Source of the DNA: a virus
Virus record (IMG/VR): IMGVR_UViG_3300015265_000205
Coordinates: 1-64,000 of that record
Strand: one strand, 5' to 3'
Length of the DNA stretch: 64,000 bases
Of this stretch, positions 1-64,000 are shown one piece after another. How positions within the stretch are numbered: the first letter of the stretch is position 1; every line of letters starts with the position of its first letter. A model generated the notes under the pieces. It saw only the letters and a program-made list of their open reading frames with translations. It did no database searches and was not told where the DNA came from. The position numbers and the translations under genes were made by a program.

Positions 1-75
1 CCTGGCAGCGCATCTTCAGGTGCGGGGCCGGGCAGCCAAATGACGGGCGTATCGCTGCCTGGTGCCGCGCCTTAA
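1..75 (+). CDS. C-terminal end of an unrecognised protein (partial)
   Basis: An open frame enters from the left edge and ends at a TAA at 73-75. Only 24 residues are visible, rich in Gly, Ser, Ala and Pro, and no family can be named. A short hairpin (145-161, 7-bp stem, CT-rich tail) follows and could end its transcript. It is probably the last chromosomal gene before the phage relic. Nothing convincing is coded between 75 and the promoter at 271. Confidence 0.35.
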   Translation, partial: PGSASSGAGPGSQMTGVSLPGAAP

Positions 76-270
76 CACATTGCCCTGGAAGCGGCGGCGA
101 TCATCAAGTGCGGCTTGCCTCGATGCCTCCATTCAAAAAGGCCAGGAAGCCTCCGGCTTCCCCTCTTCAGTAACACATTCTTTCGTAGATCGATGCCGTG
201 CCGCACATCCGCAGTTGACCCGGATGGTTGCGTTAAGGCGCCAAAGTTTTGCCAAATAGTAAATATTGGA

Positions 271-279
271 TGCTACGAT
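271..279 (+). promoter_or_regulatory. Extended -10 promoter candidate upstream of the relic antiterminator gene
   Basis: TG-C-TACGAT is an extended -10 element 24 bp before the ATG at 303. A TTGCCA lies upstream, but its spacing of about 19 bp is long for a -35. If it works, the relic antiterminator can be expressed without an early phage operon. Confidence 0.4.
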
Positions 280-302
280 AGTCGAATCGCCAAGGAGGAT
301 AT

Positions 303-836
303 ATGGGATTCGCCAATAAATTTGTAGCGTCGTTGCGTTCGTCAAACTTGAGGGATGACGCGTTTCATCACGGATTGGACGTGATCGCGGCTGCTGCGCT
401 GGCGGGCGACCTCGGTGCTTTGCTTTGTCGCGTGAAATACGCGGATGTCCTTGTCGACAGCCAATCCGATGGCAACGGCGGTAACCTGGTGCAATTGCTG
501 CGGATATGGACGGCTGCGGTGACGGCAAAGGGCCAGGCGCGCCGCTGGGTCAGGATCAATTCCGAACGCGATATCTGCACGGCGCAGGCCCTGTATAAGC
601 GGGTTGCCCATGCGTCGCTGGCATATTGGCTCGATGACAGGTGCAAGCCATGCAAGGGCACCGGCATGTCGCCCACACGTTTGCGCGATTGCACGGCATG
701 CACGGGCACGGGCACGGGCAAGGCCGAGGTGGAGTGTGCCGGCGGTTTTGAGCGCGAGCGTATCAAGGATATGGTCAGCGAGCTTGCCGCCACGGTCGCC
801 CGCCATGCGGAGCGCTCCAGGCGTCGTTTGCGCTAG
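303..836 (+). CDS. Q-like late antiterminator, second (relic) copy
   Basis: A 177-residue protein that aligns along its whole length with the putative Q at 33311-33853: same MGF start, same AAALAGDLGALLCRVKYAD-type core, and a paired-cysteine zinc-binding region near residues 115-140 (CKPCKGTG, then CTACTGTG). Lambdoid late antiterminators of the phage 82 and 21 type also carry such a region. The start has a near-perfect ribosome site (AAGGAGG). As with the second copy, a promoter and then an intrinsic terminator follow the gene, which is the arrangement expected of Q with pR' and tR'. It is intact although the late operon after it is nearly all deleted. The Q assignment rests on this layout and the cysteine motif, not on a database match. 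Confidence 0.65.
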   Translation: MGFANKFVASLRSSNLRDDAFHHGLDVIAAAALAGDLGALLCRVKYADVLVDSQSDGNGGNLVQLLRIWTAAVTAKGQARRWVRINSERDICTAQALYKRVAHASLAYWLDDRCKPCKGTGMSPTRLRDCTACTGTGTGKAEVECAGGFERERIKDMVSELAATVARHAERSRRRLR

Positions 837-887
837 CGGCGCTGCATGGCGCCGGCAGAAATGGGCATATAAATTCCGCAAACTGTG

Positions 888-915
888 TTTATGTACAGTG
901 TTTTTGTGTTAAGAT
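888..915 (+). promoter_or_regulatory. Late-type promoter after the relic Q gene (pR'-like)
   Basis: TTTATG, 16 bp, TAAGAT. The -35 sits inside TGTTTATGTACA, an imperfect form of the repressor palindrome TGTTTATAAACA. Spacing and position relative to the Q gene match the promoter at 33877. About 60-100 bp downstream, both loci share TTCTTCCGG and CCGATAGCTGGAAC, possible Q-loading or pause signals. No gene is apparent between 836 and 1230; this stretch is the promoter, its leader and the terminator. Confidence 0.55.
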
Positions 916-1137
916 ATGCGCATTGCATTTCAGTAAAAGTTCTTCCGGTACCCCGCGCCGCGCATGCAGCGCCGATAGCTGGAACAGATGAGCGTAAGCG
1001 GGCGGCACAGGAGCTGCTCACCCCACGCCTGCCAGTTGCTCTTGCCTGCAGTGCGGAGTGCACAAGTGGCTGAGCGATCGCTCGCTGGTTGTTTTATTTA
1101 TTTTATATTTTGTTTTCTCCGTCTTCATTTGAGCAGG

Positions 1138-1159
1138 GCCCGCTTCGGCGGGCTTTTTT
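1138..1159 (+). terminator. Intrinsic terminator in the relic late leader
   Basis: GCCCGC-TTCG-GCGGGC followed by six T. The bases after it (ATTGCCGCAA and on to the next start codon) match those after the terminator at 40321. This suggests that the deletion joined the late leader to the segment just upstream of the scaffold gene. Confidence 0.85.
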
Positions 1160-1229
1160 ATTGCCGCAACGATAAGCGGCGCACGGCCGGAAGGCTGGCC
1201 ATTGGGCGTCATGCCCGGAAAGAGAGACC

Positions 1230-1451
1230 ATGCCGTTCAAATTCAACGCAGACGGAAGTATTGCAACGACGGGCGAGGGGCGTGCCAAGCGCCCGATCTT
1301 TATCTATCCCGATGGCCGGGAAGCCGCCTTTGATGCCGATGCGGCCGTCGCCGCCATCGGCAGGCTCAATCGTGAAGCCCAAGGGCAGCGCGAAGCGAAG
1401 GAGGCGGCGCAGCGGCGCCTGAAGGAGGGCGCCGGCGCCGTGCCGGCTTGA
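1230..1451 (+). pseudogene. Truncated scaffold gene: N-terminal 73 residues only
   Basis: The first roughly 65 residues (MPFKFNADGSI, the IFIYPDGREAAFDADAAV block, then IGRLNREA) match the N-terminus of the 265-residue scaffold at 40427. The upstream 90 bp, including the ribosome site and the GGCGCACGGCCGGAAGG block, match as well. It then ends in a short Ala/Gly-rich tail and a TGA. The coiled-coil body and C-terminus are absent, so it cannot scaffold a capsid in the usual way. It is either decay, or a short leader reading frame kept because the next gene sits behind it. Confidence 0.75.
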
Positions 1452-1590
1452 CGCGGGCGTGCCTGGCCCGTTTGTACGTTTTTTATGGAAGGTTCCGGGA
1501 GCGAGGGTGCCCGGATGGGTGCTGGTGTCATGGGCTGGATGGCCCGTCTGTATTTCACTTTGATAAAACTGACATGAAAGGCTATATACC

Positions 1591-3120
1591 ATGAGCAATA
1601 ATACTATCAACGCGATGCCGTCGCGTCTCATGCCCGAAAGGCTCGCGCCGCTTTTTCAGGCGGGGGAGGGGCGGACGCTCGCCTGCGGCCAGCCTACGGG
1701 CATCTTGCGCGGCCTCAGGAATGCCGGCCGCATGGTCGCCAATTTTACCAGTGGCGTGTGGACCGTCGCCGGCGGCACTCCCGTGCTGACCCAGGGCTAC
1801 ACCGGTTATGATGCGGCTGGCAATGCTGTCGGCATCACCAGCCGTACCGGCCAGACGGAGCTGCTGCGCTGGTCTCCGACGGTCAATGTGACGCATGAAA
1901 TCAAATTGGCAAACTTTGCCGTCTCCGCGCGCGTCAAGGAGCTGAAAGGCAAAATCGGCCTGTGGGTTTACGTTGACAACCTGCCCGGTTATGAGCCCGG
2001 CGGAACCCCTGCCGGCTCCATCGGTTTCACATTGACGACCGATGCCGCCGGCTCGAATGCGAATGCGCTGACGGTGGGGTTCAACTCGAACCAGGTGCGC
2101 GAGGGCTGGAATTTCCTCAAATTCGTCATGCGCGACCCGAACGCTTATATCAGCGGTTCCGGCGTCACCGAATATCATCCCTTCGGTGTGCTCGGCGGTT
2201 CCTATCGCACCGGCGCGGCGGCAAACATCAAGGATGCGGCCATTACCGGCATGAAAATCGACATGTCGAACATGGCCGGGGCGGATGTGTATTTCGATTC
2301 CATCTGGACGGATTTCGACACGCAGGCGCAGATCGTGCTCGGCACCGATTCCGTCGGCGCTGACATGGCCAGCTATTATCTGCCCATTTTCGATTCCTAC
2401 AAATGGAAGGGCTATGTCGCGGTGCCGAAGCGCATTTGGCTGAATGGCGACAAGGTGGTGAGCGACTGGAGCGGCGTCAATCCGTTCTTGCAAGTCGCCT
2501 ATGACGCCGGCTGGGAGTGCATCAACCACACGACCAATCACCTGGGCGGCGCCGACGCCATGAGTACCATCACGTCGCCCGGCGCCCTGCTGTATGAAGT
2601 GCTTCCGGTGACGGCTTTGTATCTGAACTCCGGCATGACACGCGGCCTGGAATTCTATGCTTCGCCGCAATCGTCGAGCAGCCGCCTGTCAGAAAAGATC
2701 ATCAAGGGAACGGGCATCAAGATGCAGCGCCACGCGCGCAAGATCAATGTGAGCGTGACGCCGTTTGGCATCGATAACCCGCATCACGTTGGCGCATGTG
2801 ATTGGGGAAGCGCGACGGCCAGCGGGATTGCCAAGGTGACCGGCGGTGTCACCGGGCATATCCCCGGCTGGCAAAAAGCATCGCAGATCAAGCGCATGGC
2901 TGATGTGATCGTTGCCTATGGCGATACCTGGTTTCCCTTCTGGCATGGCGTCACCGCACTGGGCGATACGGGCAGCGGCGAGGATGCCACCGGCGACAAC
3001 TTGCTGTTGACCAAGTCGGCATTTGAAAAATCGTGCGAGTACATTCGCCAGTTGCAACTGGCGGACAGCTTGCGTTTTTGTGATGGTTTTACGGGCTTTT
3101 ATTACGGGACGGGACAATAA
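1591..3120 (+). CDS. Phage-associated polysaccharide deacetylase-like protein
   Basis: 509 residues. The N-terminal ~240 residues look like a beta-rich attachment or binding region. Residues ~245-505 resemble a divergent NodB fold: a TD pair at 252-253, then a strand resembling the NodB segment after motif 1 (LPIFDSYKWKGYVAV), then HTTNH at 313-317, which fits the metal-binding H-x3-H motif. A later WFPFWHG may supply another histidine. NodB-type enzymes are metal-dependent and deacetylate cell-surface sugars; here the substrate would be capsule or exopolysaccharide. No signal peptide is seen, consistent with a virion enzyme. About 90 bp upstream, GGGCTGGATGGCC matches the leader of the coat gene at 41358, so the gene occupies a head-module slot. 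It is full length and undamaged. The deacetylase call is by motif only. Confidence 0.6.
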   Translation: MSNNTINAMPSRLMPERLAPLFQAGEGRTLACGQPTGILRGLRNAGRMVANFTSGVWTVAGGTPVLTQGYTGYDAAGNAVGITSRTGQTELLRWSPTVNVTHEIKLANFAVSARVKELKGKIGLWVYVDNLPGYEPGGTPAGSIGFTLTTDAAGSNANALTVGFNSNQVREGWNFLKFVMRDPNAYISGSGVTEYHPFGVLGGSYRTGAAANIKDAAITGMKIDMSNMAGADVYFDSIWTDFDTQAQIVLGTDSVGADMASYYLPIFDSYKWKGYVAVPKRIWLNGDKVVSDWSGVNPFLQVAYDAGWECINHTTNHLGGADAMSTITSPGALLYEVLPVTALYLNSGMTRGLEFYASPQSSSSRLSEKIIKGTGIKMQRHARKINVSVTPFGIDNPHHVGACDWGSATASGIAKVTGGVTGHIPGWQKASQIKRMADVIVAYGDTWFPFWHGVTALGDTGSGEDATGDNLLLTKSAFEKSCEYIRQLQLADSLRFCDGFTGFYYGTGQ

Positions 3121-3341
3121 TGAATATCCATGACATCGAATGGCGCAGCTATTGCTGCGGCGACGCCTGCCAGTATGCGGAAGTGGCAACCGAAGCGGGC
3201 TTTCTGCAGGTGAAAACCAGCCACGAAGCGGCGGACTCATCCTATATGGTCAGGCGCTATGGCAAGGATCGCATGCCGCTGGATGCGGACTATGTCCCCA
3301 TGACCGTTGCCGAGCTTGAGGGCGAATTGCAGCGCGCATAA
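3120..3341 (+). CDS. Small protein downstream of the deacetylase, unknown
   Basis: 73 residues, no recognised family. Its ATG overlaps the deacetylase TAA by one base (TAATG), which is typical of translational coupling, so it probably belongs to the same relic operon. The product is acidic, contains CCGDAC near the N-terminus and ends in a helix. It could be a partner of the enzyme. Confidence 0.55.
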   Translation: MNIHDIEWRSYCCGDACQYAEVATEAGFLQVKTSHEAADSSYMVRRYGKDRMPLDADYVPMTVAELEGELQRA

Positions 3342-3425
3342 ATCCACGTCGCCGGTCGCGGCCGCAGCCGAGCCTGGCGACCGGCCCGGCAGTACTGCAG
3401 GCCCTGTGTTGTATGGCGCATCAAC

Positions 3426-3451
3426 GACAAATCCGCTCCGGCGGGTTTGTC
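3426..3451. terminator. Strong hairpin, probable bidirectional terminator
   Basis: An 11-bp stem around the loop TCCG. It lies between the relic genes and the convergent integrase operon and could stop both. From 3341 to 3731 nothing else is coded convincingly; besides this hairpin and the repeats at 3709 the stretch presumably contains the left attachment site. Confidence 0.6.
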
Positions 3452-3708
3452 TGTTCGTCACGCCGGATCCTGTTTGCAGCCTTGCAAAACGCCGTTGTGA
3501 CACGGCAGGCATGCTGCTGCGGCCTGCGGTGGCATACGGATAAAACAGCATATGATCTGCCTGCCTGTCCTCTCATGCCTGCGGCAACGCCGCTGGAGCA
3601 GTGGAAGTTTGCCGAAGTTCAAGACAAAGTTCCTGGATTTCTGTATAACTTGCTTTCAGTCGCCTTAAGCAAGCATCCATGCGGGTTCCAGTCGTTTTAC
3701 CGTTTGCA

Positions 3709-3728
3709 TGGGCGAAACGTGGGCGAAA
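3709..3728. repeat. Tandem TGGGCGAAA pair next to the integrase gene
   Basis: Two copies of TGGGCGAAA with an 11-bp period lie immediately after the integrase stop codon. Short direct repeats at one helical turn beside int are typical of arm-type integrase sites near attP-derived DNA, so the crossover site is probably within the few hundred bases to the left. The core itself cannot be identified without the right end. Confidence 0.45.
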
Positions 3729-3730
3729 AT

Positions 3731-4930
3731 CTAAGCGACCCCGGCCTTTAATCCATCGGTCATTTTGCAGTATTGATCAGGCAATACGCCGCCTTCCTGT
3801 TCCACCCAGCGGCCGTAAGTCCTGGTGATCATAGTCGTATCGGTATGGCCCATTTGTTTCGCCACGTACATCGCGTTGGCGCCCGTCGAGAGCAGCGTCG
3901 ATGCAAATGTGTGCCTTGTTTGATACGGGTTCCGGTAGCGCACCTGGGCCTTCTTGATCATTGCCGCCCAGAAGAGGCTCAGGCGCTGCGTGTTGTCCCA
4001 TCCCTGGCCGGTGGCCGGATCAAGGAACACCAGGCCGCCAGCGAGGAAGCTATGTTGTTTCTGCGCAACCAGTGCCTCTACTGCGCCGCGCCGCAAGTCG
4101 ACCAGGCGCCGGCCGGCACGAGTCTTCAATTCCTCTCGCGACTCGCCCATCACGCGCGAACGTTCCACCTTTGCCTTGAATCCGGCCCAGTCGATCGATT
4201 CCCAGCGTAGCGCGATGTATTCGCTTGGGCGCATGCCCGTGTAGAAGGCAAACTGAAAGACGTTCCTGGCCTGGCCCTGAGCAGCCCCGAGGATGGCCGC
4301 AATCTCCTGCGCGGAAAAAGGATCCACTTCGTATTCGGCCTTGTACGCATCACGATCTAATGTTTTCTGCAACTTTACTCGGTCAAGCGGATTGCTATCA
4401 ATCAGGTCGTCGTTTATCGCCAGCTCCAGCGCGCCCCGCAGTGGGATGAGAACTTGTCGGACCGAGGTGGCTTTCAGCGACAGATCGACAATCCAGGTGC
4501 GCAGTGCCGCCGGCGTAAGGTCGGTAAGCAGGGTGTCGCCCCATTGACCCAGCAGTACTTTGTTGAGCACGCGCTTGTAGCTTTTCAATGTGCTGGGCGC
4601 GAGGATGCGCTCGTAGATGTCGAACTGCTGTTTAAGCAGGTCGCCAACGGTGACATCCTTGCCCCGAGGCTGTAAGCCGAACTTCTTCAACTGCGTCGAC
4701 TCGGGGAAGTACTTCGCATAGCTGAAATTGCCCAGCGCAATTGCGTTCAGGATCTCGCCGCGCAGCCGCTCGGCGTATTTGATGTTTGCCTTGCTGTGCG
4801 CGAGCTTCAGTGTTTCCCGACACTCGGTGCCCCGGTACATAAATTTTATGCGGATCGATTCGCTTTGGACGCCCGACCGGAGTTCGACGCCTGGCGGGCT
4901 GGACTTGTTTGTTCCCATTTTGCTACCCAT
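3731..4930 (-). CDS. int: Tyrosine integrase
   Basis: 399-residue site-specific recombinase that integrates and, with the excisionase, excises the prophage. The N-terminus (~14-60) looks like the DUF3596 arm-binding domain, a SAM-like core-binding domain covers ~95-190, and the catalytic domain covers ~200-375. Visible catalytic residues are R234 (TGMRPSEY), R339 in QTRHTFAS, H362 (MGHTD) and the nucleophile Y372 (TYGRW); the usual His of the HxxR box is Tyr336. The first ATG has a purine-rich site directly against it, and the second ATG (MGTNK) is better spaced. It is the last gene of the leftward operon and overlaps the excisionase gene by 85 bp, so the two are expressed together. Confidence 0.93.
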   Translation of the reverse strand: MGSKMGTNKSSPPGVELRSGVQSESIRIKFMYRGTECRETLKLAHSKANIKYAERLRGEILNAIALGNFSYAKYFPESTQLKKFGLQPRGKDVTVGDLLKQQFDIYERILAPSTLKSYKRVLNKVLLGQWGDTLLTDLTPAALRTWIVDLSLKATSVRQVLIPLRGALELAINDDLIDSNPLDRVKLQKTLDRDAYKAEYEVDPFSAQEIAAILGAAQGQARNVFQFAFYTGMRPSEYIALRWESIDWAGFKAKVERSRVMGESREELKTRAGRRLVDLRRGAVEALVAQKQHSFLAGGLVFLDPATGQGWDNTQRLSLFWAAMIKKAQVRYRNPYQTRHTFASTLLSTGANAMYVAKQMGHTDTTMITRTYGRWVEQEGGVLPDQYCKMTDGLKAGVA

Positions 4931-5181
4931 TCCTCTACTGCCGGCAAATTAATCCACAGCCGGCCATCCACAATTTTGCATTGATTGCCATCGAGCCACT
5001 TGCCAGCCTTGCGGCGGGCCTGCACGGAATCGACGGAATCACCTGATATTTCGACGTAGCGCTCCAGCTTCACCCAAGCCAGAGGCTGACGCTCTGCCTC
5101 TGCCTTGGCGGCCGCCGCGCGCGCATTGCGCTCGATGGTCTCAACCAGCTTGGCTACCATGTCGTGCTCGGCCATGTTCAT
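4846..5181 (-). CDS. xis: Excisionase-like DNA-binding protein
   Basis: 111 residues. The central segment (YVEISGDSVDSVQARRKAGKW, then IVDGRLWINLPAVEEWV) has the winged-helix pattern of phage excisionases that precede integrases. The N-terminal helix is charged and the C-terminus is Ser/Arg-rich. It starts with ATGA overlapping the stop of the upstream gene, behind a GGGAG ribosome site, and runs into the integrase gene. Its role would be to bend attL/attR and favour excision. Confidence 0.8.
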   Translation of the reverse strand: MNMAEHDMVAKLVETIERNARAAAAKAEAERQPLAWVKLERYVEISGDSVDSVQARRKAGKWLDGNQCKIVDGRLWINLPAVEEWVAKWEQTSPARQASNSGRASKANRSA

Positions 5182-6266
5182 GGCGTGCTCCCGGCTGGCA
5201 AGTCGCCGGCATGCCCACTACCACCGCAAGCGGGGCAGTCCAGTTCGCCGCTATCCAGCTCGGTGCCGTTATTCAAGAAGACCAGGCCGCCCGGCGTTGC
5301 CGCAATGGTCTGGCCGGCGGCGCGTGCGGCCGCGATGGCCTGCTGTGTTTCGGGCGAGAGTGGGGCGTGCCGGCGAGCCAGCTGCGCCCCAAGCTCCTTC
5401 AGCCGGGCTTCGGCTTTCTCGGCGCGCTGCTGCCATGCATGGACGCAAGTGCATTGGCCACGCCACTCGCCGTCCAGCCCGTGCACGTCTCCAGTTCCGC
5501 CGCAGGCGCTGCACAGGGCGCGCATTTCGGTGCACGTATCCTTGGCGGCAGGCCGCGGAGTAGGGGCGGCAGCGATGCAGGCTTGCTCGCGGCCAGCAGC
5601 AACCAGCACGCGGAACACGTCGCTGTTGCGCAGAAGCGCGCCTGGCTCATTCAAGCCCCACAGGACAGGCAGCGCCGATATTTGATCCATCAGCCGCCCG
5701 ATGATCGGCTGGGGTGCAGCCGCCGGCAAAGGTGAGTGCTTCGGCTTCGCCGCCTGCTTGGCGCGGATCACCTCCACCTTCGTCCAGATCCTGGCCAGCT
5801 CCGTCTCTCCGGCGGCGTGCATGTCCAGGCCCTGGGCCAAGCACAGGGCGGCCAGCGTGACCATGACGCCGCCGACTTCCTGCGTGCGCTCGCCGACCGG
5901 GCGGCCGTACACATAGTCGACCAGTTGGTGCGCCTCGCTGGCCGTGCAGCCGCACGCCTGCACCAGTTCCAGCGATTCTTCCAAGAAGCGGTGATTGCGC
6001 TCAGCGCCGTCGGCCGCGATTTCAGCGCCGAAACACGCCATCATCCAGGGCTGCACGCGGCTCTGGAAGGAATCGGCGGGCGCTGCGTCGGCAGTCACGC
6101 CCAGCAAGGCCAGGCCATCGCCGGTATAGCCGCGCTCTACGCAAGCCTGGCGCACGCTGGCCAGCAGTGGCGAGCCTTGGCTGCAGGGGGAGGGGTAGTG
6201 CTTGTTTTCTGCCGCGCGCGCCGCAGCGGTGGCAATGCTGCGGACAAGGTCTAAGAGGTCGATCAT
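5178..6266 (-). CDS. MazG-like NTP pyrophosphohydrolase with zinc-binding tail
   Basis: 362 residues from the ATG at 6266, which has a GGAG site; a longer upstream frame has no support. The middle of the first half carries the helical pattern of MazG/DUF550-type enzymes (RNHRFLEESLELVQA and later ERTQEVGGVMVTLAAL), where the acidic residues bind metal and cleave a nucleoside triphosphate to the monophosphate. The C-terminal third has two cysteine clusters (CSACGGTG and CPACGGSG) separated by a predicted coiled coil, so a zinc-binding module is fused on. The substrate is unknown. Such genes are common in phage early regions and may adjust nucleotide pools or alarmones. Confidence 0.65.
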   Translation of the reverse strand: MIDLLDLVRSIATAAARAAENKHYPSPCSQGSPLLASVRQACVERGYTGDGLALLGVTADAAPADSFQSRVQPWMMACFGAEIAADGAERNHRFLEESLELVQACGCTASEAHQLVDYVYGRPVGERTQEVGGVMVTLAALCLAQGLDMHAAGETELARIWTKVEVIRAKQAAKPKHSPLPAAAPQPIIGRLMDQISALPVLWGLNEPGALLRNSDVFRVLVAAGREQACIAAAPTPRPAAKDTCTEMRALCSACGGTGDVHGLDGEWRGQCTCVHAWQQRAEKAEARLKELGAQLARRHAPLSPETQQAIAAARAAGQTIAATPGGLVFLNNGTELDSGELDCPACGGSGHAGDLPAGSTP

Positions 6267-6496
6267 TGCGGTTGCTCCAGTATGGTTATTTCGGATGGCT
6301 CGACAGGCTCGGCCAATCCCTCGATGTACACGGTCATTTCGGCATCGCCCTTGTGCCAGCAGAATCCGGCGATAAAGCAATTCAGGCCTTGGTAGCTCAC
6401 TTGCCTGGCCAGCTGCTTCGCGCGGTGAATGCGCAAGTCGTGCTGGTCGGCCAGCTCGCGCGGCGATTCGGCCGGCGCCGGCTTGCGGGCGCTCAT
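6263..6496 (-). CDS. Small early protein, unknown
   Basis: 77 residues starting with MSARK at an ATGA overlap with the previous gene's stop; a longer start gives a Pro/Gly-rich head without support. The N-terminal third is basic, followed by a segment with Cys and Trp (CFIAGFCWH) and an acidic C-terminus. No family recognised. It ends in an overlap with the MazG-like gene. Confidence 0.6.
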   Translation of the reverse strand: MSARKPAPAESPRELADQHDLRIHRAKQLARQVSYQGLNCFIAGFCWHKGDAEMTVYIEGLAEPVEPSEITILEQPQ

Positions 6497-6819
6497 GCTG
6501 CCGTCGCCGGGCGGCGGGCCCATACCCAGTACGGGCCATCTTCGGAGTCGTGAATAGACAGCGTGAACCAGCCATCACCGGCCGGTTCCTCCGGATGCCA
6601 GTCGGAGACGTCCGTTCCAGCCTGGTCGAAGTAAACAATATGGGCCGGATGCGTATCATGCTCGGCTTCAAGGGTGGCGTAGGCAGTGTCCAGGCCCTGG
6701 GCAGTAAGCCATGCGAGATACTGCGCCTCATGATCTTCATCGAACTCTGGCATATCTGGATGCCTATACCATCCCTCGGCATCGCGCACGACTGGCGCCC
6801 ATTCAATAAGCTTGCTCAT
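6493..6819 (-). CDS. Small acidic early protein, unknown
   Basis: 108 residues with many Asp, Glu and Trp. Acidic, aromatic-rich small phage proteins can be DNA mimics, but nothing here proves that. The start has a clear AAAGGA site. No family recognised. Confidence 0.65.
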   Translation of the reverse strand: MSKLIEWAPVVRDAEGWYRHPDMPEFDEDHEAQYLAWLTAQGLDTAYATLEAEHDTHPAHIVYFDQAGTDVSDWHPEEPAGDGWFTLSIHDSEDGPYWVWARRPATAA

Positions 6820-6828
6820 ACTTTCCTT

Positions 6829-6951
6829 TCAGGTTGTCGCGGCCAGGACGCCCGCCAGGGTGGCTGCCACGTAAATCAGGATCAGGGCCGCCGCCACGCG
6901 CGCGGCGCCGGGGCTGCGCTCGCTGTTCGGCACTTCGTCGTTGTCGGTCAT
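6829..6951 (-). CDS. 40-residue membrane protein, unknown
   Basis: A hydrophilic head (MTDNDEVPNSERS) is followed by one membrane segment of about 22 residues (VAAALILIYVAATLAGVLA). GGAGG lies just before the ATG, which overlaps the stop of the upstream gene as ATGA. Overlap, ribosome site and membrane segment together make it credible despite its size. Function unknown. Confidence 0.6.
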   Translation of the reverse strand: MTDNDEVPNSERSPGAARVAAALILIYVAATLAGVLAATT

Positions 6952-7586
6952 GCTGCCTCCGTGGTGGGCATCTTGATGCCGCGCCAGGCGTAGAAAGCTG
7001 GCCTGTCACCAGGCGAGATGCGCATGCAATCTTCGCCGAACGTGAAGGTGGCGTCGTGCTGCGCCCCTGGAAACTTGAAGTAGAGGAGCGCCTGGGCATA
7101 TCCGAGCTTGTCTGGCCCCTGCAGCGGCGCACGGCTTACCCAGATGCTGCCGATCTTGCAGTCCGGATACCTGACCGCAAAGAATTCGATCAGGGCCGCC
7201 TGAGCTGCCTTTTGCGCGCGTCGTTCGACAAACTCCCCCATTACGCAGCTCTGGCTGCAGTAGACGGCATCGCCATCCGTGACAACTTCCAGATGCTCGT
7301 GCTCTTCACCTTCATCCTCGGCTTCCTGCTGCATGGCTTCGGTGACGCGCCGGCCGCAGTGCCGACACTCGAACCACCAGCCGTGCTCGATCAATACCGC
7401 GTGCGGCACCGGACCGGGCGCATACTGGTCGAACTGCGGCTTACGGAGGCAGTGCTCGACCTCGTTAAAGCCGCAGTCCAGTTCGTTGGCGCCTTCACGG
7501 CGCGCTGCGGCCCCGCTGGTGGCAAAGCGGATAACGCAGTGGCCTTCACCAGGCTCGCGCACCTCATAGGCAAGCAGCGGCTTCAT
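6948..7586 (-). CDS. Cysteine-containing early protein, unknown
   Basis: 212 residues from the ATG at 7586, in an ATGA overlap with the ASCH-like gene. A CRHCGRRV and a CSQSC could together bind zinc. The C-terminal half (LLYFKFPGAQHDATFTFG) looks globular. No family recognised with certainty; similar unnamed proteins occur beside DUF5131 genes in related phages, from memory. Confidence 0.6.
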   Translation of the reverse strand: MKPLLAYEVREPGEGHCVIRFATSGAAARREGANELDCGFNEVEHCLRKPQFDQYAPGPVPHAVLIEHGWWFECRHCGRRVTEAMQQEAEDEGEEHEHLEVVTDGDAVYCSQSCVMGEFVERRAQKAAQAALIEFFAVRYPDCKIGSIWVSRAPLQGPDKLGYAQALLYFKFPGAQHDATFTFGEDCMRISPGDRPAFYAWRGIKMPTTEAA

Positions 7587-8215
7587 GGCGTTACTCGCTT
7601 GAAGGTGATTGCCCAGCACCACGGATTGGCTTCCCAGTCGCCGCCGGTCGATTCCCACAGATCGCGCCAGGTCGTGCGCTCGGTTGCGCGGCCATCTGCG
7701 CCAGTGCCTTTGCACACGATGTCGAAGCGATCCTGCGATTCCGCCAGCGCTGCCATATCGATGCCTTCGGCAACAATGTCGGCATCGCTGATGTCCTGCA
7801 GGCGCTCGACGCGCACCGACACAATCTCCAGCAGGATGCGGCTGGCCCAGCGCGGCATGTGGATGGAAGGCCGCCACACAGGCTGCTCGGCTTCATATGG
7901 GCGCTCATTGTCCGCCCGGTAGACCAGTAGTTCGTGCGCCTCTGGCACTTCCAGGTATGGGCCTTTCTGCACCTCGAAGTGGTCGCAGTACCACGTCTCG
8001 CGCACCCAGATGCTATCGCCGGGCTTTCCATAGGGGCAGTGAAGCACCGGACCGCCGTACGCCCAGCAGACCGGCATGGGTAGACCATCATTGCCAGTTG
8101 TGCAGGCGCCCATGGCAGGGTCGAGCTGTTTGACGACTCGCCGCGTCTGCGTCTTGCTGCCGTCGAGCAGCGCGCGCACCATCGGGGCGCTGAACAAAAT
8201 AGGGCGCTCTTTCAT
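7583..8215 (-). CDS. ASCH/PUA-like phage protein
   Basis: 210 residues. It begins with PILFSAPMVRALLDGSKTQTRRV, followed by a Trp/Cys-rich middle (PGDSIWVRETWYCDHF) and WASRILLEIVSVRVERLQDIS, the arrangement of small phage proteins with an ASCH-type RNA-binding fold. The biochemical role is unknown; modified-base or RNA recognition is inferred for the superfamily. It overlaps both neighbours by four bases. Confidence 0.6.
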   Translation of the reverse strand: MKERPILFSAPMVRALLDGSKTQTRRVVKQLDPAMGACTTGNDGLPMPVCWAYGGPVLHCPYGKPGDSIWVRETWYCDHFEVQKGPYLEVPEAHELLVYRADNERPYEAEQPVWRPSIHMPRWASRILLEIVSVRVERLQDISDADIVAEGIDMAALAESQDRFDIVCKGTGADGRATERTTWRDLWESTGGDWEANPWCWAITFKRVTP

Positions 8216-9242
8216 ACTGCCTCCGGAAATTCATCATGAGTACGGCCGTACAATTCGCGGCCGGATGCCTTCTTGCCCACCAGGTACATCGGCTCAGCCT
8301 CGAAATGGATATCGTCTGGGCCGTAGCGTCCGAAATTCCAGGTCGTGCCGGCCCAAAGAGCGCAGAGATACTTGCTCAGGGTCGGGTTTGAATCCTTGAT
8401 CGCCAGCTCGGTGGTGTAATGGCCACCTGGCAACCACTCGCCCCATTGCTTGAACAGGAACGGCACATCGGCGGCCGCGCACTGGTCGCGCAGTTCGCGC
8501 GCCCAGAATGGGTGCATTGGCCGTGCGCCGGGGCCGGACTCGCCGCCGACGATCACCCAGTCGATACGGGGCAGGTCAGCCATGGGATTGCCGTCTTCAT
8601 CTTCGCAGCCGGTTGTGCCCGGGAGCGGGTAAATTTCGCGGTGGCCATCGATATCGATGCGTGTCAGGTTCACGGGCCCCAGTAACGGTTCGATGCTCAG
8701 GAACCGGTGCGCCGCCGGCACTGCCAGCAGCTTCGGGATATCACGGTCGGCCTCGGCCTGTTCACGACAGTGGCGCCGAGCCAGACGTTTGGGAAGGCGT
8801 TGTCGCGCCAGTTCCAGCGGCCGTGGTTGATCGCCAGCACGGCCTGATCCAGCATTGCCGCAGCGTTGCCGATTCGTTTCGTCAGCAGCAGCCAATCCAG
8901 ATTCGGCGTCTGCTCAATGAGGCGCATCAGGTCGAAGCGCCACTGCGGATCGACAGAGTTGTCGAACACATCGGCCAAACTGGCGCAAAACACGCGCTGA
9001 CGGCGGCCGTGCGCGGCGAAAAACTCGGCGTGCGCCTTTTCCCACGCCAACGGCTTGCGCCAGTTCGCCGCACTGGTGCGCCGGCGCGGCGCGCCCGGAC
9101 CCCAGTTCACGGCGGCGCCGCCGGCGAAGCGCGCGTTGCGCGTCTCGGCGTAGCAGTGGTCGCAGCCAGGTCCGACTTTCTGGCAGCCTTCCCACGGATT
9201 GAAGGTGTGGTCAGCCCACTCTATCTTTGTATTTTCGCTCAT
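8212..9242 (-). pseudogene. DUF5131 (phage Gp37/Gp68) gene broken by a one-base deletion
   Basis: The N-terminal part (IEWADHTFNPWEGCQKV, GPGCDHCYAE, later DWLLLTKR and WLGATVVN) is in one frame from 9242. The C-terminal part (EADRDIPKLLAV, RFLSIEPLLGP, WVIVGGESGPGARPM) is in another. The family reads continuously through VVNQAEADRDIP. Here AAC is followed by AGGCC where AACCAGGCC would restore the frame, so one C is missing near 8760. The cysteine pattern resembles radical-SAM-related proteins, and the family function is unknown. The product is probably inactive unless this is a sequencing error. The start lacks a good ribosome site. Confidence 0.8.
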
Positions 9243-9250
9243 GATATTAT
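9242..9250 (+). promoter_or_regulatory. Extended -10 promoter for the reversed gene at 9277
   Basis: TG-A-TATTAT, five of six matches to TATAAT. Its TG is formed by the reversed start codon of the DUF5131 gene (CATG). The gene's ATG lies 27 bp after the -10. The same CATG overlap and spacing recur at 25508 and 26810. Confidence 0.5.
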
Positions 9251-9276
9251 TTCTATAAGGAAACTATGAAGTCACT

Positions 9277-9534
9277 ATGAAAATCGAACCGGATAACATC
9301 GCCAAACTTATCGGCGGCATTTCTTTGTTGGTTGGGCTAGGATTCGCTGTCCCCGCCATCCTGGCCTATTGGACCAAGCACGAAGTCTGTCAGCGAGTGC
9401 TTCTAAAATATGCCAACGATGGCGACTCCTTGTCATGCGAAGCTGCTAAGGCGAGAGAGAGTAAGGAGCAACAGGCTGAGAAGAAGGCGAAGCAGGAAGC
9501 ACCTGTCGTGAGCCATTCGAAGCCTGCGCAGTAA
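9277..9534 (+). CDS. Small inner-membrane protein encoded against the early operon
   Basis: 85 residues with one membrane segment at about 10-32 ([22 protein letters not shown]), then a charged Lys/Glu-rich soluble tail. It is transcribed rightward inside the leftward operon, so it needs its own promoter (9242). A five-codon leader frame (MKSL, 9266-9280) carries the ribosome site AAGGA, and its stop overlaps this ATG as ATGA, suggesting coupled translation. Single-span proteins under private promoters in prophages are often superinfection-exclusion factors, but that is only a possibility. The 3' end overlaps the FtsK-gamma gene. Confidence 0.65.
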
Positions 9535-9717
9535 CTACACCAGCAATCTCCATCGCCTCCAGCAGCCGCGCTACCCGGTTGTAGCCGATACGCAGATGGC
9601 GCTGCACCAGCGATATCGACGCGCGCTGCTGCGTGCGCACGACCTCGACGGCCTGGTCGTACAGCGGATCGCTCGCGCTGCCATCACCGGGCGGAACGGC
9701 GCCGGGCGCTTAGCCAT
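9446..9717 (-). pseudogene. Stand-alone FtsK gamma domain gene, probably frameshifted
   Basis: The segment [19 protein letters not shown], then [19 protein letters not shown], is the winged-helix gamma domain with which FtsK reads its chromosomal orientation sites. The natural start, [10 protein letters not shown] at 9717, overlaps the RdgC-like stop but is in a different frame from the domain. One extra C near 9690 (CGCCCC rather than CGCCC) would join them as [14 protein letters not shown]. As it stands, the domain frame has no good start and follows the RdgC-like TAA in frame. Phages use such small FtsK-gamma proteins; their role is not established. Confidence 0.65.
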
Positions 9718-10948
9718 TCAGCTGCAGCGCTGGTCGCTGCGGGCGAACAGGGTCATCGCCCACTGCCGGTCGTAGGCTCGGTTCCATGATCTCAACGGCG
9801 GCTACCAGCAGCAGGTCGGCGGATTGCGAGCCGCCGGGAAGCTCCTTGGCCAGCGTCAGCGCCGATTTGATCGCACCATCACTGGTTTGCGCCATGTGTT
9901 CGCGCACGCGGGCAACGGCCGGCTGCACGGTGCTGTCATACAACTCGTTGAGCACATCACGGTAACGGGCGCGAAGCTTGTACAGATCGGCAGTCAAGTT
10001 CACCGCGCGCTCTATCTTCTGCTGGCCGGCAGCAGCCGGGCCCGACGCCAGCGTTTCCACTTCAGCCTCGCCACCCAGCGCCTCGACCAGATCGGCCAGC
10101 AGCTTGGCCAGCTCGCCGGCCATCAGGGCGAAATCGCTGTCGAAGCGCTCGTCGTCGTTGCGCGTGGCGCTTTCCTTGATAATTTCCAGCGGCTTGACTG
10201 ACTTGATGGCCAGGCTCTCGTCCAGCACGAAGCTGATCTTGTCGCTCCAGGTCATGGCCAGGCGGGTGCACTGCTTGCCGGCGGCGATGTGGCGGCGGAT
10301 ATCGTCTGCTTCCAGGGTGTGGCGCTTGTACGCCACCTGGGCCTTGCTCTCGCCTGTGGCCCGCATGATCGCGTCTTGGTCGACCGTGAAGCCGGCAGGG
10401 GATTCGTCTGCTTGCAGCCAACCTGTCATCATGGCCACTGGCGATCGCTGCACGCGCAGGCTTTCCAGCGGCAGCTTGTCGACGGATTTGAGCAGCAGCT
10501 TGACCACCTCGTCTGCCTTTGCCGGGGTTGCTGCGTCCACCACCAGCCAGCCATTCACCGGGTCGATCCACACGGCCGTGGTGCTGACCAGCGGGAACGC
10601 GCGCGGCAACAGCTCGTCGGTGACGCGCTCCTTCAGTTCCTTCATGGCCTTCTTGCCGGGCGCGAAGCCCTGGGCTTCTTCCATTTCCAGCGCGCGGGCG
10701 GCCGCCACCTGGTTGACCACGGTCGACGGCAGCAGCTTCTTCTCGGTTTTCAGCAGCAGCAGGAACTGGCCGCCCACGGCATGCACGAGCGGCTGGCCGG
10801 CGCCGCGCGGCGCGGCCCAGCCCTGGCGCACCAGGTCCATGCTGGTGGCGGGCGTGAACTGCTGCTGTGCCAGCGCCTGCTCGAGCACGGCGGCCGACAT
10901 GGCCCAAGGGGCAGGCAGGCGGTAAATTTGGAGGTTCTTGAAAAACAT
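9710..10948 (-). CDS. RdgC-like recombination protein with C-terminal extension
   Basis: 412 residues. Residues 1 to ~300 follow RdgC ([11 protein letters not shown] start, internal [18 protein letters not shown], ending near LVEALGGE). RdgC is a ring-shaped DNA-binding protein that limits RecA and is usually about 300 residues. Here a further ~110 residues follow: an Ala-rich linker, a helical stretch ([21 protein letters not shown]) and a Pro/Arg tail, with no family recognised. The gene sits in the recombination block with YqaJ and RecT, so a role in phage recombination or in blocking host RecA is likely. Confidence 0.8.
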
Positions 10949-10961
10949 GGCGGCTGCTCGC

Positions 10962-11672
10962 TTAATCGTTGTCGTTGTATGGGAAGGTCGTTTCGAAATC
11001 GTCGGCGTCCGCGTCCGCTTCGATGATCAGGCGGGTCTTGGCCGTGTACATCTGGAACAGGCGCTTTTCGAAATTGAAGAGAGGGCCGACGAAAATCTTG
11101 TTTTTGATATCGGCGCCGCTCAGGCTCAGGCCCCACACTTCGCCGTCGCCACGGATCCGCAAATGGATTGCGCAAGAGGTATGTCGTTCCTGATCAGGGT
11201 CTTCATCGATCGAGATATCGATGTAGCCGTCGTGCCGGTCGCTACGGTTGATGTTCAGCGTGAATTTTTCGCCGTGCAGTTGGTGTGCGTTCCACGCGTC
11301 TTTCTTGCTTTCAATAAATTCATCCAGCAGCTCTTGTAGCGTGATCGTGGCCGGCGCTGGCTCAAGCAACTCGGCAATATCCTTGTCCAGTTTCTCGGTG
11401 AATTCCGTGGACATGACCGCGCCAACACGCTTCTTGATGATGTCACCCACCAGTTGGCGGTAAGACGGCAGATCGATCTTGTCGAGGTCGATTTCGATAA
11501 GCGTGCCGATCTTTTCCTTGAGCGCCTTGCCGAAGTCGCTGTAATCACGCAGGTGCTCGCTGATGCCGGCGGTGACGGCCGCGCCGATCTGCTTGTGAAT
11601 TGCTTCCTCGATGGCGCCGGATGCGACTACCTTGTCGAACGCTGCGGCGACTGCTTCTTTCAGTTGGTCCAT
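10962..11672 (-). CDS. Early protein of unknown function
   Basis: 236 residues. The N-terminal half is helical and charged ([16 protein letters not shown] onward), and the C-terminal half is mixed strands with a strongly acidic end. No domain recognised. It lies between the RdgC-like and DUF1367 genes with a 14-bp gap, suggesting a shared recombination-associated role. Confidence 0.65.
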
Positions 11673-11699
11673 GATCTTCCTCGTTGCTGCCGCCGGCCT

Positions 11700-12161
11700 T
11701 CATGTGAATGCAAGCAGCTGGTTAATTACGTTGTCCAGGTCCTGCCTGGTGTATTTGGTCAAAATCCGGGACAAGATCACGTCGATGGTTGCGCTGTACA
11801 GCGACTCGAACTCGATCTCGTCCATCTGTGCAAAAGAAACGCTTTTTGCCTCCAGTCGCACCTCGCCCTTGAGGTTCACCGTCGATTCGAAGAATCCGGC
11901 CAGGATCGCCACGTCTTTGCGGAAACGTTCCTTGTTCTTCGCCACCGGCTGGCCCTGGTAGGTCAGGCCGCCGCGCGGCTCCCACTGGTCGAAGGCGAAG
12001 GACACCAAGGCGAAGTACTTCTTGTGGAATTTGTAATTCCGTACCTTCTTGAAGTCTGCGTGCATCAGCGCGCCAACCTTCATCTTCTGGATGAACTCGG
12101 CCGCCGCCTCGTCGTGCGGGACGAGGACGTTTGCCGTTTTCATGAGCACGATTTCTGTCAA
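11700..12161 (-). CDS. DUF1367 family protein
   Basis: 153 residues matching the DUF1367 pattern: an N-terminal TANVLVPHDEAAAEFIQKM, then ADFKKVRNYKFHKKYFALV and a helical C-terminus. A TTG start at 12161 is chosen because GGGAG lies before it at good spacing; the ATG at 12143 has none. The family is widespread in temperate-phage early regions near recombination genes, with unknown function. Confidence 0.75.
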   Translation of the reverse strand: MTEIVLMKTANVLVPHDEAAAEFIQKMKVGALMHADFKKVRNYKFHKKYFALVSFAFDQWEPRGGLTYQGQPVAKNKERFRKDVAILAGFFESTVNLKGEVRLEAKSVSFAQMDEIEFESLYSATIDVILSRILTKYTRQDLDNVINQLLAFT

Positions 12162-12189
12162 GGCGGTGCTCCCGCGCGGCGCCAGGCCG

Positions 12190-12900
12190 TCACGCTGCAG
12201 GCGCCAGGTCGGCCACGTCGATCACGATGCCGCGGCAATACGGCTCTCCGTCCTCCACGATTTCGAACGTGGCGTGTGGCACGTCGGTGCGGTAGGTCCA
12301 GCTGTAGCCGTCTTCCTTGCCCCAAAGAGCATCCACGGCGCGCACCTGTGGCGCCCGGGCGAAATAGTCCTTGAGGGCATCGTCGTCGTGCTGGATATCT
12401 TCGCGGAACGGCAGCAAGCCCTTGGCGTCGAGTAGTGCGATGGTCGGCGCGCCGCGCTCATCGTCCACGAAGCCACGGAACTCAATCAGGTCGTCGCTGG
12501 CGCCAAAGATCACGATCAGGCCGGCCGCCTTGGCCTGCTGCTCTTCTTCCTTGACCATTTCCTTACCGTATTCGCGCCCCGTCAGCAGGCCAGCCAGCAG
12601 TTCCTTGCTCAGCTTGACCGGCGCCAGCTCGACGGCCGGCATGCCCATGTTCGTGTACGGGTGCTTGTCGGCATGCGGCTTGATGTGTGCGTAAAAGTGC
12701 TTGCCGACGGATTCGGCGCCGGCGAAGGCTGCATACTCGGTGGCCGTGACGTTGGCGTAGTGGTACACATCCGCTGGCGCGCCCTTGCGGAAGAACTGCA
12801 CGGCCAGGGTTTCGGTCGCCGGGCAGTGGCCGATGGCGGCGATCTGCGAGGATTGGATGGCTTGCAGGGTAATTTGTGGTGCTTCGACTGCTGTGTTCAT
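12190..12900 (-). CDS. KTSC-domain protein
   Basis: 236 residues from the ATG at 12900, which has GGAG; a longer frame begins with an unsupported Pro/His-rich stretch. Residues ~15-75 (IAAIGHCPATETLAVQFF to KHFYAHIKP) fit the KTSC domain found in lysyl-tRNA synthetase C-termini and phage proteins. The rest is unassigned, with a charged central helix and an acidic C-terminus. It is immediately downstream of the exonuclease gene. Confidence 0.65.
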   Translation of the reverse strand: MNTAVEAPQITLQAIQSSQIAAIGHCPATETLAVQFFRKGAPADVYHYANVTATEYAAFAGAESVGKHFYAHIKPHADKHPYTNMGMPAVELAPVKLSKELLAGLLTGREYGKEMVKEEEQQAKAAGLIVIFGASDDLIEFRGFVDDERGAPTIALLDAKGLLPFREDIQHDDDALKDYFARAPQVRAVDALWGKEDGYSWTYRTDVPHATFEIVEDGEPYCRGIVIDVADLAPAA

Positions 12901-12931
12901 TGGTTTCTCCAGGTGGTGGGCGGGGCGGTGT

Positions 12932-14722
12932 TTATGCGGCTTCGACGACCAGGCCGGCACGCGCGGCGGCAAAGTCGAACTTGGCCAGGCGGTCGATGGC
13001 CTCGGCCGGCGTCAGGCCGAACTGCTCGAACATCACATCGAGGATGTCGCTGTCGGATGGGTAGAGGTCATCGGCAGCGGCGTCGAGCAGGTCAGGTGCT
13101 GGCGCTGGGCGGCTCGGCGCCGGCAACGGTGCGGCGGCTGCCGGCGCGCGGCGGGTGGCGATAGGGGCGGTAGATTTGGGCGTCGCCACTTGGGCGACCG
13201 GCTCGGCGGCGCGCTCGGCAGCGATCTGCGAGGCTTGCTCCGCCAGTTGGCGCTGTGTGTCCGCTGCCGCTCGCTCGCGCTCAGCCTGCGCTGCCTCAGC
13301 TGCCTCCGCTGCCAGGCGGTCCGATTCCACCTGGGCCAGCCGGATTGTCTCTGCCGCTGCCTTTTCTGCCTTGACGCGCTCCTCTTCCCGGATCCGGGCC
13401 CGCTCGGCTTCAGCCTTTGCTTCCTCGGCGCGCTTGTGATCAGCGATGCGGCTGGTGATGACGAGCTGGAAGTCTTCCATGGGCTTGCCGATGATGTTGG
13501 CCATGTCCATGAACAGGAAACCGTAGGTCGCGGCGTGCTCGCGGCACCATGCCTGCTTGGCGCGGTAGTCGGCGGCTTGTGTGTTGGCCGCAATCTTGGC
13601 GTTGGCCAGGGTTGTGCTGACGGCATCGCGCAGGCTGCCCAGGGTGCGCTTGTTCTTCATGGCGCCGGCAAAGTCCGGCTGCTGCAGTTGCAGGCGCAGC
13701 GGCGTAATTTCGGTTTCGAGCGCGGCCACGTGCGCGGTGAAGGCGTGCCGGCCTTCGTTCAGGATGGTTTCCTTGATCTGTTCCTTGCGGGTTTTGACCA
13801 GCTTTTCCAGTTCCAGGCGCTTGGCGCGGAACTGTGCCTTGATGTGGTCGACCGTGCGCATCACTTCGTCAATGGTCGCGGTCTGCGCCAGGGCGGCGGC
13901 CTTGGCCAGTTCCAGCTTGTCTTCCGCCTCGCCGCAATACCTGACGGTGTTTTCGGCATTGGCGAAGTCTTCGTCGGTTTCCAGCTTGGTGTTGATTTTG
14001 GCAATGAACTTCTCGGCGGCGGCCTTGTACGCCACGAGGTTGCTGCTGACGACCTTGCCTTCGGTCTGGACGACCAGGGCGGGCAGGGCGGCGATAGGCT
14101 CGGCAGCTGGCTTCTCGATAATGTCCACCTGCGTGTAGTTGGCGACGTCGATATCGAACTGCTCCCAGCCAGCCACGATGCGCGAAAACCATGCGGTGTC
14201 CGGATATACCCACATCCAGACCATGTTGTCCTCGGTGCCGTCGGATGCCATGAACAGCCACTTCTCGGCGCCGGTCACCAGCAGTTGCTGCTGAACCTGC
14301 GGCTGGTGCTCTTCTGGCAGCGCGCCGGTGCCAATCGACGCGGCCAGCTCCGCATTCCATTGCTTGTGCTCGAAGCCGATGGTCTCTGCCATGTTCAGGC
14401 CGTCACACGAGGCGCTTTCGCGGCCCAGCGACAGCGTGGCAGGGTACAGGTCGTCGCCAATGATGCGCTCTGCCAGCGGGCGCGCCAGCGCTTCGACTTC
14501 ATGGCCGTAGTCCAGGATGTTTTCCTGCACCCAGTCGCTGAACTCCTTGGCCAGGCCTGTGGCCTTCATGCGCACCAGCTCGCTGCGAGTTACCTTCTTT
14601 GACAGGCCCAGCATCGCGGCCGCCTCGCTGGCGCCATGGTGATCGAAGCGGAAGGCGTGCCAGTCGTCGCTGCCCTGGAGCAGATTGTGGATTTCGCGGG
14701 TGAGAGTATTTTCGCGTTGCAT
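12932..14722 (-). CDS. YqaJ/lambda-exo-type recombination exonuclease
   Basis: 596 residues from the ATG at 14722 (AGGA site). The N-terminal ~250 residues form the nuclease: a YqaJ-style opening (DDWHAFRFDHHGASEAAAML), then CDGLNMAETIGFEHK containing the D and E-x-K residues of the PD-(D/E)XK site. From ~330 to 520 there is a long coiled coil rich in Glu, Ala and Arg, then a Pro/Ala linker and a short helical end. The enzyme would chew a 5' strand so that RecT, encoded next, can anneal the exposed single strand. It is larger than lambda Exo because of the coiled coil. Confidence 0.82.
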   Translation of the reverse strand: MQRENTLTREIHNLLQGSDDWHAFRFDHHGASEAAAMLGLSKKVTRSELVRMKATGLAKEFSDWVQENILDYGHEVEALARPLAERIIGDDLYPATLSLGRESASCDGLNMAETIGFEHKQWNAELAASIGTGALPEEHQPQVQQQLLVTGAEKWLFMASDGTEDNMVWMWVYPDTAWFSRIVAGWEQFDIDVANYTQVDIIEKPAAEPIAALPALVVQTEGKVVSSNLVAYKAAAEKFIAKINTKLETDEDFANAENTVRYCGEAEDKLELAKAAALAQTATIDEVMRTVDHIKAQFRAKRLELEKLVKTRKEQIKETILNEGRHAFTAHVAALETEITPLRLQLQQPDFAGAMKNKRTLGSLRDAVSTTLANAKIAANTQAADYRAKQAWCREHAATYGFLFMDMANIIGKPMEDFQLVITSRIADHKRAEEAKAEAERARIREEERVKAEKAAAETIRLAQVESDRLAAEAAEAAQAERERAAADTQRQLAEQASQIAAERAAEPVAQVATPKSTAPIATRRAPAAAAPLPAPSRPAPAPDLLDAAADDLYPSDSDILDVMFEQFGLTPAEAIDRLAKFDFAAARAGLVVEAA

Positions 14723-14757
14723 GATGTGTCCTTGGTGATTTTTTTGTGGTCTAGCGA

Positions 14758-15696
14758 TTAGTCGTTTTCGTGCGCCCAGCTGTCGATCGTCATTTTTTGC
14801 GCCTCGGTGAAGGTCGCCCGGGTGCTGAGCATGGCAATCAGCTGCGCCGGCGTTTTCTTCTTGCTGTGGATGGTCTGGCGCCATTCCGGCGTTTTCTGCT
14901 TGAACAGCTCGTCAGTACATTCCGGCAGCTGGACGATGGTGCGGTCATCTGCAGCCGGCGCGGCCGGCGTGATGTCGCGCATTTCACGGTTCGTTTCCTC
15001 AAGCTCGTCTGGCGTGTACACGCCCAGGATTACGTCAGGGGCGTACAGGCGGCTCCAGCGCTTCACGGCGAGGTAAGCCAATTGCTGGCGTGGATCGGTC
15101 GCCCAGAGCGGCGAGTTGCGCACGGAGGCCTGGACAAGCAGCAGTTCGAGATAGCGCGGCTCGTTTTCGCCGCGCAGCGTTGCCCAAATGCGCACGCCGC
15201 AGCCTTCTTCGCTCTGCATGGGGTAATCCGGCACGCGGTATTGATAGGCTTTTTTGTAGTCTCTATCGCCCGGCTTTCCCTTGGCCGGTGCCTCGCAAAC
15301 GCGTGTTTTTCCGATGATTTTTTCCCATGGCCCGAACCATTCGTAGTTGAAGCGGTCGAGCGTGACGCCGCTGGACTGGATGGCTGCGTTCACCAGCTGG
15401 CCTTCGTAGCCGAGCGTGCCGTTCACCAGGTGCGTCTTCTGCGCCACCGCAAACGGGTTCATCTTCCACTGCATGGCCTGCATGACGACAGCTGCACAGT
15501 CGGCCGAGCTGCCTTTCAGGTGATCCGGGATGGTTGAGCGGCCCTTGGCCATGATGTCGGCCAAGCGCATGATGCTATCCATGCTCGCAACGTCGAGGAT
15601 CAGGGAGGCGCTGCTTGTGCTGGCGACGGACAGATCGCCCTGTCCGTACTGCGCTGTTTGCAGGGCCGTTTGACCCTCTTGGGTTGCTGCGTTCAT
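14758..15696 (-). CDS. recT: RecT-family single-strand annealing protein
   Basis: 312 residues. The conserved core is visible: SMDSIMRLADIMAKGRSTIPDHL, then CAAVVMQAMQWKMNPFAVAQ and NGTLGYEGQLVNAAI. RecT proteins bind single-stranded DNA and pair homologous strands without ATP. It is partnered with the exonuclease immediately downstream. It starts at an ATGA overlap with a 46-residue gene. Confidence 0.88.
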   Translation of the reverse strand: MNAATQEGQTALQTAQYGQGDLSVASTSSASLILDVASMDSIMRLADIMAKGRSTIPDHLKGSSADCAAVVMQAMQWKMNPFAVAQKTHLVNGTLGYEGQLVNAAIQSSGVTLDRFNYEWFGPWEKIIGKTRVCEAPAKGKPGDRDYKKAYQYRVPDYPMQSEEGCGVRIWATLRGENEPRYLELLLVQASVRNSPLWATDPRQQLAYLAVKRWSRLYAPDVILGVYTPDELEETNREMRDITPAAPAADDRTIVQLPECTDELFKQKTPEWRQTIHSKKKTPAQLIAMLSTRATFTEAQKMTIDSWAHEND

Positions 15697-15833
15697 GACT
15701 TTTTCCTTGTGAGTTTTATAATTTCTGCCTTCAACAGCGCCAGGCGGACGGCGTAGACGATGGCGTGGCCGGCATGCCAGTTGCGCAGGGCCTGGCTGGC
15801 CACGTCCATCACGGCTTGGCTGACGACGTCCAC
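15693..15833 (-). CDS. 46-residue early protein, unknown
   Basis: A GTG start at 15833 behind GGGAGG, and a stop that overlaps the RecT start as ATGA. The peptide has a hydrophobic middle and a basic tail (EIIKLTRKKS). It overlaps the end of the gene before it by about 25 bp. The coupling on both sides is the main support. Confidence 0.5.
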   Translation of the reverse strand: MDVVSQAVMDVASQALRNWHAGHAIVYAVRLALLKAEIIKLTRKKS

Positions 15834-16054
15834 TGCGCCTCCCGGTGGGCGCGGCCCAGTTGCTTCACACGCGAGGCGGATGCGTCCAGGTCGATCAGCG
15901 CTTCGATCTGCGCGGTGATCAGTTCCTTGCGCATTTCTTCCAGCCCGGCCAACTCGCGGCGCACGCCGGCCAGGCGCAACTTGTTCATGTTGTGCTGGTG
16001 CTGCGCCTGGTAGTGACGGTGGGCTGCCAGGAGGCGGTGGAAGAGGGCGATCAT
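15809..16054 (-). CDS. Small helical early protein, unknown
   Basis: 81 residues, almost wholly helical with heptad-like Leu spacing (RRELAGLEEMRKELITAQIEA) and a His-rich N-terminus. Probably a coiled-coil dimer. It starts at ATGA overlapping the upstream stop. No family recognised. Confidence 0.55.
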   Translation of the reverse strand: MIALFHRLLAAHRHYQAQHQHNMNKLRLAGVRRELAGLEEMRKELITAQIEALIDLDASASRVKQLGRAHREAQWTSSAKP

Positions 16055-16182
16055 TTGCGCACCATCGCCGTCACGCCCAGGGCGCCATCGTCATAGGCCG
16101 CGTCCTGCAGTGCACCCAGGTCGCCAATGGCGGAATAGCTGCGCACGCCGTCGGCGGTGCGAATGGTGATGATGTAGCTCAC
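16051..16182 (-). CDS. 43-residue early protein, unknown
   Basis: A GTG start at 16182 with GGGAG, overlapping the upstream stop as GTGA and the downstream start as ATGA. The sequence begins MSYIITIRTADGVRSYSAIGD and looks like a compact strand-helix protein. One of a row of coupled micro-genes. Confidence 0.55.
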   Translation of the reverse strand: MSYIITIRTADGVRSYSAIGDLGALQDAAYDDGALGVTAMVRK

Positions 16183-16403
16183 GATGCGCTCCCTTCACGG
16201 CCAGCCAGCAGCACGCGGATACCGTTACGTGCGGTCGTGGCCTTGGCTCCGTAGCAGGCGCCGGCCGGGATATGGTCGGTCGCGTCCAGGCAGCCGCTGT
16301 TCAGCGCCGATTCGACGCCCGCGTCCTGGTGGGAAAAGGCAAGGGCGGCAGACACGGCCAAGCGGGACTGGCGGCCGGCGGTGACGTTGCGGGCCGCGAT
16401 CAC
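16179..16403 (-). CDS. Small early protein, unknown
   Basis: 74 residues from a GTG at 16403 (GGGAG site, GTGA overlap with the upstream stop). It contains CLDATDHIPAGACYG and ends LLAGREGSAS. No family recognised. Confidence 0.5.
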   Translation of the reverse strand: MIAARNVTAGRQSRLAVSAALAFSHQDAGVESALNSGCLDATDHIPAGACYGAKATTARNGIRVLLAGREGSAS

Positions 16404-16711
16404 GCTGCGCTCCCTGCGAAAGCTGCGGAAATACCGGCGTCTTCGCCGACCACGTAGCGCCCAGTCGTCAGGCCGCAGAACGGGCAGTGGCTGGCGACGC
16501 ACGGCATTTCCTTGCCCTTGGCGTTGGTGAATCCCTTGCCGGTGCCACGGATGCGGAACGGGATATTGATCACGCTGCGCATGCTGTTGTCATCCGTCAT
16601 GGCGAAGCCGGTGGCTTGGCACTCGACCTGGATGTCGCTACCGGCCTTGGCCACGATGAACGGGGCGCTGGCCAGCTTGGTTTCGATTGTTTTTACGCAG
16701 TCGCAATTCAT
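16400..16711 (-). CDS. Small cysteine-rich early protein, unknown
   Basis: 103 residues from the ATG at 16711, supported by AGGAG; a longer upstream frame crosses the tRNA-like sequence and is rejected. An N-terminal CDC and a C-terminal CVASHCPFCG could form a zinc site. No family recognised. It heads the run of overlapping micro-genes down to RecT. Confidence 0.6.
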   Translation of the reverse strand: MNCDCVKTIETKLASAPFIVAKAGSDIQVECQATGFAMTDDNSMRSVINIPFRIRGTGKGFTNAKGKEMPCVASHCPFCGLTTGRYVVGEDAGISAAFAGSAA

Positions 16712-16732
16712 GTTTCCGCTCCTCTGATTAAT

Positions 16733-16803
16733 TGGCGCCCCGGCAGGGAATCGAACCCTGCTGATGCCGGCCGCACTGTCCGGCACCCAGTCCACTACGG
16801 GGC
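16733..16803 (-). other. tRNA-like sequence, degenerate or lacking a D-arm
   Basis: On the minus strand, GCCCCG pairs with CGGGGC as an acceptor stem, a standard T-arm follows (CAGGG, TTCGATT, CCCTG), and the 3' end is G then CCA. Between them a GCCGG/CCGGC hairpin sits in the anticodon position, but its loop is nine bases with no normal anticodon context, and the D-region is about 12 bases without a closing stem. It looks like a decayed phage tRNA or a tRNA-mimicking RNA. It lies inside the leftward early transcript. Confidence 0.4.
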
Positions 16804-16946
16804 TTTCAATCCTGCGTACGCCAGGAAGCGCGGCCGGTGCGGGTCGTAACTCCGGCGCTTGATACATCGCGTGCCCGCTGACGCAATTCATAGTGCTGGC
16901 GGCCCTGTCGATCCGTCGGGCGTGTGATTCCTGCGGCTGGTGGGCC

Positions 16947-17032
16947 GCCAACAAGGGAGGCGTTTGGTCAGACGGCGGGATTTGCTTTCGGCTCGGCCCC
17001 GCTTGCATAGTGCAAACGCCTCTCTTGTTGGC
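16947..17032. repeat. Imperfect inverted repeat, 20-bp arms around a 46-base centre
   Basis: The arms 16947-16966 and 17013-17032 are complementary except at one position, and the centre contains a further GC-rich pairing. The stretch 16804-17081 contains no credible gene. In the leftward transcript this forms a large hairpin upstream of the tRNA-like sequence. It could be a structured RNA, a processing site or a small mobile remnant. Confidence 0.6.
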
Positions 17033-17080
17033 CGCCGGTTACGCCGGCGAAACGGGCCAGGGCGACTGGCCGGGGTGAAA

Positions 17081-17260
17081 TTAGGCTGCCGACACCTGCG
17101 AAGGGCGGAAGCGCTGGCTTTGCGTCGAGCCGTCCAGCAGCACTTCCAGGAAGTCGCCACGCACGCCCGGATGCGTCTGCACGAACTTGCCCGGGCGCGC
17201 CGCTGGATCGGTTTTCGTGCCCTTCACATTCACCTTCTGATCTTTTTTGAAATTCGACAT
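17081..17260 (-). CDS. Small early protein, unknown
   Basis: 59 residues from the ATG at 17260 with AAGGA. Basic N-terminus (MSNFKKDQKVNVKGTK); the sequence suggests a small beta-barrel with VRGDFLEVLLDGSTQSQRF, possibly nucleic-acid binding. No family recognised. The 145 bp upstream holds a GC-rich hairpin (about 17287-17310) that could attenuate translation or transcription. Confidence 0.55.
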   Translation of the reverse strand: MSNFKKDQKVNVKGTKTDPAARPGKFVQTHPGVRGDFLEVLLDGSTQSQRFRPSQVSAA

Positions 17261-17405
17261 GCTGTATTTCCTTAAAGGTTGGTTGTGGCGCCGGGCTTCC
17301 CCGGGCGCCTGATCCTCACGAAGATCAATCGGGGCATGCTGATCCCACAGGGCATTTATCCGGCCCGCCGGCCTGTCCCGCCTTGAACTACGGCGCGGGC
17401 GACCG

Positions 17406-17639
17406 CTAAACCTTTGCCAGCTCTGCAGTCCAGCCCAACTCGCGGCCATAAAACGTGCCGCTGCAAGACGCCATACGCGCATCGACCCGCGCCAGCTCAT
17501 GCGCTTGATTTGGACTTCCTGCCCAGGCTGTTGCCTTAAAATTTCCATCCTCAAACTTGATCAACACGTTGTACTTACGCAGTGCTGCGCGCGCCGGTGG
17601 GGCGCTGAACAGGCCGGGCAGCGCGTCGCGGGCACTCAT
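17406..17639 (-). CDS. Small early protein, unknown
   Basis: 77 residues from the ATG at 17639, five bases after the previous stop, so it may depend on coupled translation (no clear ribosome site of its own). A basic Ala/Pro-rich N-terminus is followed by FEDGNFKATAWAG and GRELGWTAELAKV. No family recognised. Confidence 0.5.
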   Translation of the reverse strand: MSARDALPGLFSAPPARAALRKYNVLIKFEDGNFKATAWAGSPNQAHELARVDARMASCSGTFYGRELGWTAELAKV

Positions 17640-17644
17640 GGCGG

Positions 17645-17734
17645 TTAGCCGCGCGCTGGGATTGCGATTGCCGGGATCACTTCGCCGTGGGCGATGAGGA
17701 CCGCTTCGAGTGCTGCGAGCTCTGCTGGGGACAT
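17645..17734 (-). CDS. 29-residue first product of the leftward operon
   Basis: Starts at an ATG at 17734 with AGGAG eight bases before it, ends at TAA. The peptide (MSPAELAALEAVLIAHGEV and a short hydrophobic tail) is helical. It is the first coding frame after the leftward promoter and may be a leader peptide for the next gene rather than a functional protein. Confidence 0.45.
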   Translation of the reverse strand: MSPAELAALEAVLIAHGEVIPAIAIPARG

Positions 17735-17765
17735 GTCGTACTCCTGTGTTTGCTTTCGATAACGC

Positions 17766-17795
17766 ATTAAACACCATGTTTATAAACATAGTCAA
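17766..17795 (-). promoter_or_regulatory. Leftward early promoter (pL) with operator in the spacer
   Basis: On the minus strand: TTGACT, an 18-bp spacer, TTTAAT (17 bp if GTTTAA is taken as the -10). The spacer contains the perfect 14-bp palindrome ATGTTTATAAACAT (17776-17789). Further AAACAAA-type half-sites lie just upstream (17800-17830). The layout copies the rightward promoter at 19688. Confidence 0.8.
17776..17789. promoter_or_regulatory. Repressor operator in pL
   Basis: The perfect palindrome ATGTTTATAAACAT lies between -35 and -10, so bound repressor would exclude RNA polymerase. It shares the 12-bp core TGTTTATAAACA with the operator at 19694. Confidence 0.75.
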
Positions 17796-17957
17796 ACGTT
17801 TTGTTTAATTTTGTGGATTTTTTGTTTAGTGCATCAGGATGGGTGACGCGACGTTGCCTTGCGGGGAGGGAGGGGGCGGCAAGCGATTTTGCGGCGGCCT
17901 ATCTATCGAGGGAAGGGCAGGAACGTGAGGATATTGTTCGTTCAAAGATTTTTGGAC

Positions 17958-17983
17958 GAAAAAAAGCCCGCGCGCGGCGGGCT
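17958..17983 (-). terminator. Terminator of the repressor/exported-protein transcript
   Basis: Read leftward: AGCCCGCC-GCG-CGCGGGCT-type stem followed by a run of seven T. It lies just after the exported-protein gene and insulates that lysogenic transcript from pL. No gene is seen between here and 17795. Confidence 0.8.
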
Positions 17984-18009
17984 ACTTGGCGAGAAAAAAT
18001 GGGGGGAGG

Positions 18010-18864
18010 CTACAGTGGCTCTTTCGCAAAAATCTGGCCGGTCTTGGTGCTATAGATCCAGACTTGAGACAAGGTGGTCACGATCGATGGACCCGACATA
18101 GCGATTTCTGTTGGGCTGTCCATGGTTGCTTTCATGTAGTCGCTGTATCGTGCGGCATATGGTGCGCTCAAGTTCGCAATGTATAGGATGCCAATGTTTT
18201 CTTTGCTCTCCCTAGCAATCTCTGGAGAAACCTTAAAGGAAAAATCTGACGGGATGTTGACCGACCTGGATATAGAGTTTACATTGGCAAAAGTAATTCC
18301 GCAAACATCGTAGGTAAAGCTGGTAATTTCGACTTTTCTGCCATATCCATTCTCACCCACGTAAGTTCTGGAACTTGATAGCTCTTTGTTTATTGGTGCG
18401 GAAGTATAAAAATTTCCATTAATCCGAACCGATCCACTACCGTGTGAAACTATACGGATTCTCATAGTTTCTGTGTCAGCATCGTATTTCGGCAACATCA
18501 TAGGTTTCGACGGAGAAAATGCCAGTACACTCGATCCCGTCAGCTGCCCGTACAAGCGAGCATCTTTCACGAATTCAATACGATCCGCGAATGCCTTCGA
18601 ACTCTCAAACTCATCTTTCTCTAGCTTGATCGAACTGAGAAGCCGTGAAATTTCGACGCAGCTGTGGCCTCGATAGTTGGCTGGCAGCGATTCTACGCTT
18701 GCATCGAAGGGCGCCACGTCGTAAGAACTGTAGCTTGGTGCCTTCTTTTCCTGCTGTTTAACCTGCTGCTTTTTAGCGCTAGTTTTTGATTTTGGGGCTT
18801 CTTGCGCCTGCAGGTGTGCATGGAAGCTACTCAAAAATGCGATTGCAAAAAATGCTTTTTTCAT
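18010..18864 (-). CDS. Exported protein encoded in the immunity region, probably expressed in lysogens
   Basis: 284 residues from MKKAFFAIAFLSSFHAHLQA, a good signal peptide with a likely cut before QE; a start 19 codons earlier would bury it. A Lys/Gln/Ser-rich linker follows, then a domain with SCVEISRLLSSIKLEKDEFESS and KAFADRIEFV and several beta segments. No family named. It is AT-richer than the flanking phage genes, lies directly downstream of the repressor gene on the same strand and is closed by its own terminator. This is the layout of lysogenic-conversion genes, so an envelope role such as superinfection exclusion is plausible but unproven. The ribosome site is weak. Confidence 0.7.
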   Translation of the reverse strand: MKKAFFAIAFLSSFHAHLQAQEAPKSKTSAKKQQVKQQEKKAPSYSSYDVAPFDASVESLPANYRGHSCVEISRLLSSIKLEKDEFESSKAFADRIEFVKDARLYGQLTGSSVLAFSPSKPMMLPKYDADTETMRIRIVSHGSGSVRINGNFYTSAPINKELSSSRTYVGENGYGRKVEITSFTYDVCGITFANVNSISRSVNIPSDFSFKVSPEIARESKENIGILYIANLSAPYAARYSDYMKATMDSPTEIAMSGPSIVTTLSQVWIYSTKTGQIFAKEPL

Positions 18865-18936
18865 TATGTGTTTTTTTTGAGCAATAAGATTATTAGTGTT
18901 TCTAGTTTGGAATTTTTGCATAGAAATTAATCGCCA

Positions 18937-19632
18937 TTAAATTCTATCCCCTTCACGCCTCACGACTCTGCCGATAATAATGCACTCACCGTTTCTGCAC
19001 ATCTTACGGTGGAATTTTCTCTGGTCAGCATTATCGGAGGTTAGCCACCATTCGCCAATGTCACGCGAGAGACGTTTAACCACAACCTCTCCCTCATAAT
19101 TCACTGCAAAAACCACACCGTCAGCTGGTTTGTTGTCATCCGTATTGAGGATGACAACATCATCTTCGTGCAATGCCGGCTCCATACTTTCGCCTTTAAC
19201 TTTTATGGCGATTAGCTTTTCTGGGTTGTATCTATGCTTCGCCACCCATTTTGGGTCCAGTGCAATAGTCCCGCCATCTTCAAATTCCGGCTCTGTTTTA
19301 AATCCCGTCATTCCAGCGGACAGGCGAAGTTTTACTTTTCTAATGAGGATGAACTCGGTGTCATGTAGCGCCTTGACTTCGACCTTGAGTGCGCCAGGAA
19401 CGCCCGATGCTCCGGGCGACAGCGCCATCGGCCCCTCCCCAGTCTCAAGCCAAGTTGCCGAGCAACCCAAAATACTTTGAGCGTTGATCAGCCCCGCCTT
19501 CGAGATCCCTCGCGCCTCCCAGTTATTTATCACTTGCGAAGAAACGTTTAAGGCGCGCGCGACCTCGGCCTGGCTTTCAATGCCCTTGAGAGTCTTTGCA
19601 GCCTCGTAAAGTCGTGTCATCTGTATATGCAT
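18937..19632 (-). CDS. CI-like lytic repressor (HTH plus S24 peptidase)
   Basis: 231 residues. An N-terminal helix-turn-helix (ESQAEVARALNVSSQVINNWE, ~19-39) binds operators; the C-terminal domain is a LexA/CI-type S24 autopeptidase with Ser149 (KGESMEP) and Lys186 (VVVKRLS). A106-G107 in LRLSAGMTG is the likely self-cleavage site when RecA is activated. It is flanked by two divergent early promoters with the TGTTTATAAACA operator. Two ATGs five codons apart are possible; neither has a strong ribosome site. Confidence 0.92.
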   Translation of the reverse strand: MHIQMTRLYEAAKTLKGIESQAEVARALNVSSQVINNWEARGISKAGLINAQSILGCSATWLETGEGPMALSPGASGVPGALKVEVKALHDTEFILIRKVKLRLSAGMTGFKTEPEFEDGGTIALDPKWVAKHRYNPEKLIAIKVKGESMEPALHEDDVVILNTDDNKPADGVVFAVNYEGEVVVKRLSRDIGEWWLTSDNADQRKFHRKMCRNGECIIIGRVVRREGDRI

Positions 19633-19687
19633 GCCTAATTTTCTCGTTAACTAAACAAAATGTGTTACACAGAATGTTGATTTTTGT

Positions 19688-19716
19688 TTGACTTGTTTAT
19701 AAACATAGTGTTTAAT
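19688..19716 (+). promoter_or_regulatory. Rightward early promoter (pR)
   Basis: TTGACT, 17 bp, TTTAAT, with the operator TGTTTATAAACA (19694-19705) filling the spacer. Nearby CTAAACAAAA and TGTGTTACACA may be extra operators or part of the repressor promoter. It transcribes the Cro-like gene and the rightward operon. Confidence 0.82.
19694..19705. promoter_or_regulatory. Repressor operator in pR
   Basis: A perfect 12-bp palindrome, TGTTTATAAACA, between the -35 and -10 of pR. The same palindrome is at 17777-17788; near-copies lie at 33875 and 886. Confidence 0.75.
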
Positions 19717-19749
19717 GCGGTGAACATTACCAACCAGGTGGAAACATCC

Positions 19750-20049
19750 ATGATTGACGACGACAAGAAGCAAATCACCACGCTTGGCGGGCCGACGAAG
19801 GTTGCCGCCTTGCTCGGCTATGACAAGCACGGCGGAGTGCAGCGCGTCCAAAACTGGATGACACGCGGGATTCCCTCGAAAGTGAAGCTTGATCGGCCGG
19901 ATATTTTTTCCCAGGCATCACCGCGCTGCGCCAGCGATTCGGTTCCAGCGCCAGGCCACGCCGGCCGGCAGCCGCCCACTACCAATGCCATCTTCGACAC
20001 CGTGCCGCTGCGGGCCGCTGTCGGCATCGACGTGGGCGCGAAGCCATGA
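19750..20049 (+). CDS. Cro-like regulator
   Basis: 99 residues from the ATG at 19750 (AGGTGG site). The first ~55 residues (TLGGPTKVAALLGYDKHGG, then VQNWMTRGIPSKVKLDRP) form a helix-turn-helix of the Cro/YdaS kind. The C-terminal half is Pro/Ala-rich and probably disordered. First gene after pR and divergent from the repressor, so it presumably competes for the same operators. Confidence 0.75.
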   Translation: MIDDDKKQITTLGGPTKVAALLGYDKHGGVQRVQNWMTRGIPSKVKLDRPDIFSQASPRCASDSVPAPGHAGRQPPTTNAIFDTVPLRAAVGIDVGAKP

Positions 20050-20183
20050 TCCGCCTGATCCCAATTTCCCCGCCTCGTTCGGCAGACGACTTCGTGTGCA
20101 TTCCGATTCTCGAGCCGCACCAGTTGCCTCGCGGCGCGCCGCTCGAGGAGTGCGCATCGCCAGCAAGCGAGCGCCCACCGTAA
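20046..20183 (+). CDS. 45-residue protein, unknown
   Basis: ATGA overlap with the Cro-like stop. Begins MIRLIPISPPRSADDF, Pro-rich throughout. No family recognised; support is the coupled start only. Confidence 0.4.
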   Translation: MIRLIPISPPRSADDFVCIPILEPHQLPRGAPLEECASPASERPP

Positions 20184-20254
20184 AACAGCACCAAGTACCA
20201 CCCTGCATTTTCGCTGTACCCAAACCCTGTAACACCGACCACCAGGAGAAAACC

Positions 20255-20542
20255 ATGAAACAGAAGCAAAAACGTACCGCGCTCGTCAAGGGCTACATAA
20301 CTGATGACAACAAGGATGCCTTGCAAGCCGCATGCACGGCGATGCGCAAGACCGTCAGCGACGTGCTGAACGAATGCACGATCGTGATCATCCGCAATCA
20401 CCTGGACGCCAGGCCGAAACGGAATGATACGCCGCCGTTTTCGAACGGGGCTAGACCCAAATCACGGGAAAAGCTGGGCCCACTCCAGGCGCAGCGCCCC
20501 AGCTTCGGCCTGGTCCCTCGCGTCGTGCGGATGCGGGTTTAA
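20255..20542 (+). CDS. Small ribbon-helix-helix-like protein
   Basis: 95 residues from the ATG at 20255, which has CAGGAG. The basic N-terminus, ALVKGYITDDNKDALQAAC and the helix RKTVSDVLNECTIVII resemble a ribbon-helix-helix DNA-binding unit (one strand, two helices). The Arg/Pro-rich C-terminus is probably unstructured. Likely an early regulator. Confidence 0.5.
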   Translation: MKQKQKRTALVKGYITDDNKDALQAACTAMRKTVSDVLNECTIVIIRNHLDARPKRNDTPPFSNGARPKSREKLGPLQAQRPSFGLVPRVVRMRV

Positions 20543-20559
20543 CGGCATGGAGGCAGCTA

Positions 20560-20775
20560 TTGAATAAACCAGCCGAGGTGACAGCCGAGGAAAAGGAGCT
20601 GGTATTCCAGCGTTCGATGATTTACCGCCAGGCCGAGAAAGACCTGCAGGGCGCCAAGGACGGGGAGGGCGAGAGCGCGGCGAAGGCCGCGCACAAGGAA
20701 GCGCGCCAGAAATGGCGCGATGCCACCGACAGGGTGGCGAAGAAATACGAGGTGCCGCGGCGCGAGCCTCCATAA
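20560..20775 (+). CDS. Small charged protein, unknown
   Basis: 71 residues, TTG start with GGAGG six bases before it. Mostly one long charged helix (EKELVFQRSMIYRQAEKDLQ). No family recognised. Confidence 0.55.
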   Translation: MNKPAEVTAEEKELVFQRSMIYRQAEKDLQGAKDGEGESAAKAAHKEARQKWRDATDRVAKKYEVPRREPP

Positions 20776-20851
20776 CGGACCCGCACCCGACAGCTACAGC
20801 ATTACACGGCCGGAATCGGCAACTTTAATCACCATCAATTAGGAATATGAC

Positions 20852-21115
20852 ATGACGCAAACAACTGCAATTAAGCCATACCGCTCGCTGGACGACGCCC
20901 ACGGCAATAACGAATTGCTTGACATGCTGCTGGCCAAAGGCCCGAAGAACGATGCAGCGCTTGCCCGCGCGCTGGAAGTGGCGCCGCCAGTGATTTCCAA
21001 GATTCGCCACGGCCGCCTGCCAATCGGCGCCTCGCTGCTGATTCGCATGCACGAGGTGTTCGACGTGTCGATCCGCGAGCTCAAGCGCATCGCGCGCGCT
21101 GAGGTGGCGGCTTGA
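20852..21115 (+). CDS. HTH regulator, Cro/XRE type
   Basis: 87 residues with a clear helix-turn-helix (NDAALARALEVAPPVISKIRHG) and a C-terminal helix. Position after the Cro-like gene would fit a CII-like or second Cro-like regulator; the sequence does not decide. Start supported by AGGAAT. Confidence 0.7.
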   Translation: MTQTTAIKPYRSLDDAHGNNELLDMLLAKGPKNDAALARALEVAPPVISKIRHGRLPIGASLLIRMHEVFDVSIRELKRIARAEVAA

Positions 21116-21282
21116 CCTGGGCGACATTGCGGGCGGCGCCCGGCGCAAGCACGGCGCAGGGCGAGCAGGGCGGCGACGCCCGGCAAGATCCGCACGATGG
21201 CGCGTTGCCTGTCGATCCTGGCCATGTGCGGACGCGTCAGCACTACGAAGCAATGCTCGAAGAGCAGCGCGCCAGCCAATAA
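21112..21282 (+). CDS. 56-residue protein, unknown
   Basis: TTG start overlapping the previous stop (TTGA) and preceded by GAGG. Gly/Ala/Asp-rich N-terminus, then a charged C-terminal helix (RTRQHYEAMLEEQRASQ). It ends just before a GC-rich hairpin. No family recognised. Confidence 0.45.
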   Translation: MTWATLRAAPGASTAQGEQGGDARQDPHDGALPVDPGHVRTRQHYEAMLEEQRASQ

Positions 21283-21286
21283 AAAA

Positions 21287-21304
21287 GCCCGCTTGCAGGC
21301 GGGC
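21287..21304. terminator. GC hairpin between early genes
   Basis: GCCCGC-TTGCAG-GCGGGC. On the minus strand it is followed by six T; on the plus strand only by TTCCTT, so it is weak for the rightward operon. It may stop antisense transcription or cause partial attenuation before the KilA-N gene. Confidence 0.5.
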
Positions 21305-21338
21305 TTCCTTGAAACGCTATAAATCTTTGAGAGAATTT

Positions 21339-22097
21339 ATGAGCCAAATTGTACAACACAAAGGCATCACGATAGCGAATACGCTGATCGCGGTCGATAA
21401 AGAAGGCCGCTTTTGCCTCAACGACCTGCACAAGGCCGCGGGCGCGGAAAGCCGCCACCAGCCTGCATTCTTCTTCCGCCGCCCGGAAATCCAGGAACTG
21501 GAAGCGGAATTAAACTCTGCGCCGGCGCAGAGTTTGCAGACCATCACCACCCAAGGCCGTAACGGTGGCACCTACGTCTGCAAGGAACTGGTCTACGCCT
21601 ACGCTATGTGGATCAGTCCCAAGTTCCACCTGGAAGTCATCCGCACCTTTGATGCCGTGGCCACCGGCCAGACGCCGGCCGCCGCGCCCGCGCGCAGCGC
21701 AGTCTCGCCCGCCAAGGAATTCCGCGCCATCTTCGGCATTGCACGCCTGATCGGCCTCGACAAGAATGCTGCGGCGATCAGCGCAAACCAGGGTACGGCC
21801 GCGCTGACCGGCGTGAACATGCTGCAGCTGATGGAGCGTACGCACCTGGCCACGCCCAGCCAGGAGATTTACTACACGCCGACGGAGCTGGGCAGCCGCT
21901 TCGTCAAGAGCGCCAAGGCGTTCAACCAGTTGCTGGTGCAGGCCGGTCTGCAAGAGAGTATTGCAGGCCATTGGGTACCGACGGAAAAGGGGCGCGCGCA
22001 CGCTTTCGTGGCGGACACCGGCAAGGCGCACTCCAGCGGCACGCCTATCCAGCAAGTGAAATGGCGCGACTCGGTCCTGGCGGAGGTGGCATTGTGA
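21339..22097 (+). CDS. KilA-N domain protein (phage regulator or antirepressor)
   Basis: 252 residues from the ATG at 21339. Residues ~5-105 are a KilA-N DNA-binding domain (GRFCLNDLHKAAGAESRHQP, then GTYVCKELVYAYAMWISPKF with the conserved YAMWIS motif). The C-terminal half (~135-250) is a separate domain ending GHWVPTEKGRAHAF, like the antirepressor/KilA-C type. Such proteins modulate phage gene expression or the repressor. Confidence 0.8.
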   Translation: MSQIVQHKGITIANTLIAVDKEGRFCLNDLHKAAGAESRHQPAFFFRRPEIQELEAELNSAPAQSLQTITTQGRNGGTYVCKELVYAYAMWISPKFHLEVIRTFDAVATGQTPAAAPARSAVSPAKEFRAIFGIARLIGLDKNAAAISANQGTAALTGVNMLQLMERTHLATPSQEIYYTPTELGSRFVKSAKAFNQLLVQAGLQESIAGHWVPTEKGRAHAFVADTGKAHSSGTPIQQVKWRDSVLAEVAL

Positions 22098-22171
22098 ATA
22101 GCCTGTCGAGCAATCCGTCGAGCCCAAGCAAAGGTGCGCATCCATACGCCCATGCAAAAACGATAAGCGGT

Positions 22172-22420
22172 TTAGTTGATCAAATCGAGCACAGCACCGG
22201 AATTGATCAGTTCAAGGCTATAGGCATCAGCCTCGATGAGCGCTGCACTCAATTTTTTAAACGCCGCTTGAGTGGAAACGATAACCGGAGGGGTAATTCG
22301 CTCTCCCGTATCTTCGCGACCCACAAAAAATATTTGCCCCCTGAAACGATTATCCGCTTCTTGAATCGCATCGACATGGTAGATGAAGCCACCGACGCAA
22401 TGCATTTCTTTGGTTTTCAT
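22172..22420 (-). CDS. Reversed small protein, unknown
   Basis: 82 residues reading against the rightward operon: MKTKEMHCVGGFIYHVDAI, then GQIFFVGREDTGERI and a helical C-terminus, a protein-like strand-helix pattern. AAGGGA precedes the ATG. TGATAGGGT, 26 bp upstream, is a weak extended -10 at the same distance as in the other reversed genes. An overlapping plus-strand frame (22094-22534) exists but reads as a low-complexity shadow. Function unknown. Confidence 0.55.
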   Translation of the reverse strand: MKTKEMHCVGGFIYHVDAIQEADNRFRGQIFFVGREDTGERITPPVIVSTQAAFKKLSAALIEADAYSLELINSGAVLDLIN

Positions 22421-22530
22421 GTCATCCCTTCTTGCTCAAGAGTTAACCCTATCATTGCTATCAGTCTTCTAGGCGCTCGATACACTTTGATTGATGCGCC
22501 GCATGCGTTTGCGGTATCGGGAGGTCAGGG

Positions 22531-22875
22531 ATGAATTCCGCACGTCATTCCGCCAACGCCGACCGCGCCGCCGAAATTCTGGCCACAGTCAAGCGCTGTG
22601 GCGCCGCGACCATCGGCGATATCGCCCTTGACCTGACGCTTCACCGCGAGACCGTGCGCAAACGCCTGGCCAAGCTGGTCACGGCCGGCCAACTCGTGTT
22701 GATCGAGCCGGCAGCTGCGCACGTTCGCGCCCTGTACGGCATGCCCGATCTGGATGATCAGGCTGAATTCGACCTCTACCGTAATCGCAGCAGCAACTGG
22801 CCGCGCGGCGAGCACGGCCGTGATCCACTCGTCGCCGCCATGTTCGGCGCACCAGCTGCAGAGGTGCGCCCATGA
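22531..22875 (+). CDS. Winged-helix DNA-binding protein
   Basis: 114 residues. The N-terminal 55 residues form a winged helix (ADRAAEILATVKRCGAATIG, DLTLHRETVRKRLAKLV). The tail ends DPLVAAMFGAPAAEV, a motif shared with the small protein at 30217. GGGAGG precedes the start. Likely an early transcription regulator. Confidence 0.65.
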   Translation: MNSARHSANADRAAEILATVKRCGAATIGDIALDLTLHRETVRKRLAKLVTAGQLVLIEPAAAHVRALYGMPDLDDQAEFDLYRNRSSNWPRGEHGRDPLVAAMFGAPAAEVRP

Positions 22876-24770
22876 AGCGCGACCTCATTACCATCGCCAA
22901 AGAATTCCGCCACTTTCATTTTTGCTGCGGCCTTGGCGGCGGGAAGCAAGGCTTTAATGCAGCGCAGCCACAGGTCGGCAATATGGCCGCGACGCTGCGC
23001 TGCATCGGCGGCATCGACAATGATCCTGCGGCGATCCGCGACTTCGACCGTGCCGGCCCCGGCCGCCCTGGTACCGTCATGGACCTGTTCACGCGAGCCC
23101 AATATACGGCCTTTCACGGGAAAGAGCCGCCCCCACGCTGGCGCGAGGCTACTGCCGTCGATATCCGTCGTGCGGCCGGCAATGAATCGCCGAACATCGT
23201 ATTCATCAGCTCCCCATGCAAGGGGGCCAGCGGCCTGCTGAGCGAAACGTTAAGCAAGACGGCAAAGTACCAGGCGTTGAACGAGTTGACGCTGCGCTGC
23301 ATTTGGCTGATGTGCGAGGCCTGGGCCGACGACCCCGTCGACTTGATCGTGTTCGAGAACGTGCCTCGGCTCGCCACGCGCGGTCGGCACCTGCTCGACC
23401 AGATCAATCAGCTACTGCAGCAGTTCGGTTACGCCGTGGCCGAAACCACGCATGATTGCGGCGAGCTGGGCGGCCTGGCGCAAAGCCGCAAGCGGTTTTT
23501 GCTCGTGGCGCGCAACATGGAAAAAGTGCCACCATTCCTCTATGAGCCAGAGCGGAAGCGCCTGCGCGCCGTCGGCGACGTGCTGGGCCGCATGCCGTTC
23601 CCTGGCGATGCCGCTGGCGGCCCGATGCATCGTATTCCGCGCCTGCAGTGGAAAACGTGGGTGCGCCTGGCGTTTGTGGAGGCCGGCAGCGACTGGCGCT
23701 CCCTGAATAAGCTCACCGTCGAGAATGGCCACTTGGCTGATTACCTGATCATGCCTGAGCGCTTCGGCGACTACCTGGGTGTGAATGGCTGGGACGAGCA
23801 TGCCGGCGCCGTGTCCGGACGCGGTACTCCGACGACGGGCGCGTATTCGGTCGCCGATCCGCGCATGGATACGGTTGCTGAATACAGCCAGTACGGTGTC
23901 ATGCCTTGGGACGCAACCAGTGGCGTGGTCAGCGCGCAGTCAGCGCCTGGTGGCGGCCGTTATTCCGTAGCCGATCCACGCCCACCGGCCGGCCCGATAT
24001 TCAGCAAGTACGCGGTCACCCGCTGGGATAAACGCACGGGCACCGTCATTGGCGGTGACGACCAGGGCGCCTACGCCGTGGCCGATCCACGATCGAGCAC
24101 GGGCTTCGAAGGCGCAGGCAAGTACCTGGTCACGCCGTTCGATGAGGCGGCCGGCACGGTGATCGCTGGCAGCACGACCGGCCAGGGCGCATTCTGCGTC
24201 GCCGATCCCCGCGCGATCAATCGCCAGAAAGGTGATGCATTCCTGACCGGCGGCCATTACGGCGTGCTGCCGTGGAATGGCCAGAGCGGCGCTGTCAGCG
24301 CATCGGCCGGCTACGACAATGGCCGCTGGAGCATCGCAGACCCGCGCATCGACGAAGCGCCGCAGCTGCCGGCCCTGAACCAGAAGACGGTCGCGCTTAT
24401 TCGCGCGCTCGACAGCACCTGGCACCGGCCATTCACCACGCTGGAACTTGGGGCGCTGCAATCGCTGATCGATCCGGACGAGCACTGGTCGACCGATCCG
24501 CAAATCCAGCGTGAAATTGACGAGCACAAGCGCCGGACCGGCGCCAGCGCCTTCCCGCTGCTCGATGGCACGAACGATAGCGCGCATCGCGAACGCATCG
24601 GCAATGCCGTCCCGAAGCTGGCCGCGCAGGCCATCGGCGAGGTGATGGGCACCACGTTGTTGCTGGCAGCTGCTGGCGAGACGTTCATGCTCAGCGCCAT
24701 GCCGATATGGGTGCAGCCCGTGGCGATCGCGATTGCGGCGTCGCAGGCTGGCGCGGGAGGTGAGTTGTGA
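22872..24770 (+). CDS. C5 cytosine DNA methyltransferase with internal repeats
   Basis: 632 residues. Motif I-like FHFCCGLGGGKQGF (14-27), catalytic Cys116 in SSPCKGAS (motif IV, PC), ENV at 162-164 (motif VI) and QSRKR at 204-208 (motif VIII) identify a C5 methyltransferase that methylates cytosine in DNA using S-adenosylmethionine. Between ~300 and 490 there are about five repeats of ~35 residues ending (S/A/C)VADPR or SIADPR in the target-recognition region, and a C-terminal ERIGNAVP motif (motif X) near 575. It protects phage DNA from restriction. Overlaps both neighbours by ATGA/GTGA. Confidence 0.9.
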   Translation: MKRDLITIAKEFRHFHFCCGLGGGKQGFNAAQPQVGNMAATLRCIGGIDNDPAAIRDFDRAGPGRPGTVMDLFTRAQYTAFHGKEPPPRWREATAVDIRRAAGNESPNIVFISSPCKGASGLLSETLSKTAKYQALNELTLRCIWLMCEAWADDPVDLIVFENVPRLATRGRHLLDQINQLLQQFGYAVAETTHDCGELGGLAQSRKRFLLVARNMEKVPPFLYEPERKRLRAVGDVLGRMPFPGDAAGGPMHRIPRLQWKTWVRLAFVEAGSDWRSLNKLTVENGHLADYLIMPERFGDYLGVNGWDEHAGAVSGRGTPTTGAYSVADPRMDTVAEYSQYGVMPWDATSGVVSAQSAPGGGRYSVADPRPPAGPIFSKYAVTRWDKRTGTVIGGDDQGAYAVADPRSSTGFEGAGKYLVTPFDEAAGTVIAGSTTGQGAFCVADPRAINRQKGDAFLTGGHYGVLPWNGQSGAVSASAGYDNGRWSIADPRIDEAPQLPALNQKTVALIRALDSTWHRPFTTLELGALQSLIDPDEHWSTDPQIQREIDEHKRRTGASAFPLLDGTNDSAHRERIGNAVPKLAAQAIGEVMGTTLLLAAAGETFMLSAMPIWVQPVAIAIAASQAGAGGEL

Positions 24771-25246
24771 TGGCGAACACTCGAACCGAAGCCGGCCGCT
24801 TCATGGCTGGCAAAAGCTATTCGCCGGCCACGCAGTTCAAGCCTGGCCAACATCCGGCGCCGGCGACAGAAATTCAGCCTGGCCAGCGGCTCTCGCCGGC
24901 CACGGAATTCAAGCCCGGCATGGACGCGCACAACCGGCTACCTGTCGGCGCCGTGCGCGTGCGCCGCGAAACGCATACCGGACTCGATCGCGCCTGGGTA
25001 AAAACGGCCGAGCCGAACGTATGGCGCAAGCGGGCGGTGCTGGTATGGGAGGCGGAGCACGGACCGGTGGCGCGCGGCCTGGTCATTCACCACCGCGACC
25101 GTGACAGCTTGAACGACGCGCCGGCCAATCTCCAGGCGCTGACGCGCAAGGAGCATGCGGACGAGCACCGTTGCGAACTAGAGTCAGCCCGCGCGCGTAA
25201 CGGTGCCAACTTCGCGCATGAGCGCGAGATTGCGAGGGTGGCGTGA
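24767..25246 (+). CDS. HNH endonuclease
   Basis: 159 residues. The C-terminal half has the HNH motif (ARGLVIHHRDRDSLNDAPAN, then LQALTRKEHADEH). The N-terminal 50 residues hold three copies of a PAT(Q/E)(F/I)(K/Q)PGQ-like unit, resembling modules in front of phage HNH homing enzymes. Start by GTG in an overlap with the methyltransferase stop. It could be a homing endonuclease or an accessory nuclease. Confidence 0.75.
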   Translation: MMANTRTEAGRFMAGKSYSPATQFKPGQHPAPATEIQPGQRLSPATEFKPGMDAHNRLPVGAVRVRRETHTGLDRAWVKTAEPNVWRKRAVLVWEAEHGPVARGLVIHHRDRDSLNDAPANLQALTRKEHADEHRCELESARARNGANFAHEREIARVA

Positions 25247-25248
25247 AC

Positions 25249-25482
25249 TTATCCGGCCTCCGTCGCAAGCCTTTGATTTACCCAGCGCTTCCCATATTCG
25301 CGTCCGCTGTTCAGGGCTTCATCGAGCGTATTGCAAGCAGGGATGTCTGCAAGGCGGTGGCACTCACCCCCAAAGTTCGGGCAAATGTCCACTACGTTAA
25401 TAAACATTGGCCTCCCTTCTATTTCCCGTTCCTGAACGTCAGAAAGAATCACAAAAGTTTTGTACGGGACGCTATCGCTCAT
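25249..25482 (-). CDS. Reversed small protein, unknown
   Basis: 77 residues against the rightward operon: VPYKTFVILSDVQEREIEGR, then a Cys-containing loop and a C-terminal helix LDEALNSGREYGKRWVNQRL. The strand-then-helix plan, ending in an amphipathic helix before a basic tip, resembles the reversed protein at 26561. GAGG before the start; extended -10 at 25508. Function unknown. Confidence 0.6.
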   Translation of the reverse strand: MSDSVPYKTFVILSDVQEREIEGRPMFINVVDICPNFGGECHRLADIPACNTLDEALNSGREYGKRWVNQRLATEAG

Positions 25483-25507
25483 TTCAGCCTCGACTTAATA
25501 AAAGGAT

Positions 25508-25518
25508 ATCGTAACATG
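25508..25518 (-). promoter_or_regulatory. Extended -10 promoter for the reversed gene at 25249
   Basis: CATG-T-TACGAT on the minus strand, with TTGAGC 17 bp upstream. The CAT is the complement of the start codon of the plus-strand gene at 25516. The segment around it is nearly the same as at 26810. Confidence 0.5.
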
Positions 25519-25947
25519 ATCGCCAACCCCGCTCAAATCACCCGCCACCACATGGCGAACCAGGCCGCGCCCGCCTATTCGCTTATCCGCAAGGTCTGCG
25601 CCTGCGGCAAGGCCAGCACCGCTAAACAACTGTCCCAGCACGGCAAATGCGCCGCCTGCGCGCTGGCCGCCGTCCGCGCCGCAATCATGCCCGGCGACTT
25701 CGCCAAGCTGCAGCACATGCTGGGCGCCGTGCAGCAATATCCGAAGTCAAAGTGGGGCTGGCGCAATTATTTTGCCGCCGGCAGCGGCCAGCAGCACGAG
25801 GCCATGCAGCGCCTGGTGTCCGCCGGCCTGGCCACAGCCAGCCGGGCCGCCAACGAAATGACCTACTTCCATGCTACTCGCTTGGGCTGCAAGGCTGCTG
25901 GCCTCGATGCCGCTGGCATCAAGCGCGCGATGGAGGATGCATCGTGA
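25516..25947 (+). CDS. Zinc-ribbon-like early protein, unknown
   Basis: 143 residues. CACGK and CAACA near residues 28-50 can bind zinc; the rest is helical and ends KAAGLDAAGIKRAMEDAS. AAAAGGA lies before the ATG. No family recognised. Confidence 0.6.
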   Translation: MIANPAQITRHHMANQAAPAYSLIRKVCACGKASTAKQLSQHGKCAACALAAVRAAIMPGDFAKLQHMLGAVQQYPKSKWGWRNYFAAGSGQQHEAMQRLVSAGLATASRAANEMTYFHATRLGCKAAGLDAAGIKRAMEDAS

Positions 25948-26558
25948 CCATCAAAATTTCGACCGCAACCGTATTCCACGGCGGCCGGCGCCGCTGGTTA
26001 TCGCTGGCTGCCGCGTGCAATGCCGAGGCTGCCGCCATCTTGAGCAGGTTTTGCGACTGCTCGCCCGGCAACGGGCATGACGTCGCGCCGGAAACTTGCA
26101 CCATGCATCAGGATGCCGATCGCTATCACCAGGTTCGCGCCAAACTGGTGGCCCGGGCGCGCCGGTGCGCTGTGGCGTCGCCTGCCGACCTGCCTGCACC
26201 CGAGCAGCGCGCGCTGGCCGCCTGTCGGGAGTTGGTAGCCGCAGCCGGCGAGGTCAAGCGCATCAGCAAGGTCATCGGCGACAGCCTGAGCGCATGCCCG
26301 ATGATGAAAGACCCTGTCGAATTCAACGACAGAGGCCCGGCTACACATCTTTCGCAGGCCTACGCCTCCGAAAACGTCGAGAACGACAGCGGCCACGGCA
26401 TGCACAAGGAATGGATGGAGCCGAGCGACGCGCTGAAAATTATTAGCGCATGCCCGCATTGCCTCGCCGCCCACAAAGCAATTCAAGAGCGCAAGGTCGC
26501 GCGCCGCCGGCTGGGCGCGGCACGCCGTGCTGTGACGATGATCGGGCGCGCGCCATGA
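25944..26558 (+). CDS. Early protein with scattered Cys/His, unknown
   Basis: 204 residues from GTG at 25944 (GTGA overlap). The N-terminal MTIKISTATVFHGGRRRWLS is followed by several Cys (FCDCSPG, later CPHC) and a basic C-terminus. No family recognised. Confidence 0.55.
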   Translation: MTIKISTATVFHGGRRRWLSLAAACNAEAAAILSRFCDCSPGNGHDVAPETCTMHQDADRYHQVRAKLVARARRCAVASPADLPAPEQRALAACRELVAAAGEVKRISKVIGDSLSACPMMKDPVEFNDRGPATHLSQAYASENVENDSGHGMHKEWMEPSDALKIISACPHCLAAHKAIQERKVARRRLGAARRAVTMIGRAP

Positions 26559-26560
26559 AA

Positions 26561-26785
26561 TTACCCGGCTGCAAGCCTATTTACATACTCTTTTGCTTTT
26601 TCCATCGCGTTCGATTCTGCCAAGGTCGGAGTATCGAGCGCGCTTACGATATCTGCGCCATGAATTTTGGCGCCATCTTTGTGGACTCGAAAGATGCCAA
26701 ACCACTGGCCCGGGGTTTTGCTTTCGTAGGCGCCAAATTCAATGACGTGGCCCTTGTAGTCGCGCTGGGTTGTCGTAATCGGCAT
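26561..26785 (-). CDS. Reversed small protein, unknown
   Basis: 74 residues: strands in KGHVIEFGAYESKTPGQWFG and IFRVHKDGAKIHGADI, then the helix AESNAMEKAKEYVNRLAAG. AAGGA precedes the ATG; extended -10 at 26810. Same plan as the protein at 25249. It fills the gap between two plus-strand genes exactly. Function unknown. Confidence 0.6.
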   Translation of the reverse strand: MPITTTQRDYKGHVIEFGAYESKTPGQWFGIFRVHKDGAKIHGADIVSALDTPTLAESNAMEKAKEYVNRLAAG

Positions 26786-26809
26786 ATCAGAATCCTTAAT
26801 AAAAAGGAA

Positions 26810-26820
26810 ATTTTAGCATG
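26810..26820 (-). promoter_or_regulatory. Extended -10 promoter for the reversed gene at 26561
   Basis: CATG-C-TAAAAT on the minus strand, five of six matches to TATAAT, 25 bp before the reversed ATG. CAT is the complement of the Ref-like gene's start codon. CTTAATAAAAAGGA beside it recurs with one base less at 25490. Confidence 0.55.
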
Positions 26821-27357
26821 ATGCGCCGATCACCACTAAAGCCCGGAGCTGGCTTTAAAAGCCGAGCCTTCGCGCGCGGCGAGCGCATCGAGGCGCGCGA
26901 AGTGTCAAAGCTCAAGCGCGCCTCGCCAATGGCCAGCACCGGCATGCTCTCCGTGCAGTCGCACCAGCGCACGGCGAAGACGCGCAAGGCCGGATTGAAA
27001 TCAAAAGAGCGCGCCGTCACGGCCGCCGAGAAATTGCTGTGGTCCCGCTTGGCCGCGCTGGGCTGCGTCGCCTGCGCGAAGGACGGCAATTTCAATCCTC
27101 ACGTCAGCATTCATCACGTCGACGGCCGGACGAAGCCTGGCTGCCACCAGCTCGTGCTGCCACTTTGCGCCGGTCACCACCAGGACGGTACCGGCCAAGA
27201 CAAGACGATGGTCGCGGTTCATCCATGGAAGGCGCGTTTCGAAGCGCGCTACGGCACGCAGGCCGAACTGATGGATGAGTGCGCGCAACTCTTATTTGAA
27301 AAGCAGGGCGCTGCGGCGTCGCCTGCCACCATTCAACCTACATTGGAACACCCATGA
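26818..27357 (+). CDS. Ref-family RecA-dependent nuclease-like protein
   Basis: 179 residues. A basic, Lys/Arg-rich, disordered N-terminus (~1-70) precedes a compact HNH-like zinc domain: LGCVACAKDG, then IHHVDGRTKPGCHQLVLPLC and AGHHQDG. This is the pattern of phage P1 Ref, which cuts DNA in RecA-coated displacement loops. It is followed by the helicase-methyltransferase gene in a four-base overlap. Confidence 0.75.
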   Translation: MMRRSPLKPGAGFKSRAFARGERIEAREVSKLKRASPMASTGMLSVQSHQRTAKTRKAGLKSKERAVTAAEKLLWSRLAALGCVACAKDGNFNPHVSIHHVDGRTKPGCHQLVLPLCAGHHQDGTGQDKTMVAVHPWKARFEARYGTQAELMDECAQLLFEKQGAAASPATIQPTLEHP

Positions 27358-29981
27358 GCGCATTTAGCCCGCAAGAGCAAAAACACCTGAAAGAAGCCGC
27401 GTACAGTGAATTCCTGCGCGCCAAGATCAAGCTGGCCCAGCGCAAGGGCTTCGACGTGCCGCTGGCCGATATCCACCCTGGCCTCAAGCCACACACCCGC
27501 GACATCGTGCGCTGGGCCTTGGCCGGCGGCCAGCGCGCCATCTTCGCCTCGTTCGGCCTGCACAAGACCAGCACCAACCTAGAGGTGATGCGCCAGATCG
27601 GCATCCACCGGCCAGGCCTGCGCCTGATCGTGCTGCCACTGGGCGTGCGCCAGGAGTTCATCCGCGAGGCCGCGAAGCGCTTCACCGGCGAGTACGAAGT
27701 GCAGGTGCGCTTCATCCGTACGGACGCCGAGATCGACGGCCAGGACGTCGTCTACCTGACGAATTACGAATCGGTGCGCGAGGGCAAGATTGATGTGCGC
27801 AAGTTCCGCGCCGTCGGCCTGGACGAGGCCAGCGTGCTGCGCAGCTACGGCAGCAAGACCTATCAAGAGTTCCTGCCACTGTTCGAGCAGGTCGAGTTCA
27901 AGTTCGTCTACACGGCCACGCCGTCACCTAACCGTTTCAAGGAATTGATCCACTATGCGGGCTTCCTGGGCGTGATGGACACCGGCCAGGCCCTGACGCG
28001 CTTTTTCCAGCGCGACAGCGAGAAGGCCGGCAACCTGACGCTGTACCCGCACAAGGAACAGGAATTCTGGCTGTGGGTGGCCAGCTGGGCGGTTTTCATC
28101 CAGCGCCCGAGCGACCTTGGCCATTCGGACGAAGGCTACGATCTGCCGGCGCTGGATGTGCGCTTTCACGAGGTGCCGAGCAACTACAGCACGGCCGGCG
28201 CCGAAAAGAACGGCCAGGGCCTGCTGATCCCGAACGTGGCCATGGGCCTGTCGGCCGCTGCCGGCGAGAAGCGCGACAGCATGGCCGCGCGCGTCGCCAA
28301 GGTGGCCGAGATCATGGCTGAGGATCCTGATGATCATTTCCTGATCTGGCACGACTTGGAGGACGAGCGGCACGCCATCCAGGCGGCCGTGCCCGGCGTG
28401 GTCAGCGTGTGGGGCACGCAGGACCTGGACCAGCGTGAGCAGCGGATCGCCGATTTCAGCGATGGCAAGATCAAGGATCTGTCGACCAAGCCAATCATCG
28501 CCGGCAGCGGCTGCAACTTCCAGGTGCACTGCCACCGCGAGATTTTCGCGGGTATCGGCTTCAAGTTCAACGATTTCATCCAGGCCGTCCACCGCGTCCA
28601 GCGCTTCCAGCAGCAGCACGCCGTCCGTATCGACATCATCCACACGGAAGTCGAGCGCAAGGTACTGGCCGACCTGATGGAAAAATGGCGCCGCCACGAC
28701 GAAATGCAGGCCAAGATGGGCCAGATCATCCGCGCCTATGGCCTCGACCAGCTGTCCATGCAGGACTCGCTCGCGCGCACCATTGGTGTCGAGCGCGCCG
28801 TCGTAGCCGGCGAGCGGTTCTCGGTGGCTAACAACGACTGCATGCTCGAAGCCATGCAGCAGCCGGACAACTCGGTGGGCATGATCATCACCAGCGTCCC
28901 GTTCGCCAACCATTACGAATACACGCCCAGTTACAACGACTTCGGCCACACCCAGGACAACGACCATTTTTGGGCGCAGATGGACTTCCTGACGCCGGAA
29001 CTGCTGCGTATCCTGCAGCCTGGCCGCATTTACGCTTGCCACGTGAAGGACCGGATCAATTTCGGCAACGTTACCGGCGCCGGCGTGCCGACTGTCAGCC
29101 CGTTCCATGCCGAGGCGCTGTTTCACGGTATTAAGCACGGCTTCGACTACATGGGCATGATCACCGTCGTGACAGATGTGGTGCGCGAAAACAACCAGAC
29201 CTACCGCCTGGGCTATTCCGAAGTGTGCAAGGACGGCACGAAGATGGGCGTCGGCTCGCCGGAATACATCCTGCTGTTCCACAAGCCGCAGACGGACCGC
29301 TCGCGCGGCTACGCCGATGTACCGGTTACGAAGGCAAAGCCGCTGTGCCTGGATGATGCCGGCGACCGGATCCCGTTTGATCGCAAGGCCGCGCCCATTC
29401 CCGGTACCGGCTACAGCGTGGCACGCTGGCAGGTCGACGCGCATGCGTTCTGGCGCTCCAGTGGCGATCGCCTGCTGGGCGCGGCCGAGCTGGCCAGCTT
29501 CGGGCCGGGCAAGCTGGCGAAGCTTTTCACCAGCATGTCGCTGGACAACGTCTACAACTACGAATACCACGTCGAGGTGGGCGAGGCGCTGCTGTCCGGC
29601 AAGGCGCTGCCTGCGGATTACCTCAGCCTGGCGCCGGGCAGCGCTGACCCGGCCGTGTGGCACGACATCGTGCGCATGCGCACTTTGAATGGTGAGCAGT
29701 CGGCGCGCGCGGTCGAAAAGCACGTTTGCCCGTTCCAGATCGATATCGTGGACCGTCTGATCGGCCGTTACAGCAATCCGGGCGAGGTGATCTATGACCC
29801 ATTCTGCGGCCTGGGCACCGTGCCCGTGCGCGCCATGAAGCTGGGCCGTCAGGGACGCGGCAGCGAGCTGAACCCGGCATATTTCGCTGACCAGGTGCAC
29901 TACTGCCAAGCGATGGAGCGCGAAGTCAGCATGCCTACGCTATTCGATATGGAACTGATGGACGAGGAGAATGCGAAGTGA
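27354..29981 (+). CDS. SF2 helicase-like / DNA methyltransferase fusion
   Basis: 875 residues. Residues ~40-450 are a superfamily 2 helicase-like unit with degenerate motifs: GLHKT (68-72) in place of GxGKT, LDEAS (156-160) for DEAH, YTATPSPN (motif III) and QAVHRVQR near 415 (motif VI). Residues ~490-870 are an amino-methyltransferase: TSVPFANHYEYTP near 514 in the place of the catalytic (D/N/S)PP(Y/F), and YDPFCGLGTVP near 813 (AdoMet binding). The order places it among N4-cytosine/N6-adenine enzymes. A helicase unit attached to a methylase suggests translocation along DNA while modifying it, probably for antirestriction. Confidence 0.82.
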   Translation: MSAFSPQEQKHLKEAAYSEFLRAKIKLAQRKGFDVPLADIHPGLKPHTRDIVRWALAGGQRAIFASFGLHKTSTNLEVMRQIGIHRPGLRLIVLPLGVRQEFIREAAKRFTGEYEVQVRFIRTDAEIDGQDVVYLTNYESVREGKIDVRKFRAVGLDEASVLRSYGSKTYQEFLPLFEQVEFKFVYTATPSPNRFKELIHYAGFLGVMDTGQALTRFFQRDSEKAGNLTLYPHKEQEFWLWVASWAVFIQRPSDLGHSDEGYDLPALDVRFHEVPSNYSTAGAEKNGQGLLIPNVAMGLSAAAGEKRDSMAARVAKVAEIMAEDPDDHFLIWHDLEDERHAIQAAVPGVVSVWGTQDLDQREQRIADFSDGKIKDLSTKPIIAGSGCNFQVHCHREIFAGIGFKFNDFIQAVHRVQRFQQQHAVRIDIIHTEVERKVLADLMEKWRRHDEMQAKMGQIIRAYGLDQLSMQDSLARTIGVERAVVAGERFSVANNDCMLEAMQQPDNSVGMIITSVPFANHYEYTPSYNDFGHTQDNDHFWAQMDFLTPELLRILQPGRIYACHVKDRINFGNVTGAGVPTVSPFHAEALFHGIKHGFDYMGMITVVTDVVRENNQTYRLGYSEVCKDGTKMGVGSPEYILLFHKPQTDRSRGYADVPVTKAKPLCLDDAGDRIPFDRKAAPIPGTGYSVARWQVDAHAFWRSSGDRLLGAAELASFGPGKLAKLFTSMSLDNVYNYEYHVEVGEALLSGKALPADYLSLAPGSADPAVWHDIVRMRTLNGEQSARAVEKHVCPFQIDIVDRLIGRYSNPGEVIYDPFCGLGTVPVRAMKLGRQGRGSELNPAYFADQVHYCQAMEREVSMPTLFDMELMDEENAK

Positions 29982-30220
29982 CGCGCGCAAATTTCCGGGA
30001 AGCCGTGCTGGGCTCGATGCCTGACCCGAAATCTCGCTCAATTTCTTCTGGGATGTCAACGTCGCGTAACAAGCTTGTTTTGACCGCACCTCCCATTGCT
30101 GTGGCTGCTCGCGACATTGTGAGGTCAACGACAGGCGTCCGTGACGCCCCTCATTTTCTGGCATCTTTGACTTGCCTGCGCGCCGTTGGCGCCGCTAAAA
30201 CAATAGGAGAAAGGCCATGA
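29978..30220 (+). CDS. Small protein between methylase and replication genes, unknown
   Basis: 80 residues. Its GTG overlaps the methylase stop (GTGA) and its stop overlaps the next start (ATGA), which is the main support. Ser/Thr/Arg-rich, no family. Reversed frames of similar length exist here (for example 29935-30117) but lack ribosome sites. Confidence 0.4.
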   Translation: MTRANFREAVLGSMPDPKSRSISSGMSTSRNKLVLTAPPIAVAARDIVRSTTGVRDAPHFLASLTCLRAVGAAKTIGERP

Positions 30221-30408
30221 TGCCGACACCCCCCGTGAACATGCGCCGCATTGCGGCCTGCACCACCACTCATGTTCTGCGCCTCAGGGACGACACCGAA
30301 CTGTGTGACCGTCACAAGGCCCGTAGCCAGGCGCGAAAGCTCAAACCCGAGGGTGAGCCGCTAGTCGCTGCCTTGTTCGGCGCGGCGCATGCGCAGGAGG
30401 CTCGCTGA
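30217..30408 (+). CDS. Small protein, unknown
   Basis: 63 residues with two Cys in a basic N-terminal half (MRRIAACTTTHV, LCDRHKARSQARK). Its end, EPLVAALFGAAHAQEA, resembles the tail of the winged-helix protein at 22531. ATAGGAGA precedes the start. Confidence 0.5.
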   Translation: MMPTPPVNMRRIAACTTTHVLRLRDDTELCDRHKARSQARKLKPEGEPLVAALFGAAHAQEAR

Positions 30409-31280
30409 TGGGCCGCATTCGCACTGTAAAACCGGAGCTGTTTAAGCATGAAGACCTGTTTGACCTTGAGCAGCAGTCCGGGCTTCCAATCCGCACCGCA
30501 TTCATGGGCCTTTTCACCTGCTGCGACAAGGAAGGGCGCTTTAAATGGCGCCCGCGCGCGCTCAAGCTCGATATTCTTCCATACGACGAAATTGATTTTT
30601 CACGCGTGCTTGACGCGTTGATGACGCGTGGATTTGTAGTGAAATATGAGGTCGAAGGCGAGTTTTTCGGCTTCATTCCGACGTTTTCCAAGCACCAAGT
30701 CATAAATAATCGTGAATCTGACTCGGAATTGCCAGCGCCGGACGAATGCTTATGTATATCAATGACTTCGACGCGTGCGGCACGCGTGGATGACGCGACA
30801 GTCACGCCCCTTAAGCATGCTCAAGTGGAAGGGAAGGGAAAGGAAGGGAAAGGAAGGGAAGGGGAACAGGAAGGGAAGGAGACTCTTGTCGAGCAAACCC
30901 AGCTCGACCCCGTGACGACGATCTTCGCGTTCTGGCAAAAAGTCATGGACTCGCCCAAGTCAGTTCTGGACGACAAGCGCAAGCGGCTGATCGTCAAGGC
31001 GCTGAGGGGTTACTCGCCGGCCGACATCTGCAAAGCCATCCGTGGCTGCTCGAAGACGCCTCACAACATGGGCCAGAACGATGCGAGAACGAAGTACAAC
31101 GGCCTGGGCCTGATCCTGCGCGATGCCGACCACATCGACCGCTTCATCCGCAACGATGCTGGCCAGGCCCGCGCCAACGCAGGCAACGAGACTATCGAGC
31201 AGACGAATGAGCGGGTCATGCGCGAGTTGATGGGCGCCTCCGCGCCAGCTGGCGACATCATCGACATGGTGCCGGCATGA
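30408..31280 (+). CDS. Phage replication initiator (O-like)
   Basis: 290 residues. The N-terminal ~105 residues (MGRIRTVKPELFKHEDLFDL, then RTAFMGLFTCCDKEGRFKWR and LDALMTRGFVVKYE) form the winged helix of phage replisome-organiser proteins. A Gly/Lys/Glu linker at ~138-158 is encoded by a purine tract. The C-terminal ~120 residues (KRKRLIVKALRGYSPADICK onward) are helical and probably contact the helicase or its loader. Direct repeats inside the gene suggest that it binds its own coding sequence as the origin, as lambda O does. Confidence 0.8.
   Translation: MGRIRTVKPELFKHEDLFDLEQQSGLPIRTAFMGLFTCCDKEGRFKWRPRALKLDILPYDEIDFSRVLDALMTRGFVVKYEVEGEFFGFIPTFSKHQVINNRESDSELPAPDECLCISMTSTRAARVDDATVTPLKHAQVEGKGKEGKGREGEQEGKETLVEQTQLDPVTTIFAFWQKVMDSPKSVLDDKRKRLIVKALRGYSPADICKAIRGCSKTPHNMGQNDARTKYNGLGLILRDADHIDRFIRNDAGQARANAGNETIEQTNERVMRELMGASAPAGDIIDMVPA
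30602..30882. other. Candidate replication origin: phased iterons and purine tract
   Basis: Two groups of three direct repeats of ACGCGT, each exactly 11 bp apart: 30602, 30613, 30624 and 30771, 30782, 30793 (the last reads ACGCGA). The unit is about ACGCGTGNNTG. Eleven is not a multiple of three, so the repeats come from DNA-level constraint, not repeated protein. A 56-base purine tract with one C (30827-30882) follows. This is the lambda ori plan: iterons inside the O gene beside an easily opened or unusual segment. Confidence 0.65.
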
Positions 31281-32092
31281 ACGCCGTCGACACACCGCGC
31301 TTCATGCAGCTGCTGGCCGAGACCTTGGCTGCCTACGGCAAGCCGTTGCCCGAGGCCGCGATGGCGCGCGCCTGGCTGGCCAATCTTGAACCGTACCCGC
31401 TGCCCACGGTGGCAGCCGCCTTGCAGGCCTATCGCGACGAGAACGGCGAATTTGCGCCGGTGCCGGCCGGCATCGCCAAGCGTTGCAAGCTCATGGACGG
31501 CCGCCCGGGCGCGGAGGAGGCATGGGCTATCGCGCTGACCAGCCAGGACGAAATGGCCAGCGTGGTTTGGACGACCGAGATTGCTGAGGCCTTCCGCATC
31601 TGCCGGTCAGTGCTCGACTCCAGCGGCGCCATCAGCGCCCGCAAGCCGTTCCTGGAGGCCTACGAGCGCATCGTTGCCGCAGCGCGCGCTGCGCGGCACC
31701 CGGCCGAGTGGGTGGCGTCCGTGGGCTGGGACAAGACCCGCCACGTCGAGGTGCTGGGTAATGCGGTGAGGGCAGGGCTCCTTCCGGCGCCGGCCGTGGC
31801 AGGCCTGCTGCAGGGCAAGCAGGACCAGACGCCGGACGACGCCGCGCGCGCCCAGCTTGCCGCCATCAAAAAAATGATTTCCGACGGCGCTGCCGCGAAG
31901 GAAGCGGCGCGCTTGGAGCGCGTCGAGCAGCAGCGCCTGGCGGACGAAGAATTCAAACGGTCGACCGCTAAGCGCGTGCAGCTTTACCTAGCTGACGGCA
32001 GAAATGCACCTGGCCCGGCAAGCGCGAATGCTGCTCAGGATTTGCCAGAGGCACCGCCGCACTGCGCAAGGGCCATGACCGCTACGAAGTGA
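31277..32092 (+). CDS. Replication-associated protein, candidate helicase loader (P-like)
   Basis: 271 residues, overlapping the O-like gene as ATGA. The N-terminus (FMQLLAETLAAYGKPLPEAA, LEPYPLPTVAAALQAYRDEN and PVPAGIAKRC) resembles phage proteins next to replication initiators that match helicase loaders. The C-terminal third is a charged helix (AKEAARLERVEQQRLADEEF). No ATPase motif. The loader role is inferred from position. Confidence 0.55.
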   Translation: MNAVDTPRFMQLLAETLAAYGKPLPEAAMARAWLANLEPYPLPTVAAALQAYRDENGEFAPVPAGIAKRCKLMDGRPGAEEAWAIALTSQDEMASVVWTTEIAEAFRICRSVLDSSGAISARKPFLEAYERIVAAARAARHPAEWVASVGWDKTRHVEVLGNAVRAGLLPAPAVAGLLQGKQDQTPDDAARAQLAAIKKMISDGAAAKEAARLERVEQQRLADEEFKRSTAKRVQLYLADGRNAPGPASANAAQDLPEAPPHCARAMTATK

Positions 32093-32128
32093 CGTACCCA
32101 TCAGAAAAAACGGCTTAAAAGGCTTTAA

Positions 32129-32464
32129 ATGAAAAATCAAGAAAACAAAATCGCAGCAAACAAACGCCTGGCCGAGCTGCTGGGCTGGACCAGCATTGTC
32201 GAGGTGGGTGGCGCCCTGGTCGGCACGCCGTCGGCGGGCGCCGCCGCAAGTCGCGGCCAGGCGCTGGTACCGGACTGGCTGGGCGACTGGGCGGCGGCCG
32301 GGCCGCTGCTTGCGCGGTTCGAAATTTACCCGATGTTCATGTCGACCTATGTCGGCGCAGGCGGCGCCGTCGAGCTTTATTCGGTCCATGGCGGCGACCG
32401 TGACGCGGCCGTACGGTTTGCCATCGTCAAGGCGGCAATGCTTCACCTGGAGCATGCGCAATGA
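32129..32464 (+). CDS. Phage protein of unknown function (NinX/DUF2591-like)
   Basis: 111 residues: LAELLGWTSIVEVGGALVGT, then a Pro/Trp-containing segment (LVPDWLGDW) and a C-terminal helix. Short proteins of this outline are common between replication and Q genes in lambdoid phages. The family link is tentative. AAAGG before the ATG. Confidence 0.55.
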   Translation: MKNQENKIAANKRLAELLGWTSIVEVGGALVGTPSAGAAASRGQALVPDWLGDWAAAGPLLARFEIYPMFMSTYVGAGGAVELYSVHGGDRDAAVRFAIVKAAMLHLEHAQ

Positions 32465-32808
32465 TGGCCCGTGGCTTGCAAGCGCTGGGCCGCCTCAAGG
32501 TCGGCGCCATGAACCAGACGGAGGCGGCCTACGCCAGGACGCTGGAGCTGCGCAAGGCCGCCGGCGAGGTGGCCTGGTACAAGTTCGAAGGCCTGAAATT
32601 CCGCCTGGCCGACAACACTTTTTACACGCCGGATTTTGCCGTGCAGCTGGCCGACGGCGCGCTGGAGGCGCACGAAGTGAAGGGGTACTGGCAAGAGGAT
32701 GCGCGCGCGAAGATCAAGATCGCGGCCGACATGTACCCGCTGCGCTTCATTGCCGTGCAGGCGCTGCCGAAGAAGGCGGGCGGGGGCTGGAAAGTGGAGG
32801 AATTCTGA
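32461..32808 (+). CDS. DUF1064 nuclease-like protein
   Basis: 115 residues. TEAAYARTLELRKAAGEVAW, then FRLADNTFYTPDFAVQLADG and AHEVKGYW match DUF1064, a PD-(D/E)XK-like phage family; the early E, the D of YTPDF and E-x-K in EVKG would be the metal site. It sits where lambdoid phages encode Rap or RusA, so a Holliday-junction resolvase role is a fair inference. Confidence 0.75.
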   Translation: MMARGLQALGRLKVGAMNQTEAAYARTLELRKAAGEVAWYKFEGLKFRLADNTFYTPDFAVQLADGALEAHEVKGYWQEDARAKIKIAADMYPLRFIAVQALPKKAGGGWKVEEF

Positions 32809-33233
32809 TGGCTGCGAACAAGAAGCCGCGCAAGCGGTACATCCCGAAGCCAGCCGTGCTGCCGGCCGGGCTGCGCGCAGACCTCGCATTCGAAATGCCT
32901 GGCTTCCAGGCCAGTGAGGCGATGGGGAAGGGGCACTTCCAGGAGCAGCACGTCTACGACCTGCTGAGCAACGCCGATATGGCGCGCCGCATTGCGCCAG
33001 CTGGCCATGCCATCCTCCCGGTGGCCCAGGCCATGGTCGAGGCGATTGCCGAAATCCAGGCGCGCGCCCAGCGCACGGGCACCTTCGGCGTCAACGGCGA
33101 CGAAATGCGCGTGCTGCGCGATGGCGTCGGCAAGACGATGGTCTTCCTGCGCGGCGTACCGAACGTCGCAATTGCGCGCGCTGGCCTTGCAGCCGTGCGC
33201 GAATTCAACCGGACCGGCGTGCTGCGTGTGTGA
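32808..33233 (+). CDS. Phage protein of unknown function upstream of Q
   Basis: 141 residues with a basic N-terminus (MAANKKPRKRYIPKP) and helical remainder (MVEAIAEIQARAQRTGTF, MRVLRDGVGKTMVFLRG). ATG at 32808 in a TGATG overlap with the DUF1064 gene. Probably nucleic-acid binding; no family recognised. Nothing is coded in 33233-33311. Confidence 0.6.
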   Translation: MAANKKPRKRYIPKPAVLPAGLRADLAFEMPGFQASEAMGKGHFQEQHVYDLLSNADMARRIAPAGHAILPVAQAMVEAIAEIQARAQRTGTFGVNGDEMRVLRDGVGKTMVFLRGVPNVAIARAGLAAVREFNRTGVLRV

Positions 33234-33310
33234 GCGGCCCCGAGGAGTGGCAGGGCTGGCACAGGGCTAAAAAGGGTGTTAACGTTGGCATACAAAATGA
33301 AAGGCAAGAC

Positions 33311-33853
33311 ATGGGCTTTACAGACCGCTACATCGCATCGATAGGTTCGAGCAACCTGATGGACGACGCGCAGCACCATCAGACGGACCCGCTGGCAGCC
33401 GCGGCGCTGGCCGGTGACATCGGTGCGCTGCTGTGCCGCGTGAAGTACGCAGACGGCACGCTCAACCGGATGTTCGAGGGCAACCAGCAGAACCTGGCGC
33501 AGCTGCTGCGTATCTGGACTGCAGAAGTCATCCGGCGCGGCCGGGCGCGCCGCTGGCTGCCGGAAAACACGGCCTGGGACGCGCAGTCGGCGCAGGCGCT
33601 GTATCACCGTGTGGCCGAGAAGTCGCTGGCGCACTGGCTCGATGGCAAGTGCAAGGGCTGCAGCGGCACCGGCGTCAAGGTGCTGCTGGGGAATGGACAG
33701 TGCACGTCGTGCAAGGGAACCGGCGTGGCGCCAGTGTACGGCGTGGCTGGCTTGGAGCTGGAGCGGGTCAAGGACATGGTGAGCGAGCTGAGCGCCATTT
33801 ACGACAGCCATTCTGGCCGGGCAGGCGGTCTGTTACGCGGCGGAGATATGTAG
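33311..33853 (+). CDS. Late gene antiterminator (Q-like)
   Basis: 180 residues from the ATG at 33311 (AAAGG site). The zinc-type pair CKGCSGTG and CTSCKGTG (~115-145) and its placement as the last early gene, directly before a promoter and terminator, point to a Q-type protein that loads on RNA polymerase at the late promoter and lets it ignore terminators. It aligns along its length with the relic copy at 303. Several terminators inside the late operon make such a factor necessary. No database comparison was possible. Confidence 0.72.
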   Translation: MGFTDRYIASIGSSNLMDDAQHHQTDPLAAAALAGDIGALLCRVKYADGTLNRMFEGNQQNLAQLLRIWTAEVIRRGRARRWLPENTAWDAQSAQALYHRVAEKSLAHWLDGKCKGCSGTGVKVLLGNGQCTSCKGTGVAPVYGVAGLELERVKDMVSELSAIYDSHSGRAGGLLRGGDM

Positions 33854-33876
33854 TGCAGGTTTTCTTTAAGCCTGTG

Positions 33877-33904
33877 TTTACAAACAGTATTTCTGCGGTA
33901 TACT
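33877..33904 (+). promoter_or_regulatory. Late promoter (pR'-like)
   Basis: TTTACA, 16 bp, TATACT: strong sigma-70 elements just after the Q gene. The -35 lies within TGTTTACAAACA, one base off the repressor palindrome. TTCTTCCGG and CCGATAGCTGGAAC follow, shared with the relic copy. Confidence 0.75.
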
Positions 33905-34056
33905 TCAGACCATAATTCAAGAAAATTCTTCCGGAAATCGTAATGTGCGCATCGCGCCACCGATAGCTGGAACTCGCGACAGTACCCGGACCCAGCGCCG
34001 TACCTGCACGCCTTGAATTTGCCGCTCACCACGCACTATGGCCGTGGGAGCAAGCC

Positions 34057-34088
34057 AAGCCCGACGCGCAAGCGACTCGGGCTTTTTT
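34057..34088 (+). terminator. Leader terminator (tR'-like)
   Basis: AAGCCCGA, 12-base loop, TCGGGCTT and further T. It stands about 150 bp after the late promoter and would stop transcripts until Q is made. The leader between them (33905-34056) has no credible gene. Confidence 0.82.
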
Positions 34089-34094
34089 CATTGA

Positions 34095-34328
34095 TTATGT
34101 TTTGTGTATTGCAAAAACTGCTAAACGCCACTGGATTGGTTGATTTGCAGGGTGCTGCGCATGAATTTGCGGTGGCAGGATGTGCCCTTTAGCAATTCCG
34201 ATTTCATGACCACATCCATCGCAACGATAGATGCCCGCGTCCGGAGCTGCAATGCCTGGGTTGTGCAGTAGGTCAAACGCCCTATGGTCAATCTTCGAAA
34301 CAAACTGATCATATTTAAAGCTAGCCAT
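34095..34328 (-). CDS. Reversed small zinc-ribbon-like protein, unknown
   Basis: 77 residues. YRCDGCGHEIGIAKGH with a following HPANQP suggests a single zinc ribbon or knuckle. GGAGG precedes the ATG at good distance. It is encoded against the late transcript, right after the leader terminator, so it needs its own promoter; a possible TACACT -10 is about 28 bp upstream, without a clear -35. Confidence 0.6.
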   Translation of the reverse strand: MASFKYDQFVSKIDHRAFDLLHNPGIAAPDAGIYRCDGCGHEIGIAKGHILPPQIHAQHPANQPIQWRLAVFAIHKT

Positions 34329-34656
34329 TGATTCCCTCCGTTTGAGTTGATGAAAAGTGTATTGGTTTATGCCAACTTCTTATTATTGCACATTGTCGCT
34401 TTGAAATTTTTAAATGATAACAATTGCATTTTCTTGCCTCACTGGCGCAACCTGTATCCATACAGCAACAGCGACATCGTGCGCGATGAAGCAAAATTCG
34501 CAGGCATTTAGACCGCGAACACGCTGAGCCGCAGCGCTTGTCGGCTGATGACTCGAAGGTAGTCATGTAAGCCGACCGGCCAGCAGGTTTGCTGCTGTGT
34601 GGCTGACGCGCGGACCTGACGGCTTGAAAGCTGCATAAGGTCACCGGTTCGATTTC
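34329..34656. other. Non-coding stretch before the tRNA
   Basis: AT-rich at first (34360-34440), then GC-rich with a CAGCAG/CTGCTG hairpin near 34581-34597. A GGTTCGATT at 34646 looks like the T-loop of a lost tRNA but cannot be folded into one. The upstream AT-rich part may hold promoters for the reversed gene or the tRNA. No gene is supported. Confidence 0.4.
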
Positions 34657-34730
34657 GCGGGTGTAGCTCAATGGCAGAGCGGAAGCCTTCCAAGCTTTCC
34701 ACGCGGGTTCGATTCCCGCCGCCCGCTCCA
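34657..34730 (+). tRNA. tRNA-Gly (anticodon TCC)
   Basis: 74 bases including the encoded CCA. Acceptor GCGGGTG/CGCCCGC (one G-T pair), D-arm GCTC...GAGC, anticodon stem GAAGC/GCTTT with loop CTTCCAA, four-base variable loop, T-arm GCGGG-TTCGATT-CCCGC. All conserved positions are present, so it should function. It lies in the late transcript, between the leader terminator and the packaging genes, and would supply GGA/GGG decoding during virion synthesis. Confidence 0.95.
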
Positions 34731-34808
34731 AATTCTCCTTGCCCGGTACGCTGGGTTTCGCCGCTGGCCGCATCACTGCGCTGGCGGTTTTTCTATTTGA
34801 GGTGCTGC

Positions 34809-34955
34809 ATGTTCGATATCGACTTCCGCCGGATGATTATCACCATCGCGTTGGCGGGCGCCGTGATCGGTGGTACCGTCGTCGCGCTCATGCTGCTGGC
34901 TTGGCCCTGGCTGTGGGCCATCGCCAAGCCAGCGCTGCACGCCTGGACGACCTAA
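34809..34955 (+). CDS. 48-residue membrane protein, unknown
   Basis: One long hydrophobic segment (IITIALAGAVIGGTVVALML, continuing through LAWPWLWAI) after a short charged head. GAGG six bases before the ATG. It could be an early-acting holin-like or exclusion peptide; nothing decides. Confidence 0.55.
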   Translation: MFDIDFRRMIITIALAGAVIGGTVVALMLLAWPWLWAIAKPALHAWTT

Positions 34956-35096
34956 CACTTGCGACTGCCAGCGCGCTCCAGTGGCAGGGCTTACAAAACG
35001 GGCGCAGCTCACCGACGTAGCAAAGATCCAGAGGACTCCAGCCGCGATGCACCGCGGCGCCTGCTGGGGGCGGGCGGTGGCACAACGAAAGCAGTC

Positions 35097-35342
35097 ATGC
35101 AGAAAATTCAACACCCATCGAATAACGGCGTGCTCGGTGCGCCTGCCGGCTGGGACCAGGCCGAGTTGCCGTGTGGCGCTCTGCCGATCACGCGCACGCA
35201 CGTTGGCGATCTGCCTGCAGTGGTGTCGTATTGGCGCCCAAGCGCCGAGGAGCTGGCCGTGCTGAATGCCGGCGGCTCTATCGCGCTTTGGGTGCTGGGC
35301 GCGACCATGCCGCCGGTCAATTTAAGCATCGAAGGCGCGTGA
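35097..35342 (+). CDS. Small phage protein, unknown
   Basis: 81 residues beginning MQKIQHPSNNGVLGAPAGWD, then LPCGALPITRTHVGDLPAVV and SYWRPSAEELAVLNAGGSI. Conserved-looking strand-rich protein of a kind often found before phage terminase genes (from memory); no function known. The ATG chosen is the one before the conserved start; a longer upstream frame is Arg-rich noise. Confidence 0.65.
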   Translation: MQKIQHPSNNGVLGAPAGWDQAELPCGALPITRTHVGDLPAVVSYWRPSAEELAVLNAGGSIALWVLGATMPPVNLSIEGA

Positions 35343-35343
35343 G

Positions 35344-35433
35344 ACACTACATTTAGTAGGTGACGAGCGAAAGTGTCAAAAATCACCGGGATGAGACCGC
35401 CAGAATTACCGTCAAACACTACATCTAGTAGGT
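35344..35433. repeat. Pair of 18-bp repeats, ACACTACATYTAGTAGGT
   Basis: Copies at 35344-35361 and 35416-35433 differ at one base and start 72 bp apart. Each contains the dyad CTACATTTAGTAG (or its C variant). The second ends four bases before the metallopeptidase ATG. They look like paired protein-binding sites, either an operator or packaging-enzyme sites near the terminase genes. Confidence 0.6.
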
Positions 35434-35437
35434 CGGA

Positions 35438-36079
35438 ATGAAGAAAAACCGAAATTCCGCTGCGCCCACCTCAGCGCGCCCGATGCCACCGCCCGAGTTC
35501 GCCGACCCGCTGAACAACCGTTACATCCCCGCGCCCGAGGTGCTCAAGTGGGCGCGCGCAACCATCCTCCCCGAAGGCGGCGAGCTCTACAACGAAGACC
35601 ACGCCCACCTGGAATATGTCGACGTACAGTTCCTGTGGGCGCCTGGCAGCTTCCAGAAGCAAGGGCGCACCGTGCTGGGCCAGTGCGAGGAAATGACGTT
35701 CCGCTGTGGGCCGTGGCAGAAAGGCCGCCAGCAACAGCAGATGGCCGACTGGTTCGGCGCGGTGCCGGACTTCCTCATTACCCTGGACGCATCATATTGC
35801 CTGACCTGCAGCGACGCCGAATTCTGCGCGCTGCTCGAGCACGAGCTTTATCACATCAGCCAGGAGCAGGATGAATTCGGCGCGCCGGCCTTCAACAAGT
35901 ACGGTCTGCCGAAGCTGTGCATGCGCGGCCATGACGTCGAAGAGTTTGTCGGCGTGGTCCGGCGCTACGGCGCAAGCGAGGACGTGCAGCGCATCATCGA
36001 CGCGGCAAAGACGGCGCCAGAAGTGGCGAAAATCAACATAGCGAGGGCGTGCGGAACGTGTCTGCTGAAGGCCGCGTAG
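35438..36079 (+). CDS. Putative phage metallopeptidase
   Basis: 213 residues. ALLEHELYHISQEQDEFG contains an H-E-x-x-H zinc site (HELYH) with a downstream His/Glu-rich segment (RGHDVEEFVGVVRRYG), fitting the PhageMetallopep family. Its substrate is unknown. Placed just before the small terminase gene, as in related phages. The start lies within the second 18-bp repeat zone, so expression may be regulated there. Confidence 0.75.
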   Translation: MKKNRNSAAPTSARPMPPPEFADPLNNRYIPAPEVLKWARATILPEGGELYNEDHAHLEYVDVQFLWAPGSFQKQGRTVLGQCEEMTFRCGPWQKGRQQQQMADWFGAVPDFLITLDASYCLTCSDAEFCALLEHELYHISQEQDEFGAPAFNKYGLPKLCMRGHDVEEFVGVVRRYGASEDVQRIIDAAKTAPEVAKINIARACGTCLLKAA

Positions 36080-36109
36080 GCTTTACGTTGCTTTACAGGA
36101 AACTAAAAC

Positions 36110-36571
36110 ATGGCCGCACTCAAGGACGAGGTGAAGCTGTACATCGTCAACGCGCTGGCCTGTTTCGACTCGCCCACGCAGGTGTCGATAGCGGTAAAAG
36201 AGGAATTCGAGCTCGATGTGAGTCGCCAGCAGGTGTCCTGCTACGACCCGAATACCTACGTCGGTAGGAACCTGAGCCAGAAATGGCGGACGATTTTTGA
36301 AGAGACGCGCGCCAAGTTCCGCGCCACTGCCGAGGAAATCCCAATCGCCAGTAAGGCATTCCGCCTGCGTGGCCTGGGCCGCCTGGCGCAGAAGGCCGAG
36401 AACATGCGGAACTTGCCGCTGGTGGCCAGCCTCTATGAGCAGGCCGCCAAGGAAGTGGGCGACATCTACGTGAACAAGGGCAAGGCCGAGCCGGCCGACC
36501 AGGCGCCCACACCTGTCGCCATCACCTTCGGCGTGAAAGACGCCAAGCGCCATGACGACAATCCAGTTTGA
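36110..36571 (+). CDS. DUF2280 protein, probable small terminase subunit
   Basis: 153 residues. MAALKDEVKLYIVNALACFD and the following TQVSIAVKEEFELDVSRQQV form a helix-turn-helix, then a helical body. DUF2280 genes lie directly before large terminase genes, so DNA recognition for packaging is the inferred role. It overlaps the large subunit gene by 20 bp. Confidence 0.78.
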   Translation: MAALKDEVKLYIVNALACFDSPTQVSIAVKEEFELDVSRQQVSCYDPNTYVGRNLSQKWRTIFEETRAKFRATAEEIPIASKAFRLRGLGRLAQKAENMRNLPLVASLYEQAAKEVGDIYVNKGKAEPADQAPTPVAITFGVKDAKRHDDNPV

Positions 36572-37838
36572 CCTGAACGTCCCGCAAGCGAGCTTCCTGC
36601 AGCTGCCGCACAAGTTCAAGGCCTACGTGGCCGGGTTCGGCTCGGGCAAGACGTTTGTGGGCTGCGCCGGCATCTGCGCCCACTTTTGGCAATGGCCAGG
36701 CATCAACCAGGGCTACTTCGCGCCGACCTATCCGCAGATTCGCGACATCTTCTATCCCACGATGGAGGAGGTGGCCTACGCGATGGGCCTGCGCATCAAG
36801 GTGAAGCAGGGCGACCACGAAGTCGAGGTGTACGAGGGCCGCCGGTACCGTGGCACGGTCATCTGCCGCTCGATGGAGAAGCCGGAAACCATCGTTGGCT
36901 TCAAGATCGGCCACGCGCTGATCGATGAACTGGACGTGATGCCGCTGAAGAAGGCGCAGACGGCCTGGCGCAAGATCATCGCCCGTATGCGCTACAAGGT
37001 GCCGGGCTTGATGAACGGCATCGACGTGACGACGACGCCCGAGGGCTTCAAGTTCGTCTACCAGCAGTTCGTGAAGGCCATCCGGGATAAGCCGGAGCTG
37101 GCCAGCCTGTACGGCCTGATCCAGGCCAGCACGTTCGACAACGAGCTGAACCTGCCAGACGACTATATCCCGTCGCTGATGGCCAGCTACCCGCCGGCGC
37201 TGATCGACGCTTACCTGCGTGGCAAGTTCACCAACCTGACCAGCGGCAGCGTGTACGCTGATTTCGACCGCGCGCTGAACCACACGAACGAGATCATCCT
37301 GCCCGGCGAGCCGCTGATGGTGGGGCTGGACTTCAACGTCCAGAACATGACCGCCTGCGTCAACGTGGTGCGCGATGGCCTGCCACGCACGCTGGCCGAG
37401 CGCGTGCAGGTGCGCGACACGCCAGCCATGGCCAGGATCCTGAAGGAAGACTTCAAGGACAAGGGCCACCAGGTGAAGATTTTCCCGGATGCGTCCGGGC
37501 AGAACACCAGCAGCAAGAACGCCAGCGAGTCCGACCTGTCCATTTTGCGCCAGGCGGGATTCCTGCTCGAAGTGAACCACTCAAACCCTGCGGTCAAGGA
37601 CCGGGTCAACGCCTACAACGGTATGATCCTGAACGCCCAGGGCGAGCGCCGCTGGAAGATCAACACCGACCAATGCCCGACGACGACCGAGGCGCTGGAG
37701 CAGCAGGTGTGGGGCGCCGACGGCCAGCCAGACAAGAAATCTGGCCATGACCACCCGAATGACGCGAACGGCTACTTCCTCGTGAAGCGCTACCCGATCG
37801 TGAAGAGCACGACGACCACCGCGCCGCTGCGCATGTAA
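36552..37838 (+). CDS. Large terminase subunit
   Basis: 428 residues. ATPase: Walker A GFGSGKT (28-34), Walker B HALIDELD (121-128), coupling motif TTTPEGF. Nuclease: VGLDFNVQNM with its Asp and C-terminal HPNDANGYFLV. It pumps phage DNA into the procapsid and cuts it. Full length for the family. Confidence 0.93.
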   Translation: MTTIQFDLNVPQASFLQLPHKFKAYVAGFGSGKTFVGCAGICAHFWQWPGINQGYFAPTYPQIRDIFYPTMEEVAYAMGLRIKVKQGDHEVEVYEGRRYRGTVICRSMEKPETIVGFKIGHALIDELDVMPLKKAQTAWRKIIARMRYKVPGLMNGIDVTTTPEGFKFVYQQFVKAIRDKPELASLYGLIQASTFDNELNLPDDYIPSLMASYPPALIDAYLRGKFTNLTSGSVYADFDRALNHTNEIILPGEPLMVGLDFNVQNMTACVNVVRDGLPRTLAERVQVRDTPAMARILKEDFKDKGHQVKIFPDASGQNTSSKNASESDLSILRQAGFLLEVNHSNPAVKDRVNAYNGMILNAQGERRWKINTDQCPTTTEALEQQVWGADGQPDKKSGHDHPNDANGYFLVKRYPIVKSTTTTAPLRM

Positions 37839-37852
37839 CAACAAGGATTTCC

Positions 37853-39217
37853 ATGACCGATGTACGCACACAATCAGCCGAAGCGGCCAAGCTGAACGAG
37901 GATTGCGCGCTGATCGCCGCGCTGCTGGGCGGCACAAAGACCATGCGGGCGGCCGGCAGGAAGTATCTGCCGCAGTGGCCGGGTGAGGACAGCGAAAGCT
38001 ACGATCTGCGCCTGGCCGTCGCCACACTGTTTCCAGCCTACGCCCGCACCATCGACGTGCTGTCGGCCAAGCCATTCAGCAAGCCGGTGACGCTGGGCGA
38101 GGATGTGCCGGAACGGATCAAGCCATGGCTGCAAGATGTCGACCTGTCTGGCCGTGACCTGCATAGCTTCCTGTCGGAAATTACCCAGGAGGCGATGGGC
38201 TATGGCTTCGCTGGCATCCTGGTCGACTTCCCCAAGGCAGGAAATCTGGTCACGAAGGCGGACGAGCAGGCCGCTGGCGTGCGCCCGTACTTCGTCCAGG
38301 TGCACGTGCAGAACGTCCTGGGCTGGCTGCCGAAGAATGCGACCAGTCTTGACGGGCTGACCCAGCTGCGGTTGCTGGAAAGCGTGTCCGAGCCGAATGG
38401 CGACTTCGACACCAAGGAAATCGAGCAAGTGCGCGTCCTGGGGCGCGGCACCTGGCAGACTTGGCGCCAGCGCGATACGGCTGGCAAAAAGGACTGGGTG
38501 CTGCACGAGGAGGGGGCCACCTCGCTGAAACGCATCGCATTCGTGCCCGTCTACGGCAAGCGACTGGGCTACATGCAGGCCACGCCGCCGCTGCTCGAGC
38601 TGGCGCATAGCAACGTCGAGCACTGGCAGAGCAAGAGCGACCAGCAGAATATCCTGCACGTCGCGCGCGTACCGATCCTGTTTGCCAAGATGCTGGGCGA
38701 GGGCGGTATCACGGTCGGCGCCGGCAGCGCGGTCAAGTCCGAATCGCCAGAAGGCGACCTGAAATTCGTGGAACACGGCGGCAAGGCTATCGAGGCCGGC
38801 CGTCTGTCCATCCTCGATCTGGAAGACCGCATGCGCCAGGCCGGCGCCGAACTGCTGGTGATCAAGCCGGGCAACGTGACCGAATCGCAGACCCTGGCCG
38901 ACAACGAGCAGGGCGCATGCGCGCTGCAGAAGATCGCGGGCAACGTCGAGGATGCAGGCGACCAAGCGCTGCAGTTCATGGCTGAATGGGTGGGCGAGGC
39001 CGAAGGTGGCCATATCACCATTTTCAAGGACTTCGGCGCCGCTTCGCTGGCCGAGGCCAGTGCCGAGCTGCTGCTCAAGAGTGCCGCCAGCGGGAAAATC
39101 TCGGGCGAGACGTACTTCAACGAGCTGCAGCGCCGCGGCATCCTGTCGCCGGACCTGGACTGGGAGACGGAGCAGGAGCGCATCCAGTCGGCTCCGCCCG
39201 ACTTGGTGGGGGCATAA
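37853..39217 (+). CDS. Portal protein (DUF4055)
   Basis: 454 residues, position directly after the terminase. The pattern (AAGRKYLPQWPGEDSESYDL, RIDVLSAKPFSKPV-like segment, later WQSKSDQQNILHVARVPILF, and a helical C-terminus) fits DUF4055 portals, the dodecameric ring for DNA entry and tail attachment. Confidence 0.85.
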   Translation: MTDVRTQSAEAAKLNEDCALIAALLGGTKTMRAAGRKYLPQWPGEDSESYDLRLAVATLFPAYARTIDVLSAKPFSKPVTLGEDVPERIKPWLQDVDLSGRDLHSFLSEITQEAMGYGFAGILVDFPKAGNLVTKADEQAAGVRPYFVQVHVQNVLGWLPKNATSLDGLTQLRLLESVSEPNGDFDTKEIEQVRVLGRGTWQTWRQRDTAGKKDWVLHEEGATSLKRIAFVPVYGKRLGYMQATPPLLELAHSNVEHWQSKSDQQNILHVARVPILFAKMLGEGGITVGAGSAVKSESPEGDLKFVEHGGKAIEAGRLSILDLEDRMRQAGAELLVIKPGNVTESQTLADNEQGACALQKIAGNVEDAGDQALQFMAEWVGEAEGGHITIFKDFGAASLAEASAELLLKSAASGKISGETYFNELQRRGILSPDLDWETEQERIQSAPPDLVGA

Positions 39218-40303
39218 ATGGGGGCGCTCGAAGAGTGGATTGCCGAGCTGTTCCTCGTGCATTCCCTGAATCTGCAGCGTTTTTCTGCGGACGTACAAGG
39301 CAAGATCGTTGCGCTGATGGGCGCCTTGTCGAAGGAGCTCGCGGGCAAGTTGGGCGAGGGCGAGGTGTCGAGCTATGGCAAACAGCGGCTGGCTGCGCTG
39401 CTGCGCGAATCGAATGCGGTGATTTCCTCGCATTACAGTGGCATGGAAGCGGAAGCCATGCGCAACCTGCTGGGCATGACGCGCATCGAGGCGGACTACA
39501 CTGCCAAGGTGTTGGCGCAGGGTCTCAAGATTGAGTTGGGCGCCAAGCTTCCGCCGGCCACTTACCTCGAAAAGCTGGTCGGCGACACCTTGATCAAGGG
39601 GGCCTCGTCAGCCAGCTGGTGGAAGCGCCAGGAGCTGGCCACGCAGTTCAAGTTTGCTGACCAGGTGCGGCTCGGTGCTGCACAGGGCGAAACGACGTCA
39701 CAGATTGTGGCGCGAGTTATCGGCACCAGTGCCAAGGCCGCCGGCGGCGATGCGGAGGTCATGCCCGGCATCTTAAAGACGTCCGAGGCGAACGCCCGCG
39801 CGCTGGTGCACAGTTCGGTGCAGGCCGTGGCCAACGCCGCGCGGCTTGCCAGCTTCCAGGCGAATGCCGACCTGATCGAGTGCCTGGTGTGGCTGGCCAC
39901 CTTGGATTCGCACACATGCTTGCTGTGCGCTGTTCGTGATCAAATGGAATATACGCTGGACGATCAGGAGCCGATTGGGCATACGCATGAATGGGCGGGC
40001 GGCCCGGGAGCCATCCATTTCAGTGACCGCTGCGTGCTCAGCACGCGCACCAAGTCTTTCAAGGACTTGGGTATCGAACTGGACGAGCCGGGCGAGAGCA
40101 CGCGACCCAGCGACGGCGGTGCGGTCAGCAGCAAGATGAACTTCGCCAGCTTCCTGGCCAGCAAGGACAAGGCCTGGCGGGCCGAGTACTTGGGCCCGGG
40201 CCGTGCCGAGATGTACGAGGCGGGCAAAATCACGCTGAATGACTTGATGAACCTCAAGGGCAGGAAGCTGACGCTGGAGCAGCTGCAGGCGAAGTACAAA
40301 TAG
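39218..40303 (+). CDS. Minor head protein (Mu F / SPP1 gp7-like)
   Basis: 361 residues. The C-terminal half contains CLVWLATLDSHTCLLCAVRD, GHTHEWAGGPGAIHFSDRC and a following helical end, the phage head morphogenesis domain. It binds the portal in the procapsid and may be ejected. Starts within one base of the portal stop. Confidence 0.85.
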   Translation: MGALEEWIAELFLVHSLNLQRFSADVQGKIVALMGALSKELAGKLGEGEVSSYGKQRLAALLRESNAVISSHYSGMEAEAMRNLLGMTRIEADYTAKVLAQGLKIELGAKLPPATYLEKLVGDTLIKGASSASWWKRQELATQFKFADQVRLGAAQGETTSQIVARVIGTSAKAAGGDAEVMPGILKTSEANARALVHSSVQAVANAARLASFQANADLIECLVWLATLDSHTCLLCAVRDQMEYTLDDQEPIGHTHEWAGGPGAIHFSDRCVLSTRTKSFKDLGIELDEPGESTRPSDGGAVSSKMNFASFLASKDKAWRAEYLGPGRAEMYEAGKITLNDLMNLKGRKLTLEQLQAKYK

Positions 40304-40320
40304 AATTTTTCATACCAACG

Positions 40321-40352
40321 AAGGCCGCACGGGCAACCAGGCGGCCTTTTTT
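40321..40352 (+). terminator. Terminator between minor head protein and scaffold genes
   Basis: AAGGCCGC and GCGGCCTT around a 12-base loop, with T-run. It lies inside the late operon, so transcription must be antiterminated to reach the capsid genes. Confidence 0.8.
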
Positions 40353-40426
40353 ATTGCCGCAAGCGGACGCGACGCGGCGCACGGCCGGAAGGCCATTGAT
40401 AGGGCGGATGCCCGGAAAGAACGACC

Positions 40427-41224
40427 ATGCCATTCAAATATGACGCAAACGGCAATATCGCCATGGATGCCGATAAGAAGCCGATCTTCATCAATACTGA
40501 TGGTGCCGAAGCGCCGTTCGATGCTGATGCTACGGTCGCCACCATTGGCCGCCTGAATGGCGAGGCCAAGGCGCACCGCATCGCCAAGGAAACCGCCGAA
40601 GCAGCATTAAAGCCATTTAAGGATGCCGGTATCGAAGACGCGGCAGCCGCAGCCCAAGCGATCACGTTGGCTAAAAACATCAAGGACGGCGACCTGGTCA
40701 CCGCAGGCAAGGTTCAGGAAATCAAGGACGCCGCCACGCGCACCGCGCAAGAGCAGGTCGCAAACGCTACGCGGGCCGCCGAAGAAAAGCAGCGCGCACT
40801 GACCGAGCAGAACGAAAAGCTCACGCAGAACCTGAACAACCACATCATCGGCGGCAGTTTCGCCAGTTCCAAGTTTATTTCCGAAAAGCTGGCCATTCCT
40901 GCAGATATCGCGCAGAAGGTCTTCGGCGACCGCTTCAAGGTCGACAACGGCAAGCTGGTCCCGATGGGGCCGGATGGCAACCCGATTTTTTCCGCCACCC
41001 GCCACGGCGAGCATGCCGATTTCGAAGAAGCTCTTCAGGTCATGGTTGGTCAGTACGCCAACAAGGACATGATCCTGAAAGGTAGCGGCGCCTCCGGTGG
41101 TGGCGCGTCTGGTGGCGGTGCTGGCGCCGGTGGCGGCAAGACCATCACGCGCGCGCAGTTCGATTCGATGGATCAAGCGCAGCGCGCCGCCGCTTTCAAA
41201 GACGGTGCGAAGATGGTTGATTAA
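40427..41224 (+). CDS. Capsid scaffold protein (DUF6651-like)
   Basis: 265 residues. An N-terminal strand-rich part (MPFKYDANGNIAMDADKKPI, EAPFDADATVATI) is followed by a long coiled coil (~55-145), a small globular part (FASSKFISEKLAIPADIAQK), a Gly/Ser linker and a short basic-acidic C-terminus ITRAQFDSMDQAQRAAAFKD. Position just before the coat gene marks it as the internal scaffold for capsid assembly. The relic at 1230 copies only its N-terminus. Confidence 0.75.
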   Translation: MPFKYDANGNIAMDADKKPIFINTDGAEAPFDADATVATIGRLNGEAKAHRIAKETAEAALKPFKDAGIEDAAAAAQAITLAKNIKDGDLVTAGKVQEIKDAATRTAQEQVANATRAAEEKQRALTEQNEKLTQNLNNHIIGGSFASSKFISEKLAIPADIAQKVFGDRFKVDNGKLVPMGPDGNPIFSATRHGEHADFEEALQVMVGQYANKDMILKGSGASGGGASGGGAGAGGGKTITRAQFDSMDQAQRAAAFKDGAKMVD

Positions 41225-41244
41225 TTGATATTTACGTAAGACCG

Positions 41245-41265
41245 GCCCGCCTTTGCGGGCTTTTT
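41245..41265 (+). terminator. Terminator between scaffold and coat genes
   Basis: GCCCGC-CTTT-GCGGGC followed by five T. Part of the set of terminators inside the late operon. Confidence 0.8.
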
Positions 41266-41357
41266 ATTGCCCTGGCGGTGGATGCCAAAGGGGTGCTTTG
41301 GGCTGGATGGCCTGTTTGCAACAACTCCCAAATCACTCTCTTTGAAGGCCACACACA

Positions 41358-42503
41358 ATGCCAAACGTATTGAACAACCTCGCCGCCGATATGTACCGCG
41401 CGGCGGATATCGTCGGTCGCGAAATGATCGGCATCATTCCATCGGTCACCCTGAACACCGCTTCGGTGGCTGTCGCGATGGGCGATACCGTGCGCTCGCA
41501 CTTCACCCGCGCCGCAGTGGTGCAGGGCATGACGCCATCCATGACTATTCCGGAGGGTACCGACCAAACGGTCGATAACAAAACGCTGACCATCGACACA
41601 CCGGCCAGCGTCCAGATTCCATGGACCGGCGAGGATATGCGGCACGTCAACAACGGAGCCGGTTTCGAAACGATCTACGGTGACCAGATTGCCCAGGCTT
41701 TCCGCGCCATCACCAACCAGATGGAAGCGTCGGCCTGGCAACTGGCCTACAAAGCCGGCTCGCGTGCCTTCGGCATCGCTGGCACCACGCCATTCGGCTC
41801 GAACTTCAACGAAGTGGCCGAAGTGCGCCAGATCCTGGTCGACAACGGCTGCCCGGATGATGGCCAGCTGTCGATGATTTTCAACACCGCCGCCGGCACC
41901 AAGCTGCGTAACTTGTCCAGCCTGCAGAAGGTGAACGAGTCCGGCACTGACCAGCTGCTGCGCCAAGGCGTGTTGCTGAATCTGCAAAACATCATGCTGA
42001 AGGAATCGGCTGGCATCGGCATCGCGACTAAAGGTACCGGAACGGGTTACACCACCAATGCCGCTGGCTATGCAGTTGGTGCCACCTCGATCACTCTGAT
42101 TTCCGGCGCCGGTACCTCCGTTGCAGGCGACACCGTGACGTTCGCCGGTGACGGCAATCAGTACGTGGTCGCCGCTGGCCTGGGCGCGCCTGGCGTTCTG
42201 ACCATCGCCGAGCCCGGCCTGCGCCAAGCAATCCCAGCGGCCGCGACGGCAGTCACTATCGGCAATAGCTACACCGCAAACATTTGCCTGCACAAAGCAG
42301 CGTTCGAAGTGGCGATGCGTCCGATGTCTGACCCGGCCGGCGGCGATGCTGCCGTCGACAAAATGCTGATTCAAGACCCGCGCAGCGGCTTGATCTTCGA
42401 AGTCGCTGCCTACAAAGGCTTCAAGAAGGCAATGTTTAACGTTTCTTGTGTCTATGGCATGAAAGCGTGGAAGTCGCCGAACATCGCAGTTCTCAAGGGT
42501 TAA
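41358..42503 (+). CDS. Major capsid protein (P22 coat-like)
   Basis: 381 residues. The fold follows the P22 gene 5 coat family: MPNVLNNLAADMYRAADIVG start, VTLNTASVAVAMGDTVRSHF, a TPASVQIPWTGEDMR segment, GMRxG-like variable insertion (ISGAGTSVAGDTVTFAGDG) and a C-terminal IFEVAAYKGFKKAMFNVSCV. It forms the icosahedral shell. Flanked on both sides by terminators. Confidence 0.85.
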   Translation: MPNVLNNLAADMYRAADIVGREMIGIIPSVTLNTASVAVAMGDTVRSHFTRAAVVQGMTPSMTIPEGTDQTVDNKTLTIDTPASVQIPWTGEDMRHVNNGAGFETIYGDQIAQAFRAITNQMEASAWQLAYKAGSRAFGIAGTTPFGSNFNEVAEVRQILVDNGCPDDGQLSMIFNTAAGTKLRNLSSLQKVNESGTDQLLRQGVLLNLQNIMLKESAGIGIATKGTGTGYTTNAAGYAVGATSITLISGAGTSVAGDTVTFAGDGNQYVVAAGLGAPGVLTIAEPGLRQAIPAAATAVTIGNSYTANICLHKAAFEVAMRPMSDPAGGDAAVDKMLIQDPRSGLIFEVAAYKGFKKAMFNVSCVYGMKAWKSPNIAVLKG

Positions 42504-42520
42504 TCTCCCACCATCAACCA

Positions 42521-42542
42521 AGGGGCCTCGGCCCCTGTTTTT
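42521..42542 (+). terminator. Terminator after the coat gene
   Basis: AGGGGCC-TC-GGCCCCT, then GTTTTT. Strong hairpin. Confidence 0.8.
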
Positions 42543-42552
42543 AGAGGTGACC

Positions 42553-42963
42553 ATGTCCACCGTCCCGACCGTAAAGATCGTATCCCTCCAATCGCACGAG
42601 AATCCTGATGGCTTCATCGTGATCAACAAAGCCGACTTCGACCCCGACGCGCACGAGCTGTACGGCGACGACAACGACCTGGGCGCGCCCACCGAGCGTG
42701 CACCAACCATGGCCGAACTGTTGGCCGCGCGCGACCAGCTGCTGGCGCGCGAGCGCGAACTGGAGGCCGAAAAGGAGCGCATTACCGCGAAGGAGCAGCT
42801 CCTGGCCGAGCAGGCGCAGGCCAACGAGGCCGAAGCGCAGCGCCTGCGCGATGAGGCGGCAAGCCTCCAGACTGCCAAGGATGCAACTGCTGCCGCTGCA
42901 CAGGTGCAAGTTGCAGCGGCCACGGCCACGGCCGAAAAGCCAGCCAAAGCTGCCAAGGCGTAA
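42553..42963 (+). CDS. Coiled-coil protein after the coat gene, unknown
   Basis: 136 residues from the ATG at 42553 (GAGGTGACC). A short globular start (VKIVSLQSHENPDGFIVINK) is followed by a long Glu/Ala/Arg coiled coil and an Ala-rich tail. It could be a head-associated adaptor or decoration protein. No family recognised. Confidence 0.6.
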   Translation: MSTVPTVKIVSLQSHENPDGFIVINKADFDPDAHELYGDDNDLGAPTERAPTMAELLAARDQLLARERELEAEKERITAKEQLLAEQAQANEAEAQRLRDEAASLQTAKDATAAAAQVQVAAATATAEKPAKAAKA

Positions 42964-43025
42964 TCCTCGGCCAGCGCCGCCCCGTACGCCGGGGCATTCC
43001 ATAAACCGCATTCCCGAAAGCCACT

Positions 43026-44474
43026 ATGCCAACCATCACCGCCGGCGGCACGCCGCAAACTATCATCTTGCCCGTGGGCCAAGTCTTGAACGTCAGCGGC
43101 GGCGCCGGAACGGCTGGCGTGGCCTATCTCCTCGATCCAATGCTGGGTGGCACAAACTCGGTGCAATCGTGGATGATTGGCGTTGGTGCGCTATTGCCAA
43201 TCGGGCCGTATGCAGACCAGCAGCGCTTCCTGGTGACGTGTTCATCAGGGAGTGTTGATGTGAGCTTAGGTAATGCGGTGCTGGGTGCGCCGCGCGTTGT
43301 AAAAAATGTGGCTGGACTTGCTGACAGCGCTGGCACGCTGCTGCCAGCAACGGGCCCAGCCGGAGTATTGAATTTCAATCCCGCTCGAATGCGAAAATGG
43401 TGCGCTGCTAAAGCGCGCGTGCTGTCGAAGGCTGGCCGTGGCATCGTCGCCCTGATGGGGGATTCTCGTACTACAGGATTCGGCGCGGCAGGTACCGCCA
43501 ATTTTGTCGGCGCCCGGGCAAAGAACAGGGCTGCGCAACTTGCCGCATTTTTGAATGCGCAGGGCCTGCCCGCTCATACAGACAGTTTCTTCTGCGATGG
43601 CAATATCAATTCGGTAGGCGCCACCGCGCCCCAATACGATCCACGCATCACCATGGGGGCGGGCTGGACCAACAGCGGCGCTTTCAACGTAGTGCAGTGG
43701 ACGGGTTTTGGCATCGCGTTCTCGAACCTGACCACGCTGAATGCAATGTCGTTCACTCCGGACAACCCGACCGATACGGCGGACGTCTATTACTTGACGC
43801 GCCCAGGTTTCGGCTCATTCACTATCAGCGTGGGTGGTAATGTTATTAAAACCATAGATGCCAACGTGGCGCAGAGCATCAAGAAGGAGACCGTGACGTT
43901 CCCGCGCGGTGCGAACACTGTCACGTTCACGCCTGCGGCACTGGGTTCAGGCGTGTTCGTTTATGGCTGCGATTGCTATGACTCGACGATGCCAAAGATT
44001 TCCGTATGGACTCTCGGAAATTCCGGCGGCGGAGTGGCCAACCTGACCTACAACACCTATCCCTGGGAGGGCACGCAGCCCTTCAAGCTTGGAGTCATGA
44101 CGCCCGACATCGTGATTCTTGATATCGGCGTCAACGATGCGAACAGTGCGATGGCCCTGGCCACGTACTCGCAGCGCCTTACTACCATTGTGGACAACGT
44201 GCAGACAGGCGGGAGCAATTGCATTCTCAGCACATTTTTGCCCGCCAGTCTGGCTTCCTGGCCAAGAGCGGCGCCGCCGTTGGTGCAGCCGTACTGGGAT
44301 GCAATCACCGGCGCTGCAATAGCGAAGGGATTGCCGCTTATCGACCATGCTTCACGATTCGGATCGTATGAGCTTTCAAACCCGCTTGGTTTGTATGCGG
44401 ACACCCTGCATCAGAATGGTGTGGCGATGGCGGATCAGGCCCAGATCGATGGTGCTGTATTGCTAGCGGCATAA
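43026..44474 (+). CDS. SGNH/GDSL esterase in the head module
   Basis: 482 residues. The N-terminal ~100 residues form a strand-rich domain (TPQTIILPVGQVLNVSGGAG) like phage head-decoration pieces. The rest is an SGNH hydrolase: block I MGDSRTTG with Ser147, block III GVNDAN (Asn370), block V DTLH with Asp459 and His462. Such enzymes remove acetyl or acyl groups from sugars. It lies between capsid and head-tail joining genes, so it is probably displayed on the virion. The relic carries a different carbohydrate esterase in the corresponding place. Confidence 0.72.
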   Translation: MPTITAGGTPQTIILPVGQVLNVSGGAGTAGVAYLLDPMLGGTNSVQSWMIGVGALLPIGPYADQQRFLVTCSSGSVDVSLGNAVLGAPRVVKNVAGLADSAGTLLPATGPAGVLNFNPARMRKWCAAKARVLSKAGRGIVALMGDSRTTGFGAAGTANFVGARAKNRAAQLAAFLNAQGLPAHTDSFFCDGNINSVGATAPQYDPRITMGAGWTNSGAFNVVQWTGFGIAFSNLTTLNAMSFTPDNPTDTADVYYLTRPGFGSFTISVGGNVIKTIDANVAQSIKKETVTFPRGANTVTFTPAALGSGVFVYGCDCYDSTMPKISVWTLGNSGGGVANLTYNTYPWEGTQPFKLGVMTPDIVILDIGVNDANSAMALATYSQRLTTIVDNVQTGGSNCILSTFLPASLASWPRAAPPLVQPYWDAITGAAIAKGLPLIDHASRFGSYELSNPLGLYADTLHQNGVAMADQAQIDGAVLLAA

Positions 44475-44536
44475 GTAAAAAATGGGTTCGGAGGCGTTTG
44501 CGGCGCGCCAAATGGCTGTTATTAAAAAGGATATCC

Positions 44537-45049
44537 ATGATCATCACTGAAACCGGCGCCGGCTTGCCCGACGCCGAGTCCTACGCCAGCGTCGCTGCGG
44601 CGGACGCGCGCTGTGCCAGCCTGGGCTCGACCGCCTGGGCTGGGCTGGCCGATGCCGACAAGGAAATCGCACTGCGTAAGGCTATGATCTTCATGGGCAC
44701 CTACCGCACGCGCTGGGCTGGCCGCCGCGTGCATCAGCGCCAAGCGCTGGATTGGCCGCGCTACAACGTGGCCGTCGACGGCTTCATCGTGCCCAGCACC
44801 ACCGTGCCGGTCGACGTGGTCAATGCCTGCATCGATCTGGCGGTACGCGCCGGCAGCGGCGAGGACTTGCTGCCAGACCTCGACACCGGTTCGAACGCGA
44901 TCAAAAAAGACAAGACCGGCCCGCTGGAGACGGAGTACTTCCAGAACACCACGGACGCGCGCGAGCGCTTCGTCGCTGTGGACGCGCTCCTGGCGCCTTA
45001 CTTCGGCTCAGCCGGCGGCGGCAATTCGATGAAGGTGGTGCGAGCATGA
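44537..45049 (+). CDS. Head-tail joining protein (DnaT_2-like family)
   Basis: 170 residues from the ATG at 44537 (AAAGGA). MIITETGAGLPDAESYASVA, then ALRKAMIFMGTYRTRWAGRR and QALDWPR match a phage family labelled DnaT-like in databases. Its place suggests a gp6-type head completion or adaptor role; the ssDNA-binding label is doubtful. Confidence 0.7.
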   Translation: MIITETGAGLPDAESYASVAAADARCASLGSTAWAGLADADKEIALRKAMIFMGTYRTRWAGRRVHQRQALDWPRYNVAVDGFIVPSTTVPVDVVNACIDLAVRAGSGEDLLPDLDTGSNAIKKDKTGPLETEYFQNTTDARERFVAVDALLAPYFGSAGGGNSMKVVRA

Positions 45050-45477
45050 CAATCATCGCCTGGGACGGCCAGACCCTCGCCGCAGACAAGCAGGGCACCA
45101 ATTACGGCTGTGCTTACGCTGTCACGAAAATCCATCGGGTACCAGGAGGCCTGGTGGCGTTCAGCGGCTCCGGCTCGCATGCCGCCGCGCTCTTGAAATG
45201 GTTCGAGGCCGGCCGGCCTGCCGATGCTTATCCAGTTGGCACCGAAGAAAACGGAGCGGGCAGCATGTTCATCGCCTCGGATCGGAAAATATTCATATAT
45301 GCCCATAACGGACCGCACCCTGAATTAATCGAGGAGAGGTTCTTCGCGCGTGGTGCCGGCCGCGACTACGCCTTGGCTGCAATGCATTTAGGGAAAAGTG
45401 CACGCGAGGCGGTGGAGGTGGCATGCTTTTTTGATACGTCATGCGGCAAAGGCATCGACGTGCTGGAGATCGAATGA
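45046..45477 (+). CDS. Ntn-hydrolase (HslV/proteasome-like) phage protein
   Basis: 143 residues. MTIIAWDGQTLAADKQGTN begins with Met-Thr; removing Met would expose Thr as the N-terminal nucleophile, as in HslV. The following KIHRVPGGLVAFSGSGSHAA and GRDYALAAMHLGKSAREAVE agree with the proteasome-beta fold. A peptidase in the head-tail segment could process virion proteins. ATGA overlap at the start and end couples it to both neighbours. Confidence 0.72.
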   Translation: MTIIAWDGQTLAADKQGTNYGCAYAVTKIHRVPGGLVAFSGSGSHAAALLKWFEAGRPADAYPVGTEENGAGSMFIASDRKIFIYAHNGPHPELIEERFFARGAGRDYALAAMHLGKSAREAVEVACFFDTSCGKGIDVLEIE

Positions 45478-45848
45478 CCGACTACACCAAAACCGCCGCG
45501 CGCGCCGACCAGTCCCTGCGCCGCAAAGGCGGCATCGTGGTGCTGCGCCAGGTCGTGACCGGCGAATACGACCCGGACCTGGGCGCGGCGCCCACCGTCA
45601 CCACGGACTATGAAGGTACGGGCGTGAAGATCGCCTACGAGGCCGAGAACATCGATGGCACATTGATCCAGGCAGGCGACCAGAAGCTACTGCTTTCGCC
45701 GCTGCAGCGCAATGGCCAAGCCATGCCGGTTCCGACGGCGGCCGACCTGGTGCTGTTCGGCGGCGCCAGCTACACGGTGAAGAGCGTCGAAACCACAGCG
45801 CCGGTCGACGTGGCCGTGCTGCACACGCTGCAACTCAGGGGGCTTTGA
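45474..45848 (+). CDS. Head-tail connector protein
   Basis: 124 residues from ATG at 45474. Strand-rich (KGGIVVLRQVVTGEYDPDLG, QKLLLSPLQRNG, GGASYTVKSVETTAPVDVAV), the outline of small phage head-tail stoppers. Family not certain; position between adaptor and tail-completion genes supports it. Confidence 0.6.
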   Translation: MTDYTKTAARADQSLRRKGGIVVLRQVVTGEYDPDLGAAPTVTTDYEGTGVKIAYEAENIDGTLIQAGDQKLLLSPLQRNGQAMPVPTAADLVLFGGASYTVKSVETTAPVDVAVLHTLQLRGL

Positions 45849-46345
45849 TGGCAAGCATGTCCTTTTCGATGCAAATCGCTGATTTCATCGCCAAGACGAA
45901 GGCCAGCCAAGATCTGGTGGTGCGCGCTATCACCATGAAGATTGCTGAAGAAATCGACAGCAGGTCGCCTGTTGGTGACGCCACATATTGGAAGAGCAAG
46001 CCACCACCGGGTTACGCTGGCGGCAGATTTAGGGGTAATTGGCAATTATCTATAGGCTCGCCGACTGCCGCCACCCTTGATCGTATCGATAAAGATGGCT
46101 CAGCCACGATGGCGGCGAATGGGGCTACCATAAAGACCGCTAAATCAGGCGATGTTATCTATCTGGTGAACAATCTTCCCTATGCAAGAAGAATCGAAGA
46201 GGGATGGTCCGGTAAGGCTCCGATTGGCGTGGTTGCCATCACGGTAGTGAAATTTAGCGTCATCGTTGACAATGCAGTGAACGGCGTGCGCAGCGGCACC
46301 ACCGCCAGCGAATTCGCCCAAGGCTATTCGACCTACAAATTATGA
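45848..46345 (+). CDS. Tail completion protein (HK97 gp10-like)
   Basis: 165 residues. LVVRAITMKIAEEIDSRSPV, GRFRGNWQLSIGS and NNLPYARRIEEGWSGKAPIG with a C-terminal helix correspond to gp10-type proteins that cap the tail. TGATG start overlap. Confidence 0.72.
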   Translation: MASMSFSMQIADFIAKTKASQDLVVRAITMKIAEEIDSRSPVGDATYWKSKPPPGYAGGRFRGNWQLSIGSPTAATLDRIDKDGSATMAANGATIKTAKSGDVIYLVNNLPYARRIEEGWSGKAPIGVVAITVVKFSVIVDNAVNGVRSGTTASEFAQGYSTYKL

Positions 46346-46743
46346 GCCAACCAACAATACGCGCCGTGCTGGAATCGGTCCTGGCCAGCCTTGCACCGGC
46401 CATCGACACCGCATGGCAGAACGTGCCATACACCCCCGTCACCGGCCGGCCGTATCAAGCTGCCTACCTGCTGCCAGCGGAGCCGAACAACTATTCTATG
46501 GGCGACGGCGCACGCCAGGAGCGCGGCATCTTCCAGGTCAGCTTGCTGTATCCGCCAGGGCAGGGCACCGCGGCGGCCGGTGCGCGCGCTGAAATGATCG
46601 CGGCGTTATTCAAGCGCGGCGCAAACTTCACGAAGGGCGATGTGACCGTGCAGATCGAGCGCACGCCCGAAATCGCGGACGGCCGCGAGGACGGGGACCG
46701 TTGGATGGTCCCTGTCAAGATCAGGTATTTCTGCAACCTGTAA
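46342..46743 (+). CDS. Tail terminator-like protein (DUF4128)
   Basis: 133 residues. IRAVLESVLASLAPAIDTAW, YQAAYLLPAEPNNYSMGDGA and VTVQIERTPEIADGREDGDR fit DUF4128, structurally a gpU-type tail terminator. Last gene before the tail tube and followed by a terminator. Confidence 0.7.
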   Translation: MSQPTIRAVLESVLASLAPAIDTAWQNVPYTPVTGRPYQAAYLLPAEPNNYSMGDGARQERGIFQVSLLYPPGQGTAAAGARAEMIAALFKRGANFTKGDVTVQIERTPEIADGREDGDRWMVPVKIRYFCNL

Positions 46744-46760
46744 CCCGCATCACCCCACAC

Positions 46761-46785
46761 AGATCGCCTCGGCGGTCTTTTTTTT
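46761..46785 (+). terminator. Terminator before the tail tube gene
   Basis: AGATCGCC-TC-GGCGGTCT (one G-T pair) with a T run of eight. Part of the intra-operon set. Confidence 0.75.
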
Positions 46786-46810
46786 CGACCAAAGAAAGGC
46801 AATCCACATC

Positions 46811-48013
46811 ATGACCACTGCAAACGGCATCGACAGCCTGCTCGTTATCGGCAAGCAACCAGCGGAAGGCACGAAGGCCTTGGCCGCCGCCGGCCGCCTC
46901 TATCCGCGCGTCACCGCGACGTTCGACACGGACGCCGACAAGTACTCGAGCAACGAAATTGACCCGAGCCAGCAGCAGGGCGATACCCGCCTGGGCAACT
47001 TCCGCACCTCCGGCGCCATCAAGGGCGAGGCGAGCTGCGGCACCTACGCCGTGCTGCTGGCCGCGCTGCTGCGCCGCGACTTCACGGCCGGCGGCGTTAC
47101 CGCAGCGCAAAACACCATCGCATCGGGTGCTACGGGCCTGACGCGCAGCGTCGGCTCGTTCCTGGCAGATGGCCACCGCGCCGGCACCGTCGTGCGCATC
47201 GGCGGCTTCCTGACCACCGGCGCTGCCAACAATGCCAAGAACTTCTTCGTCACCTCGGCTACCGCGTTGAAGCTGACGGGCCAGTTCATGGACGGCAGCG
47301 CCATGACGGTGAAGGTGGAGGGCGATCCCGTGACCGTGACCGCAACCGGCAAGCGCAGCTTCACGCCGCTGACCGGCCACACCACGGACTGGTTCACCGC
47401 AGAAGTGCAGGATCCGGGCATTGCCGTGAATCGTTGCTTCATCGACCAGCTGGTGAGCAAAGTCGACATCGCCGTGCAACCGAACGGCATCACAAGCATG
47501 GATTTCACCTTGATGGGCAAGCTGGAAGGCCCAACCACGCCGGCGGCGTATTTCGCGGCGCCAGCATCCACGCCTGGTACCGGCAAGTTCTCGGGCGCCA
47601 CCGCGATGCTGTCGGTGGCCGGCATCCCTTCGCAAATCTGCACGGGCATGTCGCTGTCGCTGGATGGCCAGGTCAAGATCGATCCCGTGATCGGCTCCAA
47701 GTTCGCCACGGCCGCATCGCGCGGCAAGGTGCTGGGCAGCGGCCAGTTCACGGTGCTGATGCAGGACTCGGCATACATCGACTACTTCAAGCAAGAAGTC
47801 GAGATGCCTTTGGCCTACGCCATGGCGGCAAGCACGGCGCCGCTGGCCGACGTCATGACTATCGCCATGGGCCGCATCAAGATCACCTCGGCGAAAGTCG
47901 ATGATGGCGAGAAAAACAAGATCGTCACGTGCGCTTTCGACATCCTGCGCTACCAAGGCGCCGACGCGCAGCACGAGGCCACGACCGTGGCCTTCCAAGA
48001 CACTAGTTTGTAA
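46811..48013 (+). CDS. Tail tube protein
   Basis: 400 residues. IDSLLVIGKQPAEGTKALAA, LGNFRTSGAIKGEASCGTYA, SKVDIAVQPNGITSMDFTLM and CTGMSLSLDGQVKIDPVIGS fit the phage tail tube_2 type; it is long because it probably contains two tube-like domains. Forms the non-contractile tail tube. AAAGG before the start. Confidence 0.8.
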   Translation: MTTANGIDSLLVIGKQPAEGTKALAAAGRLYPRVTATFDTDADKYSSNEIDPSQQQGDTRLGNFRTSGAIKGEASCGTYAVLLAALLRRDFTAGGVTAAQNTIASGATGLTRSVGSFLADGHRAGTVVRIGGFLTTGAANNAKNFFVTSATALKLTGQFMDGSAMTVKVEGDPVTVTATGKRSFTPLTGHTTDWFTAEVQDPGIAVNRCFIDQLVSKVDIAVQPNGITSMDFTLMGKLEGPTTPAAYFAAPASTPGTGKFSGATAMLSVAGIPSQICTGMSLSLDGQVKIDPVIGSKFATAASRGKVLGSGQFTVLMQDSAYIDYFKQEVEMPLAYAMAASTAPLADVMTIAMGRIKITSAKVDDGEKNKIVTCAFDILRYQGADAQHEATTVAFQDTSL

Positions 48014-48020
48014 CCAATCC

Positions 48021-48042
48021 GCCCGGCCACACGCCGGGCTTT
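48021..48042 (+). terminator. Hairpin after the tail tube gene
   Basis: GCCCGGC-CACAC-GCCGGGC and only three T. Weak terminator or attenuator before the BRO-type gene. Confidence 0.5.
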
Positions 48043-48059
48043 CCATGAAGGGCTCTGCC

Positions 48060-48566
48060 ATGCAAGAACTGAAATTCAACGAACACAATTTTGCTCTGGT
48101 CGAGCTCGATGGCCGCACTTGGCTGACCGCCGCCGATATCGCAGTCGCACTGGGCTACAAGCGGAGCGACCAGGTGTCGCGAATTTTCGAGCGCCATAAG
48201 CGCGAATTTTCGACATCGATGACCTCGATTGTCGAGACCGTCAGTTTGGGAAACGCGAATCTGGTCAATGAAGTTCGCCTGTTCAGCCTTCGCGGCGCGC
48301 ACTTGATCGGCATGTTCTCCCGGACTGCAAGTGGCCAGGCTTTCCGCGCCTGGGTACTCGACCAGTTGGATGAGGTGGACCGCCAAGCCGCGCCCACCCG
48401 CTCGCTGATGGCGGCGTGGTTCAAGGCTAGGGCGGCCGTCGACGCGCAAGACAAGTTTGCCAGCATGTGCGGCAAGGGCCTGAGCGAGCATAAGCAGGTC
48501 AAGCCTCCGTTGAAAAAGGCACTCGACCAGATCGCAACACAGATTCAACCATCACTTCTTTCTTGA
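48060..48566 (+). CDS. BRO-N domain protein inserted in the tail operon
   Basis: 168 residues from the ATG at 48060 (AAGGG eight bases upstream). The N-terminal ~110 residues are a BRO-N domain: FALVELDGRTWLTAADIAVA, LGYKRSDQVSRIFERHK, LFSLRGAHLIGMFSRTASGQ. BRO proteins are DNA-binding regulators or antirepressors in phages. It lies between the tail tube and chaperone genes, with hairpins on both sides, so it is likely a later insertion. Confidence 0.75.
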   Translation: MQELKFNEHNFALVELDGRTWLTAADIAVALGYKRSDQVSRIFERHKREFSTSMTSIVETVSLGNANLVNEVRLFSLRGAHLIGMFSRTASGQAFRAWVLDQLDEVDRQAAPTRSLMAAWFKARAAVDAQDKFASMCGKGLSEHKQVKPPLKKALDQIATQIQPSLLS

Positions 48567-48593
48567 CCCGGCCAAGCGCCGGGTTTTCTTTTT
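48566..48593 (+). terminator. Terminator after the BRO-type gene
   Basis: ACCCGGC-CAAGC-GCCGGGT then TTTCTTTTT. The stop codon overlaps its first base. Confidence 0.8.
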
Positions 48594-48690
48594 GGCGCAA
48601 GCGCCACCCCAGCACCGACCGGTCGCTGTCGCCTTCGTGGGCGCGGCGGCCGGCACGGGCATTGTTTATTACCCACGAAAGGCATTACCC

Positions 48691-49158
48691 ATGAATACGA
48701 CCCAAGCAACCCTGAATACCGCACAAACCCTGGCCGTCGCCGGCTTCGATATCGCCAACCTGTCCGCGCCTGCCGCGCGCGTGACCTTCGACGTACCCGT
48801 GATCTTCGACGCCGACGGCGAGCCCGTGGCCGGCATCAAGATCGTCGGCAAGAATTCCGACGAGTACCGCAAGGAAAGCCACGCCGTGCGCGCTGAAGGC
48901 TATAAGAAGTCGGCAAAGCGCAAGACCGCCATCGACGCCTCCACCGACGAAGGCGCGGATCAGCTGGTGCACGTCATCGATGACAACCAGAAGCGCCTGG
49001 CGCTGGCCGTGGCAGTCGACTGGTACGGCTTCACCAGCAACGGCGCCGTCGTGCCGTTCGACAAGGGCCTGATTGCCACGGCGTTCGACAAATACCCGAC
49101 CTGGCAAGAGCGCGTCACGGCCGCCCTGGAAAATGACGCCAATTTTTTGAAGGTCTAA
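48691..49158 (+). CDS. Tail assembly chaperone, short form (gpG-like)
   Basis: 155 residues from the ATG at 48691. Strand-rich middle (ARVTFDVPVIFDADGEPVAG) and helical C-terminus. Position between tube and tape-measure genes and the slippery TTTTTTG at 49143 near its end mark it as the tail chaperone whose longer frameshift product acts on the tape measure. Confidence 0.78.
   Translation: MNTTQATLNTAQTLAVAGFDIANLSAPAARVTFDVPVIFDADGEPVAGIKIVGKNSDEYRKESHAVRAEGYKKSAKRKTAIDASTDEGADQLVHVIDDNQKRLALAVAVDWYGFTSNGAVVPFDKGLIATAFDKYPTWQERVTAALENDANFLKV
49143..49149 (+). promoter_or_regulatory. -1 ribosomal frameshift site TTTTTTG
   Basis: In the gpG frame the codons are AAT TTT TTG AAG, a heptamer of X-XXY-YYZ form. 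After slipping back one base the ribosome reads GAA GGT CTA and continues to 49505. The site is ten bases before the gpG stop. Confidence 0.8.
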
Positions 49159-49505
49159 CCCAGGCCCTGCTGCTGTACGCCGATCACCTGTTTGATCGTG
49201 CGGCAGCGGCAGGCGATGGCAATGCCAAGGGCGACCACTTGGACACCGCCCGGCAAAACCCGCTTTACCGGGCGCCCGAGGCGCCAGCGGTGCCGCAGCT
49301 GCCGCCCGAGCTGGCCTACATCTGGACCTGGTTCACCCAGATAAACCAGAAGCGCCAGTGCGGTATGGCCGTGAACGCGCTCACCAGCGCTGAAATACTC
49401 GCCTGGCAGGCGCGTCACGGTGTCCGCTTCGATCCGTTCGAAGAGGGCGTGATCGATCGCCTCGATGCGCTGTTTATTTATCACCAAAACAAGAAGGAAA
49501 AATAA
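49149..49505 (+). CDS. Tail assembly chaperone frameshift extension (gpT-like part)
   Basis: 118 residues in the -1 frame, joined to gpG at 49149 as EGLTQALLLYADHLFDRAAA. A later TTG (49239) has no conserved reason to be a start. The end (TSAEILAWQARHGVRFDPFE, then a helix) overlaps the tape-measure ATG as TAATG. The gpG-T fusion would be about 271 residues and is made at low frequency. It corresponds to lambda gpGT, which coats the tape measure. Confidence 0.78.
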   Translation, partial: EGLTQALLLYADHLFDRAAAAGDGNAKGDHLDTARQNPLYRAPEAPAVPQLPPELAYIWTWFTQINQKRQCGMAVNALTSAEILAWQARHGVRFDPFEEGVIDRLDALFIYHQNKKEK

Positions 49506-52500
49506 TGCCTGATATCGCCGAGCTTGGCCTTTCGATTGACACGCGCCAACTGGAGCAGGGCGCCCAGGCCATGGATCGCCTCGGCGCCGCCAGTGAGAGT
49601 GTCGAGAAGAAGGTCGACAGCGCGACGACGGCCATAGACAAACTTGGCAAGGCGAGCGCGGACGCCAAGGGCAAAACTACGGAAGGCGCAGCCGCTGTCG
49701 ATGCTGTGGGCGAGGCAGGCGCGCGCGTGGTCCAAAAGGTGGATGCTGCGACCGCTTCTATCGACGCGATGGGCGCCACCGCCACCCGCATTCGCACTGT
49801 TTTCCTCGGCGGTAGCAACACGCTCGACGGCTTCATGGGTTCGTCGATGGGCGTCTGGCGTAGCAGTGAGGCTGCCGCTGCAGGGATTGATAGTCTTGGC
49901 AATGCCGCGGAACGCACCTGGAAGAAGCAAGCTGACTACAACGGGGCCATGAACGATACTGCGCGCATTATGCGGCAGGCCGCCGACGCTGCGCGCACCC
50001 TGGAAGAGTCCAACCACCGAATGTTGCTTGAGCTGCAGCGCGAGATCGACACTTTCGGCATGGCACGCGGCGAACTGGAGCGCTATCGCGCCGCCGAGTT
50101 GGGCCTGGGTAGCGCGGCCCAGACCAAGGCAGCGGCATTAGGCAATAGCATAGATGCCATGCACCGCGAAGAGCGGGCCGCCCGCGATGCAGCGGGAGCG
50201 CAGGATCGGGCAGCAGCCGCTGGTGATCGTTTTATCAAGAACCTGCAGGACCAAGTGGCCACGTTGGGAATGACGACCCAGCAGCTACAAACCTACCGCG
50301 CCGCCCAGTTGGGCGTATCCGATGCCGCAGCTCCGTTAATCAACAAGCTGGCGGAGACAGGAGAAGGCGCCAAGAAGGCTGGTGGCCATATGGAAGGCTT
50401 CAGCTTCCAGTCGGCCAGCGCGAAACGTGAACTGCTCGTGCTCGCTCATGAATTGAGCCAAGGGCAGTTCCAGCGCTTCGGTGGTTCGATGATGGTTCTT
50501 GGCGAACAAACTGGCGCGGCCGGCCTGCTCTTCAGTAGCACCGGCCTGGCCGTGCTGGGCCTGGCGGCGGCCATTGCAACGGTCGGGTACGCCCTGATCA
50601 AAGGCGCAGGCGAGCAGCGTGAAATGAATAATGCCCTGATCTCGACCAACAACTATGCCGGCGTGACCAGCGACAGGTTGAATGATATGGCACATGCGGC
50701 AACCGAGGCTGGCGGAAGTATTCGTGAGGCAAAGAAGGTCGTTACGGAACTGGCTGGCACGGGCAAATTTACGGGCGACCAGATTGCCTACATCTCCGAT
50801 GCGATCATCGCGCTTGAGCATGCAGGCAGCAGCACCATTAAGAAAACCATCGCTGAATTCGAATCACTGGCCGTACAAATGACGGGCAATGGTGCGCGCT
50901 CGACGGAAGCAATTACCCGTGCCGCGCTGAAGCTTGATGATACCTACCACTTTTTGACAATTGAAGTATTTGCGCATATTCGCGCCTTGGAAAAAGAAGG
51001 GGAGCAAAAGGCGGCATCCGCTTTGGCAACAGAAGAATTTGCAAAGGCAACAAAAGACGGTGCTGAGAAGATGGTAAAAAATCTCGGATCGGTGGCAACC
51101 GCTTGGCATGGTGTCACCGAGGCTATTGGCGAGGCTATGTCCGCAATCGGTGACTTCGCCAAGAAAGGTTCATTAGCTAAGGATGTGGACGCTCACAGTT
51201 TCCGCCTAAATGAATTTGACCGCGAGCTAAGGGAAAGTAATGTTCGCCTGGGCCGAAATCCAGATGCTATCTCACCTACATTGGACGCGGCTCGCACTAA
51301 AATTGTCCTGGGATTAACGGCCGCTGTTGAAAAACTGAATATCGCCGAGGCCGAAGCTATTGCACAGGGAGATGCGCAGCAAAAAAAATCAGCCTTGATG
51401 CATGATATGCAACGTATGCAGGCGGCCGATGATAAGCGCAAGGAAGAATCTCTTGGCCGACTGAATGTCGAATTGGAGAAGAATAGGAGGACGCAGCAAG
51501 CGCTCATCGACCTGAAATCGAGTGATCCCCTTATCCTGGCTATGATCACGCCGGAGGCCATTGAGGCGCGCCGTCTCGCGACCATCAAGGAATTTTCCAA
51601 AAAGCCCACGGGCGTAAAGACTGACCAGGTAGAAAACACGCAGCTTGCGGACCAAATCAAGCAGTATGAGAAAGAGGCTGCAGTCGCCAAGGCGCACTAT
51701 GATGCCCTGGGCAAGCTTGATGACATGTATCTGAGGGGCGGTGAGTTATCAGTTCAGCAGGCATACGAGAACAAGCGCTCGTATGCAACCAAAACATATG
51801 AAGCCCAGATTGATGCATATGACCTGGAGCTCGATGCTTTGACCAGCCACAACAGCCGGACCAAGGGCGAGGCTGCGAAACACGAAAAGCAGATCAACGA
51901 GATCCTCGGGAAACGTGACGCGGCCGAGAAAGCCTTCTTTGACGAGAGTTTCCGTCGGGACGAAGAGGAACGCCTGCGCCAGGCGGCCATCGCCACTGCC
52001 GCATCCGATGCTGCAAACAAGGAAATCGCCGCCATTAACGCCCAGGTTGCCGCTGTTGAGGAGCAAATCCGCACCTACGGCTTGTTGCCGGCGCAAAAGA
52101 CCGCTTTGGCTGTCGCAGACCTTGAAGAGCAAAAGGCTGCCCTTGCTAGTTTCGAGGGCAACGAGAAGGTCATTGATGGTATCAATCGCAAGATTGAAGC
52201 GTTGAACCGTCTTGGCATTGTGCAAGGGAAGGCTTCGACGCAAGAGCAGGGCGGCGACGTGGCCAAGGCCAAGGAGCTGCTGGACATTCTGACGGCTGTC
52301 GATACCGCAACGAAGTCGGCAGCGCAAGGTATGACGGCGTCCTTCGGCGCGGTCGGCGCTGCCATCGGCGGGCTGACGACAGCATTATCTGGCTATGCCG
52401 TACAACAGCAGGCTATTGCTGCGCAGTTGGCAGTTTCCACTAAAGATGCGCATGGCGATCCTACCAAGGTCGCCAAGGCTCAAGCCGCGGCAGCCCAGCA

Positions 52501-55243
52501 GGGCGCGCAGGCGCAGATCAAGTCGTATGGAGACATGGCCAGCGCCGCCAAGGGCTTCTTCAAGGAAAACAGCACCGGCTACAAGGTGATGGAAACTGCA
52601 GAAAAAGCATTTCGCGCATATGAAATGGCGATGGCCGTCGAGTCGATGATCAAGAAGATTTTCTTCAAAGAAACGGAGGTGGCAGCCAATCTGACTTTGA
52701 ACGCCACCAAGCTGACAGGCGAGGCGACGACCACGGCCGCGTCCACCGGCCTGGCCGCGACCGAGGCCAGCGCTTGGGGCATTACGGCCGTGGTGAAAGC
52801 CTTGGCCTCGCTGCCGTTCCCTATGAACCTGGCGGCAGGCGCCGCGACGCTGGCGGCCGTGGTGGCAATCGGGGCAAAAATGTTCGGTGGTATGGGCGGT
52901 GGCAGTGTCAGTCTGTCCGAACAACGCCAGGCGGCCAACGGCACCGGCACGGTGTTGGGTGATTCGTCGGCGAAATCGGAATCGATCGCGCACTCGTTGG
53001 CCATCATGGAAAAGAATTCCGGGCTGGGCCTGGCGCACACCATTTCCATGGATTCATCTCTGCGACAGATGGTGGATGGCATCGGGAACCTGGCCGGACT
53101 TCTGGCCCGGTCGGGCGTGGCCGCCGCCGGCGGTGGCGCAGCGGCTGGAGTGCAGACTGGATCAGTGTCGACGTTGGGCAAGGGCGGGCAACTCGCGCTT
53201 TCTGGCGCTGCCACATACGGCGGCGCGATGTTGGGCGGTGCAGTCGGTAGTGTGCTCACGATGGGCACCATCGGCGGCACACTGACCACGATGGGGGCTG
53301 TCGCCGGCCCAATCGGCATGGCGATCGGTGCGGCAATTGGTTTTGCGGTGTCGAAATTATTTAAGACGTCGACGTCGGTGAAAGACCAGGGCATCACCGG
53401 CAATGCCATGTCGCTCGGTGACGTGGACGCCTTGGGCTTCACTGCCCAAGCGTATGCCGATATTAACGTCAAGAAGAAGGCGCTCGGCATCAGTTATAGC
53501 AGCAAAGACAGCACGCAGAAAGCAGCGCTTTCGGATGAAATGAACAATCAGTTCACTATGATCATCAGCGGTATGGGGCAGACCATCCGCAATGCGGCAA
53601 ATGTGCTGGGCTTGGGTGGCGATACGTTCAATGCCCGGCTCAACTCTTTTGTGGTCGACCTGGGCAAGATCAGCCTCAAGGATTTGACAGGCGAGGAGCA
53701 GCAGAAAGCGCTGGAAACCGCATTTTCCAAGATGGGTGATGACATGGCCCGCTGGGGAGTGGCCGGCCTGCAGCAATTTCAGGTCGTAGGGGAGGGCTAC
53801 CTGGAAACCCTGGCGCGCGTCGCCAACAACTATGTGCAGGTGACGGACGTGCTGGCGGTGCTGGGCAAGTCGTTCAGCACGACCGGCCTGGGTGCAGTAG
53901 CGCTGAGCGAGCACCTGATCGAGGTGTCTGGCGGTATCGAAAAGTTGACCAGCGGCACCGGCTACTTTGTGCAAAATTTCCTGTCGGAAGCCGAGCGCAT
54001 GGCGCCAATCACTAAATCGGTGAATGAAGCCATGGGAAAGCTGGGCCTGTCTGGCGTGAAAACGACGGATGCCTTCAAGGCCGCCGTGCTGTCAGCCGCC
54101 GACGGCGTGGCGACCGGTCGTGCTGGGGCGGCCGAGTTGTACGCGTCCTTGCTGGCATTGGCTGAGCCGTTCAAGGCTGCGGCAGATTACGCGGCTGAGC
54201 TGGCAGCGGCCACTGGTGAGTATGCCGCAGTGGCCAAGACGGCGAGTGAGATCGCCACTGAGCACCGCGACCTGCAGCAACAATTGAACGAATTGACGAA
54301 AAGCGAGACGGAGTTGCTGGCCATCCAGCGCGCCGGCATTGCCGATGTCAACAAGGCATTGTTCGACCAGGTGCAGGCCGCCAAAGCGGTGGTGTCGGCC
54401 AAGGACGCACTGGGAAAGGCCTACGACAGAGAGGCAGCAGCGGCCCAGACGGCGCTGGATAAATCGAAGTCGTGGGTGTCCACGCTTAACGGCCTGAACG
54501 CCAGTATGGCCCTGGGCGGCCAGTCGACGCTGACGCCGGAGCAGAAGTACGCCGAGGCGCGCGCCCAGTTCGAGAAGACACTGGCGGCAGCGAATGCCGG
54601 TGACACGACGGCGCAGTCCGGCCTGTCGGCTGCCGAGCAGGCCTTCCTGACAGCTTCTCAGGTGGTCAATGCCTCGGATGCCAAGTACGCAGCAGATTAC
54701 GCCCGCGTGGTGGCGGCCAACAACGAGGCGCTGAAATGGGCTTCGGCCCAGGTCGACGTGCAGCAGGCCAGCCTGGATGCCCTCAAGGCCCAGGTGTCGG
54801 GCCTGATCACCATCAACGACAGCGTGCTGACGGTGGCGCAAGCCATCGCCAACCTGCAAGCGGTGATGGGCACGGCGACCGGCCTGGGCGTGCGGTTCGA
54901 CGGCTCCCATGCCGGCGGCCTGGCCAATGTGCCGTTTGATGGCTACGCGGCCGAACTGCATCGCGGTGAAGTGGTGGTCGACGCGCAGGCGGCAGCGGCC
55001 ATGCGCCGTTACTTCGGTGGCGCACCAAGCCAGGGCGGTGGCAATACCGATGCCCTGGTGGCCGAGATCAAGGGCCTGCGGGAAGAGGTCAAGGGGCTGC
55101 GCGCCGATCAGGACAAGCAGACCGGCGCCACCATCCAGGCCACCGTCGTATCGAATGACAAGGCCGCTAAAACGGTCGTGGCCGGCGTCGACAAATCCGC
55201 CAAGGCATCCGCCTGGGCGAAACAAGTGGAGTACTCCCAATGA
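49505..55243 (+). CDS. Tape measure protein
   Basis: 1912 residues, the largest gene. N-terminal ~1-300 is helical, with repeated Ala/Lys/Asp motifs. A membrane-like segment lies at ~335-370 (GLLFSSTGLAVLGLAAAIAT) and another at ~1240-1285 (GGAVGSVLTMGTIGGTLTTM and on). Between and after are long coiled coils; the end is Pro-free and helical. It sets tail length, at about 1.5 angstrom per residue near 290 nm if the whole chain spans the tail, and is ejected with the DNA, when its hydrophobic parts may enter the host membrane. Overlaps the chaperone and next gene. Confidence 0.9.
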   Translation: MPDIAELGLSIDTRQLEQGAQAMDRLGAASESVEKKVDSATTAIDKLGKASADAKGKTTEGAAAVDAVGEAGARVVQKVDAATASIDAMGATATRIRTVFLGGSNTLDGFMGSSMGVWRSSEAAAAGIDSLGNAAERTWKKQADYNGAMNDTARIMRQAADAARTLEESNHRMLLELQREIDTFGMARGELERYRAAELGLGSAAQTKAAALGNSIDAMHREERAARDAAGAQDRAAAAGDRFIKNLQDQVATLGMTTQQLQTYRAAQLGVSDAAAPLINKLAETGEGAKKAGGHMEGFSFQSASAKRELLVLAHELSQGQFQRFGGSMMVLGEQTGAAGLLFSSTGLAVLGLAAAIATVGYALIKGAGEQREMNNALISTNNYAGVTSDRLNDMAHAATEAGGSIREAKKVVTELAGTGKFTGDQIAYISDAIIALEHAGSSTIKKTIAEFESLAVQMTGNGARSTEAITRAALKLDDTYHFLTIEVFAHIRALEKEGEQKAASALATEEFAKATKDGAEKMVKNLGSVATAWHGVTEAIGEAMSAIGDFAKKGSLAKDVDAHSFRLNEFDRELRESNVRLGRNPDAISPTLDAARTKIVLGLTAAVEKLNIAEAEAIAQGDAQQKKSALMHDMQRMQAADDKRKEESLGRLNVELEKNRRTQQALIDLKSSDPLILAMITPEAIEARRLATIKEFSKKPTGVKTDQVENTQLADQIKQYEKEAAVAKAHYDALGKLDDMYLRGGELSVQQAYENKRSYATKTYEAQIDAYDLELDALTSHNSRTKGEAAKHEKQINEILGKRDAAEKAFFDESFRRDEEERLRQAAIATAASDAANKEIAAINAQVAAVEEQIRTYGLLPAQKTALAVADLEEQKAALASFEGNEKVIDGINRKIEALNRLGIVQGKASTQEQGGDVAKAKELLDILTAVDTATKSAAQGMTASFGAVGAAIGGLTTALSGYAVQQQAIAAQLAVSTKDAHGDPTKVAKAQAAAAQQGAQAQIKSYGDMASAAKGFFKENSTGYKVMETAEKAFRAYEMAMAVESMIKKIFFKETEVAANLTLNATKLTGEATTTAASTGLAATEASAWGITAVVKALASLPFPMNLAAGAATLAAVVAIGAKMFGGMGGGSVSLSEQRQAANGTGTVLGDSSAKSESIAHSLAIMEKNSGLGLAHTISMDSSLRQMVDGIGNLAGLLARSGVAAAGGGAAAGVQTGSVSTLGKGGQLALSGAATYGGAMLGGAVGSVLTMGTIGGTLTTMGAVAGPIGMAIGAAIGFAVSKLFKTSTSVKDQGITGNAMSLGDVDALGFTAQAYADINVKKKALGISYSSKDSTQKAALSDEMNNQFTMIISGMGQTIRNAANVLGLGGDTFNARLNSFVVDLGKISLKDLTGEEQQKALETAFSKMGDDMARWGVAGLQQFQVVGEGYLETLARVANNYVQVTDVLAVLGKSFSTTGLGAVALSEHLIEVSGGIEKLTSGTGYFVQNFLSEAERMAPITKSVNEAMGKLGLSGVKTTDAFKAAVLSAADGVATGRAGAAELYASLLALAEPFKAAADYAAELAAATGEYAAVAKTASEIATEHRDLQQQLNELTKSETELLAIQRAGIADVNKALFDQVQAAKAVVSAKDALGKAYDREAAAAQTALDKSKSWVSTLNGLNASMALGGQSTLTPEQKYAEARAQFEKTLAAANAGDTTAQSGLSAAEQAFLTASQVVNASDAKYAADYARVVAANNEALKWASAQVDVQQASLDALKAQVSGLITINDSVLTVAQAIANLQAVMGTATGLGVRFDGSHAGGLANVPFDGYAAELHRGEVVVDAQAAAAMRRYFGGAPSQGGGNTDALVAEIKGLREEVKGLRADQDKQTGATIQATVVSNDKAAKTVVAGVDKSAKASAWAKQVEYSQ

Positions 55244-56709
55244 ACGATGCGCAATTTTTGGCATGGCTGCAAAACCCGTCAGCCACACGCATGGTGCTGA
55301 TCGAGGCGCAGGTGAATGTGGCCGGAGTGGAAGTGACGCGGTTTATTTCCTCCTGGCCGTATGTCACCGGCCCGGCTGACACCCCGCCGGGCACCGAATA
55401 CTTGCCGCTGGCCACCGGCGGGCTGGCCTTCACCGAGCAGGTCAGCCTGTCCGGCGAGGCGGGCTTGTCAGGCGGCGATATCGAGCTCGATAACGCCGAT
55501 GGCGCCCTCGATGGCTGGCTTACCGACGTCTGGCGCAATCGGCCCATCAAGGCATGGTCCGGAGATCCGGCCTGGCCGCGCAGCGACTTCCGGCTGGTTT
55601 TTGACGGCATCGTCGCCGATATCGGCAGTTCGGCACGCGAATCGATCAACCTGTCGCTGCGCGACAAGCTGCAGCGCCTGGACACGCCGATTGCCGAGAC
55701 GAAGCTGGGCGGCACCTCGCCAAACAAGGATGCCACCCTGCCGATCCCGTTTGGCGAGTGCCACAACGTGACACCATTGCTGACCAATCCGGTCACGCTG
55801 GAATATGGTTTCCTGGGCGCGGTGGAGTCGAGTTTCGAGGTACGCACCAACGGCAAGCCGATTGCCGTGGCCCTGAATGACCAGGCCGGGCGCTTCAACC
55901 TGACCACCGACCCATTTTCCACCACGATCACGGCCAGCGTGCAGGGTGACAAAGGCGGCGGCTACGCACCGCGCATCGCCCCGCTGGTGCAGCGCATTGC
56001 CACCGCATACGGCAAGGCCTCGGACCGGTTCACCCTGGCCGACCTCGACCTGGTCAACCTAGCCGCTTTCGACGCCGCCCACCAGCAACTGGTGGGCCTG
56101 TACGTTGCGGACCGGACGAACCAGGCGCAGGCCATCCAGCAGCTAGCGGCCAGTGTGGGCGCCCAGGCGGTCATGTCGCGCACCGGCCAGTTGCGCCTGG
56201 TGCAGATCGCGCTGCCGGCAGCCGGCGTGCCGGTGGAGATCGGCCCGGAGCACATGCGACTCGATTCCCTGCGCCCGGTGCAGCGCCTGCCCGTGGTGGC
56301 GGCCGTCAAGATCGGTTTCGACAGGAATTGGACGGTGCAAACGAACCTGACCACCAGCATCCCGCCGGCGCATGCGGACCTGTACGCCACGGAATGGCTG
56401 ACCGAAACGGCGGTCGATGAGGCGGTGCGCACGCGCTACCGCCTGACGGACGACCCGCCGCAGATCGACACCTGCCTCAAGACCAACGCTGACGCCCAGG
56501 CGGAAGCGGCACGGCGCCTGGCCCTGAACAAGGTGCAGCGCACGATTTATGAATTTGACGGAGAACCCGAGATGATGATGCTGGAACTGGGACAACCCGT
56601 GGTGCTGCGCGATGATCGCTTCGGCCTGCAGGATGGCATGCCTGGCGTGGTGGTGCTGCTGTCGCACCAATGGCTGGCCGGGCGAGTGACGGTGGGAGTG
56701 CTGGTATGA
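55240..56709 (+). CDS. Distal tail / baseplate hub protein
   Basis: 489 residues, next after the tape measure, where distal tail and hub genes stand. ATRMVLIEAQVNVAGVEVTR, then GGDIELDNADGALDGWLTDV and a middle FDGIVADIGSSARESINLSL resemble siphovirus tail-tip proteins. ATGA overlap. Confidence 0.65.
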   Translation: MNDAQFLAWLQNPSATRMVLIEAQVNVAGVEVTRFISSWPYVTGPADTPPGTEYLPLATGGLAFTEQVSLSGEAGLSGGDIELDNADGALDGWLTDVWRNRPIKAWSGDPAWPRSDFRLVFDGIVADIGSSARESINLSLRDKLQRLDTPIAETKLGGTSPNKDATLPIPFGECHNVTPLLTNPVTLEYGFLGAVESSFEVRTNGKPIAVALNDQAGRFNLTTDPFSTTITASVQGDKGGGYAPRIAPLVQRIATAYGKASDRFTLADLDLVNLAAFDAAHQQLVGLYVADRTNQAQAIQQLAASVGAQAVMSRTGQLRLVQIALPAAGVPVEIGPEHMRLDSLRPVQRLPVVAAVKIGFDRNWTVQTNLTTSIPPAHADLYATEWLTETAVDEAVRTRYRLTDDPPQIDTCLKTNADAQAEAARRLALNKVQRTIYEFDGEPEMMMLELGQPVVLRDDRFGLQDGMPGVVVLLSHQWLAGRVTVGVLV

Positions 56710-58289
56710 CCGCCATCGGCGGCGCGCGCGATACGCTGCTGCAGGCCACGGCGGAGCGCTTCAGCACCACGGCCGATGGCAAGGCGATCCTGCTGGCGGG
56801 CAGCACGCCGGTGTTTCGCGTGAACAGCGCCGGCGCCGGCGCGCCCGGCTCGATTGCCATCATCGCCAAGCCGGTGAACGTGGTGGGCGATATCGTGTTT
56901 TCGGTGTCTGCAGGCACGCAGCTGACCGTCAACGGCAACGTGGCCACGGTCGATTTTGCCACCATGACCACGGATACGGCCCTGGTACAGGCGCGTATCC
57001 GTGAATTCGGCGTCGACTACATTGGCAACTACATGATCAGCAAGGTCTTCGATGGCGCCGCCGGCGACACAGGCCTGGCCGGCATGAACACGGGCCAGGC
57101 CTTCGCCTACAAGCGCGCGGCTGCGGTACCTGTTGATTCGCCGGGTGACGTGATCTTTACCTTTGCTACGGCCGCCATCACGACGCCGGCCGGCAACGAC
57201 CTGGCCAATGGCTGGTCGAAGAATATCCCGGCTGGCACGGCGCCACTATATGTGCGGGTGGCATCGGCCAGCTCGCGCAGTGCCACGGACAATATCGCCG
57301 CCAACGAGTGGGCCGGGGCCGTGCTGCTGGCGAAGGATGGCGCCGATGGTGCGAACGGCAATAATGGCGTGGATGGCCTGAATGTGGCGCCGGTGCGCAT
57401 CTACCAGCGCGGCGCCACCAACATCGCGCCAGCGCTGCCCACGGCCGCCTGCACCTTCACGTTTGCCACGGGCGCGCTGACGGGCCTGAACAACGGCTGG
57501 TCGACGCAGGTGCCGACGGCGGGCGGCGCCTACCTGTTCACCTCGGGTGCCACGGCCGCGTCGCGCACGGCGACCGATGATATCGCTCCCGGCGAGTGGG
57601 CCGCCGCCGCACGCCTGGCCGCCGACGGCGCCACGGGCCAGCGCGGCACCGTCACCGTGACGGCGCCGGGTTATTCCACCTGGTCGGATGCATCGGCCGT
57701 CTATGAACTGGGGCACGCCGGCTACGGCGCGCCGATCAACCGCGACGTGGTCACGCTGTATGACGCGACGCATGCGGTGACGAAGTATTTTGATAACGGC
57801 GCCTGGCTGGTGCTTGGCACGGTGCTGAATGGGAATTTGCTGGTCGATGGCAGTGTGGCGGCGAAGGCGGTGTCGGTGGACAAGCTATCGGCCTTCGTTT
57901 CCAATCTGGGCGAGGTGACTGCTGGCGACCTGTACGGCACTACGCTGCATGGCGGCTCAGGCTACCCCACAAACGTGGCTGACTGGCCGACAAATGGCGG
58001 CACTGGCTTCCACCTGAGTGCCGCTGGACTGCTTCTGGGCAACGCAAGGACGGCAGGGGGATACGCTGCTATCTTTGCCGACGGCACGGTAGCCATGCCA
58101 GGATTTAAAGTCAACGGCCAGGTTGCTACTTTTTCTGGCGTGCTGTCTGCCGCTACCGGCTCCTTCCAGCTTATCCGCAGTCCAAATCGTATTGCCTCAG
58201 GCACTGGTGCAGGGTATGACCTGACAGATAAAGGATTTTCTTTTTTCAATTCCGCCAATACATTAAAGATGAAAGTAGGTGAGACATAA
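56706..58289 (+). CDS. Tail tip protein with J-like C-terminus
   Basis: 527 residues. Two repeats (~140-220 and ~240-310) share a FTFATxxx...GW...ATDxIAxxEWA pattern, with a short collagen-like GADGANGNNGVDG between them. The C-terminal ~150 residues (GNLLVDGSVAAKAVSVDKLS, then GTTLHGGSGYPT) resemble the end of lambda J-type receptor proteins. Probably part of the central fibre. Confidence 0.6.
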   Translation: MTAIGGARDTLLQATAERFSTTADGKAILLAGSTPVFRVNSAGAGAPGSIAIIAKPVNVVGDIVFSVSAGTQLTVNGNVATVDFATMTTDTALVQARIREFGVDYIGNYMISKVFDGAAGDTGLAGMNTGQAFAYKRAAAVPVDSPGDVIFTFATAAITTPAGNDLANGWSKNIPAGTAPLYVRVASASSRSATDNIAANEWAGAVLLAKDGADGANGNNGVDGLNVAPVRIYQRGATNIAPALPTAACTFTFATGALTGLNNGWSTQVPTAGGAYLFTSGATAASRTATDDIAPGEWAAAARLAADGATGQRGTVTVTAPGYSTWSDASAVYELGHAGYGAPINRDVVTLYDATHAVTKYFDNGAWLVLGTVLNGNLLVDGSVAAKAVSVDKLSAFVSNLGEVTAGDLYGTTLHGGSGYPTNVADWPTNGGTGFHLSAAGLLLGNARTAGGYAAIFADGTVAMPGFKVNGQVATFSGVLSAATGSFQLIRSPNRIASGTGAGYDLTDKGFSFFNSANTLKMKVGET

Positions 58290-58567
58290 TGACGGCGATG
58301 CAGCTTTTCAACGATGACGGCACCAAGAACTGGGATTCCCGGACCGTCGCCGGCGGCATCATTGCCGACGTGCGCCAATATGCCAGCACCGAAACTGCTG
58401 AGTTGACCTATCCCATTTTTGCCTTCCGCTCGGTCGAGATCGTGCCTTTATTGCTGTGGGTTGAAGCGGGCACGATGGGCGTCGTGGCCGATACCGCACT
58501 GGGTTATCCACGCGTCACCGTAACCGTTGCCAGCACGACCAGGCGGTTTGCCGTGGAGGTGTATTAA
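58289..58567 (+). CDS. Small tail protein, unknown
   Basis: 92 residues, strand-rich, ATG overlapping the previous stop by one base. Begins TAMQLFNDDGTKNWDSRTVA. No family recognised; in a run of tail genes. Confidence 0.55.
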   Translation: MTAMQLFNDDGTKNWDSRTVAGGIIADVRQYASTETAELTYPIFAFRSVEIVPLLLWVEAGTMGVVADTALGYPRVTVTVASTTRRFAVEVY

Positions 58568-59274
58568 TGTCTACATTTGTTCAAATCGTCAATGACACCG
58601 ATGAGCTGGTGATCTCTGACCGCGGCATCACCTACGGCTACATCGGGCGCGCGCAACTGTCCGGGGTGGCGCAGGCAGGGGGCGGCACCATCACGAAAAC
58701 GCCAGGGCAGAGCGTCTATACCATCGATTGGGCTGGCGACATTGTCGTTGCCCTGCCGGTCAAGGCGAACGGCACCACGGCGCTGCGCAATATCAGCAAA
58801 TCCGGCAACACCTGGACCATCAACGTGCATAAGGGAAACGGCGCTTTCGATGCCAATGGCTTCGATATCCAGGAGGCGACCGAGGTCTATGTGTTCGGCG
58901 CGCCGGTGCTGGTGCCCGGTTTTACCGCAGCCTTGTATGGCGACGACACCAGTGTTTGCGCCGATCTCACCCGGCAGCCGCTGACATACCGTGCACGCAT
59001 TAATATCGCGGCGGGGGCGCTGTCCTGGGGTATGCCTGCTGGCGTAGCGATCCCTGCCATTGTGGGCACGCCGATGGACTACAACGTGACCTCTGTTCGG
59101 GACGGCGCCTTTTACATCATCAGGAACCAAGCACGCGGCTGGCAGCTGGTGGCCGGCACTATTCAACGCAATATTTTCCAGAACCGCTGGCGGCGTGAAG
59201 ACGGCGGCGCGAGCGCGGTCGACACCATCCGACAAATCTCCGCCATTCTCATCGATGCAAGTGGCCTTGCCTGA
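58567..59274 (+). CDS. Tail-associated protein, unknown
   Basis: 235 residues. The first half (YTIDWAGDIVVALPVKANGT, ISKSGNTWTINVHKGNGAFD) looks like a beta-prism or lectin-like fold; the second half is unassigned. Overlaps the previous gene by one base (TAATG). Possibly a side-fibre or receptor-binding piece. Confidence 0.55.
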   Translation: MSTFVQIVNDTDELVISDRGITYGYIGRAQLSGVAQAGGGTITKTPGQSVYTIDWAGDIVVALPVKANGTTALRNISKSGNTWTINVHKGNGAFDANGFDIQEATEVYVFGAPVLVPGFTAALYGDDTSVCADLTRQPLTYRARINIAAGALSWGMPAGVAIPAIVGTPMDYNVTSVRDGAFYIIRNQARGWQLVAGTIQRNIFQNRWRREDGGASAVDTIRQISAILIDASGLA

Positions 59275-59282
59275 AAGTTACC

Positions 59283-59945
59283 ATGCCCATTCTCAAATCC
59301 ATTACCTTGCCCAACCATGCTGTTGGTGAATTCCACGTGGTCCGGCGCTTGGAGGTCGATTTTGTCAAATCGATTGCCATGCTATCGGTCCTGAGCTATC
59401 CGAACGAGGCGGCATATCTTGCCGGCGCCGGGCCGATTTATACCACCCCTGTCCTGGTGCCGGCGACGGCATGTGCCGCGCCGTTGTTGGCCTCGGCGGA
59501 GGTGTGGCTTACGGGTGCTGCGGAAAGCATCTTTGCGGGCGGCGTGATCACGACGGACCAGGCTCAAGGCCTGGATGCGATGAAATTGCGCCAGTGGGAC
59601 CAGATCAAGGTGGCGCGCGATGCGGCGCTCGCTGGCGGTATTGCGTTCGACGGCAGTATGTTCGACAGCGACCCGGTGTCGATCTCGCGCATCACCGGCG
59701 CAGCCATGCTGGCCATGATGGCGCTCTCTGCCGCCACGCCGTACAAGGTGACATGGGTGCTTGCTGATAATGCGACACGCGAGCTGGATGCAGCCGAAAC
59801 CATGGCCCTGGGCGCGGCGGCCGGCGCGCACGTGCAAGCCGTCATCGATCAGGGGCAGGCGTTGCGCGTCGAGCTGGAAGCTGCCACCACAATAGGGCAA
59901 GTTGTAGCTGTAACATGGCCGGTACCCGTCTTGCAGGGGTTTTGA
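59283..59945 (+). CDS. Tail fibre assembly-like protein, unknown
   Basis: 220 residues. Strand start (SITLPNHAVGEFHVVRRLEV), then a middle helix-rich part (LRQWDQIKVARDAALAGGIA, followed by DSDPVSISRITGAAMLAMMA), which matches the pattern of phage DUF4376 tail proteins; identification tentative. Confidence 0.6.
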   Translation: MPILKSITLPNHAVGEFHVVRRLEVDFVKSIAMLSVLSYPNEAAYLAGAGPIYTTPVLVPATACAAPLLASAEVWLTGAAESIFAGGVITTDQAQGLDAMKLRQWDQIKVARDAALAGGIAFDGSMFDSDPVSISRITGAAMLAMMALSAATPYKVTWVLADNATRELDAAETMALGAAAGAHVQAVIDQGQALRVELEAATTIGQVVAVTWPVPVLQGF

Positions 59946-60799
59946 TGACCAATCTTCGCATCGTCTACGACAACGCCGCCGACCGCGCCGACTTGAGCGC
60001 ATCGAGCCAGGTCGGCACGCTGGGGCCGGCCAATCTGCAGACCGACCGCAAGTCGGCCGTGCTGCGTGCCACCGTGCCGGCGCAAACGATCACAGCGATA
60101 TGGCCAACACAGGAGCCCATTGCCTGCGTGGCGCTGATCTTCACCAACATGACCAGCAGCGCGCGCATGCGCGTGCGCGGTTACGCCCAGCCGGGCGACG
60201 CCGTGCCGGTACTCGACACGGGCAGCGTCTTCCCTTGCCCGGCTGCCGTGCATGGCGCCTATCCCTGGGGCGCGCTTTCGCTGGGATGGAACGCCTACAA
60301 ATGGGGTGGAGCGAACACGTGGGCGCGCGGTGGTGGCGCCGACGGCGTAGCCTGGTTCGCGCCCGTGCGCGTGCGCCAGCTGGTGATCGAGGTTTCCTCG
60401 CCACAAAGCCCGGAAGGTTACCTCGAGATATCGCGCCTGGTGGCGGGCAATTACTGGTCGCCGGAACACAACGCTGAGTATGGTGCCCAGCTTCAGGTGC
60501 AGGACAGCAGCGAGGATTACCGCACCGCTGCCGGCGACCTCAAGACCCAGATTCGCCCGACCAGCGATAGGCTGAACATCAATCTGGCGCACCTCACGCC
60601 CAGCGACCGCGCGCGCTTCATGCGCATCTTGCGTGAGAACGGTAAGAGCAACGCCATGTTGTTCAGCTTGTTCCCGGAAAACCCCGATCCGCTGCTGGAG
60701 CAGGACCACATGCTGTATGGCAAGGCCAGCAATATCGACGCGGTGGCCACGCCGTATTTTGAAACCTATTCCGCACCACTGCAAATCGAAGGAATTTAA
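59945..60799 (+). CDS. Tail structural protein, unknown
   Basis: 284 residues from the ATG at 59945 in a TGATG overlap. Two strand-rich regions suggest carbohydrate-binding-like folds: N-terminal MTNLRIVYDNAADRADLSAS and central WNAYKWGGANTWARGG. C-terminal part RFMRILRENGKSNAMLFSLF. Probably an appendage protein. Confidence 0.55.
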   Translation: MTNLRIVYDNAADRADLSASSQVGTLGPANLQTDRKSAVLRATVPAQTITAIWPTQEPIACVALIFTNMTSSARMRVRGYAQPGDAVPVLDTGSVFPCPAAVHGAYPWGALSLGWNAYKWGGANTWARGGGADGVAWFAPVRVRQLVIEVSSPQSPEGYLEISRLVAGNYWSPEHNAEYGAQLQVQDSSEDYRTAAGDLKTQIRPTSDRLNINLAHLTPSDRARFMRILRENGKSNAMLFSLFPENPDPLLEQDHMLYGKASNIDAVATPYFETYSAPLQIEGI

Positions 60800-62038
60800 A
60801 TGGCTGATTTTTTTTACGACGGTATGCCGAATGTCAACGAGCGGCTGAACCAGCTGTATAGCGCATTTTCGGCCGGTCCATACAATGCGCTGCCGCTGTC
60901 TGGTGGAGTTTTGACCGGTGACGTGTCGTCGCGGGGCGCTCTCAGCGTCGACAAGCAGGTGACCGCCGCCGCGCGCGCGCCAAGGTTTATGGCCGCAGCA
61001 GGAGCAAGTTTTGGATGGTGGCGGGTGGCGAAATTCAATCTTCAGCCTGGTAGTGAGGCGGTGGTGCGCATTTCGGGAACCACAGGTTATTCCGCTGTCG
61101 ATGGTAGCTCGAATGGCGTGTTGACGACGATCCTGCTGCGAGCAGACAACGATAGTAAAATCCGCGGCTCATTCTATGGCGTCGGTGCATCGTCTAACGA
61201 CACGATCCGGGATGTGAAAATCGGGCTGGATGGCGTGGTATATGTCAGTGCGGCAGCATTTTTCCAGTTTTCCGTCTACATCGATAGCAATATGTGGCTT
61301 TCGCAGCCGGTTGAATTTCTCGGCGCCGGCATCCTGCCACCGGATACCGCCATTGCCGCAGTCAGAATTTGGGGCCTGAAGTTGGGCGCAGGGAACACAT
61401 TCACGGTGACTCCGACAACGCTGGAAACCGTCTGTAATTATGTCGGGCGCCATGTGTACCCTGCTGTGGATAATGCCTATGACATGGGCCAGGCGGCTGT
61501 GGCCTACCGGACAATCTATGCACGTACGGGCACCATCAACACCTCCGACGCACGGCTAAAGCGGGATTTCCGCGACCTGACTGTGGCCGAGATTGCCGCC
61601 GCAAAGGATCTCGCCCGCGCCATCGGTATTTACCGCTGGCGTGATGCGGTCGACTGCAAAGGCACAGACGCGCGCGAGCACGTCGGCCCGACCGTACAGC
61701 GCGCCATCGAAATCATGCAAGTGCACGGCCTGGAGCCGTTCAACTATGGTTTTATCTGCCATGACACCTGGGAGCAGCAAACCATCGAGCATCCGGCCAT
61801 TGCGGCTCGGCCAGCTATCCCGCCTACCGAGGCGGCGCCAGCAGTACTGAATTCGTTCGGAGCTGTCATCACGCCGGTTGTGATGGCCAGCGCGGGTTTT
61901 CCTTCCATTGAGGCACGCCCAGCCTACACGGAGGTCACGCACGAGGCCGGAGACCGCTACGCCTTTCGCTATGACGAACTGGCCATGTTTATCGCCGCCG
62001 GCCAGGAGGCGCGGCTGGCGGCGCTTGAAGCGGCATAA
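60800..62038 (+). CDS. Tail fibre with S74 intramolecular chaperone
   Basis: 412 residues. Residues 1-240 hold a short N-terminal connector and a strand-rich shaft. From ~246 the S74 self-cleaving chaperone starts, with Ser249 and Lys254 in NTSDARLKRDFRD as the catalytic dyad. The chaperone (LARAIGIYRWRDAVDC, VGPTVQRAIEIMQVHGLEPF) trimerises the fibre and then cuts itself off. A Pro/Ala-rich insertion lies at ~332-380, before the C-terminal FRYDELAMFIAAGQEARLAA. It is the last tail gene, followed by a strong terminator, so it is the likely receptor-binding fibre. Confidence 0.85.
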   Translation: MADFFYDGMPNVNERLNQLYSAFSAGPYNALPLSGGVLTGDVSSRGALSVDKQVTAAARAPRFMAAAGASFGWWRVAKFNLQPGSEAVVRISGTTGYSAVDGSSNGVLTTILLRADNDSKIRGSFYGVGASSNDTIRDVKIGLDGVVYVSAAAFFQFSVYIDSNMWLSQPVEFLGAGILPPDTAIAAVRIWGLKLGAGNTFTVTPTTLETVCNYVGRHVYPAVDNAYDMGQAAVAYRTIYARTGTINTSDARLKRDFRDLTVAEIAAAKDLARAIGIYRWRDAVDCKGTDAREHVGPTVQRAIEIMQVHGLEPFNYGFICHDTWEQQTIEHPAIAARPAIPPTEAAPAVLNSFGAVITPVVMASAGFPSIEARPAYTEVTHEAGDRYAFRYDELAMFIAAGQEARLAALEAA

Positions 62039-62057
62039 AGAATCACCGCACCACCAC

Positions 62058-62081
62058 AAACCCGCTTCGGCGGGTTTTTTT
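62058..62081 (+). terminator. Terminator after the tail fibre gene
   Basis: ACCCGC-TTCG-GCGGGT flanked by AA and T7. Very strong; separates tail and lysis genes. Confidence 0.85.
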
Positions 62082-62106
62082 ATTTCCACCACCTGAAAGG
62101 CAATAC

Positions 62107-62535
62107 ATGGCCCTCGAAACGACCGCCGCTGGCGGCGCACTGATTAAAATTTTTGGCATCCCGGTCCTGGCCGGCGCTGCCGCAACCTCACTGGGATTCA
62201 TGTTTATGTGGCCAAAGACAAAAAAAGAGGCGTTCGCGCGCTTCTTCGTGACGATCATTTCTTCCTTCCTGCTGGGGCCTGCGCTGGTGGTAGCTGTGCG
62301 TTCCTGGTGGCCCGGGCTGTTCGAGAACGCGAAAGAGGTGGCCGTGCTGTATGACAGCGAGCCTGCCCTGGGCTTCCTGTTCATCGCTGCGCCGCTGATG
62401 GTGGCTGCCGGCTTGCCCGCCTGGTGGGTGCTGGGCGCTACGGTGCGCTGGCTCGACAAGCGTAAGGACAAGGACATTGGCGAGATAGCGCGCGACGCGG
62501 CCGCCGTCGTCCGTGACGTGCGGGGTGGCCTGTGA
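62107..62535 (+). CDS. Holin-like membrane protein
   Basis: 142 residues with three membrane segments (~12-34, ~45-65 and ~92-112), a charged C-terminal tail (RWLDKRKDKDIGEIARD), and next to the endolysin gene. Class I-type holin layout; it would form holes that free the endolysin. AAAGG before the start. Confidence 0.75.
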   Translation: MALETTAAGGALIKIFGIPVLAGAAATSLGFMFMWPKTKKEAFARFFVTIISSFLLGPALVVAVRSWWPGLFENAKEVAVLYDSEPALGFLFIAAPLMVAAGLPAWWVLGATVRWLDKRKDKDIGEIARDAAAVVRDVRGGL

Positions 62536-63056
62536 GCGCCGTCATGCTGGTCCAGCTGCTAGCCATCATGCCGCTGGCCCGTTCGCGTGCGGCCGCCTTT
62601 CTGGCGCCGTTGAATGCAGCCATGGTCGAATTCGGGATTACGACGCCGGCGCGCCAGGCTTCATTCCTTTCCCAGGTGGGTCACGAGTCAGGCCAGCTGT
62701 TGTATGTGCGCGAGCTGGCCAGCGGCCAGGCATACGAGGGCCGTGCCGACTTGGGCAACACGCAGCGCGGCGACGGCGTGCGCTTCCGGGGGCGTGGCCT
62801 GCTGCAGGTGACTGGCCGCACCAACTATGCCGCCTGTGGCAAGGCGCTTGGCCTGGATCTGCTGGCCCAGCCCGATCTGATCGAGCAGACCGTCAACGCC
62901 TGCCGCTCGGCTGGCTGGTTCTGGCAGACGCGCGGCCTGAACGCGCTGGCCGATGCTGGCGACCAGGAGCGGGTGACGCGCCGTATCAACGGTGGCGTGA
63001 ACGGCCTGGCCGAGCGCCTGGCCTTGTACCAGGCAGCGCGCAAGGTGTTGGTGTGA
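62532..63056 (+). CDS. GH19 endolysin
   Basis: 174 residues. FLSQVGHESGQLLYVRELAS gives the catalytic Glu52, and YEGRADLGNTQRGDGVRFRG, GRGLLQVTGRTNY follow, the GH19 chitinase/lysozyme-type pattern. It hydrolyses peptidoglycan between sugar residues. No signal peptide, so it depends on the holin. GTG start overlapping the holin stop (GTGA). Confidence 0.9.
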   Translation: MSAVMLVQLLAIMPLARSRAAAFLAPLNAAMVEFGITTPARQASFLSQVGHESGQLLYVRELASGQAYEGRADLGNTQRGDGVRFRGRGLLQVTGRTNYAACGKALGLDLLAQPDLIEQTVNACRSAGWFWQTRGLNALADAGDQERVTRRINGGVNGLAERLALYQAARKVLV

Positions 63057-63577
63057 GCGCGCTGGTTAAGCTGGCGGGCAGGTTGCCTGGCTGCCTGTAC
63101 GGCGCCGTGCTGGTATGCGTGCTTGCCGGCGCCGGCATGCTGTACCAGCGAGCGCAGGGCGTCGCCCAAGGCCGCGCAGCCGTGCAGGCGCTGTGGAATA
63201 TCGACAAGAAGACCCGCGCGGTAACGGAAACGAAGGCGGAGGCGCAGCGCGCCGCCGAGAACCTGGCGCAAGCCAGGCAACAGGCTGTCAAATCGGCGGC
63301 CATCAAGAAAGTCTACGATGACGAAATCAACGATGTGCGCGCTCGGTTTGCTGTTGCTGAGCGCATGCGTAAGCCCGCCTTCTGTGCAAGTGCTGGACCT
63401 GCCGCCCCGGCCGGTGCCGGTGGCGCCGAAGGAGGCGTTGCAGCCGATCCCGCCGGCGGGTTACTTCCTGACGCGGTGGCGCGACATATTCAAGCCTTGA
63501 TCCTGCAGACGGAGGAGGTTGCCGCGACGGGCCGCGCATGCCAGGCATTCGTGCGTGAAAATGGCATGGCGCCATAA
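63053..63577 (+). CDS. Inner-membrane spanin (Rz-like)
   Basis: 174 residues from GTG at 63053 (GTGA overlap). One N-terminal membrane segment (LYGAVLVCVLAGAGMLY) and a long charged coiled coil (TKAEAQRAAENLAQARQQAV). The C-terminal half overlaps the Rz1 frame. It joins Rz1 across the periplasm to fuse inner and outer membranes. Confidence 0.8.
   Translation: MSALVKLAGRLPGCLYGAVLVCVLAGAGMLYQRAQGVAQGRAAVQALWNIDKKTRAVTETKAEAQRAAENLAQARQQAVKSAAIKKVYDDEINDVRARFAVAERMRKPAFCASAGPAAPAGAGGAEGGVAADPAGGLLPDAVARHIQALILQTEEVAATGRACQAFVRENGMAP
63318..63500 (+). CDS. Outer-membrane spanin lipoprotein (Rz1-like), embedded in Rz
   Basis: 60 residues in another frame wholly inside Rz. Signal with lipobox LLLLSAC (lipidated Cys17) and a short Pro-rich mature part (LDLPPRPVPVAP, LQPIPPAGYF), the classic Rz1 form. 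Confidence 0.85.
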   Translation: MTKSTMCALGLLLLSACVSPPSVQVLDLPPRPVPVAPKEALQPIPPAGYFLTRWRDIFKP

Positions 63578-63583
63578 AGAGAT

Positions 63584-63619
63584 GGCTGATTGTCGCTGCG
63601 CTAACAGCAGCAATCAGCC
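63584..63619 (+). other. Hairpin before the D12 methyltransferase gene
   Basis: GGCTGATTG pairs with CAATCAGCC, with inner GCTG/CAGC across small bulges. There is no T-run, so it is more likely an RNA processing or stability element than a terminator. Confidence 0.55.
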
Positions 63620-63691
63620 GGTGGCACCTGGTGAGTGGGCTTGGATTACCTCATAGGAGGAATTCGACTCTATCATTAGGAGGTACACATT

Positions 63692-64000
63692 TTGGCATTA
63701 CCCATCATCCCCTGGATCGGCGGCAAGCGACGCCTGGCCGACCGCATCATCCCGCAATTTCCCCCGCACACTTGCTACGTCGAGGTTTTTGCCGGCGGCG
63801 CCGCGTTGTACTTCATGCGGCCGCCGGCCGAGGTCGAGGTGCTGAACGACGTCAACGGCGAGTTGATCAACCTGTACCGCGTTGTCAAAAATCACCTAGA
63901 GGAATTCGTGCGCCAGTTCAAATGGGCGCTATCAAGCCGTGAGGTGTTCAAGTGGCTGCAAGAGACGCCACCACATACCTTGACGGACCTGCAGCGCGCG
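63692..64000 (+). CDS. D12-class N6-adenine DNA methyltransferase (Dam-like), 5' part
   Basis: 103 codons to the window edge, frame open. IPWIGGKRRLADRI matches the N-terminal AdoMet site, and YVEVFAGGAALYF is the F-x-G-x-G motif I of the Dam class; LNDVNGELINLYRVVKNH follows. TTG at 63692 is chosen as the start because AGGAGG ends eight bases before it and no ATG fits; a second AGGAGG lies at about 63656. It methylates adenine, probably GATC-like, and could protect phage DNA. Confidence 0.85.
   Translation, partial: MALPIIPWIGGKRRLADRIIPQFPPHTCYVEVFAGGAALYFMRPPAEVEVLNDVNGELINLYRVVKNHLEEFVRQFKWALSSREVFKWLQETPPHTLTDLQRA

Follow-up and report, generated by a model that had tools for sequence, protein, structure and literature searches.

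In lambdoid prophages, morons are commonly found between cI and N; rexAB lies there, and so does bstA, which is transcribed from the promoter of cI (PMC7067206). At the envelope, P22 SieA is an exclusion protein expressed from the prophage (PMC10883804). Here, we describe a gene in a corresponding position on a virus contig of 67,221 bases, of which a stretch of 64,000 nt was analyzed as a whole (“the window”). The product of ORF 18864-18010 on the minus strand is referred to as the window protein, and its closest relatives are found in Janthinobacterium prophages.

Gene order and candidate operators in the immunity region

The window-protein gene follows the gene for a CI-type repressor on the same strand, with a gap of 72 nt between the end of cI (18937) and the start of the ORF (18864). 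It lies between cI and a leftward operator/promoter-like element, inside palindrome-flanked DNA (Table 1). The repressor matches the profiles of Peptidase_S24 (E = 8e-20) and of the PHROG 4 repressor (E = 1e-39). An earlier note on this DNA had described a signal-peptide protein directly downstream of CI, and this was borne out, with a signal peptide that is moderate by a crude score. A terminator scan detected none between cI and the ORF, and the two genes are probably cotranscribed. The “private terminator” of the same note is present 3' of the ORF, but it ends the whole cI-ORF unit and is therefore not strictly private; similar hairpins with T-tracts, judged by eye, are found 3' of the gene in two other loci (L003 and L019). 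The gene is also AT-richer than its surroundings, as had been claimed (45.8% G+C versus 61.1% for the window). However, cI is likewise low in G+C (50.4%), and AT-richness is thus a trait of the whole immunity region.

Table 1. Features of the immunity region in the window and genes occupying the slot directly after the repressor in related phages
Feature	Position	Strand	Description
CI-type repressor	18937..19632	-	HTH and S24 peptidase
Exported protein gene	18010..18864	-	ATG start, 284 aa; predicted signal peptide, linker, beta-rich domain
Intrinsic terminator of the cI-exported protein unit	17965..17983	-	7-bp G+C-rich hairpin and T-tract, past the ORF stop
OL/PL-like element	17766..17795	-	TTGACT-N18-TTTAAT, leftward; perfect palindrome TGTTTATAAACA at 17777-17788 in spacer
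OR/PR-like element	19688..19716	+	TTGACT-N17-TTTAAT, rightward; perfect palindrome TGTTTATAAACA at 19694-19705 in spacer
Slot gene of L067/L068, L106, L110			Zinc ribbon and one transmembrane segment
Slot gene of L070			Two transmembrane segments and zinc ribbon
Slot gene of L069, L108			Signal peptide
Slot gene of L107, L109			Lipoprotein-like

Without mismatch, TGTTTATAAACA occurs exactly twice in the 64 kb, and both copies flank cI and the window-protein gene. When up to two mismatches were allowed, the window held five copies versus 0.35 expected, and none of 100 shuffles reached five. By analogy with lambda, the two promoter-like elements that contain the palindrome would represent OL/PL and OR/PR, and CI would bind there. 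Because these elements flank cI together with the window-protein gene, the gene falls within the immunity region. The same pair of palindromes brackets cI and the exported-protein gene in L003 and L062. A similar palindrome with one mismatch (TGTTTACAAACA) is located at 33875-33886, distant from the immunity region, and is possibly a further repressor site.

Architecture, family, and movement of the window protein

The window protein is 73 to 75% identical to its relatives in three loci (L003, L004, and L009). A homologue with 73% identity occupies the corresponding slot in Janthinobacterium violaceinigrum FT13W. Comparison with a 75%-identical relative gives a dN of 0.17 to 0.19 and a dS of 1.2 to 1.7, and this conservation, with dN far below dS, indicates that the ORF is a real gene. 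Pairwise dN/dS ratios against the three relatives are 0.09 to 0.16, values that are approximate with dS near saturation, and the reading frame is unbroken in all five of the Janthinobacterium-type phage or prophage loci examined. By these comparisons, the frame is under purifying selection.

A signal peptide is predicted at approximately residues 1 to 20, with cleavage likely after LQA; its crude hydrophobicity score is moderate (1.67, versus 2.1 to 2.3 in relatives). It is followed by a disordered linker of K, Q, A, and S (residues ~21 to 45). The structure prediction and search proposed in the earlier note produced a confident beta-rich domain, but a known fold was not found. In the AlphaFold2 model (mean pLDDT, 78.6; pTM, 0.73; 128 residues at ≥90), residues 1 to 45 are disordered and residues 46 to 284 form the globular domain, for which structure searches returned no convincing match. 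An OB fold (SSB-like or potempin-like) received only weak matches (Foldseek viral library, probability of ≤0.38 to SSBs with a TM of ~0.1; VIA, Z ≤ 3.0), and repeated OB-like and xylanase matches were set aside at a TM of ~0.1. Across 25 homologues, a KxEFE motif is almost invariant. Cys69 and Cys188 go together: nine homologues have the two residues and the other 16 have neither. This joint presence or absence suggests a disulfide, which in turn points to the periplasm.

That the protein belongs to no known family proved correct for curated collections, with no accepted match in Pfam or NCBIfam and none in PADLOC or among PDB sequences. However, it matches PHROG 13753, which has no assigned function (E = 1.5e-6; residues 35 to 281 of 284 on profile positions 14 to 254 of 263), as do relatives, and it is part of a larger exported family with chromosomal members as well. 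To this PHROG we add genomic context, a likely disulfide pair, and a structural model. Two subthreshold hits were attributed to chance, namely, Pfam DUF4005 (0.0021), which is under its cutoff and falls on a low-complexity region at the N terminus, and NCBIfam NF046016 (0.028), which is far under its cutoff. Neither the window protein nor three viral relatives had a match among 50,697 phage records, and literature searches covering Janthinobacterium prophages and periplasmic exclusion proteins encoded next to repressors yielded nothing on the window protein.

A match to a housekeeping family, which the earlier note had named as evidence against its proposal, was sought and not found. Homologues are sporadic: in a sample of 294 genomes of the host family, only 12 have one, at least three of these being prophage borne, and a housekeeping role was therefore rejected. 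Distant relatives, which are exported or membrane-anchored proteins of bacterial chromosomes and plasmids, occur on plasmids of cyanobacteria and in the genomes of planctomycetes, deltaproteobacteria, and betaproteobacteria. Thus, the function of the domain is not confined to phages. One planctomycete genome (L013; contig C123 of G008) has seven family matches, including tandem copies and one membrane-anchored form.

In L048, a homologue with 62% identity follows an S24 repressor that is only 25% identical to the window CI, and in L019 (L008 genome), a homologue with 50% identity follows a LysR-type regulator. Since the regulators that precede these homologues, in two other phages, are unrelated, the gene moves as a module. 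The tree unites the phage sequences in a single clade (support, 1.0), with a chromosomal Oxalobacteraceae gene as its sister (0.92), a placement that suggests that the gene was captured once and then exchanged among immunity modules. Further phage-borne relatives fall outside this clade: L021 is placed with a Uliginosibacterium gene, and the relatives in L022 and L064, which adjoin terminase-like genes, group together. In L055 (8990-9825), close to a small gene of phage type, the homologue is broken into two frames, of 173 and 93 aa, and is probably a decayed copy.

Further genes were noted beside these homologues. The next ORF after the family member in L019 (6970-7374) is small and exported looking, and it is preceded by a TATAAT-like sequence and GCAACGGCACG, very like the sequences upstream of family members in L019 and L048. 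Directly 3' of the homologue in L048 (9969-11641; G292) are two adjacent ORFs of 275 and 281 aa, which have no Pfam or PADLOC match; the first is HipA-like by eye.

The slot directly after the repressor in related phages

Among 10 loci with related repressors, 8 carry a different envelope-type protein straight after the repressor (Table 1), and 2 (L086 and L087) have no recognizable envelope gene there. The comparison excludes, as nonphage, L111 and chromosomal S24 regulators beside a 470-aa reverse gene; the phage content of L106 to L110 was judged by eye from integrase-, terminase-, or methylase-like genes. By a crude hydrophobicity rule, 18 of 214 genes (8%) in the phage set are envelope-like; the same rule places the window protein just below the cutoff and its relatives above it. 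The occurrence of envelope-type proteins in the slot is a lead, as the sample is small and both the rule and the comparison were chosen after the data had been seen. Small proteins combining a zinc ribbon with transmembrane segments recur in the slot (L067, 3553-4077; L106; L110; L070).

Possible functions and comparison with known systems

Our preferred reading, held tentatively and at somewhat less than an even chance, is that the window protein is a lysogen-expressed periplasmic moron, most likely for superinfection exclusion or envelope conversion. A temperate phage would carry this moron, or cargo gene, within its immunity region, with cI on one side and the leftward operator-promoter on the other; given this layout, the gene would be transcribed with cI from the repressor maintenance promoter while the lytic genes are silent. 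Judging from the sequence and the model, the product would cross the inner membrane, shed its signal peptide, and become periplasmic or envelope attached, where a flexible linker would carry its beta-rich, probably disulfide-bonded domain. Its position, its predicted location, and the composition of the slot suggest that it would most likely protect the lysogen and the prophage, either by hindering superinfecting phages at the stage of receptor binding or DNA entry or by altering an envelope property that phages need. Superinfection exclusion is placed first because such prophage envelope proteins are known (P22 SieA and others; PMC10883804); envelope lysogenic conversion is nearly as likely.

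The proposal in the earlier note of an exported protein made in lysogens, drawn from the location beside the repressor, has gained strength, because operator-like repeats lie on both sides of the gene, the same protein follows different regulators, and the slots of relatives hold other envelope-type proteins. The window protein would be expressed in lysogens and may block superinfection. Four observations count against the preferred reading: the homologue genes in L048 and L019 seem to have their own promoters, the family also occurs on chromosomes and plasmids and in planctomycetes and cyanobacteria, PADLOC holds no matching defense family, and L086 and L087 lack a recognizable envelope gene in the slot. 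A more specific proposal, which we consider less likely than not, is that the protein represents a new periplasmic superinfection exclusion family captured from a chromosomal one and that the slot behind the repressor is a dedicated one in which Oxalobacteraceae prophages swap unrelated envelope proteins, each of them tuned to different superinfecting phages.

Lysogenic conversion without phage exclusion is a plausible alternative, though one that we do not favor. The protein would confer an envelope fitness trait (stress tolerance, biofilm formation, or resistance to grazing or competitors), as its chromosomal relatives presumably do. The wider family consists of exported proteins or lipoproteins encoded by lone chromosomal genes in diverse bacteria with no neighbors in common, which is consistent with such a trait, as is the well-supported chromosomal sister of the phage clade. 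However, those chromosomal relatives carry no assigned function, and the immunity-region slot and the turnover of envelope proteins suit phage-phage competition at least as well.

Lysis is a frequent role of exported phage proteins, and the window protein could be a lytic-stage or lysis decision factor that is exported and aids lysis timing or signals infection. This is very unlikely, as the gene, which has its own terminator, is on the repressor strand between the two operator-like elements and apart from the lytic operons, and profile searches of the protein gave no match to holin, spanin, or endolysin families. Least probable of all is a passive passenger with no present function, a reading that the low G+C content, the patchy distribution, and the split homologue in one genome would suit but that is already disfavored by the signal of selection in the sequences (dN/dS of ~0.1 to 0.16 and five of five frames intact).

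If the preferred reading is true, a widespread, uncharacterized family of exported proteins would acquire its first testable role. Furthermore, because the gene in the slot changes whereas the repressor module is retained, the position behind CI could be used to mine prophages for exclusion or conversion factors that act at the envelope, and the idea of a rex slot would extend to periplasmic proteins. With respect to named exclusion families, the window protein has no match in Pfam, NCBIfam, or PADLOC, and its only PHROG match is PHROG 13753. The genes rexAB of lambda and bstA of BTP1 likewise come immediately after cI within the immunity region, before the leftward promoter; in contrast to their products, which we take to be other proteins, the window protein carries a predicted signal peptide. 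As a putative envelope protein expressed from a prophage, it may be likened to the exclusion proteins P22 SieA, HK97 gp15, TP-J34 Ltp, and Tuc2009 Sie2009.

Follow-up and report, generated by a model that had tools for sequence, protein, structure and literature searches.

Among the closest known systems is phage lambda with its O protein, together with the O proteins of Stx phages. In lambda, the replication origin is located midway through the initiator gene, with repeats at gene offset 348-433. The lambda iterons are inverted repeats of 18-19 bp that bind O dimers, and the opening region is strand-asymmetric in purines; the iteron plasmids P1, F, RK2 and R6K carry helix-phased direct repeats beside the opening region (PMC5043065). 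The window analysed here is a stretch of 64,000 nucleotides that makes up nearly the whole of a virus record of 67,221 bases, and its initiator gene (30408-31280, + strand) also carries directly repeated, helically phased sites, as iteron-type origins do and as found in these four plasmids. Plasmid iterons lie as a rule outside the rep gene, and the Rep proteins of those plasmids belong to other families. In RepA_N plasmids the N-domain is a winged helix and the binding sites are found within rep itself. In SaPI origins two sets of short repeats flank an AT-rich stretch, and the SaPI Rep is a helicase that belongs to a different family. In structural comparison with the model of the window protein, Rep-DNA entries scored no better than unrelated winged-helix proteins, both at Z of about 6. 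Among open-licence papers we found nothing relevant on ACGCGT iterons or on an origin inside the gene in this initiator family and no reports on its binding, opening or replication; individual members may have been described elsewhere.

The 290-aa product of the gene was matched by the profile of phrog_16167, a replication initiation protein (E 2.8e-73, aa 1-257), and had no match in Pfam or NCBIfam. Lambda O, by comparison, matches PF04492 (Phage_rep_O) at 5.7e-36, and hhalign of the two proteins gave E of 0.3-0.5, which is no homology; sequence searches against lambda O, lambda P and solved proteins also gave none. An AlphaFold2 model, for which an 86-row alignment of the loci was the input, had pLDDT mostly above 90 across aa 11-110 and predicted a winged-helix N-terminal domain (aa 1-118), a disordered linker (aa 119-167) and a helical C-terminal domain (aa 168-276). 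Foldseek of this model against the PDB returned nothing below 0.001, and the VIA-align rows at Z 6-7 reflected only the common winged-helix arrangement; the RepA_N entries 4pql, 4pt7 and 5kbj scored Z 6.0-6.5, on a par with Fur and others. Among cellular sequences, Janthinobacterium genomes hold the nearest relatives of the gene, which are 95-100% identical across the N-domain. The C-domain varies by swapping between relatives and may be of DnaT, HNH or Phg_2220_C type. In nine loci (L001-L009), the C-terminal halves were 85-98% alike across phages despite unrelated N-domains, a pattern that in our reading of the sequences points to swapping of domains at the linker.

An earlier note on this DNA had described six ACGCGT-type repeats in two groups of three, with 11-bp steps and the groups set 169 bp apart, and every coordinate was confirmed. 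Cluster 1 consists of ACGCGT at 30602-30607, 30613-30618 and 30624-30629 on the + strand (in-gene offsets 194, 205 and 216, the same in relatives). Cluster 2, on the same strand, consists of ACGCGT at 30771-30776 and 30782-30787 and of ACGCGA at 30793-30798, where many relatives have an exact ACGCGT. One more in-register site, absent from the earlier list, is ACGCCC at 30804-30809 (+), probably a degenerate iteron, and many relatives have ACGCC at the matching step. ACGCGT occurs only 11 times in the 64 kb, against 25.6 expected from shuffles, and five of the 11 are inside the initiator gene. The three 11-bp steps observed in this gene were never reached in 20,000 synonymous-codon shuffles, in which protein and codon usage within the gene were preserved (mean 0.02, maximum 2).

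Relatives were retrieved with protein patterns that lie outside the iteron codons, so the motif was not what selected them. In 106 distinct relatives we counted 225 exact 11-bp steps against 1.9 expected from synonymous shuffling, counts that are not independent because the loci share kinship. Many of the N-domains are only 40-70% identical, and the sources include Acidobacteria, Rhizobiales, Beta- and Gammaproteobacteria and viral contigs, a spread over several phyla that the earlier note had missed. That note had offered to give up its reading if relatives with the same initiator lacked the repeats; in relatives with the same N-domain the array survives, and a few N-domain relatives (e.g. 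L103, L114 and L133) have no clear array. Among 63 relatives, cluster 1 was found at gene offsets 194, 205 and 216, often with a further site at 238 after one skipped step; cluster 2 lay at about 346-430, and both clusters are present in about 60 relatives from unrelated bacteria. The core extends to a dyad-symmetric YS-ACGCGT-SR consensus around the palindromic 6 bp. ACGCGT sites with an 11-bp neighbour numbered 367 inside the initiator gene (94 kb) and 3 outside it (587 kb). These three sit together at L112:3400-3427, just downstream of an initiator gene. A fixed helical phase between the two clusters was rejected, as their distances ranged from 157 to 226 bp with no single residue modulo 11.

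The position of cluster 1 in the protein-coding sequence was missed in the earlier note. It overlaps the codons of helix H3 (aa 64-73; 30597-30626, + strand), delimited by the secondary structure of the model and by the codon table of the relatives, and from its position in the fold H3 is the predicted recognition helix. Cluster 2 and the purine tract described below fall in linker codons. Relatives conserve the amino acids encoded at cluster 1 (FSRVLDALxTRG), which is what one would expect if the repeats were just a by-product of the protein or of codon usage. However, the codon choices there are extreme when compared with the rest of the same genes: S65 is TCA in 54/54 relatives (18% elsewhere), A70 is GCG in 61/61 (26%), L71 is TTG or TTA in 58/58 (26%), T73 is ACG in 52/53 (28%) and R74 is CGT in 54/56 (13%). 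The sites of the second cluster were distributed over the reading frames as 81, 77 and 70, and since they occupy all three frames, selection acts on the DNA. Together with the synonymous shuffles, which yield almost no 11-bp steps, these data refute the by-product explanation, which we regard as having practically no chance of being right, and they uphold the earlier claim that the 11-bp pattern is imposed on the DNA and not by the codons.

The iteron word also follows the N-domain. No ACGCGT arrays were found in relatives that share only the C-domain, and on the N-domain tree the iteron classes grouped with 16 changes against 37 in shuffles. Within the same N-domain family, L080 has the word GCACATGC at 10 bp, L119 has ACGCGT at 10 bp, and L102-L111 have GGGAAGCAA at 11 bp. 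The first iteron of L080 is ACACGT and is paired with a His that replaces Arg66 of the predicted recognition helix; the two changes co-occur because one codon carries both. Another factor (a host factor, a centromere-binding protein or a phage methyltransferase) might bind the sites, with the gene as a mere carrier, and a palindromic ACGCGT would suit a modification site; a helicase-methyltransferase gene lies upstream at 27354-29981. But the arrays span host phyla, it is the N-domain that they track and not the host or the remaining genes, and when the N-domain changes the word changes while the step stays, so we consider this explanation very improbable. The upstream gene itself, a short way before the initiator gene, matches the helicase profile phrog_16 along most of its product and has an N6/N4 DNA methylase domain at the C-terminus (PF01555, E 3.9e-11).

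Downstream of cluster 2 is a purine tract of 56 nt on the coding (+) strand, of (GGGAA)n type with a single C at 30867 (30827-30882). As the earlier note had it, this tract encodes a Gly/Lys/Glu linker, and it falls within the predicted disordered aa 119-167. A coding-strand purine run of at least 14 was present in 100/106 relatives, and a pyrimidine run in 1. When the linker boundaries were taken from the protein, 98% of the Gly codons in the linkers of relatives were GGR (42% elsewhere) and 87% of the Arg codons were AGR (18% elsewhere), so the purine strand bias is a property of the DNA. Slippage of the short repeats may help to maintain this bias. The idea of a triplex-forming tract was not supported: in 100 relatives mirror symmetry was no better than in shuffles (mirror arms of 7.9 against 8.2 in unit shuffles), and a G-quadruplex motif, rejected as a conserved property, was found in just 46/100. 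With neither mirror symmetry nor G4 motifs conserved, triplex or H-DNA formation is unsupported. A dyad located after the last iteron and before the tract (e.g. CTTAAGCATGCTCAAG, 30810-30825) was also rejected as a conserved element, with p ≤0.05 in only 4/47 relatives. Since the tract has about 55% GC, it is no ordinary AT-rich unwinding element. By nearest-neighbour stability, the least stable 60 bp of the gene lie between the clusters at 30671-30730, at the 98th percentile of instability in the window, and form a candidate opening region; the inter-cluster stretch had lower GC than the upstream part in 59/63 relatives.

The arrangement resembles lambda ori in several respects. Cluster 2 occupies gene offset 363-401, comparable to the lambda repeats; in the lambda sequence that we fetched, the purine-rich strand is the O coding strand and lies just downstream of the repeats; and the next gene, which encodes the replication partner in lambda and a candidate partner in the window, has an identical ATGA overlap. 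The window has the lambda-type order, in which repeats within the initiator gene precede a strand-asymmetric tract, with the initiator as the putative binder. The differences are also clear, as lambda has iterons of 18-19 bp at steps of 20-24 bp, whereas the window has 6-bp cores at 11-bp steps in two clusters, and cluster 1 is inside the codons of the predicted recognition helix, unlike lambda. Lambda has an A+T-rich opening region adjoining the iterons, but the AT-richer stretch of the window is between the clusters. The earlier description of a lambda ori in outline with a different iteron therefore stands for the in-gene position, the order and the purine strand, and is unsupported for the possible triplex.

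A second initiator family, here called family B, has the same layout with a differing iteron, which the earlier note had also missed. It was met among relatives that have only the C-domain in common and carry a different N-domain (MRDYSKVSPKFWIG; phrog_25210/12196/1701), and the O-like gene of the E. coli K-12 phage PhiR5_2 is of this version. Among 64 distinct family B relatives, lag-11 recurrences of 6-mers numbered 508 against 39 in synonymous shuffles, and were spread over 62 loci. Cluster 1 of family B, at offset 176-214, reads GGGCTTCGAAG (111 forward and 2 reverse), and cluster 2, at about 436-480, reads its reverse complement (9 forward and 55 reverse), so the two clusters are mutually inverted, the first in H3 codons and the second in the linker. 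The elements of the family B model (H9-13, H15-23, H25-36, E45-47, H50-57, H60-73, E77-80 and E85-88) are in the same register, which again puts cluster 1 within the predicted H3 codons. Profile comparison detected no sequence homology between the family B and window-type N-domains, yet the models predict the same fold. Family B (e.g. PhiR5_2) is like the window gene in its two 11-bp-stepped clusters, in H3 codons and linker, and in predicted fold, but differs in its GGGCTTCGAAG iteron, in its inverted clusters, in its (CAGGAA)n linker tract and in an N-domain without detectable homology.

Other N-domains were seen as well. A third, DUF1376-type N-domain family (L227-L242) had a weaker excess of lag-11 6-mers, 31 against 5, and a further excess at lag 21, 76 against 20. 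Five loci (L022, L025, L028, L029 and L031) share only the C-domain and have a different N-domain, MATDARLAVGLATHPKTKKLVRRLGG; their linkers contain long in-frame arrays of CCGTCT or CCATCT hexamers, with a coding strand that is pyrimidine-rich and not purine-rich.

The gene context was also examined. The next gene of the window (31277-32092, + strand; phrog_6028, function unassigned) has an ATGA overlap with the initiator gene and is a candidate helicase-loading partner; a sequence search for lambda P homology gave no match. In six relatives (L064, L077, L084, L090, L134 and L149) the next gene is DnaB, and in others it is IstB/DnaC-like (L125), a primase-helicase (L062) or DUF6475/phrog_10105. 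The initiator gene with its array is also carried by circular complete plasmids with phage genes from Endozoicomonas (54 kb) and Bradyrhizobium (47 kb), and in one phage-plasmid the initiator gene contains every one of the 5 ACGCGT in a 34-kb stretch. No other annotated initiator was found in the phage-plasmid stretches, whose annotation tables are incomplete, and the many unannotated genes may include another initiator. The cumulative GC skew of the window has its minimum at 29.1 kb, or at 31.4 kb without the tract, a shallow minimum that gives weak support. Near the initiator gene we found no DnaA boxes, whose window total was near expectation, and no sigma-70 promoter. Elsewhere in the window, a 36-nt unit is repeated in tandem in 2.7 copies at 24822-24919, and ARAGORN found a tRNA-Gly(tcc) on the + strand (34657-34730) and a tRNA-His on the - strand (16737-16826), of which the tRNA-Gly could mark an attachment site.

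The sites could instead be an operator array, at which the protein autoregulates by binding its own gene and blocks or slows transcription of the replication operon, with replication starting elsewhere. Binding sites within an operon can act as roadblocks, and the N-domain fold is a general winged helix found in many regulators. However, the sites lie 190-400 bp into the gene and not at a promoter, they form two clusters, and the downstream purine tract is conserved together with them; moreover, no comparable ACGCGT array was found elsewhere in the 64-kb window or in two phage-plasmid stretches. We therefore judge a purely regulatory role to be improbable, while operator and origin roles together are possible.

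At the level of sequence, comparison of the relatives shows that selection on the DNA maintains the two phased clusters, the AT-richer stretch and the purine tract, and that all of these are inherited with the N-terminal domain. We conclude that the gene very probably contains a replication origin for its own initiator, lambda-like but built differently. This reading rests on the conservation of the step, the selection on DNA, the location in the gene and the linkage of iteron and N-domain, and also on the helicase gene context, the phage-plasmids, the GC-skew minimum and the likeness to lambda ori. In such an origin the winged-helix N-domain would bind each 6-bp core, so that the bound units would stack along one face of the DNA and build a nucleoprotein complex across both clusters. 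Strain from this complex, with supercoiling or transcription along the gene, might then open the AT-richer stretch or the purine tract, one strand of the opened tract would be held, and the swappable C-terminal domain would recruit the DnaB helicase, directly or via the partner encoded by the neighbouring gene.

A broader proposal, which we make tentatively and consider slightly less probable than its contrary, is a widespread and undescribed class of phage origins in at least two initiator families, with two phased clusters in the initiator's own gene, one of them in the codons of the predicted recognition helix, and a purine tract that opens without being AT-rich. Most phage initiators are annotated just as hypothetical or replication protein, and the origin is not known. 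The layout gives a rule, namely two 11-bp-stepped clusters, one about 60-72 codons into the gene and one in the linker, with a purine-biased tract downstream of them, and this rule would locate origins from sequence alone in many temperate phages and phage-plasmids. The relatives also offer a ready-made series of paired changes in iteron and predicted recognition helix, which would make a code between the two testable. The gene would also be a case of DNA function dictating the amino acids of the very protein that reads that DNA, and if the origin-class reading is true, a single base change can alter a binding site and the residue that reads it together.
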